From contig JAJECK010000119.1 of assembly GCA_022822085.1 (NCBI GenBank), positions 1 through 45,274 on the forward strand: DNA of 45,274 nucleotides, read 5' to 3'. This DNA is from Candidatus Poribacteria bacterium. GTDB taxonomy: Bacteria; Poribacteria; WGA-4E; WGA-3G. The position numbers were made by a program, and so were the translations under genes. Under the pieces are notes generated by a model. That model was not told the origin of the DNA, searched no databases, and saw only the letters and a program-made list of their open reading frames with translations. Positions 1 through 45,274 of this stretch are shown here, one piece after another. The number at the start of each line of letters is the position of its first letter. Positions within the stretch are counted from its first letter, which is position 1.

Positions 1-1
1 A

Positions 2-112
2 GCGGCAATGAGATGGAAGAAACCGGGTATCAATGCAGTTCTAAAAATGCGGTGTCTGTTGAAAAATGGTGGCTGGAATAAATATTGGTATCCAGACACA
101 AAAGCCGCATAA
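2..112 (+). pseudogene. C-terminal fragment of a transposase (ISKra4-like), cut by window edge
   Basis: An open frame enters from the left edge and stops at 110-112. Its 36 residues include RWKKPGINAVLKMRCLL and GGWNKYW. This resembles the extreme C-terminus of ISKra4-type DDE transposases, which typically end with an R-W...G-A-x-A-I/V-L-x-L-R segment followed by a G-x-W-x-x-Y/F-W segment. Only the tail is visible, so it cannot be told whether the gene is intact to the left. Family assignment comes from remembered motif similarity and is moderate. It fits the degraded mobile-element debris in the next 500 bases. Confidence 0.5.
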
Positions 113-299
113 TCTTTTGTGCAAAAACTTTACACACCCCGTGTCCTTCTGAGGCATTCAATTGCCACCAAGTGCTCTTGTGGGAGAGGTTTCTTACCCT
201 AATTTAATAACAAAAGCGTTAGCAGTCCCACAATGTATAAGACCTTTTTCGTTTTCAGTATAAAACCCAACAATTGAACGTCTATACATATAACCGTAA
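113..299. other. Intergenic stretch with repeat and a short unassigned reading frame
   Basis: No complete gene is seen. Bases 119-138 (GTGCAAAAACTTTACACACC) recur in inverse orientation at 8099-8118. On the minus strand a short frame (194-307, possible ATG at 287-289) ends in a protein-like stretch, YTENEKGLIHCGTANAF, followed by a stop. It could be a gene tail, but nothing supports it further. Confidence 0.4.
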
Positions 300-300
300 T

Positions 301-528
301 CTATATATTAGACATTACAAGCATCATGCATAGAGGCGGGGTCTGTTTCCCAGATTGCAACTCTCCAAGTTTTGCTAATGCTTTGTTCAATATCGGTCCA
401 AGCAAGTGAATCCATTTATTTGCAAGGAATTGAGGCATACCAAAAAACTCACCCAATAGAACTTGCTTCGAAGCATCACGAAGTTCCATCAAGATAAATA
501 GCAACATATCTTCAGGGAAGCAAAACGA
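301..528 (-). pseudogene. Transposase N-terminal HTH fragment (IS5-like, HTH_Tnp_4 type)
   Basis: The minus-strand frame after the stop at 529-531 reads FPEDMLLFILMELRD, then LLGEFFGMPQFLANKWIHLL. This is the helix-turn-helix block found upstream of the DDE domain in IS5-group transposases, where the usual form is LL-x-L-x-Y-L-R...LFGxSQxxANxWIHxxLPxL. The frame ends 68 codons after its first ATG, with no DDE catalytic domain downstream and no N-terminal segment upstream. I read it as a decayed insertion sequence. The identification rests on the FG-M/S-x-Q-x-x-A-N-K/E-W-I-H motif, which is clear by eye. Confidence 0.6.
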
Positions 529-629
529 CTATTTTTGTAGGTTTTATATCTCCGATTTTTGCGGGTTTTCCATCAAGGGTCCGTGTTCACATATATTCTA
601 TAATCAACAAGAAAAATGAGGTAATAGTG

Positions 630-889
630 CTGTCCAAATCTATCTCACCCGATGTATGTGTTACGTTTGGTGTGGGTAATAAGTAAGACGGATTTGCCAA
701 ATATGGAACGAAGGAAACCACCCGATTTCGTTTTAGAGTTTTCCAGCAAATGATAGGTGGTTAGAAACACCTGCAGAAGCTTCAGAAAAACGTGCTGTTC
801 AAACTGAGGAAGAATTAGATCCATTAAGGGAGGAACTACAACAGTTACAATCCTCAAAATCTCAAATGAAACAGAATACTAAGGACTAA
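630..889 (+). pseudogene. Broken Uma2-family gene, three frames
   Basis: Consecutive pieces of one Uma2-type protein lie in different plus-strand frames. SISPDVCVTFGVGNK ends in a stop at about 693. RRKPPDFVLEFSS follows in a second frame ending at 751-753. A charged coiled-coil tail, TPAEASEKRAVQTEEELDPL and onward, lies in a third frame (758-889). Intact relatives carry P-D-V/L-F-V-x-F-G-V, then K-P-P-D-F-V-L-E, then a body, then an E/R/Q-rich C-terminal helix, in this order. Here the body between the second and third pieces is deleted as well. The start is not recognisable, so coordinates are approximate. The two intact Uma2 genes at 16.2-17.4 kb belong to a different subtype without the coiled tail. 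Confidence 0.55.
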
Positions 890-922
890 TATATCATTTA
901 GTAAAATAATCTACTTTGAAAT

Positions 923-1618
923 CTATAATAGATCTGGCAACTCAGCAAGACTTTCAATCGTCTCGTCCCACCTGCTGACGTGCGGATTTTCCCGATCAAT
1001 CAATATCGGACGAATGCCAACACCTTGCGCGCCAATAATATCCGCTTCGTACGTATCGCCTACATGCACCGTTTCTTCTGCTGAAACCTCGACTGCTTTC
1101 AGTGTATACTCAAATATATGCGGATCAGGTTTTGCAGACCGAACGCGTTCGTCATGTGAGGCGACAATTATGTCGAAATAGTGGGCAATACCGAGCCGTT
1201 CTGCGAGCGGGTCCAGCGGTGTGTCCCAATTTGAGACAATCGCTAACTTGTATCCATCAGCACGCAATTTTTGAAGCGTTGGGATAACGTCGTCGTAGAG
1301 CGTTGCCACATTCGCAGCAAAAAGAGAGTGTCCAGCTTGCAACAATTCCCATGCCATCTGTTCAGCATGTTCCTCAACACCGAGTTCTCGGATAAATTCA
1401 CAATAACTCTCTACTATTGTATTCATTGTTCCAAGGATTGAGTGATCGGCAGGGTCTGTGCCTGATGCATCGGCAAAAAAATCCTGGACTGCCACCGCAT
1501 AACGTTCCCAGTCAATTTCAAATTGGTATCTGTCTGCAATTTTTTGGAGACTTTCATCAAGTGGTTGTCCCCAAACCGCCAAAGTGTAATAAAAATCAAA
1601 AAACACAGCTTTTATCAT
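923..1618 (-). CDS. HAD-superfamily hydrolase
   Basis: 231 residues, the usual size for a HAD phosphatase/dehalogenase with an alpha-helical C1 cap. Motif I is FFDFYYTL: the nucleophile is D8, and the position two residues later, normally the acid/base Asp of phosphatases, is Tyr10. Motif II is AIVSNWD, motif III the Lys of AKPDPHIF, and motif IV HVGDTYEADIIGA. The D-x-Y-x-T form occurs in haloacid dehalogenase-type members and in some YjjG-like proteins, so the substrate cannot be set: either a phosphate ester or a haloacid. The protein is cytosolic, without a signal peptide. It lies 12 bp downstream of queC on the same strand and may be co-transcribed with it. A housekeeping role such as nucleotide clean-up is possible but is inference. 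Confidence 0.85.
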   Translation of the reverse strand: MIKAVFFDFYYTLAVWGQPLDESLQKIADRYQFEIDWERYAVAVQDFFADASGTDPADHSILGTMNTIVESYCEFIRELGVEEHAEQMAWELLQAGHSLFAANVATLYDDVIPTLQKLRADGYKLAIVSNWDTPLDPLAERLGIAHYFDIIVASHDERVRSAKPDPHIFEYTLKAVEVSAEETVHVGDTYEADIIGAQGVGIRPILIDRENPHVSRWDETIESLAELPDLL

Positions 1619-1630
1619 AATTGCAATTAT

Positions 1631-2359
1631 TTATCCTTCAATGTATCGGGTTGGATCGGGAATACCTGCATCCTCAAATCCCTTTCTTCGAAGATGACAA
1701 CTATCACATTTTCCACAGGCTCTACCTTCCGAATCTGGATCATAACAACTCAAAGTCCTGCTGTAATCAACACCTAAAGCAGAACCGATTTGTATTATCT
1801 CTGCCTTAGTTTTATCAATGAGTGGTGTTTGTATCTTTAGCTTTGTCTTTCCTTCCACACCTGTTTGTGTAGCAAGGTTTGCTAAAGTTTGATATGTCTT
1901 TATATATTCAGGACGGCAGTCTGGATATCCACTATAGTCTATAGCATTTACCCCAATAAATATGGCATCTGCACCGAGTACCTCTGACCACGCAAGAGCA
2001 TAAGATAAAAAAATAGTGTTTCTTGCGGGCACATAAGTAATTGGTATAGAATCACTTATTTCTGTATGAGACACAACTTTGGGGACATCAATATCTGATG
2101 TTAATGCTGACCCACCAAAGATACGAAGGTCAATGTCAATAATAGTGTGGTGTTTTACATCTAATGATTTTGCGATATTCATCGCACATTTTAATTCGTA
2201 TTTATTCCGTTGACCGTATCGAAAACTCATGACATAGCAATCAAAACCTTCAGCAGATGCAATTGCTAAGGTAGTAGATGAATCTAAGCCTCCACTCAGA
2301 AGAACTACAGCTTTTGGTTTTATATGAAGATTGGTATTGTGTGCTGTTGTCTTGGACAA
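1631..2359 (-). CDS. queC: 7-cyano-7-deazaguanine synthase QueC
   Basis: 242 residues. QueC converts 7-carboxy-7-deazaguanine to preQ0 with ATP and ammonia, in the queuosine pathway. The N-terminal PP-loop is SGGLDSS (residues 22-28). The C-terminal zinc site is C205, C215, C218 and C221 within [11 protein letters not shown]. The middle part carries the family's [16 protein letters not shown] and [19 protein letters not shown] segments. The first 15 residues before the PP-loop strand are longer than in many homologues, so the true start could be slightly internal, but the only ATG with room is the one used. No other queuosine gene (queD, queE, queF) is in the window. A hairpin at 2381-2409 sits just upstream of the start. 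Confidence 0.95.
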
Positions 2360-2380
2360 TTGCCTATTATTCCTAAACCG

Positions 2381-2409
2381 TTATGGGGTGGGGACTAACC
2401 ACCCCATAA
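2381..2409. repeat. 11-bp perfect hairpin upstream of queC
   Basis: TTATGGGGTGG (2381-2391) and its reverse complement (2399-2409) enclose a 7-base loop. In the minus strand it lies about 20 bases before the queC start. There is no T-run after it on that strand, so it is not a clear terminator. It resembles the other small palindromes scattered through the spacers of this window. Confidence 0.6.
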
Positions 2410-2440
2410 AATAGTAGTGCTTTGTCAACATATTATTGTA

Positions 2441-2508
2441 GGTCGCGATTCGGAGATCGCTCCTACCGATGGATTGATTATGGTAGGAGGGAACTCCGAT
2501 TCCCGACC
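2441..2508. repeat. Dispersed palindromic repeat, family A copy 1
   Basis: Arms of 27 bases at 2441-2467 and 2482-2508 are imperfect inverted repeats (23 of 27 positions match by hand alignment) around a short AT-rich centre. Each arm also contains a smaller hairpin. A second copy with the same arm design, GGTCGCGAT-x-CGGAGATCGC, lies at 11220-11286. Both copies sit in spacers, which suggests a REP- or MITE-like dispersed element. Confidence 0.65.
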
Positions 2509-2555
2509 CTTTCAATTCTATCAATTAGAATAGAACTTGACTAAACAGTAGAGAA

Positions 2556-3083
2556 TTACTCACTTTCAAATTCAAGTTTTGCGTAACGGAGAAATATTCC
2601 GCCACCCGGTCTTGCAAGAGGTCCGTTGATAGCTAAGCATGCAATGACATGTTTAGCCCCAGGTTCTGCACTCTCTGAAACAACTACACGTTGCTCAGTA
2701 TTGAACCCTGACGCTGCACCACGTCCAGATTCGCCAAATGCTAAGTCAATTTCTCCATCTACCCAGACTTCACCGTAGTCGTCAATACATGTACGAATCC
2801 ACACTTTTGATCCAGCAATAGATTTCCCATCAACTTCTTCAGGTAAAGTTACTGTAATCCGATACCAACCGAAGCATAAACCGGATAGGACGATTTCTTG
2901 TATATTTTCACATACATCCCAACCGGAATCGTCATAATCAGCAAGGCGCGCCGAGGAATCTGACATTAAGTTAACTAAACCGCCGTTAGGTTCACCAGGA
3001 ACTAATCCCTCTGCAAACCGCCATTCTGCCTTTGTCAATGCAAGATGTTCAGCATTTTCTAAATCAAGTTCAGCAATATTCAT
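2556..3083 (-). CDS. Galactose-binding-like (beta-sandwich) domain protein, function unknown
   Basis: 175 residues with no signal peptide or membrane segment. The body reads like the jelly-roll sugar-binding domain found at the N-terminus of family 2 glycosidases. Key segments are DYDDSGWDVCENI (compare D-D-S-x-W), CFGWYRITVTLP (G-x-x-W-Y-R), VWIRTCIDDYGEVWVDGEI (D-x-x-x-x-V-W-V-N/D-G) and VIACLAINGPLARPGGGIFLRYAKLEF. No catalytic domain follows, so it stands alone and may bind or modify a carbohydrate. Its start codon overlaps the end of the MFS gene by four bases (ATGA, 3080-3083), so the two are translationally coupled. That suggests the transported solute and the bound solute are the same. 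Confidence 0.6.
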   Translation of the reverse strand: MNIAELDLENAEHLALTKAEWRFAEGLVPGEPNGGLVNLMSDSSARLADYDDSGWDVCENIQEIVLSGLCFGWYRITVTLPEEVDGKSIAGSKVWIRTCIDDYGEVWVDGEIDLAFGESGRGAASGFNTEQRVVVSESAEPGAKHVIACLAINGPLARPGGGIFLRYAKLEFESE

Positions 3084-4276
3084 AGATGTTCCTTTCTAAA
3101 TTGAGATTTAATTACATATAGTTTGTAGGCTATTCCTGTTGAACAAATCAGGAAAAATCCTGCGACACAAAAAGGTAAGTAAGTTGAGAATCTAATAAGA
3201 AAACCACTCGCGACATAGCCGAGAAGGAAACCAGTACTCCAAGCTAAATGTGTAATACCTACACCGTGTCCCTTCTCATGTGGTGTTGTAAATTCATTGA
3301 TAAACCGTGGTATTGTAGTAGAAAGTGCCCAAGCAGCACCAGCTCCAAGTATCCCAAATATTTCTAAACCTTCTAATGAACTGTGAAAAAAGACTAATCC
3401 AAATGCAAGAATAGTCACAAATATATTAGCTATTAATGCAGGAATACGATGACCAATCGCATCGCATATTTTACCAGTTACCAACTGACAAGCAAAGGCA
3501 AAAAGTAAACTCACCGCACCGTAATAACCTGCTGCCTTTTCACCGCCAAGCTGCTTTACCAAAATTGGCATGAGTAGATTGACTGTTCCCCAATAGTAGG
3601 TTGGAAAAACCCGCAAACTGATTAGCATCTGGATGTTTTTGCGGCGACATAAGTTGATGTATTTACTAATATTGAGAGTTGATTTTAATACACCTCTTTG
3701 TCTGTGTCCAATAGTTTCTACATTACGTCTAAGACGCGGTAAAAACAGAAATGCACCCAAAAACAGTAAACCAGATAAAAGAATTGCTATCTTACCGAGG
3801 ACTTCATAGTTAATTCTGTGGATAGTTTCTCCAGCGATAGCATTTCCCAATGCACTACCAACAGTGCTACTGATAAAGTATAGTCCAGTTGCCATACCCA
3901 GATGTTTGGATGGAACGGAACTAATGAGATATGATTGTCCTCCTGCCGTTTTAAATCCTGAGGCAATTCCTTCATAGCAGAGGATGCCCAAGATAAATAA
4001 CGGAATCTGTGTAGTAAAAAGTGCCCCTATAACAACCGCACCGGACATGCCGATTAGTAAAGTCGGTTTTCTGCCAAATCGGTCACTTAGTGTTCCGCCG
4101 ATAAGTGCTGTAATTCCGCCAAGTCCAATAGGTATAGCACGTAAAAGTCCTGCGAAAAATGCATCTCTACCTAATTCAGAATCTGTGTAAATTGGAAAGA
4201 AAAGGTGTACCGGTCCTGTTATCAATCCGATTACAAATACGATGAGACAAAGCGATATAAAACCTCGTGTCCACAT
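3080..4276 (-). CDS. MFS transporter
   Basis: 398 residues and about 12 hydrophobic segments, the normal size for a major facilitator superfamily permease. The cytoplasmic loop 2-3 signature is present as GGTLSDRFGRKPTLL, and a second-half relic is GKICDAIGHR. The N-terminus (FISLCLIVFVIGLITGPVHL) is TM1 and there is no extra domain. Substrate cannot be read from sequence; distant resemblance to drug or sugar efflux proteins is generic. It is translationally coupled (ATGA overlap) to the downstream sugar-binding-like protein, making a two-gene unit. Confidence 0.88.
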   Translation of the reverse strand: MWTRGFISLCLIVFVIGLITGPVHLFFPIYTDSELGRDAFFAGLLRAIPIGLGGITALIGGTLSDRFGRKPTLLIGMSGAVVIGALFTTQIPLFILGILCYEGIASGFKTAGGQSYLISSVPSKHLGMATGLYFISSTVGSALGNAIAGETIHRINYEVLGKIAILLSGLLFLGAFLFLPRLRRNVETIGHRQRGVLKSTLNISKYINLCRRKNIQMLISLRVFPTYYWGTVNLLMPILVKQLGGEKAAGYYGAVSLLFAFACQLVTGKICDAIGHRIPALIANIFVTILAFGLVFFHSSLEGLEIFGILGAGAAWALSTTIPRFINEFTTPHEKGHGVGITHLAWSTGFLLGYVASGFLIRFSTYLPFCVAGFFLICSTGIAYKLYVIKSQFRKEHL

Positions 4277-4318
4277 CAGAATACTTCAGCAAAATTTTTC
4301 ATCTGATTTAAAACCTTA

Positions 4319-4429
4319 CAGGACTTACGCATTCCCCCTTGATAAGGGGGATTTAGGGAGTTAAATGTGCTGAAATAACGACTTTTTATGCAAATTTCCC
4401 TGTTTTTTTGCGCAAGTTGCGTAAGTCCT
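4319..4429. mobile_element. MITE-like element with 12-bp terminal inverted repeats and 6-bp flanking duplication
   Basis: AGGACTTACGCA (4320-4331) is mirrored exactly by TGCGTAAGTCCT (4418-4429). The 111-bp segment is flanked by the direct repeat ACCTTA at 4313-4318 and 4430-4435, the expected target-site duplication. The inside has a CCCCCTTGATAAGGGGG palindrome and no coding capacity. A related but end-less interior (TTTAGGGA next to GGGGGATAAAGGGGG) occurs at 24507-24535. The transposase that would mobilise it is not in the window. Confidence 0.75.
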
Positions 4430-4459
4430 ACCTTATATACACTTTTCACGTTTGTTTTT

Positions 4460-6085
4460 TCAGATCAAACGCATCAGACTATCTGTAACATTAGGTGCAG
4501 CTGTCCCAAGACCACAAGCACTTGTTGATCTCATCACATCACCAATTTCAGACATCTGTTTCATTGATTTTGTGTAAAGTGGCTGCGTTAATAATTCAGT
4601 TAACCGATGTGTTCCGATTCTACAAGGAAAACATTTCCCACAAGATTCTTCAGCAAAAAACTCCATGGCATTGTGTGCTACATCTTGCATATCACGGGAA
4701 TCGTCAAATACCATTATTCCTGCTGCCCCGAGCATAGAACCAACCTTTTGAAAACTCGGTTCGTCAATGGTAATATCAAAATCGCATTCACCGATAAAAC
4801 CACCAGATAATCCGGCAGATGAAATTGCCTGAAATTTTCGTCCATCCAAAGGTCCGTCTGCCCAATCATAAAGTAGTGTATTTAAAGGCAAACCAAAAGG
4901 CACTTCGTAATTTCCAGGTTTCTTTATATCTCCAGAAAGACTGATGATCTTTGTTCCTGCTATATTTTCATTATAACTCAGACTTTTATACCATGCTGCT
5001 CCATGACAGATAATCTTAGCTGCGGCTGCTAATGTTTCCACATTGTTCACGACTGTGGGTAAGTTCTCAAATCCGTGTGTTACTGGATATGGCGGTCTGT
5101 TCCTTGGGAATGGGTGTTTACCTTCTAAACTATTTAACAATGAACCTTCTTCACCACAGACATAAGCACCTGCACCACGTCTAATATAAATATGAAAATT
5201 GAACTGTTCGCCAAGAATATCATCACCAACCAGTCCTGCTGTTTCAGCATCTTTGATTGCATGTTCAAGCGTATTCAAAGTTTCAGGATACTCATATCTC
5301 AGATAGATAAATCCTCGCGTCGCACCAGTTGCATAAGCGGCGAGTGTCATGCCTTCAAGGACCATGTGAGGTGTATAGTCAAGAATAACTCTATCCTTGA
5401 AACATCCCGGTTCCCCTTCATCTGCATTACATACAATCGTTTTTGGTTCACCTGGTGCTTTCAAAACCGTTTCCCATTTCGTCCCTGTTGGAAAACCAGC
5501 ACCACCTCTACCTGCCAGTTGACTTTCTTTCAGTATTTCAATTACTTCATTCCTTGTGTTTGCTGTAACTGCTTGTTTTAACCCTTCATATCCTCCAGTG
5601 GATTGATAGCCTTCAAGCGTATTTTGGCCTGGTTCCCGTATATGTGCAAAAATACACTCCTCTTTTTCACCTGGGTATGGTGGAGGCAATGGAGTAGGTT
5701 GGACAGAGAGATTGTCTGCATGCATTCCAGTGAATACTTGATGTCCTTTTAGTATTGGAACACAATCGTCACATCTCCCCGCACATGCCATTGGTGTCGC
5801 ACCTTCTTGTTTGAGTGAGTCAAGAATTTCTAACCCTCCATTCAAACGACAGACAGGACCGGTGCATACACGCGGTGCTGATTGTCCTGGGACTTTGTCA
5901 GCAAAATGGTGATAAAAAGATAGAGTGCCAAACAGTTCTGCAAGTGGAATCCGAAATCCAACTGCAATGTCCCGTAATGTTTCTTCTGAGATATATCCAT
6001 CTCTGTCATGAAAAGCGTGTAATATGCCGAGTAGCGGTGCAGGTGCATCACGCCATTTTTCAATCAGTTCACCATTAGTTGGCAT
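4460..6085 (-). CDS. Fused NuoE-NuoF-type NADH-binding diaphorase subunit
   Basis: 541 residues. Residues 1-110 are a NuoE/thioredoxin-like [2Fe-2S] domain with ligands C74, C79, C101 and C105. Residues from about 150 are NuoF-like: GRGGAGFPTGTKW (NADH/FMN binding), NADEGEPGCFKDR, RRGAGAYVCGEEGSLL, and the C-terminal [4Fe-4S] ligands C482, C485, C488 and C524 in SCGKCFPC and SACG. Such fusions occur in HoxF of NAD-reducing hydrogenases and FdsB-like subunits of NAD formate dehydrogenases. Here it stands alone: no hydrogenase, formate dehydrogenase or complex I gene lies nearby. It probably delivers electrons from NADH to a partner encoded elsewhere. A GGAG ribosome site lies 8 bases before the ATG. 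Three features differ from plain NuoF: the fusion, the orphan state, and the lack of a C-terminal ferredoxin domain. Confidence 0.88.
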   Translation of the reverse strand: MPTNGELIEKWRDAPAPLLGILHAFHDRDGYISEETLRDIAVGFRIPLAELFGTLSFYHHFADKVPGQSAPRVCTGPVCRLNGGLEILDSLKQEGATPMACAGRCDDCVPILKGHQVFTGMHADNLSVQPTPLPPPYPGEKEECIFAHIREPGQNTLEGYQSTGGYEGLKQAVTANTRNEVIEILKESQLAGRGGAGFPTGTKWETVLKAPGEPKTIVCNADEGEPGCFKDRVILDYTPHMVLEGMTLAAYATGATRGFIYLRYEYPETLNTLEHAIKDAETAGLVGDDILGEQFNFHIYIRRGAGAYVCGEEGSLLNSLEGKHPFPRNRPPYPVTHGFENLPTVVNNVETLAAAAKIICHGAAWYKSLSYNENIAGTKIISLSGDIKKPGNYEVPFGLPLNTLLYDWADGPLDGRKFQAISSAGLSGGFIGECDFDITIDEPSFQKVGSMLGAAGIMVFDDSRDMQDVAHNAMEFFAEESCGKCFPCRIGTHRLTELLTQPLYTKSMKQMSEIGDVMRSTSACGLGTAAPNVTDSLMRLI

Positions 6086-6395
6086 CTATGACTCCACTAT
6101 AATTTCCTGTAAAATTGGTAACATTTTCTGAATATAAGATTATCAGATTTAATTTATGTCGTCAACTTATTTTTCAGGGTTATTTATGGTGAAACATAAA
6201 AATAAATCCACAAATATAATGGAGTCCTACCGTTTGTCCTCGCGCAATTCATTGCGCCTCTGGACATCTACTGGTCCGATCGGTTTCCTAACCGTTCGGA
6301 CAAAGTGTCCAATTAATTCTAAAATCCACCATATTTATCTTTATCGGAAAACTAACGACGATTTATCCTGCCAGGCTATCGGACCACTCAGATTA
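6086..6395. other. Spacer upstream of the diaphorase gene, hairpin at 6274-6301
   Basis: No convincing gene. An 83-codon plus-strand frame (6156-6407) runs across repeats and has no family resemblance. GTCCGATCGGTT (6274-6285) pairs with AACCGTTCGGAC (6290-6301) with one mismatch around a 4-base loop. A smaller GCGCAAT/ATTGCGC palindrome sits at 6242-6257. The promoter of the minus-strand diaphorase gene must lie here but no box stands out. Confidence 0.5.
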
Positions 6396-6617
6396 ATACC
6401 AAATTAACTCTATTTGTAGCGCGAGGTCTCTGTGCCTCGCAATGCTGACTTTATCAAAAAAATAATAGAGCGTATCTCATAAATCACTTGTAGGGGCGGG
6501 GTCTCCCCGCCCGTTTAGAAGAACCCTTTCTATATAGGGACGAGGTAACCTCGCCCCTACAATGAAGGTGTCATATTATGATTTATGAGATATACTGTAA
6601 TCACGTTAATTTGGTAT
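6396..6617. mobile_element. 222-bp nested palindromic element (MITE-like)
   Basis: Three sets of exact inverted repeats are nested. They are ATACCAAATTAAC (6396-6408) with 6605-6617, TATCTCATAAATCA (6473-6486) with 6579-6592, and TGTAGGGGCG (6489-6498) with 6552-6561. The centre holds further G/C palindromes (GGGCGGGGTCTCCCCGCCC). The outer arms begin with TA, as expected for IS630/Tc1-type elements that duplicate TA, but the flanks do not prove it. The element is non-coding. A similar design with ends ATACCAATTCTA is at 44846-44998. Confidence 0.7.
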
Positions 6618-6629
6618 AAGTCATAAAAG

Positions 6630-6661
6630 TAAAAAGGCAGGGCCCAAAAGGTCACCTGCCT
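6630..6661 (-). terminator. Rho-independent terminator of the TolB-like gene
   Basis: In the minus strand, AGGCAGG (6661-6655) pairs with CCTGCCT (6641-6635) around a loop that can extend the stem (TGACC/GGGCC). TTTTT follows directly. It lies 28 bases after the stop of the gene ending at 6689. Confidence 0.8.
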
Positions 6662-6688
6662 CTGATTATTTTAGATAGATGTTAAGGG

Positions 6689-7741
6689 TTACTCACTGCC
6701 TTGTTGTCGGACCGTCCCCCACGTTACTTTTTTTTTGCCAATTGGCGATACAGACAACACATCGTCACTGATCCAATCTATTGTCTGATCCCACCCCGGA
6801 TCGTTTGTGAGTTGCGTGATGTTACCTGTGCGGATGTGATATTTATAGATATAACAAGGGAGTTTCTCCTGAACACCATGTATCGGCTTGTTCAAAGGGA
6901 AGCCCGCACGTGCAGTGAAAACAACCGAATCACCGTCATCCAACCAGTCAATCCCATACGAGTCGTAGTCCTTCGGGACTTTGAGTTGCCGAATGTTTCT
7001 GCTTTTTAGATCATAAATCATATACCGAAATGCCTTGATGAACAGCGCATTGCTAATATTTGGCACTACCTCCCATTTCTGCTCTATTTCTGTCCATACA
7101 ATCTTTTGACCATCGGGAGACCAACGCGGGCGTTCTCGGTAAATAGTGAAATTATCTGCTTGCCGGCCAGGGTTTGGGATCAGTTCTCGGGGGTTATGTC
7201 CATCTGCATCCATTATCCAAATCGTGCTGCTCCTGCCAGGACGGAGAGGTTCCGCGAAGATAATATGCTTGCCATCAGGCGACCAATCGCAGAAGGTAAC
7301 AAGGCGATCTGATATAACTTTGATCTTCCCCGTCTCAATATTCAGCACTCGGACAGCAGATTTCGGCTTGCCATCTATTTCATCAAAACCACCATAAACG
7401 ATAAATTTACCGTCCGGTGAAAATGAACATTTGCCGATAAAACTCCCATCGTTTTCTGTCAGTTGTCGAATGTTTGTGCCGTCTGCATTCATTAAGAAAA
7501 GAACCCACTCTGAATGCTGATGCATACGTTTCTTAAACAGGATCTGTTTACCGTCGGGAGACCAACTCGTTGGAAAGGGGTCCAATTCGTCGGTAAGCAG
7601 TGTCTGGTTGCTACCGTCATCGTCCATCACGTAGACACCTTCCACACCGTTGCGTTCAGAACTAAAAGTGATTTTGGCATGGGCAACAGTTGCAAGTAGC
7701 AGCAGTAGCAGTGTCTGCCAAACAACTTTGCGTTTATGCAT
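6689..7741 (-). CDS. Secreted TolB-like WD40/PD40 beta-propeller protein
   Basis: 350 residues from the ATG at 7741. This start is chosen because GGAG lies 6 bases upstream and a signal peptide follows at once (MHKRKVVWQTLLLLLLATVAHA); the frame extends 15 codons further upstream without such support. Repeated PD40 blocks of the form W/F-S-P-D-G-K occur at least five times (SWSPDGKQILF, SFSPDGKFIVYGG, DWSPDGKHIIFAE, RWSPDGQKIVWTE, IDWLDDGDSVVF), each with a preceding I-x-x-M-D/N-A-D-G-x-N motif. These build a beta-propeller like the C-terminal half of TolB, without the TolB N-terminal domain. It is predicted to be periplasmic. Partner or ligand is unknown, and no tol or pal gene is near. Confidence 0.85.
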   Translation of the reverse strand: MHKRKVVWQTLLLLLLATVAHAKITFSSERNGVEGVYVMDDDGSNQTLLTDELDPFPTSWSPDGKQILFKKRMHQHSEWVLFLMNADGTNIRQLTENDGSFIGKCSFSPDGKFIVYGGFDEIDGKPKSAVRVLNIETGKIKVISDRLVTFCDWSPDGKHIIFAEPLRPGRSSTIWIMDADGHNPRELIPNPGRQADNFTIYRERPRWSPDGQKIVWTEIEQKWEVVPNISNALFIKAFRYMIYDLKSRNIRQLKVPKDYDSYGIDWLDDGDSVVFTARAGFPLNKPIHGVQEKLPCYIYKYHIRTGNITQLTNDPGWDQTIDWISDDVLSVSPIGKKKVTWGTVRQQGSE

Positions 7742-8146
7742 GGGGTACTCCATAAAAGAGGGGCACGTGTCCCCTGCCGCCATCATCGGTTATTAATCGC
7801 CTTCATACGATGCATCGTCTTTATACGTAAACGTATGCGTCCATCCACAACTTTTTGTACAGTCTCGGCAGCTGCCCCTTTGATGCCCTCAACGCATTCC
7901 GTGCATTGCTAACATCTATTTGTATTATATATCTTTTTACTTTTTGTGCAACAATTATTATTGATTTTATCTATATTTACCTAAGTTGCTACCTATTATT
8001 TGGTAGAGGTGTTTCTAACCCCGGTTGATAGGAGAAAACATAAAACAATCAATTCGTACCAATTGTGGTCTATCGGGGTTAGAAACCCTTCCAACAAGGG
8101 TGTGTAAAGTTTTTGCACACCCTCCAACAATTGCACAGTCTATGTA
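7742..8146. other. Spacer with gene remnant and repeats
   Basis: A minus-strand frame around 7790-7910 has protein-like character (ECVEGIKGAAAETVQKVVDG, then RIRLRIKTMHRMKAINNR and a stop) but no start codon, so it may be the tail of a decayed gene. Bases 8099-8118 are the inverse copy of 119-138. The flanking TCGGGGTTAGAAACCCTTCC text resembles the hairpin at 41961-42001. Nothing else is recognisable. Confidence 0.4.
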
Positions 8147-8174
8147 TTGACATTCAAGACAATTTATGTAATAA
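8147..8174 (+). promoter_or_regulatory. Sigma-70-type promoter for the ABC ATPase operon
   Basis: TTGACA (8147-8152), a 16-base spacer and TAATAA (8169-8174). Transcription would start near 8181, giving a short leader before the ATG at 8207. The box overlaps a TTG that opens the longer frame, which argues against that upstream start. Confidence 0.6.
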
Positions 8175-8206
8175 TAAGGATATATCTTACACATAATATA
8201 ACAGAT

Positions 8207-9388
8207 ATGGCATCAGTAAAACTTGAAAATTTAACAAAACAGTTTGGTGAAGTAATAGCACTTGATGATATTTCACTTGATGTAAAGGACGAAGAATTCT
8301 TTGTCCTACTTGGACAGACAGGTGCAGGAAAAACCACAACGCTCCGATGTATTGCAGGATTAGATAAACCTGAGGAAGGCAATATCTATTTGGACAATGT
8401 CCGTGTCAACGAAAAGACACCGGCTGAACGGGATGTCGCATTTGTATTTCAGTCTCATATTCTATACCCACACCTCACTGTCTATGAGAACATAGCATTC
8501 CCTCTTCATCCTCGTAAATTATCCCCAGAAGAAATAGATAATAGAGTTAAAGATATTGCTCAGATGTTACATATTGAACATCTTCTGATGCGTAATCCGA
8601 ATCAGTTGAGTGGAGGAGAAACACAACGAGTCGGACTCGGTAGGGCAATGGTGCGTCGTCCACAAGTTTTTTTAATGGATGAACCAATATCTAACCTTGA
8701 TGCAAAATTACGTGCAGAAATGCGCGTGGAAATTCGGTGGAGGCAACGCCAACTCGGTACTACTACCTTTTATGTCACACATGATCAAGTAGAAGCAATG
8801 TCAATGGCAGACCGTATTGCTGTGCTGGATGCTGGAAAAATACAACAATTGGGTACACCCTCAGAGATATACAATCATCCAGCGAATTTATTCGTGGCAG
8901 GCTTTATCGGTAGTCCAAGTATGAACTGTGTTCCGTGTAAAATATATAATAAAAATGGAAATCTTGAGTTAACCATTTCTGAAAATGGAAACGAAAACCA
9001 TACATTTTCAATCCGCGACGACCGTGTTGTTAAAGCGATAAATGAAATTGATATAGGTCGTGAGTTAGTAATCGGGGCACATCCAGAAGATGTCCTTGTA
9101 AACCACGAATATGTTGCCAATACTTTTGAATCCGATGTCAATACATTTAAAGCGGAAGTATACAGTGTTGAACCGCTCGGGGCAGAAACAATAGTGGAGA
9201 TTACCCTCGGAAAAGATACAGACGGATCGCATACGATTATTAAATCTCGTACTTCACCTAACTTTGAAGCAGAAATTGGAGAACATATTTATGTGTCGTT
9301 TGTCCCGGATCGTATCCATCTGTTTGACAAATCTACGGGTAACTCACTACTGACACAACAAGACTTAACTACACCTGAATTCCTATGA
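8207..9388 (+). CDS. ABC transporter ATP-binding protein, MalK/UgpC type
   Basis: 393 residues from the ATG at 8207. The frame is open further upstream to a TTG, but that TTG is inside the -35 box. Walker A is GQTGAGKT (36-43), signature LSGGE (134-138), Walker B FLMDE (155-159), switch His H192 in YVTHDQVEAMSMADR. The C-terminal third (from about 235) is the TOBE/OB regulatory domain of carbohydrate importers (CUT1 family), with IGAHPEDV. It would energise uptake of a sugar, polyol or glycerophosphodiester-like solute, but no permease or binding protein is adjacent. The stop overlaps the next ATG (ATGA), so the small ORF and the ThDP enzyme follow in one operon. There is no good Shine-Dalgarno; translation may begin from a short leader. 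Confidence 0.88.
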   Translation: MASVKLENLTKQFGEVIALDDISLDVKDEEFFVLLGQTGAGKTTTLRCIAGLDKPEEGNIYLDNVRVNEKTPAERDVAFVFQSHILYPHLTVYENIAFPLHPRKLSPEEIDNRVKDIAQMLHIEHLLMRNPNQLSGGETQRVGLGRAMVRRPQVFLMDEPISNLDAKLRAEMRVEIRWRQRQLGTTTFYVTHDQVEAMSMADRIAVLDAGKIQQLGTPSEIYNHPANLFVAGFIGSPSMNCVPCKIYNKNGNLELTISENGNENHTFSIRDDRVVKAINEIDIGRELVIGAHPEDVLVNHEYVANTFESDVNTFKAEVYSVEPLGAETIVEITLGKDTDGSHTIIKSRTSPNFEAEIGEHIYVSFVPDRIHLFDKSTGNSLLTQQDLTTPEFL

Positions 9389-9522
9389 GTTGGCAATTAA
9401 AACTATTCAACCTGCTTCCAAATTATATTAAAAAAATTGGATGTCTATTCCTTCGAAAACTTGGACGTGACCCAGATGCCTGGTTAGAAAACTTCTTGGA
9501 AAAGCATAAAGGAGAGGAATAA
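9385..9522 (+). CDS. 45-residue small protein, translationally coupled, unknown
   Basis: Begins with the ATG overlapping the stop of the ABC ATPase (ATGA at 9385-9388) and ends at 9520-9522, directly against the GTG of the ThDP enzyme at 9523. The sequence starts MSWQLKLFNLLPNYIKKIG and ends in a charged stretch (DPDAWLENFLEKHKGEE). The first half is an amphipathic or membrane-surface helix with KKIG and LRKLGR, the second half acidic. It is not a truncated piece of either neighbour. Its perfect placement in a coupled operon and the use of its 3' end as the ribosome site (GGAGAGG) of the next gene support real translation. It could also be a leader-like coupling ORF. I recognise no family. 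Confidence 0.5.
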   Translation: MSWQLKLFNLLPNYIKKIGCLFLRKLGRDPDAWLENFLEKHKGEE

Positions 9523-11157
9523 GTGATTGGTAGTGATATATTAATTGAATGTTTGAAAGAACAAGGTGTATCCACAATTTTCGGTATGCCTGGGACACAA
9601 AACATTCACATCTACGATTCACTACTACGACGAGGATCTGGTACTATCAAACCCTATCTTGTGCGTCATGAATATTCAGCAACGATGATGGCAGATGGAT
9701 ATGCACGCGCAACAGGTGATGTTGGAGTAGCCATCACAGTACCTGGTCCGGGGGCAAGCAATGCCTCAACAGGGATTTTGGAAGCATACACTGACTGTAT
9801 TCCTGTGTTATTGATAACTGGTCAGAGTCATTCAGAAACCTACAAGAGACATCCAAGCAAGATGTTTCACGGATTAGATCAGATGCGGTTTTTTGATCCT
9901 ATCACTAAATATTGTGCAATCGCACGGACAACATCTGAGATTCCTATTGTAGTTGAAAATGCATTTAAAGCAATGAAAAACGGTAGACCAGGACCGACAG
10001 TGTTGGAATTTCCTATGGATGTAACATCTGGAAATGCGAATGTCAGAATGCCACAACGGGTTGAGCGCTATGATTTACCAGCACCTCAAAATTCCGACAT
10101 TAATTCTGCAATAGATGAGATAAAAAAATCAAGATTCCCTCTTATTTTTGCAGGTTCTGCTGTGGTCCATACAAAAGCGAGAAACGAGCTAAAGTTGCTT
10201 TCGGAAAAACTAAATGCCCCTGTCATTATCTCTCGTTGTGCTAAAGGTGCGTTGTCTGAAGACCATCAATTAGCACTTCAAATCTGTTATGGATATTTAG
10301 GTAAAGAAGCACTCAAGCATGCCGATTGTCTAATCGCTATCGGAACACGGTTTACCTCAATTGATACACGAAATTGGACAATGCAGTTACCTAAGTCATT
10401 CATCCAAATTGACGAAGATGAAAATGAGATTGGCCGCGAATATCCTTGTGATATAGGTGTGGTAGGAGATTTAAAACTTAGCCTTCAAGCACTCATCGAA
10501 GATGTGTCCACTGACCGAAACGGTTGGGATGAAGTGCTGCCTAAGTTGCGAGCAAAGTCTAATTCTCAACCCCCTTTACCAATTATTCACGAACTTCAGG
10601 ATGTCCTCCCGAAAGATACCATCTATTCTATTGATGTCCATTCACTCGGTTATTCATCGTTCGCTGAATTCCCGATTTATGATCCGCATACTTTCCTACA
10701 TCCCAATATCGGCGTAGCATTAGGATATTCCTATCCTGCTGCTATAGGTGCCAAGGCCGCATTTCCTGAACGGCCGGTTGTTTGTTTTTGTGGTGATGGC
10801 GGGTTTATGATGGGGGCTATGGAGATGGCTACTGCAATGAAATATGGACTTAATGTAGTGGCTATAGTTGTGAATGATGATGCCTTAACTGCAATTAAAG
10901 GTTCTCAAATAACGAATTTTGAGGGACGTAGTATAGACACAGAGTTATATAATCCCGATTTTGTAGATTTTGCAAAATCATTCGGTGTTGATGCCTGGAG
11001 GGTTGAAAATTTGGAAGAGTTTAAACCTATATTGTCCAAGGCACTCAAGGCAGAAAAGCCGACACTCATTGAAGTTGTGATGCATGAGTATCAAGATAAA
11101 CTAATTGATTCAATCGGTTGGTTACATTCTGAACGACTCCGGTTAAATTCATTTTAA
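9523..11157 (+). CDS. Thiamine-diphosphate enzyme, acetolactate synthase large subunit-like
   Basis: 544 residues with the three-domain POX/AHAS architecture. The N-terminal PYR domain has the catalytic Glu E50 in RHEYSATMMADGYAR and VPGPGASNASTG. The middle domain has FAGSAVV and IAIGTRF. The C-terminal PP domain has GDGG (424-427) followed by N451-D452, where most relatives have N-N. The start is GTG with GGAGAGG about 6 bases upstream. The name covers acetolactate synthase, glyoxylate carboligase, sulfoacetaldehyde acetyltransferase and benzoylformate decarboxylase relatives. No regulatory ilvN-like subunit is next to it, so a catabolic 2-oxo acid decarboxylase or carboligase is as likely as a biosynthetic role. 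Co-transcription with a sugar-type ABC ATPase favours catabolism. Confidence 0.85.
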   Translation: MIGSDILIECLKEQGVSTIFGMPGTQNIHIYDSLLRRGSGTIKPYLVRHEYSATMMADGYARATGDVGVAITVPGPGASNASTGILEAYTDCIPVLLITGQSHSETYKRHPSKMFHGLDQMRFFDPITKYCAIARTTSEIPIVVENAFKAMKNGRPGPTVLEFPMDVTSGNANVRMPQRVERYDLPAPQNSDINSAIDEIKKSRFPLIFAGSAVVHTKARNELKLLSEKLNAPVIISRCAKGALSEDHQLALQICYGYLGKEALKHADCLIAIGTRFTSIDTRNWTMQLPKSFIQIDEDENEIGREYPCDIGVVGDLKLSLQALIEDVSTDRNGWDEVLPKLRAKSNSQPPLPIIHELQDVLPKDTIYSIDVHSLGYSSFAEFPIYDPHTFLHPNIGVALGYSYPAAIGAKAAFPERPVVCFCGDGGFMMGAMEMATAMKYGLNVVAIVVNDDALTAIKGSQITNFEGRSIDTELYNPDFVDFAKSFGVDAWRVENLEEFKPILSKALKAEKPTLIEVVMHEYQDKLIDSIGWLHSERLRLNSF

Positions 11158-11219
11158 TACACTATTTTACAACATCATCCTCGCACTACTGGAGTGTCAA
11201 CCGAAATTTTGCGTGTAAA

Positions 11220-11335
11220 GGTCGCGATGCGGAGATCGCGCGGACCGCTGGCCTGCTAATGGTCCGAGGGAACTCCGATTCCCGACTATCAAGCGTTTAG
11301 TCGAGATTCGAAGATCGCTCGGACAGAAAGTGTCC
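11220..11335. repeat. Dispersed palindromic repeat, family A copy 2, plus partial third arm
   Basis: The arm at 11220-11246 and its imperfect inverse at 11261-11286 match copy 1 at 2441-2508. A further partial arm (GTCGAGATTCGAAGATCGCT, 11300-11319) follows, then the hairpin GGACA/TGTCC (11321-11335). It fills the convergent spacer between the ThDP enzyme and the restriction-modification genes. Confidence 0.65.
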
Positions 11336-11337
11336 AC

Positions 11338-12264
11338 TTAATTTTGTAATTCACTATAATAATCGGACAGTTTTTCAAGAAGTGAAAGTTGTTCAGCGCG
11401 TTCTACAGGTTCCTCATGTAAGTGTTTTGGTGTAAAATTTGATACGAACGCTTCCAGTATTGGTTTCCTATTTTCCTCTTTAGCACCAATATGATAAAAG
11501 TGCTCTTTGGTTGACACATGAAATTCCGACCATAACGCCTCAAGGAATACATTTTTCCTGTATTGATTGCTATGCCAAGTGGATAAAATAAATCTACAAG
11601 GTGATTTACTCAGTATCTCAAATAGATATTTTTCATTTTCTTCGTCCCAGCTATCATAATGATCCACGTGCCGTCCAACATAGGGTGGATCACAGTAGAG
11701 AAAATCATCATCGGTTATGTCTTTAAGTGTATCTTTATAGTCTTGACAGATAAATGACCAATTAGAATGCCTTGAGATAATCTGAACGTAGTCAACTTGG
11801 TTCACAATCTTTGTAATATATGCCTTGGAAAACCGTTGTGGTTTAGGACCGAAAGGGACATTAAAACCTCCTCTACGATTGAACCGAATCATACCATTGA
11901 AGCAGCATCGATTTAAAAATAGAAAATCTAAAGGATCATGTGTTTTATTAAAACGTTCTCTAACTTCATAGTAGTAATCTTTACCAAATTTGGATAATAT
12001 TTCACCGTTTTGTTCAAGGAAACTTCTTACTTTCAATCCATCAATTTTTCCTTTTGCTATCGCGTTATAGAAGTTTATTAAATGTGGATTGCTATCTGCA
12101 AAGATCGCGTTGCCTGGCATTATATTAAAACCAACAACACCTGAACCCATAAATGGTTCAATCCATCTGCCTTTAAATGACCAGTCCACAATTCGATTGA
12201 TGAAGGGAACAAGTTTGCTTTTAATTCCTTGACATTTAATCGGAGGAATCATAACTTTTTTCAT
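11338..12264 (-). CDS. DNA adenine-N6 methyltransferase, M.EcoRV family
   Basis: 308 residues of the alpha class (D12/Dam fold). Motif X is PPIKCQGIKSKLVPFI (7-22), motif I EPFMGSGVV (36-44), motif IV CDPPYVGRHVD (191-201). Long blocks agree with M.EcoRV as I remember it, for example FFLNR-type LDFLFLNR, CFNGMIRFN, GGFNVPF, ITKI.NQVD, and TKEHFYHIGA near the C-terminus. The predicted job is methylation of the first adenine-containing site of GATATC, protecting the host against the endonuclease encoded just upstream. The ATG overlaps the endonuclease stop (12261-12264), so the pair is one operon with endonuclease first. C-terminal residues after about 285 (EQLSLLEKLSDYYSEL) extend past the usual end. 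Site specificity is inference from homology. Confidence 0.92.
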   Translation of the reverse strand: MKKVMIPPIKCQGIKSKLVPFINRIVDWSFKGRWIEPFMGSGVVGFNIMPGNAIFADSNPHLINFYNAIAKGKIDGLKVRSFLEQNGEILSKFGKDYYYEVRERFNKTHDPLDFLFLNRCCFNGMIRFNRRGGFNVPFGPKPQRFSKAYITKIVNQVDYVQIISRHSNWSFICQDYKDTLKDITDDDFLYCDPPYVGRHVDHYDSWDEENEKYLFEILSKSPCRFILSTWHSNQYRKNVFLEALWSEFHVSTKEHFYHIGAKEENRKPILEAFVSNFTPKHLHEEPVERAEQLSLLEKLSDYYSELQN

Positions 12265-13022
12265 TGGTATCTTCTCCTCAGGCCTATTTTTCTTGCTTTA
12301 GGTACAATTAATCGTTCGTCACCACCCCTATATGATACAAATTCTTGCAAGTTCCTAATCTGTTTTGTTTTTCCACCATCTTCAGTGATAGTAATTTTAC
12401 CATAGTTCATCCAATAATCATCAAACCATTTCTCACCCAATTCAGAGAACATTCCACGGCCTGAGATTATATCATCAATTTTATTTATACTTCCGATGTT
12501 CGCAGTATTACCACTACCACTTTTGTCACTCGCAATCTTCCATTTTTCAGCGACAAAGAATCTAAAGTCCTTTATAACGGAAGATATTGAATGAAGTTCA
12601 TCAAGACCGTAACTACGAGTCTCATCTATTTCATTTATGTGTCTATTGTAAATTATACCCAAACAGAAATGTCCTTGGTATTGACTATAGGGGAACTGAA
12701 TATTTTTTGAACTTTCTCTATTCACAAAGTAGTTACCGTGAGAACCTAATGTAAAACCATTGCAAAACTCTGGATAATCCGGTAGACGGTATGTTGTTTT
12801 AAAATCAACAGCGTATTTTATATTTTCGTTTTTAGCATGCATGAAAGAAATATCTGGATAGTAATTCTGATGTTCAGCCAGTACTACTCGGTATCCTGTA
12901 TCTTCAGCGAAACTGAGAATACGTGGGAAAAGATGTATTTCAAGAATTTTTGATATTATTTTCGTATCTGAAGAAATTGTGTAGATATTTCGGCATACAT
13001 AATAAAACCCTTGATACGCCAT
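12261..13022 (-). CDS. EcoRV-type type II restriction endonuclease, main frame (N-terminus in another frame)
   Basis: 253 codons in this frame. It carries the EcoRV catalytic triad of the PD-(D/E)xK fold: YYPDISF with D57, then AVDFKTTY with D73 and K75. The DNA-reading loop is SGSGNTANIGS, near-identical to the EcoRV recognition loop. SSDTKIISKI, KNIQFPYSQYQGH and FDDYWMNY also line up with EcoRV. Cleavage at GATATC is therefore predicted. The first six codons of this frame are probably not the true start: the EcoRV-like N-terminal helix lies upstream in the +1-related frame (12956-13117), and joining the two by a -1 shift at 13004-13010 gives a 285-residue protein that aligns without a gap across the junction. 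As it stands the gene is frameshifted, or depends on ribosomal slippage, or carries a one-base assembly error. Confidence 0.9.
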   Translation of the reverse strand: MAYQGFYYVCRNIYTISSDTKIISKILEIHLFPRILSFAEDTGYRVVLAEHQNYYPDISFMHAKNENIKYAVDFKTTYRLPDYPEFCNGFTLGSHGNYFVNRESSKNIQFPYSQYQGHFCLGIIYNRHINEIDETRSYGLDELHSISSVIKDFRFFVAEKWKIASDKSGSGNTANIGSINKIDDIISGRGMFSELGEKWFDDYWMNYGKITITEDGGKTKQIRNLQEFVSYRGGDERLIVPKARKIGLRRRYQ

Positions 13023-13117
13023 TGACCGTCGTCTGTGCTTACATGTTGATCAAGTGATGAAACGAATTGAGTCAGTGATTGAAAAAACTTCTCTTTAGTT
13101 TGAATGTCTCGACTCAT
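12956..13117 (-). CDS. N-terminal frame of the EcoRV-type endonuclease (53 codons before stop)
   Basis: Starts at the ATG 13115-13117 with AGGA about 6 bases upstream, a better start than the ATG at 13022. It reads MSRDIQTKEKFFQSLTQF, later DGQWRIKGF, and stops at 12956-12958. EcoRV begins with a similar helix followed by a G-I/F segment ten residues before I-Y-x-x-x-S-D-T-K. Codons AAG GGT TTT ATT contain the heptamer G GGT TTT (13010-13004), which fits the X XXY YYZ slippery pattern. Slipping back one base yields KGFYYVCRNIYTISSDTK, with exactly the EcoRV spacing. One extra T in the TTTT run would also restore the frame. Confidence 0.7.
   Translation of the reverse strand: MSRDIQTKEKFFQSLTQFVSSLDQHVSTDDGQWRIKGFIMYAEISTQFLQIRK
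13004..13010 (-). other. Slippery-type heptamer GGGTTTT at the endonuclease frame junction
   Basis: Zero-frame codons GGT TTT preceded by G. Tandem re-pairing on GGG TTT moves into the frame that encodes the catalytic domain. No strong downstream stem-loop was found by eye, so a lost T is an equally good explanation. Confidence 0.4.
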
Positions 13118-13170
13118 ATATATCCTATTATCTTAACAATCAGTGTTAAAGTATATTGAAAATGACGAAT

Positions 13171-13995
13171 TTAATACTCTCCACGAGAGTTCCAACCGGG
13201 ATATTGCTCTTCCAATGCTTGTAACGTTTGTGGTGTGTAATATGGATGTCCTGCAGGTGGAAAGCGAAATACTTCGCGTTCTTCCGCTGTCAATATCCCA
13301 ATAAACTTAGCGAATGTTGCGTGTCGTCCTTTGTCCGTATAGTGCCGAAAGCCTTCCCAATAATGATCTGCACGCCCTAATCCGAATCCCCAAGTATAAC
13401 GCTGTCCATCTTCACGAAGATAATCACTTGCAGAATGATATGTATAATTACTGAAGATACATAAAGTGCCAGCAGTGCATACAAGCGGTTCGTAGTGGGA
13501 GGTGTCCTCTCCATACTCGGTAGCAAGTAATCTCAACGGTGCCTGATCTTCTTCTACATCCTCAAGGTGCACCCAAAATACAAGTTGTCCGAATTCTGGT
13601 GCTGACTGTGACTTCGGTAGTAACGAGTTATTTCCATTATCAATATGTAGACCGCTTGCATCACTTCCAACACCACCACCTTTAAATCCAGGATAACGTG
13701 CAATCATACACCCTGCCCGGAAGTGAATGTGTTCAGTTTTAAATATCTTACGTGCGAAACTCCATGCTTCATTATCCACGATCGCCTGTAATAAAACTAT
13801 TTCTGACGATGGAAATTCAGTTAAAATCGCTCTCCCATTCGGTGGATTTTCTTTTACTTCTTCCCAAGTTGGGAGCACGCGACGTTGGGCAGCTTGCATT
13901 TCAGTTAACTGATCTCCAGAATAGTAATCGGGTACAATTATATATCCTTTAGTTGTGAATTCTTTAAGATGTGCATCAGTTAGTTTTCTTGGCAT
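13171..13995 (-). CDS. Phytanoyl-CoA dioxygenase family protein (PhyH-like)
   Basis: 274 residues from the ATG at 13995, chosen for GGAGG 6 bases upstream; the frame runs on to 14124 but that part overlaps tRNA-Asn and a terminator. This is a non-haem Fe(II)/2-oxoglutarate oxygenase of the double-stranded beta-helix fold. The iron triad is H117-x-D119 (GLHIDNGNNS) and H187 (NYTYHSASDY), with R199 (QRYTWGF) as 2-oxoglutarate anchor. The substrate cannot be predicted; the family hydroxylates small molecules as diverse as ectoine, phytanoyl-CoA and quinolines. It is transcribed downstream of tRNA-Asn but separated by a terminator. A second, dissimilar member is at 39221-39994. Confidence 0.88.
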   Translation of the reverse strand: MPRKLTDAHLKEFTTKGYIIVPDYYSGDQLTEMQAAQRRVLPTWEEVKENPPNGRAILTEFPSSEIVLLQAIVDNEAWSFARKIFKTEHIHFRAGCMIARYPGFKGGGVGSDASGLHIDNGNNSLLPKSQSAPEFGQLVFWVHLEDVEEDQAPLRLLATEYGEDTSHYEPLVCTAGTLCIFSNYTYHSASDYLREDGQRYTWGFGLGRADHYWEGFRHYTDKGRHATFAKFIGILTAEEREVFRFPPAGHPYYTPQTLQALEEQYPGWNSRGEY

Positions 13996-14045
13996 ATCTA
14001 CCTCCGTTGGAAAATATTGAAATTTCTGAAAGAAGATACTTAAAT

Positions 14046-14089
14046 AAAAATGCTGACGAACATGAGATACAAAGTCCGTCAGCATTTTT
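14046..14089 (-). terminator. Terminator after tRNA-Asn
   Basis: A perfect 13-bp stem, AAAAATGCTGACG (14046-14058) against CGTCAGCATTTTT (14077-14089), with an 18-base loop. In the minus strand the T-run ends the tRNA transcript 6 bases after the mature 3' end. The A-run on the other side makes it bidirectional in principle. Confidence 0.85.
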
Positions 14090-14094
14090 CTAAA

Positions 14095-14167
14095 CTCCCC
14101 CAGACGGACTCGAACCGCCGACACGATGGTTAACAGCCATCTGCTCTACCAACTGAGCTATGAGGGA
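14095..14167 (-). tRNA. tRNA-Asn (GTT)
   Basis: 73 nt. The acceptor stem is TCCCTCA (14167-14161) with TGGGGGA (14102-14096), including one G-U-type pair, and discriminator G at 14095. The D-loop is AGCTCAGTTGGTAGAGC, the anticodon GTT is at 14134-14132 within CTGTTAACC, and the T-arm has GGTTCGAGTCC. CCA is not encoded. Its own promoter lies upstream and a strong terminator follows. Confidence 0.95.
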
Positions 14168-14189
14168 TTATGGATTACACCTTATATTA

Positions 14190-14219
14190 ATTATACATTA
14201 ATCAAATACAATAATGCAA
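14190..14219 (-). promoter_or_regulatory. Promoter of tRNA-Asn
   Basis: On the minus strand TTGCAT (14219-14214), 18 bases, TATAAT (14195-14190), with a TG just before the -10 box. The start point falls about 15 bases before the tRNA 5' end. Confidence 0.6.
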
Positions 14220-14258
14220 ATAAAAATTGATAATACAAATTAAAATGTCCATTTGAAT

Positions 14259-14648
14259 TTAGCAGCCACAATTTATTTTTATTCCATCAACACCATGTTC
14301 CCCTTTAGTTTCGTAACCATCACGTTTCCACCAATCTAATCCACCGAGCAATTCCTTGACTCGAAAACCTAACTTTGCCATATTCAATGCACCTTTAGTA
14401 GAGGCATTACAACCAATTCCATCACAATAGGTGACATATAATTTTGATTTGTCAAGTTTACGTGTGGTTTCCTCACACATATTTCTATGAGGGATATTGA
14501 TTGCTGAAGGAATGTGTTCAAGTGAATATGCTTCTGGTGAACGTGCATCTATCACGATAACATCTTCACCTTTCTTAAGAGCTTCACTCAGATCCCAAGA
14601 ATCGGTCTCATATTCTAATTTTGCTTTATAAAAGTCAACTTGATCCAT
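14259..14648 (-). CDS. Rhodanese-like domain protein
   Basis: 129 residues forming a single rhodanese domain. DVIVIDARSPEAYSLEHIPSAINIPH (residues 29-54) is the classic D-x-R...Y...H-I-P-G/S-A-I/V-N-I-P strand-loop. The active-site Cys is C75 in TYCDGIGCNAS, followed by ALNMAKLGFRVKELLGGLDWWKRDGY. The loop C-D-G-I-G-C-N has a second Cys (C80) where classical rhodaneses have a basic residue, as in related single-domain sulfurtransferases of this subgroup. A further C-terminal pair, NCGC, could bind metal or take part in thiol exchange. It is cytosolic and probably carries persulfide sulfur. It follows the LamG gene after 6 bases, so is likely co-transcribed. Confidence 0.88.
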   Translation of the reverse strand: MDQVDFYKAKLEYETDSWDLSEALKKGEDVIVIDARSPEAYSLEHIPSAINIPHRNMCEETTRKLDKSKLYVTYCDGIGCNASTKGALNMAKLGFRVKELLGGLDWWKRDGYETKGEHGVDGIKINCGC

Positions 14649-14654
14649 ATTTTA

Positions 14655-15419
14655 CTATCTGATTCCTTTAATTCGTGCCCAAGTAGTTGTTATTTTTTCT
14701 TTTGGAGTGACAGACAACGCTTCTTCGAGTCCGTTGCCCATGATGTGATTTAGATCGTCATCTGAAAGAGGTACGTTAAAAACAGCGACTTCATCAAGAA
14801 CACCAGTGAAATCCCAGCCAGGATTTCTCCATGACGCAAGCCGTATTTCAGAGCTCAATTTTTCGTCAGGCTTACCAACTGCTTTCTCACCTACAAATTC
14901 CTCATCTACAAACAACTTAAGAATATTTCCATCATAGGTGATTGCAACAAAACTCCACTCATCCATCTCCCATGAACCACCCCGGACATTGGTGTCGTCT
15001 TGCTTCCCGTTGGCAGCTATACTTGCATAAAAATCATTTGGACCTATCATAATTGTTGGGTTATGCCAATCACGTTCAATAACACGAGTATGAGCTTTAG
15101 GTGGATTTGCGGTAGGTTTTACCCATAACAGATAAGTGAAACCGTCACGATAATCATCAATCGATTTGCTACCGGGTATCTCAGCACGATTAGAACCATT
15201 GAATTCCAAACCTTTTCCGATTTTCCCACCAGTCCATTCTGCACCTATGATTTTTCCATCATTCCCATTAGCAGAAGTATCTTTTATTTCTTTGCCTTGT
15301 CCTTCATCAAGAAGCCAAATTCCTACAATTGATTCTGGTTCAATCGCGGCATTACATACTGTGGAAAAGATTAAGGTTAAACTACAAAAACAAATTGTTA
15401 CAGCTATTAGGTATCTCAT
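14655..15419 (-). CDS. Secreted LamG (concanavalin A-like) domain protein
   Basis: 254 residues. A signal peptide covers about residues 1-25 (hydrophobic VTICFCSLTLIFSTVCNAA). The rest is one LamG/Laminin_G_3 jelly-roll: VGIWLLDEGQGKEIKDTS, GNDGKIIGAEWTGGKIGKGL, WVKPTANPP, WSFVAITYDGNILKLFVDEE, and the closing GVLDEVAVFNVPLSDDDLNHIM. These are the typical W-x-F/L-D-E-G-x-G start and D-E-V-x-I/V-F-x-x-x-L-S end. Such domains bind glycans or polymers outside the cell. There is no anchor, catalytic part or cell-wall signal. It sits between an isomerase and a rhodanese gene in one minus-strand run. Confidence 0.88.
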   Translation of the reverse strand: MRYLIAVTICFCSLTLIFSTVCNAAIEPESIVGIWLLDEGQGKEIKDTSANGNDGKIIGAEWTGGKIGKGLEFNGSNRAEIPGSKSIDDYRDGFTYLLWVKPTANPPKAHTRVIERDWHNPTIMIGPNDFYASIAANGKQDDTNVRGGSWEMDEWSFVAITYDGNILKLFVDEEFVGEKAVGKPDEKLSSEIRLASWRNPGWDFTGVLDEVAVFNVPLSDDDLNHIMGNGLEEALSVTPKEKITTTWARIKGIR

Positions 15420-15440
15420 CAGAAACTTCTCCTTATTAAA

Positions 15441-16199
15441 TCATCTGTTCAATTCTTGCCATAATGCACGATAGAAATTCATCACTCGTACGGGATCAGA
15501 ACTTCCAGCAATTTCTGCCAAAGTGTAACCTGTATATCCAGATTCTTTCAACGAAGTAAATAATTCTCGCCACGGATATTCTTGACGGTGAAGTTCAGTA
15601 ATGTGGACTAATCCGATTCTACCCTTGACATAGTTGAAGTTCTTTTGAATAGATCCGTTTTCTACTTCGCCAAAATTTGAGTTCCAACACACATATACAT
15701 TTTCATGGTCAGCAACATCAATAATAGTGCGTATATGTTTGAGTTCAGATGTTCCTCCTCCGTGTACCTCCAGTCGGATTTCAACTCCAAAATCATTTGC
15801 AAATTGTCCGCATTCCCGCAATGCTAACCCTATTTGTTCTAAGGTCTTTTCTACTGGAACTTCACTCGGTAATCCATTAGGACGCACCTTAACACCTGGT
15901 GCACCAACATCTGCAGCCAATTGCGAGTATTCTTTTGTCCCGTCAATATTCTTTCGGACAGCATCTTGGTCAGTTGAATGGTAATCAAAAGCTGAACCTA
16001 ATCCCGCCAATTCAATCGGTGAATCCTCAAACTGCTTTTTCACATCTGCACGTTCATTTGCAGATAGACTCACTTCAACACCGTGTGCATGTGTTGTCCG
16101 TAACTCTACACCTTCAAATCCTGTCTCTGAACAATGTGCTATAATTGTGGGAATATCCCAATCTTTTGCCATATTATATGTTACTAAACCAAGTTTCAT
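15441..16199 (-). CDS. Sugar phosphate isomerase/epimerase family (TIM barrel)
   Basis: 252 residues of the xylose isomerase-like/AP endonuclease family 2 barrel. Characteristic segments are TGFEGVELRTTHAHGVEV near the N-terminus, GVEIRLEVHGGG in the centre (metal-ligand E), CWNSNF where many relatives have D-x-x-N/H, and IGLVHITELHRQEYPWRELFTSLKESGYTGYTLAEI at the end. It would act on a ketose, polyol or inositol derivative with a divalent metal. Cytosolic. It begins the isomerase-LamG-rhodanese run; the gaps of 21 and 6 bases suggest one transcript. Confidence 0.85.
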   Translation of the reverse strand: MKLGLVTYNMAKDWDIPTIIAHCSETGFEGVELRTTHAHGVEVSLSANERADVKKQFEDSPIELAGLGSAFDYHSTDQDAVRKNIDGTKEYSQLAADVGAPGVKVRPNGLPSEVPVEKTLEQIGLALRECGQFANDFGVEIRLEVHGGGTSELKHIRTIIDVADHENVYVCWNSNFGEVENGSIQKNFNYVKGRIGLVHITELHRQEYPWRELFTSLKESGYTGYTLAEIAGSSDPVRVMNFYRALWQELNR

Positions 16200-16208
16200 A
16201 AAAACTCC

Positions 16209-16778
16209 TTATTCAAAAAGTTGTGCTACCGGACATGAGAAACCTTCAACTACATCCTTGCCGGAGAGGGTTTCATTCCGCGTAAGTAACTCAATGTCAG
16301 TTTCCGAACGATATACCGTCACTGTTTTTCCAACAGGTTCAAAGACCCATACCATCTGTGTACCAGTTCCCAAATATGCAAATGCTTTTTCAATGATACG
16401 CCTTGAATAATCAGTTTGCGAAATAACCTCAACAGCAAGGTTTGGCGGAACAGGACACGCTCTACTCAGATTCTCTGGAATACATTCGTTGGAAAGAAAT
16501 GCAACATCTGGTTTTAACACACGTTCCCCAACCTGGAATCCTGTGTCTGGTGTAACAACTATTCCGAGATGATGTTCCTGAACATACCTACCTAAATGCA
16601 AAAAGATTTTAGAGCAAATTATACCGTGTTCCAATGAAGCTGCTGGCAATGTTATTACTTCTCCCTTGACATACTCGTAACCTTCTAAATTGCTGTCAAG
16701 GAATTCTTCCAATGTCATAGTGATATTTTCTGGTAATATACAATCTTGAGAGAATGCGCCTGCATTATGTATATTCAT
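16209..16778 (-). CDS. Uma2-family putative endonuclease, paralogue 1
   Basis: 189 residues from the ATG at 16778, chosen because GGAGGA ends 6 bases before it; two earlier in-frame ATGs (16802 and 16784) either precede or abut that ribosome site. The Uma2 (DUF820) fold is a PD-(D/E)xK-like nuclease fold. Visible motifs are MTLEEFLDSNLEGYEYVKGE, DTGFQVGERVLKPDVAFLS (metal Asp) and PPNLAVEVISQTDY (metal Glu), then AYLGTGTQMVWVFEP. The role of Uma2 proteins is unproven; many organisms of this type carry dozens. The last 16 residues (KDVVEGFSCPVAQLFE) are identical to those of the upstream paralogue, evidence for tandem duplication or gene conversion. Confidence 0.85.
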   Translation of the reverse strand: MNIHNAGAFSQDCILPENITMTLEEFLDSNLEGYEYVKGEVITLPAASLEHGIICSKIFLHLGRYVQEHHLGIVVTPDTGFQVGERVLKPDVAFLSNECIPENLSRACPVPPNLAVEVISQTDYSRRIIEKAFAYLGTGTQMVWVFEPVGKTVTVYRSETDIELLTRNETLSGKDVVEGFSCPVAQLFE

Positions 16779-16819
16779 ATTCATTCCTCCGCAATACAAC
16801 ATCAGATCAAAGTGGTTCT

Positions 16820-17395
16820 CTATTCAAAAAGTTGTGCTACCGGACAGGAGAAACCTTCAACTACATCTTTACCAGTTAGGGTATCTTTGTGTGTGAGTGT
16901 TTTAATATCTGATTTTGAACGATATACAGTTACCGTTTGTGCTATGGGTTCTATCACCCAAACAAGCCGTGTTCCGGCTTCCAAATAGGAGAGAGATTTT
17001 TCAGCAACCTTAGATAGAGAATCTGTTTGAGAAACCACTTCAATAGCTAGTTCAGGTGGAATTTGAAATATTCCTCTACGGTCATCAGGCAATTTTGATG
17101 TGGAAATGAATGCAATATCTGGCATTAGGATGCGTTCGCCAACACGAAAACCTGTATCTGAAGTATAGACGCGACCAAGCTGATTCCTACGAACATGGGT
17201 TTGTAAATACCATTGTATATTAGAACTTATATCTCCATGTTCTCCAGTAGTGGGCGGCATAGGAATTAACTCGCCCTTAATATATTCATATTTATCTAAA
17301 TCACTCTCAAGAAATTCTTCCAAAGTCATATCAGTTTTAATTGGGTTTTTATATATCTCTGTCTGATTAACATTGCTGGACGCATGAGTTTGCAT
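16820..17395 (-). CDS. Uma2-family putative endonuclease, paralogue 2
   Basis: 191 residues. The same layout as its neighbour: MTLEEFLESDLDKYEYIKGE, DTGFRVGERILMPDIAFIS, PPELAIEVVSQTDSL and the identical C-terminal KDVVEGFSCPVAQLFE. AGGAG is about 8 bases before the ATG. The N-terminal 20 residues differ completely from paralogue 1, so the copies have diverged except at the core and tail. The pair is separated by 41 bases and transcribed away from the XRE-MBL gene, with which it shares the 97-base divergent spacer. Confidence 0.85.
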   Translation of the reverse strand: MQTHASSNVNQTEIYKNPIKTDMTLEEFLESDLDKYEYIKGELIPMPPTTGEHGDISSNIQWYLQTHVRRNQLGRVYTSDTGFRVGERILMPDIAFISTSKLPDDRRGIFQIPPELAIEVVSQTDSLSKVAEKSLSYLEAGTRLVWVIEPIAQTVTVYRSKSDIKTLTHKDTLTGKDVVEGFSCPVAQLFE

Positions 17396-17430
17396 TTGAT
17401 GACTCCTGATGTTTATCCTGCTATTTTGGA

Positions 17431-17459
17431 TTGCATTATCCTTATAGTTTTGCTATAAT
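17431..17459 (+). promoter_or_regulatory. Strong sigma-70 promoter with extended -10
   Basis: TTGCAT (17431-17436), 17-base spacer, TATAAT (17454-17459) preceded by TGC (extended -10). It drives the XRE-MBL gene at 17493, whose AGGAG site lies at 17479-17483. As the gene encodes an N-terminal HTH, self-regulation here is possible but no operator palindrome is seen. Confidence 0.75.
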
Positions 17460-17492
17460 TTCATCAACACAACAATTTAGGAGAACACTGAA

Positions 17493-18317
17493 ATGGCTTA
17501 TGCACTTGAAGACGAGTTTGGTGACATTATTGGTAAAGCCCGACGTGGACAAAACATGTCTCATGCGGAAACTGCCACTGCAGCGGGTATATCAGAATCA
17601 GACTTATCCCGTATGGAAAAGTATACCTTAAATCCGACAGAAACGCAAGTCTATAAACTTGCAGAAGTACTCAATTTAGATGGGGCAAAACTTCTTTCAA
17701 TCGCAAATGAAGAATGGGAGCCAGAACCAATTCAGCACTCTGATGATGCACTTGAAGTGATTACAGTCAGTGCACCTGTCGGTGGTTGGCCTGTTAACGC
17801 GTATATACTAATATGTAAAGCAACAAATGAGGCTGCCATCATAGATACTGCAGCAAGTCCTGATCAGATTTTAAAGCAGTTAGGAACACATAAAGTTAAC
17901 ACTACTGCTATCCTCCTGACTCACTCCCACAGTGATCACACAGACGGTTTACCAAGACTTCAATCTGCCACAAAATGCCATACTTATATACATAAAAATG
18001 AACCTAAACCTCGTAGTGCAGGTAAATTACAAGAACTTGAACATTCAGATATTGTCAAAGTTGGGGAACTCAAGGTGACAGTACTTGATACGCCAGGACA
18101 TACACCTGGGGGATGTAGTTTCCATACTGAGAAAGTCGCTTTTGTGGGTGATGCGATTTTTGCCGGCTCGGTTGGCGGACCAAATATATCATATCAAGAT
18201 GAAATAAATAGTGTCAGAGATAACTTGCTTACTCTTCCTGATGATGTGAGACTATTTCCCGGTCATGGTCCTTCAACGACTGTGGGTGAGGAGAAATTGC
18301 ATAATCCATTTTTCTAA
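17493..18317 (+). CDS. XRE-type HTH fused to metallo-beta-lactamase-fold hydrolase
   Basis: 274 residues. Residues 8-72 form a Cro/C1-type helix-turn-helix (IIGKARRGQNMSHAETATAA, GISESDLSRMEKYTLNPT, LAEVLNLDG). Residues 88-274 form a compact glyoxalase II-like MBL domain: H144-x-H146-x-D148-H149 (THSHSDHTDG), H203 (TPGHTPGG), D220 (FVGDAIF) and H258 (FPGHGPSTT), so all ligands of a binuclear site are present. The MBL part lacks the C-terminal substrate-binding domain of true glyoxalase II. The architecture suggests a hydrolase or thioesterase whose DNA binding answers to a metabolite, or a sensor using a hydrolase fold. Upstream is a good promoter; downstream is an Opp/Dpp permease pair 55 bases away. 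Confidence 0.88.
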   Translation: MAYALEDEFGDIIGKARRGQNMSHAETATAAGISESDLSRMEKYTLNPTETQVYKLAEVLNLDGAKLLSIANEEWEPEPIQHSDDALEVITVSAPVGGWPVNAYILICKATNEAAIIDTAASPDQILKQLGTHKVNTTAILLTHSHSDHTDGLPRLQSATKCHTYIHKNEPKPRSAGKLQELEHSDIVKVGELKVTVLDTPGHTPGGCSFHTEKVAFVGDAIFAGSVGGPNISYQDEINSVRDNLLTLPDDVRLFPGHGPSTTVGEEKLHNPFF

Positions 18318-18372
18318 TTTCACTCCAGTATTTTGTGGACAACTGCGTGTTATGTAGTATGAGGCGTGAATC

Positions 18373-19395
18373 TTGCTCTCCTATTTAATCCAACGATTTC
18401 TATCCATCGGCTTGTCCCTGCTTGGGGTTTCCATCCTTGTATTCTTGATGGTGCATCTGATTCCTGGTGATGCCGCACTTACCATTGCTGGTGAACGTGC
18501 AACCGAAGAAATACTCAATCAACTCCGCGAGGATATGGGGCTTGACAAGCCGCTTTATCACCAATATGCCATATTTATTCGGGATCTCGTCCATCTCGAT
18601 TTAGGACATTCATTTAAGACAAAAGAACCTGTAGTCAACGAAATCAAGAGATATTTTCCCGCAACTGCAGAATTAACACTTGCAGCAATGATGTTCTCAA
18701 TAGTGTTCGGAATCACCGCAGGAATCATCGCAGCAGTATTTCGTGGTAGATTCTGGGATTATTTTTCCATGTCAGTATCACTTGCAGGTATTTCAATGCC
18801 AATCTTTTGGTTAGGATTGATGCTGATTCTACTGTTCTCCCATATTTTAGGTTTATTTCCTGCCACCGGACGGATAGATACTGTTTTGAGTTTAGACATT
18901 GAAACACGGACAGGATTCCTACTTATTGACACACTACTTATGGGAAACATATCTGCATTTCTTGATGCACTTCATCATCTTACACTTCCCGCAATAACTT
19001 TAGGAACAATACCATTAGCGATTATTGCTCGGATGACTCGGTCAAGTCTGCTTGAAGTGTTGAATCAACCGTATATTACAACTGCCTATGCCAAAGGATT
19101 GTCCAAGTGGAAGGTAATCATCAAACATGCATTGAAAAATAGCATGGTTCCGGTTCTGACAGTCATAGGTCTTGAATTCGGTTATCTCATGGGAGGTGCA
19201 ATTTTAACTGAACACATTTTCTCATGGCCAGGACTCGGTTCATGGTTACGGGATGCTGTTGAATCTCGCGATGTCCGTGCTGTACAGGGTGGTGTACTCT
19301 TCGTTTCAGCACTGTTTATGTTCGTCAATCTAATCGTCGATCTATTATATGCATATTTTGATCCACGTATTAGAGTTGGAGATGAAGCGGTATGA
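18373..19395 (+). CDS. ABC transporter permease, DppB/OppB type
   Basis: 340 residues from a TTG start with GAGG 9 bases upstream. Six or so membrane helices, beginning LIQRFLSIGLSLLGVSILVFLM and the family signature HLIPGDAA, then AGERATEE and GLDKPLYHQY. The ATPase-coupling EAA loop is seen around YAKGLSKWKVIIKHALKNS. The length is the usual one. It would carry di- or oligopeptides, nickel or other small solutes. The next gene overlaps by ATGA. The matching binding protein and ATPases are not in the window; the sugar-type ATPase at 8.2 kb is of a different class and is not expected to pair with it. Confidence 0.9.
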   Translation: MLSYLIQRFLSIGLSLLGVSILVFLMVHLIPGDAALTIAGERATEEILNQLREDMGLDKPLYHQYAIFIRDLVHLDLGHSFKTKEPVVNEIKRYFPATAELTLAAMMFSIVFGITAGIIAAVFRGRFWDYFSMSVSLAGISMPIFWLGLMLILLFSHILGLFPATGRIDTVLSLDIETRTGFLLIDTLLMGNISAFLDALHHLTLPAITLGTIPLAIIARMTRSSLLEVLNQPYITTAYAKGLSKWKVIIKHALKNSMVPVLTVIGLEFGYLMGGAILTEHIFSWPGLGSWLRDAVESRDVRAVQGGVLFVSALFMFVNLIVDLLYAYFDPRIRVGDEAV

Positions 19396-20246
19396 ACAAT
19401 CATCAGGTATCTGTCGGTCAACCTCATGTATTACGCAAACTCGCACGCCACCGTTCAGCAATGATTGGTGCATCTTTAATTCTGTTCTTCTTTATCTTAG
19501 CAATCTTTGCCCCAATATTAGCAACCCATGAACCCAAAAATACGAATATTGAAAATCGTCTGCAAGGTTGGTCTGGTGAACATATACTTGGTACGGATTA
19601 CAATGGACGGGATATCTTCAGCCGGGTCCTCTACGGATCAAGAATATCCTTGAAGGTTGGATTTATTGCTATGACCTTCTCACTCGGCTTTGGCACTCTG
19701 TTTGGGGCATTTGCTGGATACTATGGTGGATGGTTGGATAATCTGATTATGCGAGTCATGGATATGTTATTAGCCATGCCAAGTATCTTACTCGCAATGG
19801 TGATTGTCACTATATTGGGACAGAGTCTGACGAATGCTATTATTGCAGTATCTATCGTATATATTCCTCAGTATGCCCGGATATTACGGGCATCAGTTCT
19901 AAAGGTGCGAGAGTTAGATTATGTCACTTCTGCAAAGGTAATTGGGGCAAGTGACATTCGGATTTTAGTTACCACTGTATTACCAAACTGCATTGCGCCA
20001 CTCATTGTACAAGCAACATTAGGAATAGGAGCTGCAATATTAGATGCTGCTGGTCTCAGTTTCCTGGGATTAGGTGCGGAGATAGGTGTCCCAGAATGGG
20101 GGGCAATGCTCAATGAAAATACAAAGTATATTCAGAAAGCACCTTTAGCTGTCACTGCTCCCGGTTTGGCTATTTTCCTGGTTGTTTTAGGTTTCAACCT
20201 ACTGGGTGATGCACTCAGAGATGCTCTTGACCCACAGCTAGATTAA
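19392..20246 (+). CDS. ABC transporter permease, DppC/OppC type
   Basis: 284 residues, coupled to DppB by ATGA at 19392-19395. The N-terminus has the OppC_N helix (HRSAMIGASLILFFFILAIF) and HILGTDYNGRDIFSRVLYGSR. The EAA loop is DYVTSAKVIGASDIRILVTTVLPN, and the end is FNLLGDALRDALDPQLD, the family hallmark. It forms the heterodimeric channel with the preceding permease. The transcript ends just after it: the cyclase gene converges from the other strand 33 bases away with no evident terminator. Confidence 0.9.
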   Translation: MNNHQVSVGQPHVLRKLARHRSAMIGASLILFFFILAIFAPILATHEPKNTNIENRLQGWSGEHILGTDYNGRDIFSRVLYGSRISLKVGFIAMTFSLGFGTLFGAFAGYYGGWLDNLIMRVMDMLLAMPSILLAMVIVTILGQSLTNAIIAVSIVYIPQYARILRASVLKVRELDYVTSAKVIGASDIRILVTTVLPNCIAPLIVQATLGIGAAILDAAGLSFLGLGAEIGVPEWGAMLNENTKYIQKAPLAVTAPGLAIFLVVLGFNLLGDALRDALDPQLD

Positions 20247-20279
20247 GAGAAGGGTTAGCAGAAATTATCAATATAAAGA

Positions 20280-21395
20280 TTACCTAATTGCAATAGGATT
20301 GCCGGGAGAACCCGTTGCTCCTTTGAGACGTAGCGGTGCATAACTAAAGGCAAATTCATATACTTTCGCTGCTGCCAATTCCTCAGTAATGATATTTTCA
20401 AGGTTGTAAATACCGTGTTTGACAAGAAACAATTGATGTACAGGAAATGCCAGAGATTCATCTGGATTCGGAACTACCTCAATACCCCAGTTATCACAGC
20501 AAGCCATCACTATCTTTTGTTCAACAAGAAATTGTCCTGCCTCTAACCCGATTCCCGGTTCGGTTGCGCTGTAACGATCATTATCTGTCATCCAGTATTT
20601 CCCCCAACCTGTGTGGATTATGACGACATCACCAGGAGTAATCGCAACGTTTTGCTTATCCAATGCCCCTTCCAAATCTGCCCGCGTAATTTCATATTTA
20701 TCATCAAGAACTTCAACACCTTTGAAACTGGCAACATCAATTAAAACACCACGCGTTACAATAGGTCCAACATTTTCCACACCGAGTTCAGTTAGACCTT
20801 CTGCTTTAGCAAAATCGTGTTGGTCTAATCCATTGTAGAAATGATCTCCGATACCAATATGTCCGAGGCCATCAAATTGTGTTCCGATTTGACCGATCTC
20901 ACCGCTAAAAATCTCTTCAAACCATGTCGTTTTATTTTCACCAAGAGGACCCGACATCGCTGGAATACGCAGACTATAATGCCGTGTGCCAAATACAGGG
21001 ATACCACTTTCATAGACTCTGCCAAGTTGAAAGACTTCTCCTGTTTTGATCAGTCTTACTGCTTGAAGAACTTTCTCTGGTGTTAATCGGTTGGCTGCTC
21101 CACGACGGTCATCCGGGCCCCATTCAGATGGAAACCATTTTTCACGTTTTTTTACTTCAATAACTTCTAATTCACCTGAGGGTACTGGGGGTTGATTATC
21201 AAGTTTTTTAATTTGTTTTACCACCTTAGGTTTCTGTGCTGCAATTTGTAATGCTTCAGCAACTTTGCTCAAGTCAGATTTTGCGTTTATAGACTGATAC
21301 GACAAAAACTGATACGACAAAATATATTTTCCTGTTATGAAAAGCAAAGTTAAAGCGATGATAATAACCACAAGTCTTTTTGGATTGATCAACAC
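20280..21395 (-). CDS. Cyclase-family metal hydrolase (kynurenine formamidase-like), membrane-anchored
   Basis: 371 residues from a GTG start with AGGAGG about 6 bases upstream. One N-terminal hydrophobic segment (VVIIIALTLLFITGKYIL) follows LINPKR and anchors or exports the protein. The catalytic part is the PF04199 cyclase fold: IGTQFDGLGHIG replaces the usual H-x-G-T-H-x-D-x-P-x-H, with Gln and Gly at two positions normally filled by metal ligands. GDVVIIHTGWGKYW and YAPLRLKGATGSPGNPIAIR are the other conserved blocks. These changes match a subgroup that also has RGAANRLTPEKVLQA near its start. The substrate is unknown, perhaps an amide or lactone. It lies downstream of the M61-like gene, and a stub of a second copy lies at 24563-24732. 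Confidence 0.85.
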   Translation of the reverse strand: MLINPKRLVVIIIALTLLFITGKYILSYQFLSYQSINAKSDLSKVAEALQIAAQKPKVVKQIKKLDNQPPVPSGELEVIEVKKREKWFPSEWGPDDRRGAANRLTPEKVLQAVRLIKTGEVFQLGRVYESGIPVFGTRHYSLRIPAMSGPLGENKTTWFEEIFSGEIGQIGTQFDGLGHIGIGDHFYNGLDQHDFAKAEGLTELGVENVGPIVTRGVLIDVASFKGVEVLDDKYEITRADLEGALDKQNVAITPGDVVIIHTGWGKYWMTDNDRYSATEPGIGLEAGQFLVEQKIVMACCDNWGIEVVPNPDESLAFPVHQLFLVKHGIYNLENIITEELAAAKVYEFAFSYAPLRLKGATGSPGNPIAIR

Positions 21396-21413
21396 TGTTT
21401 CCTCCTCATTAAA

Positions 21414-24400
21414 TTATCTTCTACCTAATATTTCTGCTAATATGGCACGTTGTAACTTAGTCGTCTCTGGTTTCTCGTTAATGTGAACAACTATTTCATT
21501 TTCTGTGGGTGGTGTTTCAGATATGCCTTTTAATGATACAGATTTCGTAACCGATTTTCCATTCTCCTCAAAAATAAATGTAACAACTTCACCAGATGCC
21601 CAATGTTTTGCGGCTTTTTGAAGTTCTTTTATATTGCCAATTCGTCGTCCATTTATTCCAACCACTTCAACATCTTTAGCATGTCCTAAACTTGTCTTTA
21701 GTATTTTCTTGACATAATCGGTTGTGGGTAATTCTTCGGTAGTGTTAAGTAGATCTAATCCGGCTTTGTCAAAATAGAAAGCCAGCGGAAGCCTTTCTTT
21801 CCCCTCAACATATTTATGAAAAAAAGGATTATAATCAATTCCCGAAACTTTATATAGTGTTTCCATTATATCACTCTGTGTGTATTCTACACTTAGATCA
21901 CTAAATTGTTTATACATCAGTTGCATGACATCATTTAAACTTTTCCTGTTTTTCTTGTGTTCGCGAATTTCAAAATCCAGTGCTGCTGCTATCAGACTAC
22001 CTCCAGCATAACTCAATCGCGAATCCCTTGCATCGCTAATAGCATATTCTTCGGAAACAGATAAATATTGTTCACAAGCTCTCTCAATCCTATTCAGATA
22101 TTCACGTTCAGTTATATAGCCAAGATGTAGTGATGTCATGTCTGTAAAATAGTCTGTCACACCTTCAACGAACCAATGTTCATGACCACTAAAGGCTTGC
22201 ATAGCTGTCAGACCATTCCAAATATGAAATACTTCATGTCCAAGAAAGGGTGCCCATAAGTGTTTATTCGTATCATCCAACCAGTTATCCATAAGTATAC
22301 TTACACTACGCGTAATTCCACGACCTTCTGCCCCTTTCTGCTCTTCTGTTTCATAAGGGTTAATTATAAATAATACATTTTCATCAGGTCCCCCATTAAA
22401 TACTCCTAAATATGTTTGTAAATATTTCTCTATGGTTTCATGTATAGCATCTTCAAAAGGTTTAATTTCACCTGCTATAGCAAGTGTAACTTTCGTATTA
22501 TTTGCTGTTGCTATCACCTCACTATGTTGTCCAACGAGAAGTAGTGAACTTATTAGCTCTGACTGATTTGAAACATTGAATCTTTCATTACTATTGCCAA
22601 TTTTTCTCCAAGGCGTTGAGACAAGCCAACCTTTCGGTAGATTAAATGATACTTCAATATCTCTATTTGTGCCTCCAACTATAAATAACGCTTTCCCTGT
22701 CCAAAATGTTCGATCAATTTTATAGTCAGGTTCAAGTGTCTGGTATCTAAGATGTTGAGGACGGCCTTGATTTTCTCTAAACGTCCTTATACGTTGGGCA
22801 TGTTCTATAGAGACATCATAAGATAATGTCAGCGGTGAACTGTATCCGTGGTTAAATTTGAAATCCCAACTATCTACGCCACCCGACTTACTTGCTCTTC
22901 TTTTATTCGAATCTTCCATGTTAATTGTATGACTGATAATATAAGCATCATCTGAACTCGGACGTAACCTAATTTTGTCTCCTGTAACCTCTTCTGGTGT
23001 GAATTTACATTCTATATGCACTTCAGCTGGTTTGTCAGCAGAGACATTGACTACATAGTGGGCATTCTTAAGCTGCGTTTCATGACCACTTCCTGCTTCA
23101 ACAACCCGGACTTTTTCAGTCATGGGTGCGATATGATATTCGTTCTGCCATACATAAGTCCAGGATGTACCGAGATTTAGAGGAAAGTAATCGTCGTTTT
23201 CTTCAGAAACGCTATATTCAGCTAACTCCGCTTCAGTGATAACACCGTTGGAATGTTCATAACGCATTTTTACAATACCAATTCCTTTGGCAAACCAGAT
23301 ATAACGGGCTCCATTTAGCATCGCAATCCGTTGAAGTGTATCCTCGTCTGAATCTGAGTCTGTACTTGCCTCAGTGAACACAGATTTTAGTTTAAGACAC
23401 TTTTGGTATGTATTAGGTCCAATTTCAACTGATTCATAACCAACAATTGTTGACTGTATACGCGACTTATACATCCCTTCCTGTTCCCATGTTTTACCAA
23501 TTGTAAGCGGATATTCAAGAAGTTTTGCCCAAATAGCACTGAGATGAGCAGAAAATATACTCGTGGAGCCTGTGACCATCTCACGTCCTTCGTGACTGCC
23601 ATAAGATCCTCCGAAAACAACTATTTCCAAATACAATGGTGACTTGAGTATCTCAAATCTACCTTCACCTTTCTTCTCTCCACTTTCAGATGTAACAATT
23701 GCTTTGAGAGGAAAACCTTCTCTCTTCGGCTTTCTTGGTTCAACTGTTATTGTATCAATAAGAGGCAAGTTATAGTAGTCATCCTTCCACCTATATTTCC
23801 AAGTTGTCCCAGGTGTAAGTGGAAATAAATCCTCACTCTTTCCTGCAATGTGGAAATCAATTAATTCAGCTTCTGTGACCATACCGTTTGAGTGTTCATA
23901 TCGTATTTTTACAATACCAATACCTATAGCAAACCACAAATATCGGGTGCCATTAACCAAAGCACTTTCTAAATCTGTACGGTCTTTAGGGGTATTATCT
24001 GTTACAATAGTTTTCAATTTAATACATTTCGAAAACTGACCACTTACCGTCACAACTTCTTCATATCCTTCAAGTGTCGTTTGTGTAATGACCGTGCCAC
24101 GGTTGCCGTATTGTTCGTTTGATTGGTCAATTGTTGCTGGATAATGGAAGAATTTTCCTGCTATATTATAGAATAGCATACGCATTGACCACGGGGTATA
24201 TCTATCGTGTATGTATGATGGAACAAGTATTGACAGAAATGCATCGGTTTTATTGACTCTTCCAGTTGCTTCTCCAACACGGTCATACGTTCCCTTTCCC
24301 ACTTCGGTACTAACAGTAATTGCTAAATCGCGTTTAATATTTTGGGGTGTTTCAGGCGTAGGATTACAAGCAACCAGAAATAAGATTACAAAACTGAAAG

Positions 24401-24416
24401 AATATATGTATTTCAT
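21414..24416 (-). CDS. M61-like metallopeptidase lipoprotein, copy 1
   Basis: 1000 residues. A lipoprotein signal (FVILFLVAC, C17) anchors it. Residues ~30-430 contain two copies of a beta-rich unit marked by NGTRYLWFA-x-G-x-G-I-V-K and YEHSNG-x-x-TEAEL, followed by YFPL-x-x-G-T-x-W-x-Y-x-W. Residues ~650-900 are the gluzincin peptidase: H727-E728-V-F-H731 with third zinc ligand E751 in WFVEGVTDYF. The C-terminus (about 900-985) is PDZ-like (DVEVVGINGRRIGNIKELQ). This matches M61 glycyl-aminopeptidase-like proteins but with a far longer N-terminal half. It should act on peptides outside the cytoplasm. It is the near twin of the gene at 24754-27795, and the cyclase gene lies 18 bases downstream. 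Confidence 0.85.
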   Translation of the reverse strand: MKYIYSFSFVILFLVACNPTPETPQNIKRDLAITVSTEVGKGTYDRVGEATGRVNKTDAFLSILVPSYIHDRYTPWSMRMLFYNIAGKFFHYPATIDQSNEQYGNRGTVITQTTLEGYEEVVTVSGQFSKCIKLKTIVTDNTPKDRTDLESALVNGTRYLWFAIGIGIVKIRYEHSNGMVTEAELIDFHIAGKSEDLFPLTPGTTWKYRWKDDYYNLPLIDTITVEPRKPKREGFPLKAIVTSESGEKKGEGRFEILKSPLYLEIVVFGGSYGSHEGREMVTGSTSIFSAHLSAIWAKLLEYPLTIGKTWEQEGMYKSRIQSTIVGYESVEIGPNTYQKCLKLKSVFTEASTDSDSDEDTLQRIAMLNGARYIWFAKGIGIVKMRYEHSNGVITEAELAEYSVSEENDDYFPLNLGTSWTYVWQNEYHIAPMTEKVRVVEAGSGHETQLKNAHYVVNVSADKPAEVHIECKFTPEEVTGDKIRLRPSSDDAYIISHTINMEDSNKRRASKSGGVDSWDFKFNHGYSSPLTLSYDVSIEHAQRIRTFRENQGRPQHLRYQTLEPDYKIDRTFWTGKALFIVGGTNRDIEVSFNLPKGWLVSTPWRKIGNSNERFNVSNQSELISSLLLVGQHSEVIATANNTKVTLAIAGEIKPFEDAIHETIEKYLQTYLGVFNGGPDENVLFIINPYETEEQKGAEGRGITRSVSILMDNWLDDTNKHLWAPFLGHEVFHIWNGLTAMQAFSGHEHWFVEGVTDYFTDMTSLHLGYITEREYLNRIERACEQYLSVSEEYAISDARDSRLSYAGGSLIAAALDFEIREHKKNRKSLNDVMQLMYKQFSDLSVEYTQSDIMETLYKVSGIDYNPFFHKYVEGKERLPLAFYFDKAGLDLLNTTEELPTTDYVKKILKTSLGHAKDVEVVGINGRRIGNIKELQKAAKHWASGEVVTFIFEENGKSVTKSVSLKGISETPPTENEIVVHINEKPETTKLQRAILAEILGRR

Positions 24417-24436
24417 TTTATTTTACTCAGTATAAC

Positions 24437-24562
24437 GTGAGTTTGATAATAGGACAGGACAATGGACAAAACTTACGTAATATGTTCAAAAGTCCCTCCC
24501 CTCGCTTGCGGGGGATAAAGGGGGTATTTAGGGATTTCAAAACACAAAAACTTAGCGAGTCA
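24437..24562. repeat. Non-coding insert with partial MITE-interior text
   Basis: Between the two M61-like genes, this stretch replaces most of the lost cyclase copy. It contains GGGGGATAAAGGGGG and TTTAGGGATTTC, close to the interior of the 4319-4429 element, next to an internal CGCTTGCGGG palindrome. No terminal repeats or coding capacity are seen. It may mark the insertion that destroyed the cyclase copy. Confidence 0.45.
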
Positions 24563-24732
24563 ACCACCTTAGGTTTTTGTGCTTCAATTTGTAATGCTTC
24601 AGCAACTTTGCTCAAGTCAGATTATGGCAAACTTCCTACGTTTATAAACTGATACAACAAAATATATTTCCTGTTATGAAAGCAAGCTAAAGCGATGATA
24701 ATAATCACAAGTCTTTTTGGATTGATCAACAC
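24563..24732 (-). pseudogene. 5' stub of a second cyclase gene
   Basis: From the GTG at 24730-24732, with a Shine-Dalgarno AAGGAGG (24743-24737), the frame reads LINPKRLVIIIIALA, as in the intact cyclase. Small indels then break it (stop after GSLP) and LSKVAEALQIEAQKPKVV reappears in another frame. Homology to 21217-21410 ends at about 24563; all of the catalytic domain is missing. Both the ribosome site and the first ~60 codons are kept, so the stub is a relic of a full gene lost after tandem duplication. Confidence 0.8.
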
Positions 24733-24753
24733 TGTTTCCTCCTTATCATAAGT

Positions 24754-27700
24754 TTAATCATTACCTAAAACGCTCGCTAAAATAGCGCGTTGCAACCGAG
24801 TTGTTTTTGCCTTTTTGGTGATACGAACGCTTACATCCCTTGTTGTAGGTGGATTTTCCACAATCCCACTTAGTGTGACTGGTAGTGTGAGCGTTTCACC
24901 ATTCTCTTCGATTGTTACCGTTAGTTCGTCACCTGATTTCCACGTTTTTGCACGCTCGCGAAGGTCTGCAAACGTATCAACTTTTACACCGTTTACAGAA
25001 ATCAAACGCCACTCCTCTTTCTGTAAACTTGTTTTAAGAACGTCAATAATATAATCGGTTGTTAGGAATTCTTCGCTGTATTCTATCTGTAAATCTAAAC
25101 CAGCATAATTGAAATATTCAGAGATCGGTAGCCTTTCTTTACCTGTGACATATTTTTCAAAGAATGAATCAAAATCTTTACCTGCGACTTTATTGACAGT
25201 TCTAATGATATCGCGCTGCGTATATTCTATAGAATTGTCCGGAAACTTTCGGTACATCTGCTGCATTACATGATTGAAGTTTTTCCTGTTTTTCGTGAGG
25301 TGGCGTATCTGTAAGTCTAACGATGCCGCAACAAGACTCCCACCTTCATACAGTAGACGGCTATCCCTAAAATCATCACCGATTGCATATTCGTGAGAAA
25401 CTGCCAGATACTTTTCACACGCATTCTCAATTCGTTCAAAAAACTCACTTTCAGATAAATAGTCGAGCTGCTTTGCAGTAATGTCAGAATAGTAATTCGT
25501 TACACCTTCAGCGAACCACCTTTCCTTTGATGTAAAAGGATTAAGTGCAGTAAGTCCATTCCAGATATGGAATACTTCGTGTGCAAGAAATGGTCCCCAT
25601 TCATGTTTTGTCGTCGGATCTAATGTTTCATCCATCAGGATACTGACACTATGTCCTCGACCAACACCCTTCATTCGTTTCCTGCCTTCCCCTTCATAAG
25701 GGTTAACAATAAATATCACACGACTATTGGGACCACCATTGAAAACTCTTGAATGAGCGTGTAGAAACTTCCCAACGGTACGCTGCATCTCATCTTTCGA
25801 TGCTTTTAGGCATCCACCAATCCCAATTACGACCTCTGTTTTGTCTGCTCGTGCGACAACTTCAACGTGTTCTCCAATGAGCAGATAGTTCTTAGTTAAT
25901 TCTTCCTGGTTTTCAACGGCAAAGCGATGTCCAGAAGATCCAATTTTTTTCCACGGTGTCAATATCTGCCAACCTTCAGGTAGTTTGAATTCAACCCTAA
26001 TATTGTCACTTCTTCCACCGACAATAAACAAGGCATCACTTGACCAAAACATGCAGTCATCTCGGTAATAGGGTGGGCTCTGGGAAAGCAAAGCATACCC
26101 GTACCTCTTCGTTTTGAAATCCTTGTAACTCTTAGCGTATTCTTGCGATATTTCGTAGTCAATAGTAATTGGACTTTTGTTTCTATTTTTAAAATTCTCT
26201 ATTTTCCAAACTGGATAAGGGTAGTCGTTAAAACGAGGAGAACCAATTGGGCCGGGTTCAACGACTAAGCCGCGCAAGATTGGGTGATTCTTTGAAGTAT
26301 AATCACTATCATCAGGAACATATTGACTGTGTTTCGGAATATAATCACTATCACCCTTAAGCCGTAACATCAATTCCTCAAGACTTGGATCTACAGGTGT
26401 GAATCTACAATTGACCTGCATTTCTCCCGGACTAAGCGGATCATCTATCGTAACAACGTACGAAGATTCTCTAAGAGGCGTTTCTGGTTGAATGCTCGGG
26501 TCAATGACAAGTAGTTTCTCAATAAGTGGTTTAGGTTGGTAATTGTTATGCCATCGATAAGTCCATGATGTATCAATATTAAGAGGGAAATACTCGTCAC
26601 TTTCTCCTGGTACATTGTAGTCTATCAATTCAGCTTCAGTAATAACACCGTTTGAATGTTCGTAGTGCATCTTCACCAATCCCACACCTTTCGCGAACCA
26701 CAAGTAACGTGTGCCGTTAATCAGCGCACTTTCCAAATCCGTTTCAGACTCAGCACCAGTGAAGACAGTTTTGTGTTTTAAACAGTTCTTGAAATCTCCA
26801 GCAGCACAGTTAACCTCTTCATAATCTTCTATTGTTGTTTGTAGAATTGAATTTGACCATCCTTCTTCTATCCATGTTTTTCCAACTGTCATCGGGTAAC
26901 GGAACAGTTCGGGCCACGAAGTGCTGATATTATCTGAGAATATACTTGTGGGATATTCTATTACTGCAGTCGACTTTATTACTGGTCGTGAACTTGCTTG
27001 TCTTATGGTCAAAGTTGATATAGTTTTTTTAATGTAAAAATCCCTTTTTCCTAATTCCTGACCAGATTCCGATTTGACACTTACAGTAAGATTCAGGTGG
27101 TTTTTGTATTGTTCTTTTTTGTCGCTATATACGTCGAGGTATGCTTGCTCAATGAAGGTTTCATTATGATAATCGTTTTTCCATCGGTACGTCCATGTTG
27201 AGCCAATGTTCAGCGGGAAATATTCGTTGCTTTCACCCGATAGCTCGTAATTAACGAGCTCTGCATCGGTATTTATTCCGTTAGAATGTTCATAACGCAT
27301 CTTTACCAATCCAACACCTTTTGCAAACCATAGATAGCGTGTACCGTTAATAATCTCTTTCTCCAACCTGCTACCAAGGTGAGCATCAGTGATGACAGTT
27401 TTATGCTTTAAGCAATCTGTAAAAGTACCAAGAGCAATATCTATCGTTTCAAAACCCTCCAGAGTTGTTTTTTTCTTTGAATTCCATCTGTATTCCCAAG
27501 TTCTTCCTTCTGTGATAGGATATTTCAGCAGTTCACCCTCATATTCAATAGAAATATTTTCGAAGAGTAGACGCATAGGATCAACATAACGTTTGAAAGA
27601 GGACAGATGTGATGACCTAATTGTCAAAAAATCGTCAGTTTTGTGAACGTGCACGCCTCCATCTGCAAAATCATGTCCAATTTCTGTGGCAACTTTGATA

Positions 27701-27795
27701 GAAATGTTACGTGCTACTCTATTGGGTGACTCATCCGGTGGATTACAAGATGTAAGCATTAAAATTACACAACAAACGGATAGTATAATCCTCAT
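24754..27795 (-). CDS. M61-like metallopeptidase lipoprotein, copy 2
   Basis: 1013 residues from the ATG at 27795, selected for GAGG 8 bases upstream and a direct lipoprotein signal (MRIILSVCCVILMLTSC, C17); the frame extends 13 codons more upstream without support. Same architecture as copy 1: two N-terminal repeats (RYLWFAKGVGLVKMRYEHSNG and relatives, FPLNIGSTWTYRW), a middle beta region, H739-E740-V-F-H743 with Glu in WFAEGVTNYYSD, and a PDZ-like end (RLISVNGVKVDTFADLRERA). Both zinc and catalytic residues are intact. Divergence from copy 1 is marked in the middle but low around the active site. It starts the minus-strand run M61-stub-M61-cyclase. Confidence 0.85.
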   Translation of the reverse strand: MRIILSVCCVILMLTSCNPPDESPNRVARNISIKVATEIGHDFADGGVHVHKTDDFLTIRSSHLSSFKRYVDPMRLLFENISIEYEGELLKYPITEGRTWEYRWNSKKKTTLEGFETIDIALGTFTDCLKHKTVITDAHLGSRLEKEIINGTRYLWFAKGVGLVKMRYEHSNGINTDAELVNYELSGESNEYFPLNIGSTWTYRWKNDYHNETFIEQAYLDVYSDKKEQYKNHLNLTVSVKSESGQELGKRDFYIKKTISTLTIRQASSRPVIKSTAVIEYPTSIFSDNISTSWPELFRYPMTVGKTWIEEGWSNSILQTTIEDYEEVNCAAGDFKNCLKHKTVFTGAESETDLESALINGTRYLWFAKGVGLVKMHYEHSNGVITEAELIDYNVPGESDEYFPLNIDTSWTYRWHNNYQPKPLIEKLLVIDPSIQPETPLRESSYVVTIDDPLSPGEMQVNCRFTPVDPSLEELMLRLKGDSDYIPKHSQYVPDDSDYTSKNHPILRGLVVEPGPIGSPRFNDYPYPVWKIENFKNRNKSPITIDYEISQEYAKSYKDFKTKRYGYALLSQSPPYYRDDCMFWSSDALFIVGGRSDNIRVEFKLPEGWQILTPWKKIGSSGHRFAVENQEELTKNYLLIGEHVEVVARADKTEVVIGIGGCLKASKDEMQRTVGKFLHAHSRVFNGGPNSRVIFIVNPYEGEGRKRMKGVGRGHSVSILMDETLDPTTKHEWGPFLAHEVFHIWNGLTALNPFTSKERWFAEGVTNYYSDITAKQLDYLSESEFFERIENACEKYLAVSHEYAIGDDFRDSRLLYEGGSLVAASLDLQIRHLTKNRKNFNHVMQQMYRKFPDNSIEYTQRDIIRTVNKVAGKDFDSFFEKYVTGKERLPISEYFNYAGLDLQIEYSEEFLTTDYIIDVLKTSLQKEEWRLISVNGVKVDTFADLRERAKTWKSGDELTVTIEENGETLTLPVTLSGIVENPPTTRDVSVRITKKAKTTRLQRAILASVLGND

Positions 27796-27824
27796 TTTTT
27801 GATCCTCATTGGTAATTAGAACAT

Positions 27825-27845
27825 GGCAGGGCACAGAGCCCTGCC
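27825..27845. repeat. 8-bp hairpin GGCAGGGC/GCCCTGCC
   Basis: Perfect stem 27825-27832 with 27838-27845 and a 5-base loop, between the dehydrogenase and the M61-like gene. In the minus strand no T-run follows, so it is a weak terminator candidate or a REP-like palindrome. Confidence 0.5.
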
Positions 27846-27861
27846 CTACAATGCGCTTTCG

Positions 27862-28836
27862 CTATTCGAAAGAGACACCTAATTTAACACTACGTTCAGG
27901 ATGATTGTCCATTTCTATGTATGCCTCAACTGAATCTTCAAAAGGCACAACAGGGTCAACAATATCTTCACAGTCAAAACGTCCTTCTGCAAGCCATTTC
28001 CAACAGGTATCTCTGATACGTCCAAAATTCCAGCGCGGATGGTCTCGGTTCGGATCACTATTTGCACGTGCAAAGATAAGGTTGGGTATGTTAAAATGTG
28101 CTACGGCTCCGAGGTCTAATCCCCCTGTGCACTCTTTTGCCCATCCTGCTACGACAACTGTACCTTCAAATGCAACGCTACGTATCGCATCGTCAAGAGC
28201 GTTGTAATTCGCGCTTGTTTCTATGGCAACATCAAGACCTAACCCTCCTGTTGCTTCTTTCAACACTTCACCGACATTGCAAGCAGTTGGGTCTAAGACA
28301 AGATCAGCACCGGTTTTCTCTGCAACAGCGCGCCGTCTCTCAATCGGGTCAACACATGCGATGAAATCAGCACCCGCCTCTTTTGCGTATTGTTGTGTCA
28401 CCAAACCGATTGCACCGAGACCGAAAACAGCAACTCTATCACCGACACGCACCTGTCCATCACGGATTGCGGACAATGCAAAGTGGGCAGGATCATAACA
28501 GACAGCATCTTTCCATGTCATCTTGTCTGTCATCTTAAGAACGCCATTGGCATTCCATGTATGAGTTTCCTTAAGGTGTCCGTGTCCAGCAACAAGTTCA
28601 CCAATTTCGCAATTCTCAACGTTTTCACCCTTTTCAATAATCTTCCCAACGCACATATTACCGAGCCCATGCGGAAATCCGGCACCTCGGTATCCGTAAT
28701 ACATTGTCATCTCAGTGCCACGTTTAGGTGCACCAAATTCAACTTGGACACGGACACTGTTCGCTGGCACAGGTCCGTCTTCATAATCCCTTAAAACCGG
28801 TTGCCGTGGAGCAACTGCAACTAATTCTTTTGGCAT
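27862..28836 (-). CDS. Medium-chain (zinc-type) alcohol/sorbitol dehydrogenase-like protein
   Basis: 324 residues with the MDR two-domain layout. The GroES-like part covers residues 1-120 and the NAD(P) Rossmann part 130-260, with VAVFGLGAIGLVTQQYAKEAGA and the acidic D at the end of the second strand (ACVDPIERR), which favours NAD. The structural-zinc four-cysteine lobe of classical alcohol dehydrogenases is absent, and the usual catalytic Cys-x-x-H-E block is replaced by RGTEMTMYYGYRG. This is typical of a short MDR subgroup found with sugar and inositol catabolism genes. The substrate is probably a polyol or sugar. It is preceded by a GGAG-type site and followed 66 bases later by the M61 gene. 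Confidence 0.82.
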   Translation of the reverse strand: MPKELVAVAPRQPVLRDYEDGPVPANSVRVQVEFGAPKRGTEMTMYYGYRGAGFPHGLGNMCVGKIIEKGENVENCEIGELVAGHGHLKETHTWNANGVLKMTDKMTWKDAVCYDPAHFALSAIRDGQVRVGDRVAVFGLGAIGLVTQQYAKEAGADFIACVDPIERRRAVAEKTGADLVLDPTACNVGEVLKEATGGLGLDVAIETSANYNALDDAIRSVAFEGTVVVAGWAKECTGGLDLGAVAHFNIPNLIFARANSDPNRDHPRWNFGRIRDTCWKWLAEGRFDCEDIVDPVVPFEDSVEAYIEMDNHPERSVKLGVSFE

Positions 28837-28857
28837 TTTTTCTCCTTAATAGTAGTA

Positions 28858-28874
28858 GGCACACGCCGTGTGCC
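28858..28874. repeat. Hairpin GGCACAC/GTGTGCC
   Basis: 7-bp perfect stem with a 3-base loop, in the 60-base spacer between the dehydrogenase and the CehA-like gene. No T-run; another short spacer palindrome. Confidence 0.45.
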
Positions 28875-28896
28875 GTGATAGATATAGCTTATTCAA

Positions 28897-31392
28897 TTAA
28901 TGGGGTATACCCAATTGATGCATCCGTTTGTGTATGGCTTCGCGGGCTTCTTGGAACGGACGAGAGAGATATTCCAAATGGTCATCTTCACCGTGATGAT
29001 GCGTTACTGTTCCCGGTTCATGATGTCGTGCGGATTGCTGTATGTAAGACAGTCCACCTTCAATTAAGGTTAACATATAGTTCGCTGTTTCTGGATCGAA
29101 CATCCACCATTCCCCTCCGACAGCGATGTATACAGGAGATGTATGTGCAATGATCCCACGTCTCCATCCATCGTGATGTGGCACTGCTTGTGCATAGTTT
29201 GGTCCACCGCATCGGGCAGCAATCCACGAATGTTTATCAACCTTTAGTTTTGCTTTGATAGACAAATTATGAGAACCGTTGCTTTCCTCAGTAGTAGCCA
29301 CAACTTCGCCTGCCTGCACAATCTGTAGCGTGTGAATCGGAAAAATTGAGTCTGCAGATGCTTCTACTTCAACTGTACCTCCATTACCAGGTAGATTTAT
29401 GGTACTCCCAATTGGTTGTCCATTTACTTTCAAACGTATTATTGGACCACCACTGAGGAAGGTATTACCAGCACTCATATATTTACACCAATTATCGTAG
29501 TTGAATTCCTCGTTTTCGGGAATATGGACATAAGTTCTATAGACACCTACTGGTACATCAGCAGTCATCTTGTCCGTCCCACCGACAAGCGGCAATTTAT
29601 ACCCACAATTGAGATAACGATAATATTCAATATGTCCATACATAGCGTTGGTTAGGTATTCAACAGCATCTACACGTTCTGTAGCAATTAGCGTTGCAGG
29701 TTCACAATTCGGATTAGGGATGTGTGGCAAGACGACAGTGCCACCCTGTGCATGACACGCATCTGCCCAATGTGAAAGCGTTACCTCCAAGTTTCCACCG
29801 AGTTCTGCTTCACCCGGTCCATCGGAACACCACGGTGAAACCTGTTCTTTCAATCCAAGCAGTGTGAGATGTCCAAGCACATGTTGTCTATTCTCTTGTG
29901 TCGCATAGACAATACTCCGACCATCAGCAGATGTCGTAGGTCTTCCGATGAATTCCTCTGTATTGGTAAAGAGATGTCCCCACTGAGATAAGAGCAAATT
30001 GACAACCCCAAGGTCCTCACCTTGTGCTTCGGTATGTGCACCTTGCGTTGAAAGGAAGTGAACGTGTGTATCACCGCTGAAATAACGGTCAGTGTTCATA
30101 TTGCACCACCGTTTTATTTTTAGTGTCAGATCGCGTTGTCCGGGTTTTATGTTGACGGTGGTCCGCAACGGGGTATATTCAAATCCACGCGCTACATCAA
30201 CGATAACATCACCAAGAGGCAGCCAACCCTGACAAGTGCCATCAATATAGGCATAACTGATCTGTCCCAAACGCACATCGCCACCGATGTCTATGTGCCA
30301 TGTTCCCATATTTGAGTTGACATGTGCGTGGTGTCCATGTGGCGCATACGGAACACCGTGTGGTGATCGAAAATGGATACGACACGGCACAGGTTTGTTC
30401 GTGTCTTCGTCAATCACTGTTGTATGCACCCAGTTTCTTCCAGTATCAATAACCTCAACTCTGACACGATTATTCGGTTGAGCAACTCCCTTTTCTTGGA
30501 GTTCTCCCCAGTTGACACTGCCAAGCGATTCTCCTTGATTGACGATTTCAACAGTAGCTGATGGTGTCGCGGATATTTCTGTGTAAGCAGGACTACTTTT
30601 ATTATTCTGAAATTCTCCCCATCCTTTGAAATCATCAGTCAGAAACGCATCTGTCGGGTTTTCAGGTAATGGGTATGGATAGGTTGCAGTTCCACGGTCA
30701 ACATTGACTTCCATGTCAAATGATTTGTCAGCATCCTCTGCTTGTGGGAGTGTGATTTTAACCTCACGGTTCGGGTGCCGTGGGATTGGCTCTTCATCAA
30801 GATGTCCGAGTGTGATTGCTGCGATAATAAACTTACGTTCTTGTGGATGAATTTCTATATAGTCAATTTCTTTATCAGGATTGGGATTTTTCCATATATA
30901 AAGGTAATAGTTGCGCGGCACACATTGCATCGCTTCTGTTTGACGATTCCCTGCTGCCCCCCAAGGTCCTTGGTGTCGTGCATGCAGACTTTCCTTTGTA
31001 TCGGGAACAGCGATAAAGGTTTGTTGTCCCCATCCCTGCGGCACACTTCCGATCTCAAAACGTTCACGGATTGCAATACTTTCCTGTTCACCATTTGCGT
31101 AATGAAACACGTAGTTTGCAATGCATTTTCCAATCGGTTCACCTTCATGGATGCGGGACTCAAGCAGCCGATGTACTACGATAACCCGCTTTGGTGTAGC
31201 ATTGATCGGAATTTGGATAGGGTCTGTCCTGACACCTTCACCGAAACCTAAAAAGCATTTTTCACCTTCGGAGATGTGGAAGGGAAGTCCGTGGAATGTT
31301 TGTTGTCCTAAGGTTGGCGTTGCGTTTGCACCAATTATTTCTGCGTTGACGTTACATAAATCGGTAAGAGAAATAGGTTGATAGTCTTGCAT
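28897..31392 (-). CDS. CehA/McbA-family PHP-type metallohydrolase
   Basis: 831 residues, no signal peptide. The C-terminal half starts with the PHP-like metal motif GDTHVHF (G440, H443, H445), followed by GEDLGVVNLLLSQWG, VLGHLTLLGL, GTVVLPHIPNPN and GTDKMTADVPVG, all seen in CehA/McbA proteins, a group that includes the carbaryl hydrolase CehA. The N-terminal 430 residues are beta-rich, with VIVVHRLLESRIHEGEPIGK and a VPCRIHFRSPHGVPYAPHGH segment that looks like a carboxypeptidase-regulatory-like sandwich. Substrate is unknown; an ester, carbamate or phosphoester is possible. It precedes the dehydrogenase on the same strand with a 60-base spacer. Confidence 0.85.
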   Translation of the reverse strand: MQDYQPISLTDLCNVNAEIIGANATPTLGQQTFHGLPFHISEGEKCFLGFGEGVRTDPIQIPINATPKRVIVVHRLLESRIHEGEPIGKCIANYVFHYANGEQESIAIRERFEIGSVPQGWGQQTFIAVPDTKESLHARHQGPWGAAGNRQTEAMQCVPRNYYLYIWKNPNPDKEIDYIEIHPQERKFIIAAITLGHLDEEPIPRHPNREVKITLPQAEDADKSFDMEVNVDRGTATYPYPLPENPTDAFLTDDFKGWGEFQNNKSSPAYTEISATPSATVEIVNQGESLGSVNWGELQEKGVAQPNNRVRVEVIDTGRNWVHTTVIDEDTNKPVPCRIHFRSPHGVPYAPHGHHAHVNSNMGTWHIDIGGDVRLGQISYAYIDGTCQGWLPLGDVIVDVARGFEYTPLRTTVNIKPGQRDLTLKIKRWCNMNTDRYFSGDTHVHFLSTQGAHTEAQGEDLGVVNLLLSQWGHLFTNTEEFIGRPTTSADGRSIVYATQENRQHVLGHLTLLGLKEQVSPWCSDGPGEAELGGNLEVTLSHWADACHAQGGTVVLPHIPNPNCEPATLIATERVDAVEYLTNAMYGHIEYYRYLNCGYKLPLVGGTDKMTADVPVGVYRTYVHIPENEEFNYDNWCKYMSAGNTFLSGGPIIRLKVNGQPIGSTINLPGNGGTVEVEASADSIFPIHTLQIVQAGEVVATTEESNGSHNLSIKAKLKVDKHSWIAARCGGPNYAQAVPHHDGWRRGIIAHTSPVYIAVGGEWWMFDPETANYMLTLIEGGLSYIQQSARHHEPGTVTHHHGEDDHLEYLSRPFQEAREAIHKRMHQLGIPH

Positions 31393-31412
31393 GGTATGTT
31401 TCCTTTGTTGTT

Positions 31413-31595
31413 TTACTCATCGAGTTTGTCTTCCAACTCAACGGATTTTTGCTTGTTCTTTGTAAGTTCTTTTTCTGTAATTCGCAGTTTTAAATGAAGA
31501 TACAAAAACTCTCCTTCAACAAGCCTATATTCACCTCGGTTTGGCTTTTCAAGTTCTCCACGATTTACTAAAGATGCTAAATCTTGTTTACTATT
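31413..31595 (-). pseudogene. Gene tail, frame-displaced after the helicase-nuclease
   Basis: Directly after the stop of the helicase-nuclease half (31591), a second frame reads SKQDLASLVNRGELEKPNRG then EYRLVEGEFLYLHLKLRI and a lysine/glutamate-rich coiled end, stopping at 31413-31415. It has no start codon. L-V-N/E-R-G-E-L-E-K-P looks like a winged-helix tail. It is either a remnant of another gene or a second frameshifted extension of the helicase. Confidence 0.35.
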
Positions 31596-33228
31596 TCACT
31601 GTAGTAAGTACCAACGAACCAGCTTTATCTGTCAACTCACCGCGTTCAATCATTTTATAAATTATGCCTTCAATTTCGTCTTGCATGTCCCAATTAACCT
31701 TTTTGAAACCAAATAACCTACAAGTTGCGCGAGGTAAATCGTCTTGTTCTATGCCACAAGATTCCGATACAATCAACTTGATTGCTTCTTGTATTTCTTC
31801 AGGTGCAATAAGCTTAAACTTGCGTGAAGTATATGGAAGTTCACTACGATCTCGCACAGTGATATTTTTTTGTCCAGTCCAATAGAGAAATGTCTCATAC
31901 AGAGATGTTTCTTTGATCTGAATACTTTCAGATTGAGCTCCTTGTGTCGCAGCAAATTTAACTGCGTCTTGAATACGATTGCCGACCTTTTTGAACCCCG
32001 CAGCATTTGCTATGCGTTTTGCTACTACATTTATATGTACAGGGCTCTCAACTTCAACAACACGTTGAATCCAATCCATCATAGAGTCGTACGGAACCGC
32101 ATGTAAATCAAGCCCATTGGTAGAAATAGATAGTTCAGCGAGTTTATACTTTTCCGCAAGTGAATTTGGCTTTGGTTCAGGGATTGGGTCACCAGTTGCG
32201 TCAACTTCTGTTTCTGATTCATCCTTATCTTCATTGGAATCATGATTATTAGTTTCTGGAGTTTTGCCAATAGGGAAGGGAATGTGTGCCTTAGCTGCCT
32301 CAATTGCTTCAGCTGCTTTTTTGAGTTCGCGGTCTGGAAATCTAAACCAATCGGTACTCCAAATACGATGAATACGCCAACCCAATCCTTCAAGTACATC
32401 CTGCCTAATTCGATCTCTATCGCGAGCTGATTGAGCACTATGGTAAGTTGCTCCGTCACACTCAATTCCCAACAAATAACGTCCTGGGCGTTCAGGATCC
32501 TTAACCGCAAGGTCAATGAAATAACCAGCAGAACCAATCTGATGATCAATTTCATAGCCGCGGCTCCGTAAGACATCTGCAACCTCTACCTCAAAAGGAG
32601 AGTCTGGCGGTTTGCCAGTCGGTACAGGCATGTCAAGGTCAAGTTCACCAGTTTGTGCATATTTTAAGTAACGCTTAAGTACTTCAACACCGCGGGCATT
32701 GGTCCTACTAAGATCAATATCATCAGCAGTCAAGTTAGTAAAAACTTCACAACGTTGCCGTGATCGCGTAATCAAAACGTTCAGTCTTCTTTCTCCACCA
32801 TCCCTACCGAGGGGACCGAAGTTCATCGTAAGTTTCCCATTAGCATCTCGTCCATAACCAATACTAATAAAAATAATATCTCGTTCATCACCTTGAACGT
32901 TTTCCAAATTTTTGACAAAAAATGGTTCTTCAGGATGCACATTGAAGAAAGTATCCTCACATGATGGATCCTCTTGGCGCAGGAGTTCAAGCTGGTCTTG
33001 AATTGCTTGCATTTGTGCAGTGCTAAAAGTCGCTACCCCAAGTGTCAAATCAGGACGCGTGCGCGCGTGTTCCATGACTTTTTCTGCGACTATTTTGGCT
33101 TCTTCCGGATTGCTTCTACTGCCCCCACGGTCATAAGCAGTATTTGATAGGTAATGATAAACTAACCCAACCTCTTTCTTCGCGGCATCAGGACTCGGAA
33201 AGAGTTGAAGCGTTGTCATAGAATTCAA
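31591..33228 (-). CDS. SF1 helicase C-terminal half with REase-like (Vsr/MTES_1575-type) and DUF3320 domains
   Basis: 545 codons, really the second half of the protein that begins at 36337. It opens in the middle of a conserved stretch (LFPSPDAAKKEVGLVYHYL). Helicase motifs V and VI are VKNLENVQGDERDIIFISIG and RRLNVLITRSRQRCEVFTNL. Residues ~205-310 are a PD-(D/E)xK nuclease related to Vsr: SPFEVEVADVLRSRGYEID, YFIDLAV, LLGIECDGATYHS and RDRIRQDVLEGLGWRIHRIWS. A DUF3320-like domain follows from about 375 (DLHAVPYDSMMDWIQRVV). The 33188-33228 overlap with the first half and the shared homology show a frameshift in one ancestral ORF. The order DUF4011, helicase, Vsr, DUF3320 is that of large defence-associated proteins such as Hhe. 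Confidence 0.85.
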   Translation of the reverse strand: MNSMTTLQLFPSPDAAKKEVGLVYHYLSNTAYDRGGSRSNPEEAKIVAEKVMEHARTRPDLTLGVATFSTAQMQAIQDQLELLRQEDPSCEDTFFNVHPEEPFFVKNLENVQGDERDIIFISIGYGRDANGKLTMNFGPLGRDGGERRLNVLITRSRQRCEVFTNLTADDIDLSRTNARGVEVLKRYLKYAQTGELDLDMPVPTGKPPDSPFEVEVADVLRSRGYEIDHQIGSAGYFIDLAVKDPERPGRYLLGIECDGATYHSAQSARDRDRIRQDVLEGLGWRIHRIWSTDWFRFPDRELKKAAEAIEAAKAHIPFPIGKTPETNNHDSNEDKDESETEVDATGDPIPEPKPNSLAEKYKLAELSISTNGLDLHAVPYDSMMDWIQRVVEVESPVHINVVAKRIANAAGFKKVGNRIQDAVKFAATQGAQSESIQIKETSLYETFLYWTGQKNITVRDRSELPYTSRKFKLIAPEEIQEAIKLIVSESCGIEQDDLPRATCRLFGFKKVNWDMQDEIEGIIYKMIERGELTDKAGSLVLTTVK

Positions 33229-36200
33229 GATTTGACACAGTAATTAATGATTCGTGTCGACTGCGATAGTGCCAACGTAACATGCGTTCTGGCGAGTTCT
33301 GAGCACTAAACAAACCAAGAATACTCTCTGTATCAGCTGGTATGTTTTCTTCTGTGTCATCAACATCATCCTCTGCTATGTGTTTATCAAAGAAAGAGGT
33401 CGGTGGTAGTTGTTGAGTATCACCCACTACAACTGTTTGTTTGCCTCGGACAATTGATCCGAAAGCATCAACAGGTTTTACTTGGCTTGCTTCGTCAAAA
33501 ACCACTAAGTCGAAGTCAACGCTTTTCGGTGGTATAAATGTCGCTACAGAGAGCGGACTCATCATAAATACTGGTTTAATTGCTTGTATTGCATTTCCTG
33601 CTTTAGCCATAAGTTGACGAATTGGTAGATGCTTCCGCTTTTTTTGAAATTCACGCATCAGTACTCCTAACTGTCCGCTGGATGATTGACGCTGGGGCAA
33701 ATGTCCCCAATGTTCATAAGCAATTTTAGCCTTATTGTATTCAAATGAGATGTGATCTAACTCTTTGAACTTTTCTACAATATGCTGATGTGTCTCGCTA
33801 CTAAAACCCGCGAGAATTGGTCGTTCTTGCATGACCGTCTCAATCCTTGCGTTGTACCACGTCTGTTGGAGTAAATCTGATAAATATTCTCCCGCTTCTG
33901 ACCATTCATTTGCGACCTTTACAATTTCATTGAAATCTTTATCCCTTAATGCCTCAACCTGGTGATTATATGAAACCATATCCTGGAGTCTGTCAGGTTC
34001 AGTCTCCCAAGATTTAAAGATTTTTACCTGTTCAGTAAATGGAAGATGTTTTAATCCATCATCACTTCCAAAACGCACTTTTTCATCAAGTTCAATTTTT
34101 TCAATCACCGTTTGAAGTAGATCCGGATAGCTACACAGCAGTTCTTCAACATTCACAAGCAATGCTTTAAGTTCTTCCAAATTCGGATTTGACGCAAGAT
34201 ATGTAACAACAACTTCGGGTAAATCATTGTTTGCTATCGATTTGTGCAGTGTTGAAAGATATATTGTGATCTCTCGTAGTTGATCCCAATTTGAGGATTG
34301 CCCTTGCCAGTGTGTACCAAATAGTTCTTGTCCGATTTCTTGTATCTGTTCAAGCTGGGGCAATTCACGCTGCACTTCAAGAATCGCATCAACGATACCG
34401 AGTCGGACATCATGGGTTTTGGGTAGTAGTTGTGGTTGTGAGCATAAACCTTTGAGTTCATTATGGGCACGTCGATATTTCCCCGAAAGTATTCGCCACC
34501 ACTTATCACCATACGCAGCAAGCATTTGCCGGATCTCAACCACGTTTTGTTCCCATGCTTCAGGTATAAGGATATTATCATGTGCGTTATGGAGCTTGCT
34601 TAACTTTTCTCCTGCGTTTAGTCCTAATTCTAAATCATTTTTATGTGTTCTCCATTCCGTTGACTGCACAGCAACACCTGATAATTCTGGTGCATCTAAA
34701 ATGTGACGCGCTGCGCGGATGAGACTTTCAACCCCCTCACAAGTATCTGGGACAGCAAGTTTAAGGTGCTGTGCAAGTTTTTCAGAGGAATCCTTGAGTT
34801 CTGAAACTCTTTCGTACGCTTCTGTTGCTGCCCGTTTCAGCGGTTCTCTATCAGTAGGAAGAAAGACCTTACAAAGACTTCCCCAAAACGGGTGTTTTTT
34901 GGGTATACCCATCCGCTTAAGGAGTGTTTGGAATTCTTTAGTAAGTTCCACGCCATCTCTAAAATCAGATGTTGAATGTTGAAAATCTATTGAGGCTAAA
35001 GTCGGTAGTTCCTTCCCTGAGAGGAGACGTTGTGTAACTAAAAGTACCCCATACGCTTGATAAGGTGTAATACCACTTTCGCCAATTGGTTTGTTGACTG
35101 CTTCACAGTAACTGTTCAAACGCTTACGATTACTGAGAAGAAGATCCAATTCTTGCTTTAGGTCTGTTAATTTAGGCTCACTGGTATTAAGTATTCTTTT
35201 TAGTTCATCAGCTACGGCTTTTTTGTTCATCTTATGACTATGCAGTTCCAAACAGGCGTTCCCAAGTCCCACTTTGTCCAAATTACGCTTGACCACTTCC
35301 AAAGCTGCCATCTTCTCAGCAACAAAAAGCACACGTTTCCCTTTCGCTATAGATGCAGCAATCAAATTGGTAATGGTTTGGGATTTACCTGTGCCAGGAG
35401 GTCCCTGAATAACGAGATTTCGTCCTTCATTTACATCATGGATAGCCAATGCCTGTGAACTGTCAGCATTCACTACGTGGTGCGTATTATCGGGAGTAAG
35501 GTGTTGGTCAACGTTGGGGTCGCTGTCATCAATGGATGGGGCTGATTCTTGGAATCCGTTTACGAGCACTGAATCTAATATAGGATGTTCAGAGAGGGTA
35601 TTATCAGGCCAATTATTAACGTCTAAATCACAGTACATCAGAAACTTGGCAAATGAGAAAAAACCGAGTGCAACCGCTGACTCATCTACTGACCATCGTT
35701 TAGCACTACCAATTGCCTCATTTACTTCTTCAAAATATTTTAGAATATTGGACTGATTAAGGTCATCCACTTCGGGGAGATCTGGTAATTGAATACGAAA
35801 CTCAGTTTTCAGTTTTTCTTGAAGTGAAAGATTCGTTCCAATATCTTCCTCTGTGTACTCAACTCGAAAATTAGCACGCACACTCGTTCGGTTGAGTTCC
35901 ACTGGAATCATAATTAGTGGAGCATGCCGTGGTATTTCGCTTGATTCAGATTCATACCATTTAAGCATCCCAAGTGCCAGATAGAGGGTCGTCACTCCCT
36001 GTTCTTCAATTGCCGTTCGCTCCGTATACTCAGTATTCCGTAAACGCTTTTGAAGTTCAGTAGAGGAATGCTTTGTCTGAAGTTTAGTATCGGTATACCG
36101 CTCAGGATCATGTTCCGCTTCATCTTCAAACAGAAGAGAACTATCATCTTCATCTTTTGGTAGGAAAGACATAGTTTTCTTATTTTGAACGAGTATCTGA

Positions 36201-36337
36201 TAAATATCTGATGGAGATTCATCAACAATCTCAACGCCTCGCGCCTTGAGAGGTTTATAGTTGATCAATGGGTTACGCAAGGTTAAGTCAAGCAGTTCAG
36301 CGCGAGCTTTATCTAATTTCGTTTGTACAGAATTCAT
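33188..36337 (-). CDS. DUF4011 + SF1 helicase N-terminal half (frameshifted from 31591-33228)
   Basis: 1049 codons. The N-terminal 230 residues are DUF4011 (RAELLDLTLRNPLINY, LYLALGMLKWYE, APLIMIPVEL). Walker A is GPPGTGKS (312-319), motif Ia FVAEKMAALEVV, Walker B/motif II DLVVFDEASQ, motif III GDTQQLPP, motif IV-like RMLRWHYRSRHESLI. The reading breaks at EFYDNASTLSES and a stop, while homologues continue into F-P-S-P-D. The next half does exactly that in the frame one base later. Restoring the frame needs removal of one base or addition of two near 33195-33215. The product would act on DNA as an ATP-driven translocase feeding the nuclease. Whether the split gene is functional, as two polypeptides, cannot be told. 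Confidence 0.88.
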   Translation of the reverse strand: MNSVQTKLDKARAELLDLTLRNPLINYKPLKARGVEIVDESPSDIYQILVQNKKTMSFLPKDEDDSSLLFEDEAEHDPERYTDTKLQTKHSSTELQKRLRNTEYTERTAIEEQGVTTLYLALGMLKWYESESSEIPRHAPLIMIPVELNRTSVRANFRVEYTEEDIGTNLSLQEKLKTEFRIQLPDLPEVDDLNQSNILKYFEEVNEAIGSAKRWSVDESAVALGFFSFAKFLMYCDLDVNNWPDNTLSEHPILDSVLVNGFQESAPSIDDSDPNVDQHLTPDNTHHVVNADSSQALAIHDVNEGRNLVIQGPPGTGKSQTITNLIAASIAKGKRVLFVAEKMAALEVVKRNLDKVGLGNACLELHSHKMNKKAVADELKRILNTSEPKLTDLKQELDLLLSNRKRLNSYCEAVNKPIGESGITPYQAYGVLLVTQRLLSGKELPTLASIDFQHSTSDFRDGVELTKEFQTLLKRMGIPKKHPFWGSLCKVFLPTDREPLKRAATEAYERVSELKDSSEKLAQHLKLAVPDTCEGVESLIRAARHILDAPELSGVAVQSTEWRTHKNDLELGLNAGEKLSKLHNAHDNILIPEAWEQNVVEIRQMLAAYGDKWWRILSGKYRRAHNELKGLCSQPQLLPKTHDVRLGIVDAILEVQRELPQLEQIQEIGQELFGTHWQGQSSNWDQLREITIYLSTLHKSIANNDLPEVVVTYLASNPNLEELKALLVNVEELLCSYPDLLQTVIEKIELDEKVRFGSDDGLKHLPFTEQVKIFKSWETEPDRLQDMVSYNHQVEALRDKDFNEIVKVANEWSEAGEYLSDLLQQTWYNARIETVMQERPILAGFSSETHQHIVEKFKELDHISFEYNKAKIAYEHWGHLPQRQSSSGQLGVLMREFQKKRKHLPIRQLMAKAGNAIQAIKPVFMMSPLSVATFIPPKSVDFDLVVFDEASQVKPVDAFGSIVRGKQTVVVGDTQQLPPTSFFDKHIAEDDVDDTEENIPADTESILGLFSAQNSPERMLRWHYRSRHESLITVSNLEFYDNASTLSES

Positions 36338-36480
36338 TTCATATACACCATATTAATTGTTGAGTTAACTGTTATATTTTACTTAGTGAGACGTTAAGCG
36401 CATATAAGCATATCAAAAAGAGGGTTTTATTCCAACCAGACGTTCCTTTTGGAGAAAACCCATTATCAACACTACGGTTT

Positions 36481-36559
36481 AACTTATAGTTGTACCAGGC
36501 AATTACCGTCTACGACGATTCGATCGCTTGTAGGCGTTCAGCTAACCACAAGTTAACCA
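36481..36559. repeat. Direct repeat copy 1: antitoxin-tail duplicate
   Basis: About 79 bases that match 37562-37645 (with a few indels). In the minus strand it encodes MVNLWLAERLQAIESS and a stop, nearly the C-terminus of the antitoxin (LVNLWLAERLHAIESS). It overlaps the end of the methyltransferase gene, whose stop codon lies inside it. Confidence 0.8.
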
Positions 36560-37353
36560 TTAGAAATGGTATGATAATACTGAGGCAAAATTTCAATGCC
36601 AACAGAATTTCTTAATAACTTTTGAGCGACCTGACATGTCGTACCGGCACCCGCATACGGATCGAGTACCCAATCATTTTCTTTCGTAAACAACTTGATA
36701 AACCATTCAGGCAATGCCTTGGGAAAAACAGCACTATGTTTTCTATTTCCGGTCTCCGTTGCTAAGTGTAAAACATTCGTCGGATACGCCATTTTCCGAT
36801 CTAACCAATTTGAAACGTTCTTCCCAAATCCACTGCCGACTTTGGATGTATCTCGGCTCTGATCTGTTTCACTGAGCTTCTTCAACCGTTTCTCTGCCCA
36901 ATCCCCCATCGGTACCATAACCGCTTCTTGATACATATTGAACTTTTTGCTTTTATTAAACTGCAAACACCTTTCCCAAGCATCTCTGAATCGATTCGGC
37001 CATTTACCGGGATAGCAATTTTTCTTGTGCCAGACAAATTCCTCTGTCCATAACCATCCCTGTTTTTTCATCTCAAGTATTAACTCAAGCACGTAAGTGT
37101 GCCGTTCCCCGTTAACTGCTTGCTCTTTAATGTTCAAAATAAAGGTGCCAAATGGTTTGAGGACTCTTAAAAATTCTTTAGCACGAGGCATAAACCAATC
37201 GACATATTCATCAGGACTGATGCCCCCATAAGTTTTGGACCGCCGGTCCGCATACGGGGGAGAGGTCATAATCAGGTCAAATGAATCGATGTCAAAATCG
37301 GTAAGTACCTCTAAGCAATCCCCAAGATAAAAGTCTGTGTTTATCGCTGTCAT
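36553..37353 (-). CDS. Beta-class DNA methyltransferase (N4-cytosine or N6-adenine)
   Basis: 266 residues. Motif IV precedes motif I, the beta-class order: DLIMTSPPYADRR near residue 31, and VLDPYAGAGTTCQVA near residue 230. T-S-P-P-Y is commonest in N4-cytosine enzymes, D-P-P-Y in N6-adenine ones, so N4-cytosine is slightly favoured. KPFGTFILNIKE, LWTEEFVWHKKNCYPGKWPNRFRD and PTNVLHLATETGNRKHSAVFPKALPEW are the family's other blocks. No cognate endonuclease is adjacent, so it may be an orphan, or the modification arm of the neighbouring helicase-nuclease. The stop codon lies inside a copy of the antitoxin tail, and its last residues (TISNG) may be affected. Confidence 0.9.
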   Translation of the reverse strand: MTAINTDFYLGDCLEVLTDFDIDSFDLIMTSPPYADRRSKTYGGISPDEYVDWFMPRAKEFLRVLKPFGTFILNIKEQAVNGERHTYVLELILEMKKQGWLWTEEFVWHKKNCYPGKWPNRFRDAWERCLQFNKSKKFNMYQEAVMVPMGDWAEKRLKKLSETDQSRDTSKVGSGFGKNVSNWLDRKMAYPTNVLHLATETGNRKHSAVFPKALPEWFIKLFTKENDWVLDPYAGAGTTCQVAQKLLRNSVGIEILPQYYHTISNG

Positions 37354-37561
37354 TGCACGATCTGCCTTTTAAATACTGTTGTAACGTCTGGTAAATCTTT
37401 TCAATATCACCACTGCAAATAATTATCAAATAGTACCATATTTGCTTCGAAAGGTCAAATTAAAGGGTCTGACACACAAGGAAAGTGTTCATCCCGCCAA
37501 AGTTTCCTATATGCTTTGAAAATTTGGCATCTCACAGGGGTAACGCGTAAAAATTTGGGAC

Positions 37562-37645
37562 AACTTATAGTTTAGTTGTGCCAGACAATTTTCACCTATG
37601 ATGATTCGATCGCGTGGAGGCGTTCCGCTAACCACAAGTTAACCA
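37562..37645. repeat. Direct repeat copy 2: original antitoxin tail
   Basis: Second copy of the 36481-36559 repeat, here inside and just downstream of the intact antitoxin gene. The two copies bracket a ~1-kb segment containing the methyltransferase and a 240-base spacer. Confidence 0.8.
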
Positions 37646-37871
37646 AAGTTTCCGGTAAGATTCCCTGTTCCAGTGCTTGCTTTTCAATTTTTTTATAGAT
37701 CTCTGGCGTAAGCGTTACACGACACTTCCGTTGCATCCGTACTTCAAAAGTGACTTCGTGTGTTTCATCCCAGTGGTCATCCAAACTATGTGTGTCCCAA
37801 TAGTCAGCTATCTCCTCCAGAGATCGTGCCTTAGATATACTGGTAATTTGTGCGTCTTTATTTTCTTTCAT
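37596..37871 (-). CDS. BrnA/CopG-type antitoxin of a toxin-antitoxin pair
   Basis: 91 residues from the ATG at 37871 (AGGAG about 10 bases upstream); the frame is open 12 more codons upstream through the toxin, without ribosome site. SLEEIADYWDTHSLDDHWDET is the typical BrnA-like toxin-binding start, and residues ~45-85 form a ribbon-helix-helix (VRMQRKCRVTLTPEIYKKIE, ILPETLVNLWLAERL). It should bind DNA and neutralise the toxin encoded just upstream. Its ATG lies inside the toxin gene, a 14-base overlap, so translation is coupled. The final 16 codons reappear at 36510-36558. Confidence 0.85.
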   Translation of the reverse strand: MKENKDAQITSISKARSLEEIADYWDTHSLDDHWDETHEVTFEVRMQRKCRVTLTPEIYKKIEKQALEQGILPETLVNLWLAERLHAIESS

Positions 37872-38142
37872 GCCTTTTTCTCTCCTTTTGATCCATATCA
37901 CGGGCACTCAGAATGAGTGCCCGATTGTTCTGTTTCTGAATGAAGAATACAATTAGGTAGCGGCCGGCATCTGTTTGGCCAGCAGCGGAATACACATCCT
38001 CCCCTTTTCTGTATCCCGATTCAACAAAACGGTACTTTGGACGGTTGAAAAATATATCTTCAACTTCCTTCTGTGTGACATTGTGCTTTACGAAAAGTTT
38101 AACTGAGATGTCAGGGAGCCAGATGCAATCATCAATATACAT
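37858..38142 (-). CDS. BrnT-like ribonuclease toxin
   Basis: 94 residues. The beginning DDCIWLPDISVKLFVKHNVT and QKEVEDIFFNRPKYRFVESG, then YRKGEDVYSAAGQTDAGRYLIVFF and ALILSARDMDQKERKRHERK, match the BrnT/DUF4258-type RelE-fold toxin family. Toxin-first order is usual for BrnTA. It would cleave mRNA and stop translation when the antitoxin is lost. It lies next to a helicase-nuclease and a DNA methyltransferase, a common setting for defence islands. Confidence 0.85.
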   Translation of the reverse strand: MYIDDCIWLPDISVKLFVKHNVTQKEVEDIFFNRPKYRFVESGYRKGEDVYSAAGQTDAGRYLIVFFIQKQNNRALILSARDMDQKERKRHERK

Positions 38143-38200
38143 ACTGAATTAGTCACATCCTTTCGCACATCCAAGTATATAACGTGAGTATAGTATCAAC

Positions 38201-39196
38201 TTACAACGGGAATTCTATTGTCTTCCCCTGTTCAGAGGACATATAGAATGCCTGCATCAGTTCTGTTAGATTCCGTCCATCTTGAATAGTGATTGTCATC
38301 GGTTCATCGCGGAGAATAGCATTGATCCACTGCTGCAATGGAGGCGGTGGAGCTGCAGGCGCGTCTGCAATGTATTTTGCTTTTTCCTCATCAGAAAGTT
38401 TACGGGTCTGAAAATGCATCTCACCGTGTCCAGCAGCAAACGAGCCTTCCGTGCCGTATATCTCAAGCATATTCGGACCGGAGCGGTGTGTCCATGCAAC
38501 ATCAATCACACCGAGAGCTTTGTTAGCAAACTCAACAACTGAAACGCTGTTGTCATCAATTGGGAAGTTTTCGGTAAAGTTGTTTATTTTCGCGATTGCA
38601 CTTTTCGGCTCACCCATCAACCAACGTATCACATCAACACGGTGGCAACCCAGATCAAAGAGCGCACCACCCCCAGCGCGGACTGGATCTGCAAACCAAG
38701 CACTTGATCCACTGAACCACTTATCAAGAGCAGCCGAATGTGCAATCCGTCCTCTACCGAATGTAATATCTCCGAGCAGTCCGTCATCAATCGCCTTTTT
38801 GGCAAACAGAATCTCAGAATTAGCACGCGACGGTAGCGAAATCATGAACTTTATGCCTGCTTTTTCCACTGCCTCAATAATCGGATCACATTCAGCAACG
38901 GTGATTGCGAGAGCTTTTTCGGTAAAGATATGTTTACCCGCTTCAGCAGCAGCAATCATCACACGCGGATGATCAGATGTAACTGCGTCAACTGCCACTG
39001 CGTCAACATCGTCACGGCTTAACATTTCGTCAAGATCGGTATAGAAAGGAACTTCATACTGTTCTGCTGCGGCTTTACCACCGTATTCTTCTTCGTCCCA
39101 AACAGCAACGAGTTCAGTTTCAGGGTTTTCGTGAATTTGTCGTGCATATCCACCTGCGTGAACATGCGCCATACTAATCTTTCCAACTCTAATCAT
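38201..39196 (-). CDS. Gfo/Idh/MocA family oxidoreductase 1
   Basis: 331 residues. An N-terminal Rossmann domain begins MIRVGKISMAHVHAGGYARQ, an unusual glycine loop compared with G-x-G-x-x-G. The hallmark lysine is in HIFTEKALAITVAECDPI, usually E-K-P; here Pro is Ala. The C-terminal GFO_IDH_C domain has GDITFGRGRI, GGGALFDLGCHRVDVIRWLMGEP and LEIYGTEGSFAAGH. It is likely an NAD(P)-dependent sugar or inositol dehydrogenase, cytosolic. The following PhyH gene starts 25 bases upstream, suggesting one transcript with the ABC ATPase. Confidence 0.88.
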   Translation of the reverse strand: MIRVGKISMAHVHAGGYARQIHENPETELVAVWDEEEYGGKAAAEQYEVPFYTDLDEMLSRDDVDAVAVDAVTSDHPRVMIAAAEAGKHIFTEKALAITVAECDPIIEAVEKAGIKFMISLPSRANSEILFAKKAIDDGLLGDITFGRGRIAHSAALDKWFSGSSAWFADPVRAGGGALFDLGCHRVDVIRWLMGEPKSAIAKINNFTENFPIDDNSVSVVEFANKALGVIDVAWTHRSGPNMLEIYGTEGSFAAGHGEMHFQTRKLSDEEKAKYIADAPAAPPPPLQQWINAILRDEPMTITIQDGRNLTELMQAFYMSSEQGKTIEFPL

Positions 39197-39220
39197 ACAA
39201 TACTCCTAAATTGTTAATTG

Positions 39221-39994
39221 TTACCCAATACGCCCGACAGAAGATCGGGTTGCGAAATGATTCCAACCACGAAGCACTAACTTAACATTTGTGTGCCGGT
39301 TTCCATCTTCAATCTGATCGCTACCAGCAAGCATTTGAACGAGCACACTCTTACGTGTTTTGTTTGATCGGTTCGGCATTGAACCATGCAACGTGAAATA
39401 ACTAAAGAAAAGCACATCTCCCGGTTCTGCTTCTAATACTGTAGCATTTTCAATAGGATATCTATCAGTTATTTCCTCATTATCCCCGCGTCCCATCATG
39501 CCATCAGTCCGTGCCAACTCTTTATGAGATCCCGGATAAACTCGAACGCATCCCATTTCATCTGTTGCTTCCGTTACATAGATAATTGCAGCAATCATCG
39601 TATCTTTCACTGATGGGAAATACTGCCAATCTTGATGCATAGGAAACGGTGACCCTTTTTCCGGTGGTTTACAGAAAAGTTTGGAATGATGAAGCATAAT
39701 ATCGGGGCCAAGGATTTCCTCTGTTATGTCAAGAAATTTATCATGCATGAATGCTTGTAACCACACAGCAGAGAAACTTTGGATATTATGCGTGTGGATA
39801 ATAACCGATTCACCACCATCAAGTGCGTCCATCAATCTACCACCCCAACGCGCATTGATATTCTCATCACTTTTTACTAACTGGTCAACAACACGGTCAA
39901 AGTCATGTTCCATCAGATTGACTTCTTGAGGAGAATATACACCTTTTGCAAAGTAGTATCCATTTTCTTGAAAAAATTGTCCAATGTCTGACAT
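39221..39994 (-). CDS. Phytanoyl-CoA dioxygenase family protein 2
   Basis: 257 residues with a full Fe(II)/2-oxoglutarate site: H120-x-D122 (FPMHQDWQYF), H203 (YFTLHGSMPNRS), R214 (NKTRKSVLVQM). RVYPGSHKEL and AEPGDVLFFSYFTLHGS are the family's shared blocks, which are better conserved than in the 13.2-kb member. The start codon overlaps the stop of the ABC ATPase in a TAATG (39992-39996), so the two genes are coupled. Substrate unknown, possibly an osmolyte, alkaloid or lipid derivative. Confidence 0.9.
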   Translation of the reverse strand: MSDIGQFFQENGYYFAKGVYSPQEVNLMEHDFDRVVDQLVKSDENINARWGGRLMDALDGGESVIIHTHNIQSFSAVWLQAFMHDKFLDITEEILGPDIMLHHSKLFCKPPEKGSPFPMHQDWQYFPSVKDTMIAAIIYVTEATDEMGCVRVYPGSHKELARTDGMMGRGDNEEITDRYPIENATVLEAEPGDVLFFSYFTLHGSMPNRSNKTRKSVLVQMLAGSDQIEDGNRHTNVKLVLRGWNHFATRSSVGRIG

Positions 39995-40764
39995 TACGGT
40001 TTCGTTACCTCCAAATAGAGTTCAGCAAGCCAATTCGGCTCTATTTCTTGATTATTCTTATCTTTGATTTTTTGTTGTAAATGATTGATAGAATTAAATT
40101 CAACGAACTCACCATTACTGAGTATTCCAAGTTTATCAGTATTTGACTTATTCTCTGTGCCTATATTACCAAGTTTTATCACATCTTCCAAACGATTGGT
40201 TGCTATTATAAGTGTTTTTCCCATCGACTTAAGTTCGTTGAACAATTCTACCATTTCAACCTGTCCGTGAAGGTCAAGTAGAGTTAACGGTTCATCAATC
40301 AACCATAATTGTGGTTCGTGAAGAAAGGTTTTTGCAAACAACAACCGTTGTCGTTCTCCTGACGATAAACTACCTACTCTTGAATCACTATGATGTTGTA
40401 TATCCATCAACTCCATCACAGATTCTATAGTTGATGCGCGATCTTTTCTATCCAATCTGTATGCAGATGCAAAGAAATTAAGGAAATCAACAACAGACAA
40501 TTCTGAGTACCCCTCATAGAATTCAGGTATATATCCTATGTATGGACGAACCTGTTTTAGATTTGAAAATGCATCTATTTCAGAAATTAGGACTCTACCT
40601 GATGTCGGTTTAATCAATGTAGCTAATATATTTAGCAATAGTGTTTTACCCGACCCGTTTCTTCCAAGGACTATCAAGGATTCTCCTGCCCCAACTTGAA
40701 ATGTAAGATCGGTTAAAATAGTTTTCTTATCAATGGTTTTACTAAGATTATGGACATCAAGCAA
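39994..40764 (-). CDS. ABC transporter ATP-binding protein (CcmA/exporter-like)
   Basis: 256 residues, a single nucleotide-binding domain. Walker A GRNGSGKT, Q-loop region IGYIPEFYEGYSELSVVDFLNFFASAYRL, signature LSSGERQRLLFAKTFL, Walker B LWLIDEPLTLLDLHGQ. In place of the usual H-loop T-H-D it has IIATNRLEDV, with Asn replacing the switch His, a likely change of ATPase rate. The overall type is that of CcmA haem exporters or short ABC-2 ATPases. No membrane partner is encoded nearby, so its permease is elsewhere. It is translationally coupled to the PhyH gene. Confidence 0.87.
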   Translation of the reverse strand: MLDVHNLSKTIDKKTILTDLTFQVGAGESLIVLGRNGSGKTLLLNILATLIKPTSGRVLISEIDAFSNLKQVRPYIGYIPEFYEGYSELSVVDFLNFFASAYRLDRKDRASTIESVMELMDIQHHSDSRVGSLSSGERQRLLFAKTFLHEPQLWLIDEPLTLLDLHGQVEMVELFNELKSMGKTLIIATNRLEDVIKLGNIGTENKSNTDKLGILSNGEFVEFNSINHLQQKIKDKNNQEIEPNWLAELYLEVTKP

Positions 40765-40825
40765 TTACATACTCCAGTGATGAGTTGATACATATTACAT
40801 TGTAATCTAATGCATATATTAAATG

Positions 40826-41827
40826 CTAACTCAAATCAACCTTCACGGGTCTACCAAGATCAGCAGACTGCCATGCAGCTTCGGTTAACTGGATAACCCG
40901 TAATCCGTTTTCAACACCTATTGGATTCTCTGTTCGTTCGCCACGGATAAGTTCAATAAAAGCTACATCCTTGTTTCCACCTGATGGTAAATCGGTCCCA
41001 TCAACCTGTTCCGGCTTACCTCCCTGTCCTTGGCGAAGTAACTTTCCTGCGCGTAAAAAGAGTGCACCATCCTCCATCCAAATGGAAAAGTCTTCCTGCA
41101 CACCTCCATACGCATGACCTACAATACTGATGTTACATAATGCACCTGTATCAAATTTGATTGACATCGCTGTAAGTACATCAACCTCAATATCCAAGTT
41201 ATCTATCATCGCAAATACAGTCTCTGGACTTGCCTCCAATACCCATAGAAGGATATCTATCAGATGACTTCCAGAGTCGTTTAGTTGTCCACCACCGCCG
41301 AGAAACGGGTCTTGCCGCCATTTCCCCTGTTGATTCCTATACCAATTTTGTGATTGATGTGCCGCGACAAAGTTGACTTTTCCAAGTTCTCCACTCTGAA
41401 CAACTTTTCTGCAGTATTGATAGGTAGGACTCAAGTGCCGTTGGTAGCCGATCATCAGATGTAAACCGGTTTCTTCAACTTTTGCCATTACCTGTTTTGC
41501 ATGGTCTACGGTACATACCATAGGCTTTTCAGTGTGTACGTGACATCCAGCATCAAGCGCAGACATAATATGATCGTAATGTAATCCGTGTGGTGAACTG
41601 ATAACAACTGCATCAGGTTTAGTAGCAGTTAGCATTTCATCATGGTCAGCGTATGTTGGAATTGAGTCGTCTAATCCTACGGTTTCTTTAAAGGCTTTAA
41701 GGGCATTTTCACTTGGATCAGCAAGTGCTACAATTTCAACATTATCAACACCAGACACACTCCGTCCGTGTCCTCGGGAATTACCACCACAACCTATAAA
41801 ACCAAATCTTAATTTCTGTTTTGCCAT
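40826..41827 (-). CDS. Gfo/Idh/MocA family oxidoreductase 2
   Basis: 333 residues. The Rossmann loop is GFIGCGGNSRGHG, the catalytic lysine is in VHTEKPMVCTVDHA (E-K-P), and the substrate region has GGGGQLNDSGSHLIDILLWVL. It would oxidise a sugar, polyol or inositol with NAD(P). It differs from Gfo/Idh 1 at 38.2 kb both in motifs and in the C-terminal domain, so they are not recent duplicates. The ~380-base spacer upstream is shared divergently with bioD. Confidence 0.9.
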   Translation of the reverse strand: MAKQKLRFGFIGCGGNSRGHGRSVSGVDNVEIVALADPSENALKAFKETVGLDDSIPTYADHDEMLTATKPDAVVISSPHGLHYDHIMSALDAGCHVHTEKPMVCTVDHAKQVMAKVEETGLHLMIGYQRHLSPTYQYCRKVVQSGELGKVNFVAAHQSQNWYRNQQGKWRQDPFLGGGGQLNDSGSHLIDILLWVLEASPETVFAMIDNLDIEVDVLTAMSIKFDTGALCNISIVGHAYGGVQEDFSIWMEDGALFLRAGKLLRQGQGGKPEQVDGTDLPSGGNKDVAFIELIRGERTENPIGVENGLRVIQLTEAAWQSADLGRPVKVDLS

Positions 41828-41960
41828 ATATTTTCCTCATTCACTTTTTGATATAAATTACCACGACTATAGACAAAATGCAAGAATTAAATCAATAAAT
41901 ACAGCCAATTGTAAATCTCAACAATTGAGTCCCTTTCAGAACTATTCAATTGTCACGCGT

Positions 41961-42001
41961 CCTTATTGTTGGAGGGGTTGGAAACCCCTCCAACAATAAG
42001 G
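41961..42001. repeat. Perfect 19-bp hairpin in spacer
   Basis: CCTTATTGTTGGAGGGGTT (41961-41979) and its exact complement (41983-42001) with loop GGA. The arm text TTGGAGGGGTT...AACCCCTCCAACAA resembles fragments at 8075-8131 (GGGGTTAGAAACCCTTCCAAC), so it belongs to a dispersed repeat family. No T-run follows on either strand. Confidence 0.75.
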
Positions 42002-42063
42002 TGTCCGTAAAAACTGGATATGGAATACTTCTAAAAAGTGCAATTCGCGCCAATTGAATGTCC

Positions 42064-42079
42064 TGTGAATCTTTTCACA
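42064..42079. promoter_or_regulatory. CRP/FNR-type palindrome TGTGA-N6-TCACA
   Basis: Exact half-sites TGTGA (42064-42068) and TCACA (42075-42079), centred about 47 bases upstream of the expected start of the adjacent promoter. A CRP-like regulator is not encoded in the window, and the motif can arise by chance. Confidence 0.35.
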
Positions 42080-42083
42080 ATAG

Positions 42084-42112
42084 TTGCCAATCTTTACCAT
42101 TTGTAGTAAAAT
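42084..42112 (+). promoter_or_regulatory. Sigma-70-type promoter for bioD
   Basis: TTGCCA (42084-42089), 17-base spacer, TAAAAT (42107-42112). The leader to the GTG start is about 90 bases. Confidence 0.5.
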
Positions 42113-42180
42113 ATAAATCAATAAGAAAAGATGAGACAATACATGCATACAATAATAATCAGATGTATTTTTACGAATAA

Positions 42181-42915
<735 letters not shown>

Positions 42916-42943
42916 CAACTGTTTTGATGCGAAACGAATTATT

Positions 42944-44314
42944 ATGAACAACGCTATAGTTTTAGCAGCAGGTTTAGGGCGAAAAGTTTGGCCTTACGGA
43001 GAATTTAGACAGAAATGTACGATTCCTGTTGCGAATAAACCGATTGTACGACGAATTGTTGAGAATCTACTTGAAGTTGGTATCAGTAGGATTTTAGTAG
43101 TTGTCGGACATCATGCTCAACAGGTACGTGGTGCAATTGCTGATATTCCTAATGTAGAATTTGTCACACAAAACCCACTTGGTGGCACTGCTGATGCAGT
43201 TTTAACAGCACTGGAAAACATAAATGATGAAGATTTTTTAGTAATTTATGGAGATATTGTAACCTCTTCAGATAATTTTCGTATCATAGTAGAGGAATAT
43301 TGCTGTCAAAATGCAGAAGCTGCAGCATTAATACATCCACTTAATGATGAGGACGCACTTAATTGGTTGTGTGCTAAGACCTCTGATGGATGCCTTACCA
43401 GTATTGAAGGACATCCACGAGGGGGTTCACATCGTCTATGTGGAGTTTATGCATTTAAATCTACTGCAAAACCTTATTTATTAAGGAACCCTGGCATAGT
43501 TACACAAGTTCCTGTCGGTGGCATGCCACCACCTGAATCAGAAATTGCTCAGTCTATACAACTCATGATCAATGACAGTATAGATGTGGTAGCAGTTGAA
43601 GTAACAGATTTTTTTGTTGATGTAGACAAACCTTGGCATGTCCTGGAAGCAAATCGTAGGTTAGTTGATCATCTATCAAAACAGATAGACAAAAACAAAA
43701 TTGCCGAGGGTGCAAGAATATCCGATGCTGCTGATATTAACGGGAAAGTTGTGTTAGGAAAAAACACAGTTATTGGTCCGCGTGTTGTCATCAACGGAAC
43801 ATTCATTGCTGGATCAAATAACAATATCACGAACGGTGCGATTTTACACGGAAATTTATACATAGGCAATCAATGTCGTATCAGCGATTATTGTGATATT
43901 GATAGCAGCACTATCGGAAATAGGTGTATCGTCGGACATGGAGCAGAGATGTCGGGGGTGATGTTTGATAAAGTCTATCTATACCACTATTGTGAAATGT
44001 CCGGTGTGTTCGGCAATGCAACAGATATAGGGGCTGCTACCGTGTGTGGAACACTACGATTTGATGACGGTGATACACGAATGAAAATTGAAGGTCGTTA
44101 TGAAGTTCCAACTTACGGGGCAAATGCAACATACATGGGGGATTACTGCAGAACAGGTGTGAACGCAATGATAATGCCCGGAAGACGAATTGGATCATAT
44201 AGTGTTGTTGGGCCTGGGGTGATTCTATATGATGATGTCCCGAGCAAAACTATGATTTTGGCAAAACAAGAACTGATTACAAAACCGTGGGGACCTGAAC
44301 GTTATGGATGGTAA
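42944..44314 (+). CDS. GlmU-like sugar-phosphate nucleotidyltransferase with left-handed beta-helix
   Basis: 456 residues. The N-terminal NTP_transferase domain has the P-loop LAAGLGRKVWPYGEFRQK (residues 7-24), compared with the usual LAAGxGTRM-x-P-x-x-x-x-K; K24 is the nucleotide lysine. NPLGGTADAVLTAL, FLVIYGDIV (metal Asp) and FFVDVDKPWHV complete it. From about 260 to the end are hexapeptide repeats (IADAADINGKVVLGKN-like, VIGPRVVING, ISDYCDIDSSTIGNRCIVGH), forming a GlmU/Thermus-type helix. It is probably a bifunctional glucosamine/hexose-1-phosphate uridylyl- or thymidylyltransferase, with an acetyltransferase-type end. The acetyl-CoA His was not identified with confidence, so acetylation is uncertain. 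Confidence 0.87.
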   Translation: MNNAIVLAAGLGRKVWPYGEFRQKCTIPVANKPIVRRIVENLLEVGISRILVVVGHHAQQVRGAIADIPNVEFVTQNPLGGTADAVLTALENINDEDFLVIYGDIVTSSDNFRIIVEEYCCQNAEAAALIHPLNDEDALNWLCAKTSDGCLTSIEGHPRGGSHRLCGVYAFKSTAKPYLLRNPGIVTQVPVGGMPPPESEIAQSIQLMINDSIDVVAVEVTDFFVDVDKPWHVLEANRRLVDHLSKQIDKNKIAEGARISDAADINGKVVLGKNTVIGPRVVINGTFIAGSNNNITNGAILHGNLYIGNQCRISDYCDIDSSTIGNRCIVGHGAEMSGVMFDKVYLYHYCEMSGVFGNATDIGAATVCGTLRFDDGDTRMKIEGRYEVPTYGANATYMGDYCRTGVNAMIMPGRRIGSYSVVGPGVILYDDVPSKTMILAKQELITKPWGPERYGW

Positions 44315-44328
44315 GCGGAAATACAACC

Positions 44329-44718
44329 CTATTGGTCTCCAAGAAGTTCCTTAAGTAGAGATATGAGCTCTTCATTACCGGCAGCCAATTCAAAGGCACG
44401 TTTCTTTTTATTTTCCAAATTGTCACCGGAACTTGATGAATTACCCGGTTCCCACAGAACTTCAAGATTTTTTGGGTTTAATCTATCATAAGTAATCTTC
44501 ACAAGTGTATAAGGATAATTGTCAGGTATTAGCACAATCCAATCGATTGTTTCACCACGGTCTGAATACTGACGATCTACTGTAAGTTTTGAATCTTGAT
44601 ATGGAACATTATTCTTAACCCACTGATTGCGTCCGAGGGAGTCAATTTCATAAGTCCCTACCTCCAACCAATTGCGACCTGATCCATTTGGTTTTGTAGT
44701 AACTTCTATACGATGCAT
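44329..44718 (-). CDS. Hypothetical protein, 129 residues
   Basis: No family recognised. The N-terminal 100 residues look beta-rich (IEVTTKPNGSGRNWLEVGTY, TIDWIVLIPDNYPYTLVKIT), then a serine-rich linker (GNSSSSGDN) leads to a charged C-terminal helix (KKKRAFELAAGNEELISLLK). No signal peptide or membrane part. GGAG lies 10 bases before the ATG. It converges on the nucleotidyltransferase gene with a 14-base gap. Confidence 0.65.
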   Translation of the reverse strand: MHRIEVTTKPNGSGRNWLEVGTYEIDSLGRNQWVKNNVPYQDSKLTVDRQYSDRGETIDWIVLIPDNYPYTLVKITYDRLNPKNLEVLWEPGNSSSSGDNLENKKKRAFELAAGNEELISLLKELLGDQ

Positions 44719-44845
44719 GGTGAATATTCTCCGTTTTACTATTTATTTTATTCTCAACTGTCCAGTGAATTCAGTAGGAAACAACATATATATTAACATA
44801 TAGATTGATAATTTTCAAGTCATTAACATTAGGTTAAGAAAGCAC
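44719..44845. other. AT-rich spacer
   Basis: Nothing recognisable; AT-rich, with no reading frame or palindrome of note. The next palindromic element begins at 44846. Confidence 0.4.
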
Positions 44846-44998
44846 ATAATACCAATTCTAATTATTTTTGGACTATTCTTCCGTAGGTCGGGTAGAGGCA
44901 CGAAACCCGACATGATAAACACAATCAATACAGGGCGGGCTTCGTGCCTCTACCCGACGGACGAAAAAGGGGCCATTATAAAGTAGAAATGGTATAAT
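44846..44998. mobile_element. 153-bp nested palindromic element (MITE-like)
   Basis: Outer imperfect inverted repeats ATAATACCAATTCTA (44846-44860) and TAGAAATGGTATAAT (44984-44998; 13 of 15 match). Inside, an exact 18-bp stem GTCGGGTAGAGGCACGAA (44887-44904) with 44941-44958. Design and outer ends resemble 6396-6617, so the two may share the same transposition machinery. Confidence 0.65.
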
Positions 44999-45039
44999 AT
45001 TCAATGATTCATAGTCTAAACGAGGAATACGATAAAAAG

Positions 45040-45068
45040 TTGACATTAACTTTTTAGTGTGTTACACT
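45040..45068 (+). promoter_or_regulatory. Sigma-70 promoter with overlapping palindrome
   Basis: TTGACA (45040-45045), 17-base spacer, TACACT (45063-45068). The -35 box is embedded in AAAAGTT-N6-AACTTTT (45036-45055), a possible operator. It lies about 155 bases before the partial gene at 45224. Confidence 0.65.
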
Positions 45069-45223
45069 CTAACTTCAATATACACGAATACATTACATAA
45101 TAACACTTCTGAATATATAAAGAGTTCATTAACATCAATACCTTCGCCAAAAATAGTTGATTAAAGTGGGCAGATGTCCTAAAGTTATATACAATTCCAA
45201 ATAACTTTGAAGGACAATCACCC

Positions 45224-45274
45224 ATGCAACAAATTATAGCACTGTTTAAGGTTTTTATTCCATATTTGTCTACA
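45224..45274 (+). CDS. Start of a gene running off the window
   Basis: ATG at 45224 with AAGGA about 10 bases upstream opens MQQIIALFKVFIPYLST, a hydrophobic beginning suggestive of a membrane protein or signal sequence. The upstream promoter and the length of open frame to the edge support it. Nothing can be said about function. Confidence 0.5.
   Translation, partial: MQQIIALFKVFIPYLST

What the first reader, a model, noticed from the sequence alone, without database searches (positions are those of the whole stretch)
12261..13117. EcoRV-family endonuclease split by a -1 shift at GGGTTTT
The conserved EcoRV-like N-terminus (12956-13117, good ribosome site) and the catalytic body (12261-13022) are in different frames. 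A -1 slip at the heptamer G GGT TTT (13010-13004) joins them with exactly the residue spacing of EcoRV between the G-F/I and I-Y-x-x-x-S-D-T-K segments. Three readings compete: a lost T in the TTTT run that inactivates the enzyme, an assembly error, or ribosomal slippage or run-length switching that limits a toxic nuclease.
Basis: partly seen in the sequence, partly recalled or inferred. Interest (0 to 1): 0.72.

Follow-up and report, generated by a model that had tools for sequence, protein, structure and literature searches.

The report
Freshly broken EcoRV-type restriction enzyme gene
A sponge-type Poribacteria genome carries an EcoRV-like restriction enzyme gene knocked out of frame by one missing base beside an intact methylase gene, which is ordinary decay of a restriction system (or, less likely, an assembly error) and not a new way of reading genes.

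Summary
A 53-residue N-terminal frame (12956-13117, minus) and a 253-residue body (12261-13022, minus) are the two halves of one EcoRV-family endonuclease (PF09233, E=2.7e-112), next to an intact D12-class adenine methylase. The heptamer G GGT TTT sits in phase where stated. The interpretation needs correcting. More than 80 relatives from many phyla read unbroken through GF[I/V]D. The window is one base short not in the T run but two codons further on (between 13001 and 13000), inside the codon of an Asp present in every relative examined. A -1 slip at the heptamer would give GFYY and lose that Asp. The heptamer is not conserved, occurs by chance in intact relatives, and has no RNA structure after it. 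The body shows no relaxed selection (dN/dS 0.06-0.08), so the break is very recent or is an assembly error. In the same bacterial family the methylase is often kept while the endonuclease is truncated, interrupted or absent, and a second defence nuclease in this window (31591-36337) is also frame-broken. Best reading: recent pseudogenisation of the endonuclease with the methylase retained. Assembly error cannot be excluded without reads. Programmed frameshifting is unlikely.

The parts
12956..13117 (-). N-terminal frame of the EcoRV-type endonuclease gene (53 aa, ends at an early stop)
   Evidence: 85% identical to residues 1-39 of intact relatives; AGGA ribosome site shared with relatives
12261..13022 (-). 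Catalytic body of the endonuclease in the -1 frame (253 aa ORF)
   Evidence: PF09233 E=2.7e-112; EcoRV structures E=5e-38; catalytic PD...D-x-K conserved
13000..13001 (-). Site of the lesion: one base fewer than in all relatives, in the codon of an Asp found in every relative examined
13004..13010 (-). Heptamer G GGT TTT; chance sequence, upstream of the lesion
   Evidence: not conserved; 20 in-phase copies in 537 ORFs of this genome
11338..12264 (-). Intact D12-class N6-adenine DNA methyltransferase, overlaps the endonuclease stop
   Evidence: PF02086 E=1.7e-46; PADLOC MTase_II; 83% identical to the partner methylase of intact systems
13171..14124 (-). Phytanoyl-CoA dioxygenase-like gene that flanks the system in relatives too
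   Evidence: PF05721 E=1.7e-4; synteny

Best explanation
This is an EcoRV-type type II restriction-modification system whose endonuclease gene has very recently lost one base near codon 40. Translation from the proper start ends after 53 residues, so no full enzyme is made. The methyltransferase remains intact and should still methylate the EcoRV-type site (presumably GATATC), leaving a harmless solitary methylase. Shown: the split, the place of the lesion, the intact methylase, unbroken relatives, and repeated endonuclease loss with methylase retention in the same family. Inferred: that the lesion is in the living organism, that the enzyme is inactive, and the recognition site.
For: In relatives from many phyla the frame runs unbroken through GF[I/V]D, and the window alone is one base short there. 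The methylase is intact. Among relatives with a close methylase, the endonuclease is intact in 8, split over two contig ends in 1, broken in 3 (this window, G054 truncated, G055 with an inner stop and its start about 1 kb away), and absent in 8 with the methylase complete. G054 and G055 are 1- and 3-contig assemblies, so decay there is not fragmentation. The states are scattered over the methylase tree. A second defence nuclease in the window, PADLOC PDC-S37, is also frame-broken while most close relatives have one ORF of about 1,575-1,600 aa. In 166 matched places of this genome, besides that gene, only a transposase and one protease-like gene looked split.
Against: The body shows no relaxed selection (dN/dS 0.06-0.08 against a mean of 0.09 among intact genes) and no excess of private amino-acid changes. 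The break must therefore be recent, and a consensus error would look the same. No reads or second strain were available.
Confidence: 0.72

Rival explanations
1. Assembly or consensus error: the organism has an intact endonuclease gene and the metagenome-assembled sequence dropped one base.
For: The body is under undiminished purifying selection. The genome is a 158-contig assembly of unknown read type. A second frame break lies on the same contig. Published cases of apparent frameshifts in restriction-modification genes that were sequencing errors are cited in PMC3488263.
Against: The lesion is not in a homopolymer. Frame breaks are rare in the rest of the sampled genome: 3 in 166 places and about 52,000 codons, one of them a transposase and one a second defence nuclease. 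Endonuclease loss is common in this family.
Confidence: 0.22
2. Programmed -1 ribosomal frameshifting at G GGT TTT makes a limited amount of full-length endonuclease.
For: The heptamer has the X XXY YYZ form and is in phase within the overlap of the two frames. The body is conserved.
Against: All examined relatives are unbroken and the heptamer is not conserved; it appears by chance in two intact genes, L019 and L103. The slip product would read GFYY where every relative has GF[I/V]D. There is no 3' RNA structure (z 0.09). About 9% of 22-codon stretches in this genome hold some in-phase X XXY YYZ.
Confidence: 0.03
3. An N-terminally shortened enzyme is made from the ATG at 13022, or the gene is switched on and off by changes in run length.
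For: The body frame opens with ATG at 13022 and stays open for 253 codons.
Against: That ATG has no evident ribosome site and is present out of frame in the intact relatives, where it is merely part of the Gln-Trp codons. The product would lack the first 32 residues and the conserved I-D. The run is only 4 T and is not where the base is missing.
Confidence: 0.03

Closest known systems
EcoRV restriction-modification system (R.EcoRV PF09233, M.EcoRV D12 class)
   Same: Endonuclease body with the EcoRV PD...D-x-K core and the SGSGNTxNIGSI segment, plus a D12-class adenine methylase beside it
   Different: The endonuclease frame is broken near codon 40; the gene order is dioxygenase-R-M on one strand with R and M overlapping by 4 bases
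Solitary (orphan) methyltransferases left by decayed restriction-modification systems (reported by Seshasayee et al. as cited in PMC6471742; PADLOC oMTase)
   Same: Intact methylase next to a degraded endonuclease gene
   Different: Here the endonuclease is one lesion away from intact, so it is caught very early
Solitary endonucleases with frameshifted partners (PMC3488263)
   Same: Single-frameshift genes in restriction-modification systems, some of them sequencing errors
   Different: There the methylase is the broken partner; here it is the endonuclease, the safe direction for the host

Membership tests
EcoRV endonuclease family (PF09233) | Profile match over the catalytic domain | tested here: met
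   E=2.7e-112, profile positions 12-244 of 244
EcoRV endonuclease family (PF09233) | Catalytic PD...(D)xK residues and recognition-loop segment | tested here: met
   YPD...VDFKTTY and SGSGNTANIGSI aligned to EcoRV
EcoRV endonuclease family (PF09233) | One unbroken frame | tested here: not met
   Frame changes between 13001 and 13000
EcoRV endonuclease family (PF09233) | Cleavage at GATATC | not testable with these tools
   GATATC is under-represented (0.55 of expected), but equally so (0.54) in G017, where searches found only an endonuclease fragment, so this does not decide
Programmed -1 frameshifting | In-phase slippery heptamer | tested here: met
   G GGT TTT at 13010-13004
Programmed -1 frameshifting | Stimulatory RNA structure after the heptamer | tested here: not met
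   z-score 0.09
Programmed -1 frameshifting | Conservation of heptamer and split frame in relatives | tested here: not met
   All examined relatives unbroken here; exact in-phase heptamer in two intact genes only
Programmed -1 frameshifting | Fusion product matches the unbroken homologues | tested here: not met
   Slip gives GFYY; every relative has GF[I/V]D
Phase variation by run length | Long simple-sequence tract at the frame change | tested here: not met
   Run of 4 T, not at the lesion
Orphan methyltransferase from a decayed R-M system | Intact methylase under purifying selection | tested here: met
   Open frame of 308 aa; dN/dS 0.07-0.17
Orphan methyltransferase from a decayed R-M system | No active cognate endonuclease elsewhere in the genome | tested here: inconclusive
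   Only this copy found in the genome; activity not testable

The most novel reading that the evidence does not exclude
The heptamer lets a small share of ribosomes slip and make a low, tolerable amount of a still active EcoRV-type nuclease: a translational brake on a restriction enzyme.
Probability: 0.03. Interest if true: 0.6.

Novelty: new member of a known kind. Interest (0 to 1): 0.14.

Why it matters
It shows a restriction system at the moment its endonuclease is lost while the methylase stays. In this Poribacteria family the methylase survives endonuclease loss in many species, which makes it a convenient natural series for asking why solitary methylases are kept. It gives no support for frameshift-controlled restriction.

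Tried and rejected
Lost T in the TTTT run: rejected, because relatives have no longer T run there. Slippery site with a stimulatory structure: no structure found. GATATC avoidance as a sign of an active enzyme: not informative, since G017 with only an endonuclease fragment shows the same ratio. Long-standing pseudogene: rejected by dN/dS. The 80 loci kept by the collection scan are the best-scoring ones, so they lean towards intact copies. Structure prediction was not run because it could not separate the readings.

Full report
What is there. On the minus strand, 13117-12956 encodes MSRDIQTKEKFFQSLTQFVSSLDQHVSTDDGQWRIKGFIMYAEIS... and stops after 53 codons. The frame 13022-12261 encodes 253 residues containing VCRNIYTISSDTK and the whole catalytic domain. 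The second is an EcoRV-family endonuclease (PF09233, E=2.7e-112; EcoRV crystal-structure sequences, E=5e-38). The next gene, 12264-11338, is an intact D12-class adenine methyltransferase. The window is one contig of a 5.63 Mb, 158-contig genome. The nearest named relatives are Candidatus Poribacteria metagenome-assembled genomes.

Where the frame breaks. Three intact relatives from the same genus (L002, L003, L004; 86% identity to the body) have one frame of 286 codons with the same flanking genes. Aligned to them, the window is one base short between 13001 and 13000, after ...GGT TTT ATT. Relatives from many phyla (80 loci of genome contigs plus further Poribacteria, some fetched twice) all read GF[I/V]D without a break at this place. 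The T run in the window is not shortened: it consists of the third base of a Gly codon plus a Phe codon.

Why not ribosomal slippage. A -1 slip at G GGT TTT would give GFYY and lose an Asp found in every relative examined (EcoRV itself has Ser at that position by the spacing; that residue is from my own knowledge of the EcoRV sequence). The exact in-phase heptamer occurs in two intact relatives, L019 and L103, and not in the other genes. In this genome 20 of 537 long ORFs carry it in phase, and 9% of 22-codon stretches carry some X XXY YYZ. The 79 bases after it fold no better than shuffles (z 0.09). No paper linking programmed frameshifting to a restriction endonuclease was evident among the ten titles listed from the held library.

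How old is the break. Pairwise dN/dS of the body against eight intact genes is 0.06-0.08, against a mean of 0.09 among the intact ones, at dS near 1. The window gene has 4 private amino-acid changes against 0-6 in the others. The break is therefore very young on this scale, or it is not in the organism at all.

Context. The methylase was searched in the family and the upstream DNA examined. In the group whose methylase is at least about 78% identical to the window's, the endonuclease is intact in G007, G010, G015, G020, G028, G032, G035 and G041. It is split over two contig ends in G009. It is broken in G000 (this window), G054 (only about the first 100 residues left, running into the methylase start) and G055 (an inner stop, and its first residues displaced by about 1 kb). 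It is absent in G053, G033, G050, G039, G046, G023 and G043, where the dioxygenase gene lies directly before the methylase with only a short gap (under 70 bases), and in G006. A second, 60%-identical group shows the same: intact pairs in G026, G030, G040, G044 and G051; endonuclease fragments in G017, G034, G052 and G057; none in G001, G003 and G005. States are scattered over the methylase tree, but many branches have weak support and several 'absent' junctions look alike, so the number of independent losses is not fixed. Loss of the endonuclease with the methylase kept is the safe order for the cell and is a known route to solitary methylases (PMC6471742).

Real or assembly error. Proteins of the one-contig relative G017 were placed on 1.15 Mb of this genome. 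In 166 places and about 52,000 codons, three frame breaks appeared: a transposase, a protease-like gene, and the PDC-S37 defence gene in this same window. Breaks are thus rare and two of the three fall in dispensable genes, which favours real decay. But two on one 45 kb contig could also mean a poorly supported contig, and published frameshifts in such genes have included sequencing errors (PMC3488263). I put real recent inactivation at 0.72 and assembly error at 0.22.

Verdict. Observation confirmed; mechanism ordinary. It is a new example of a known kind, with low interest.

Noticed in passing
window 31591-36337 (-): A second defence gene, PADLOC PDC-S37 (DUF4011, helicase, MTES_1575 nuclease, DUF3320), is split into two frames near 33150-33210; most close relatives have one ORF of about 1,575-1,600 aa.
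   Followed up: partly
window 36553-37353 (-): A second DNA methyltransferase (best PADLOC hits are type II MTases) next to the broken PDC-S37 gene; its partner, if any, was not sought.
   Followed up: no
L130, L131, L137, L138, L141, L142, L144: EcoRV-type methylase kept directly after the dioxygenase gene with no endonuclease; several junctions look alike, so one loss may have spread by recombination.
   Followed up: partly
genome sample of G000 and G017: CATATG, GACGTC, AGCGCT and GGCGCC are strongly avoided (0.04-0.18 of expected) in both genomes, suggesting other long-lived restriction systems.
   Followed up: no
window 11338-12264 (-): The methylase has more private amino-acid changes (16) than its orthologues beside intact endonucleases (0-10), although its branch is also the longest.
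   Followed up: no
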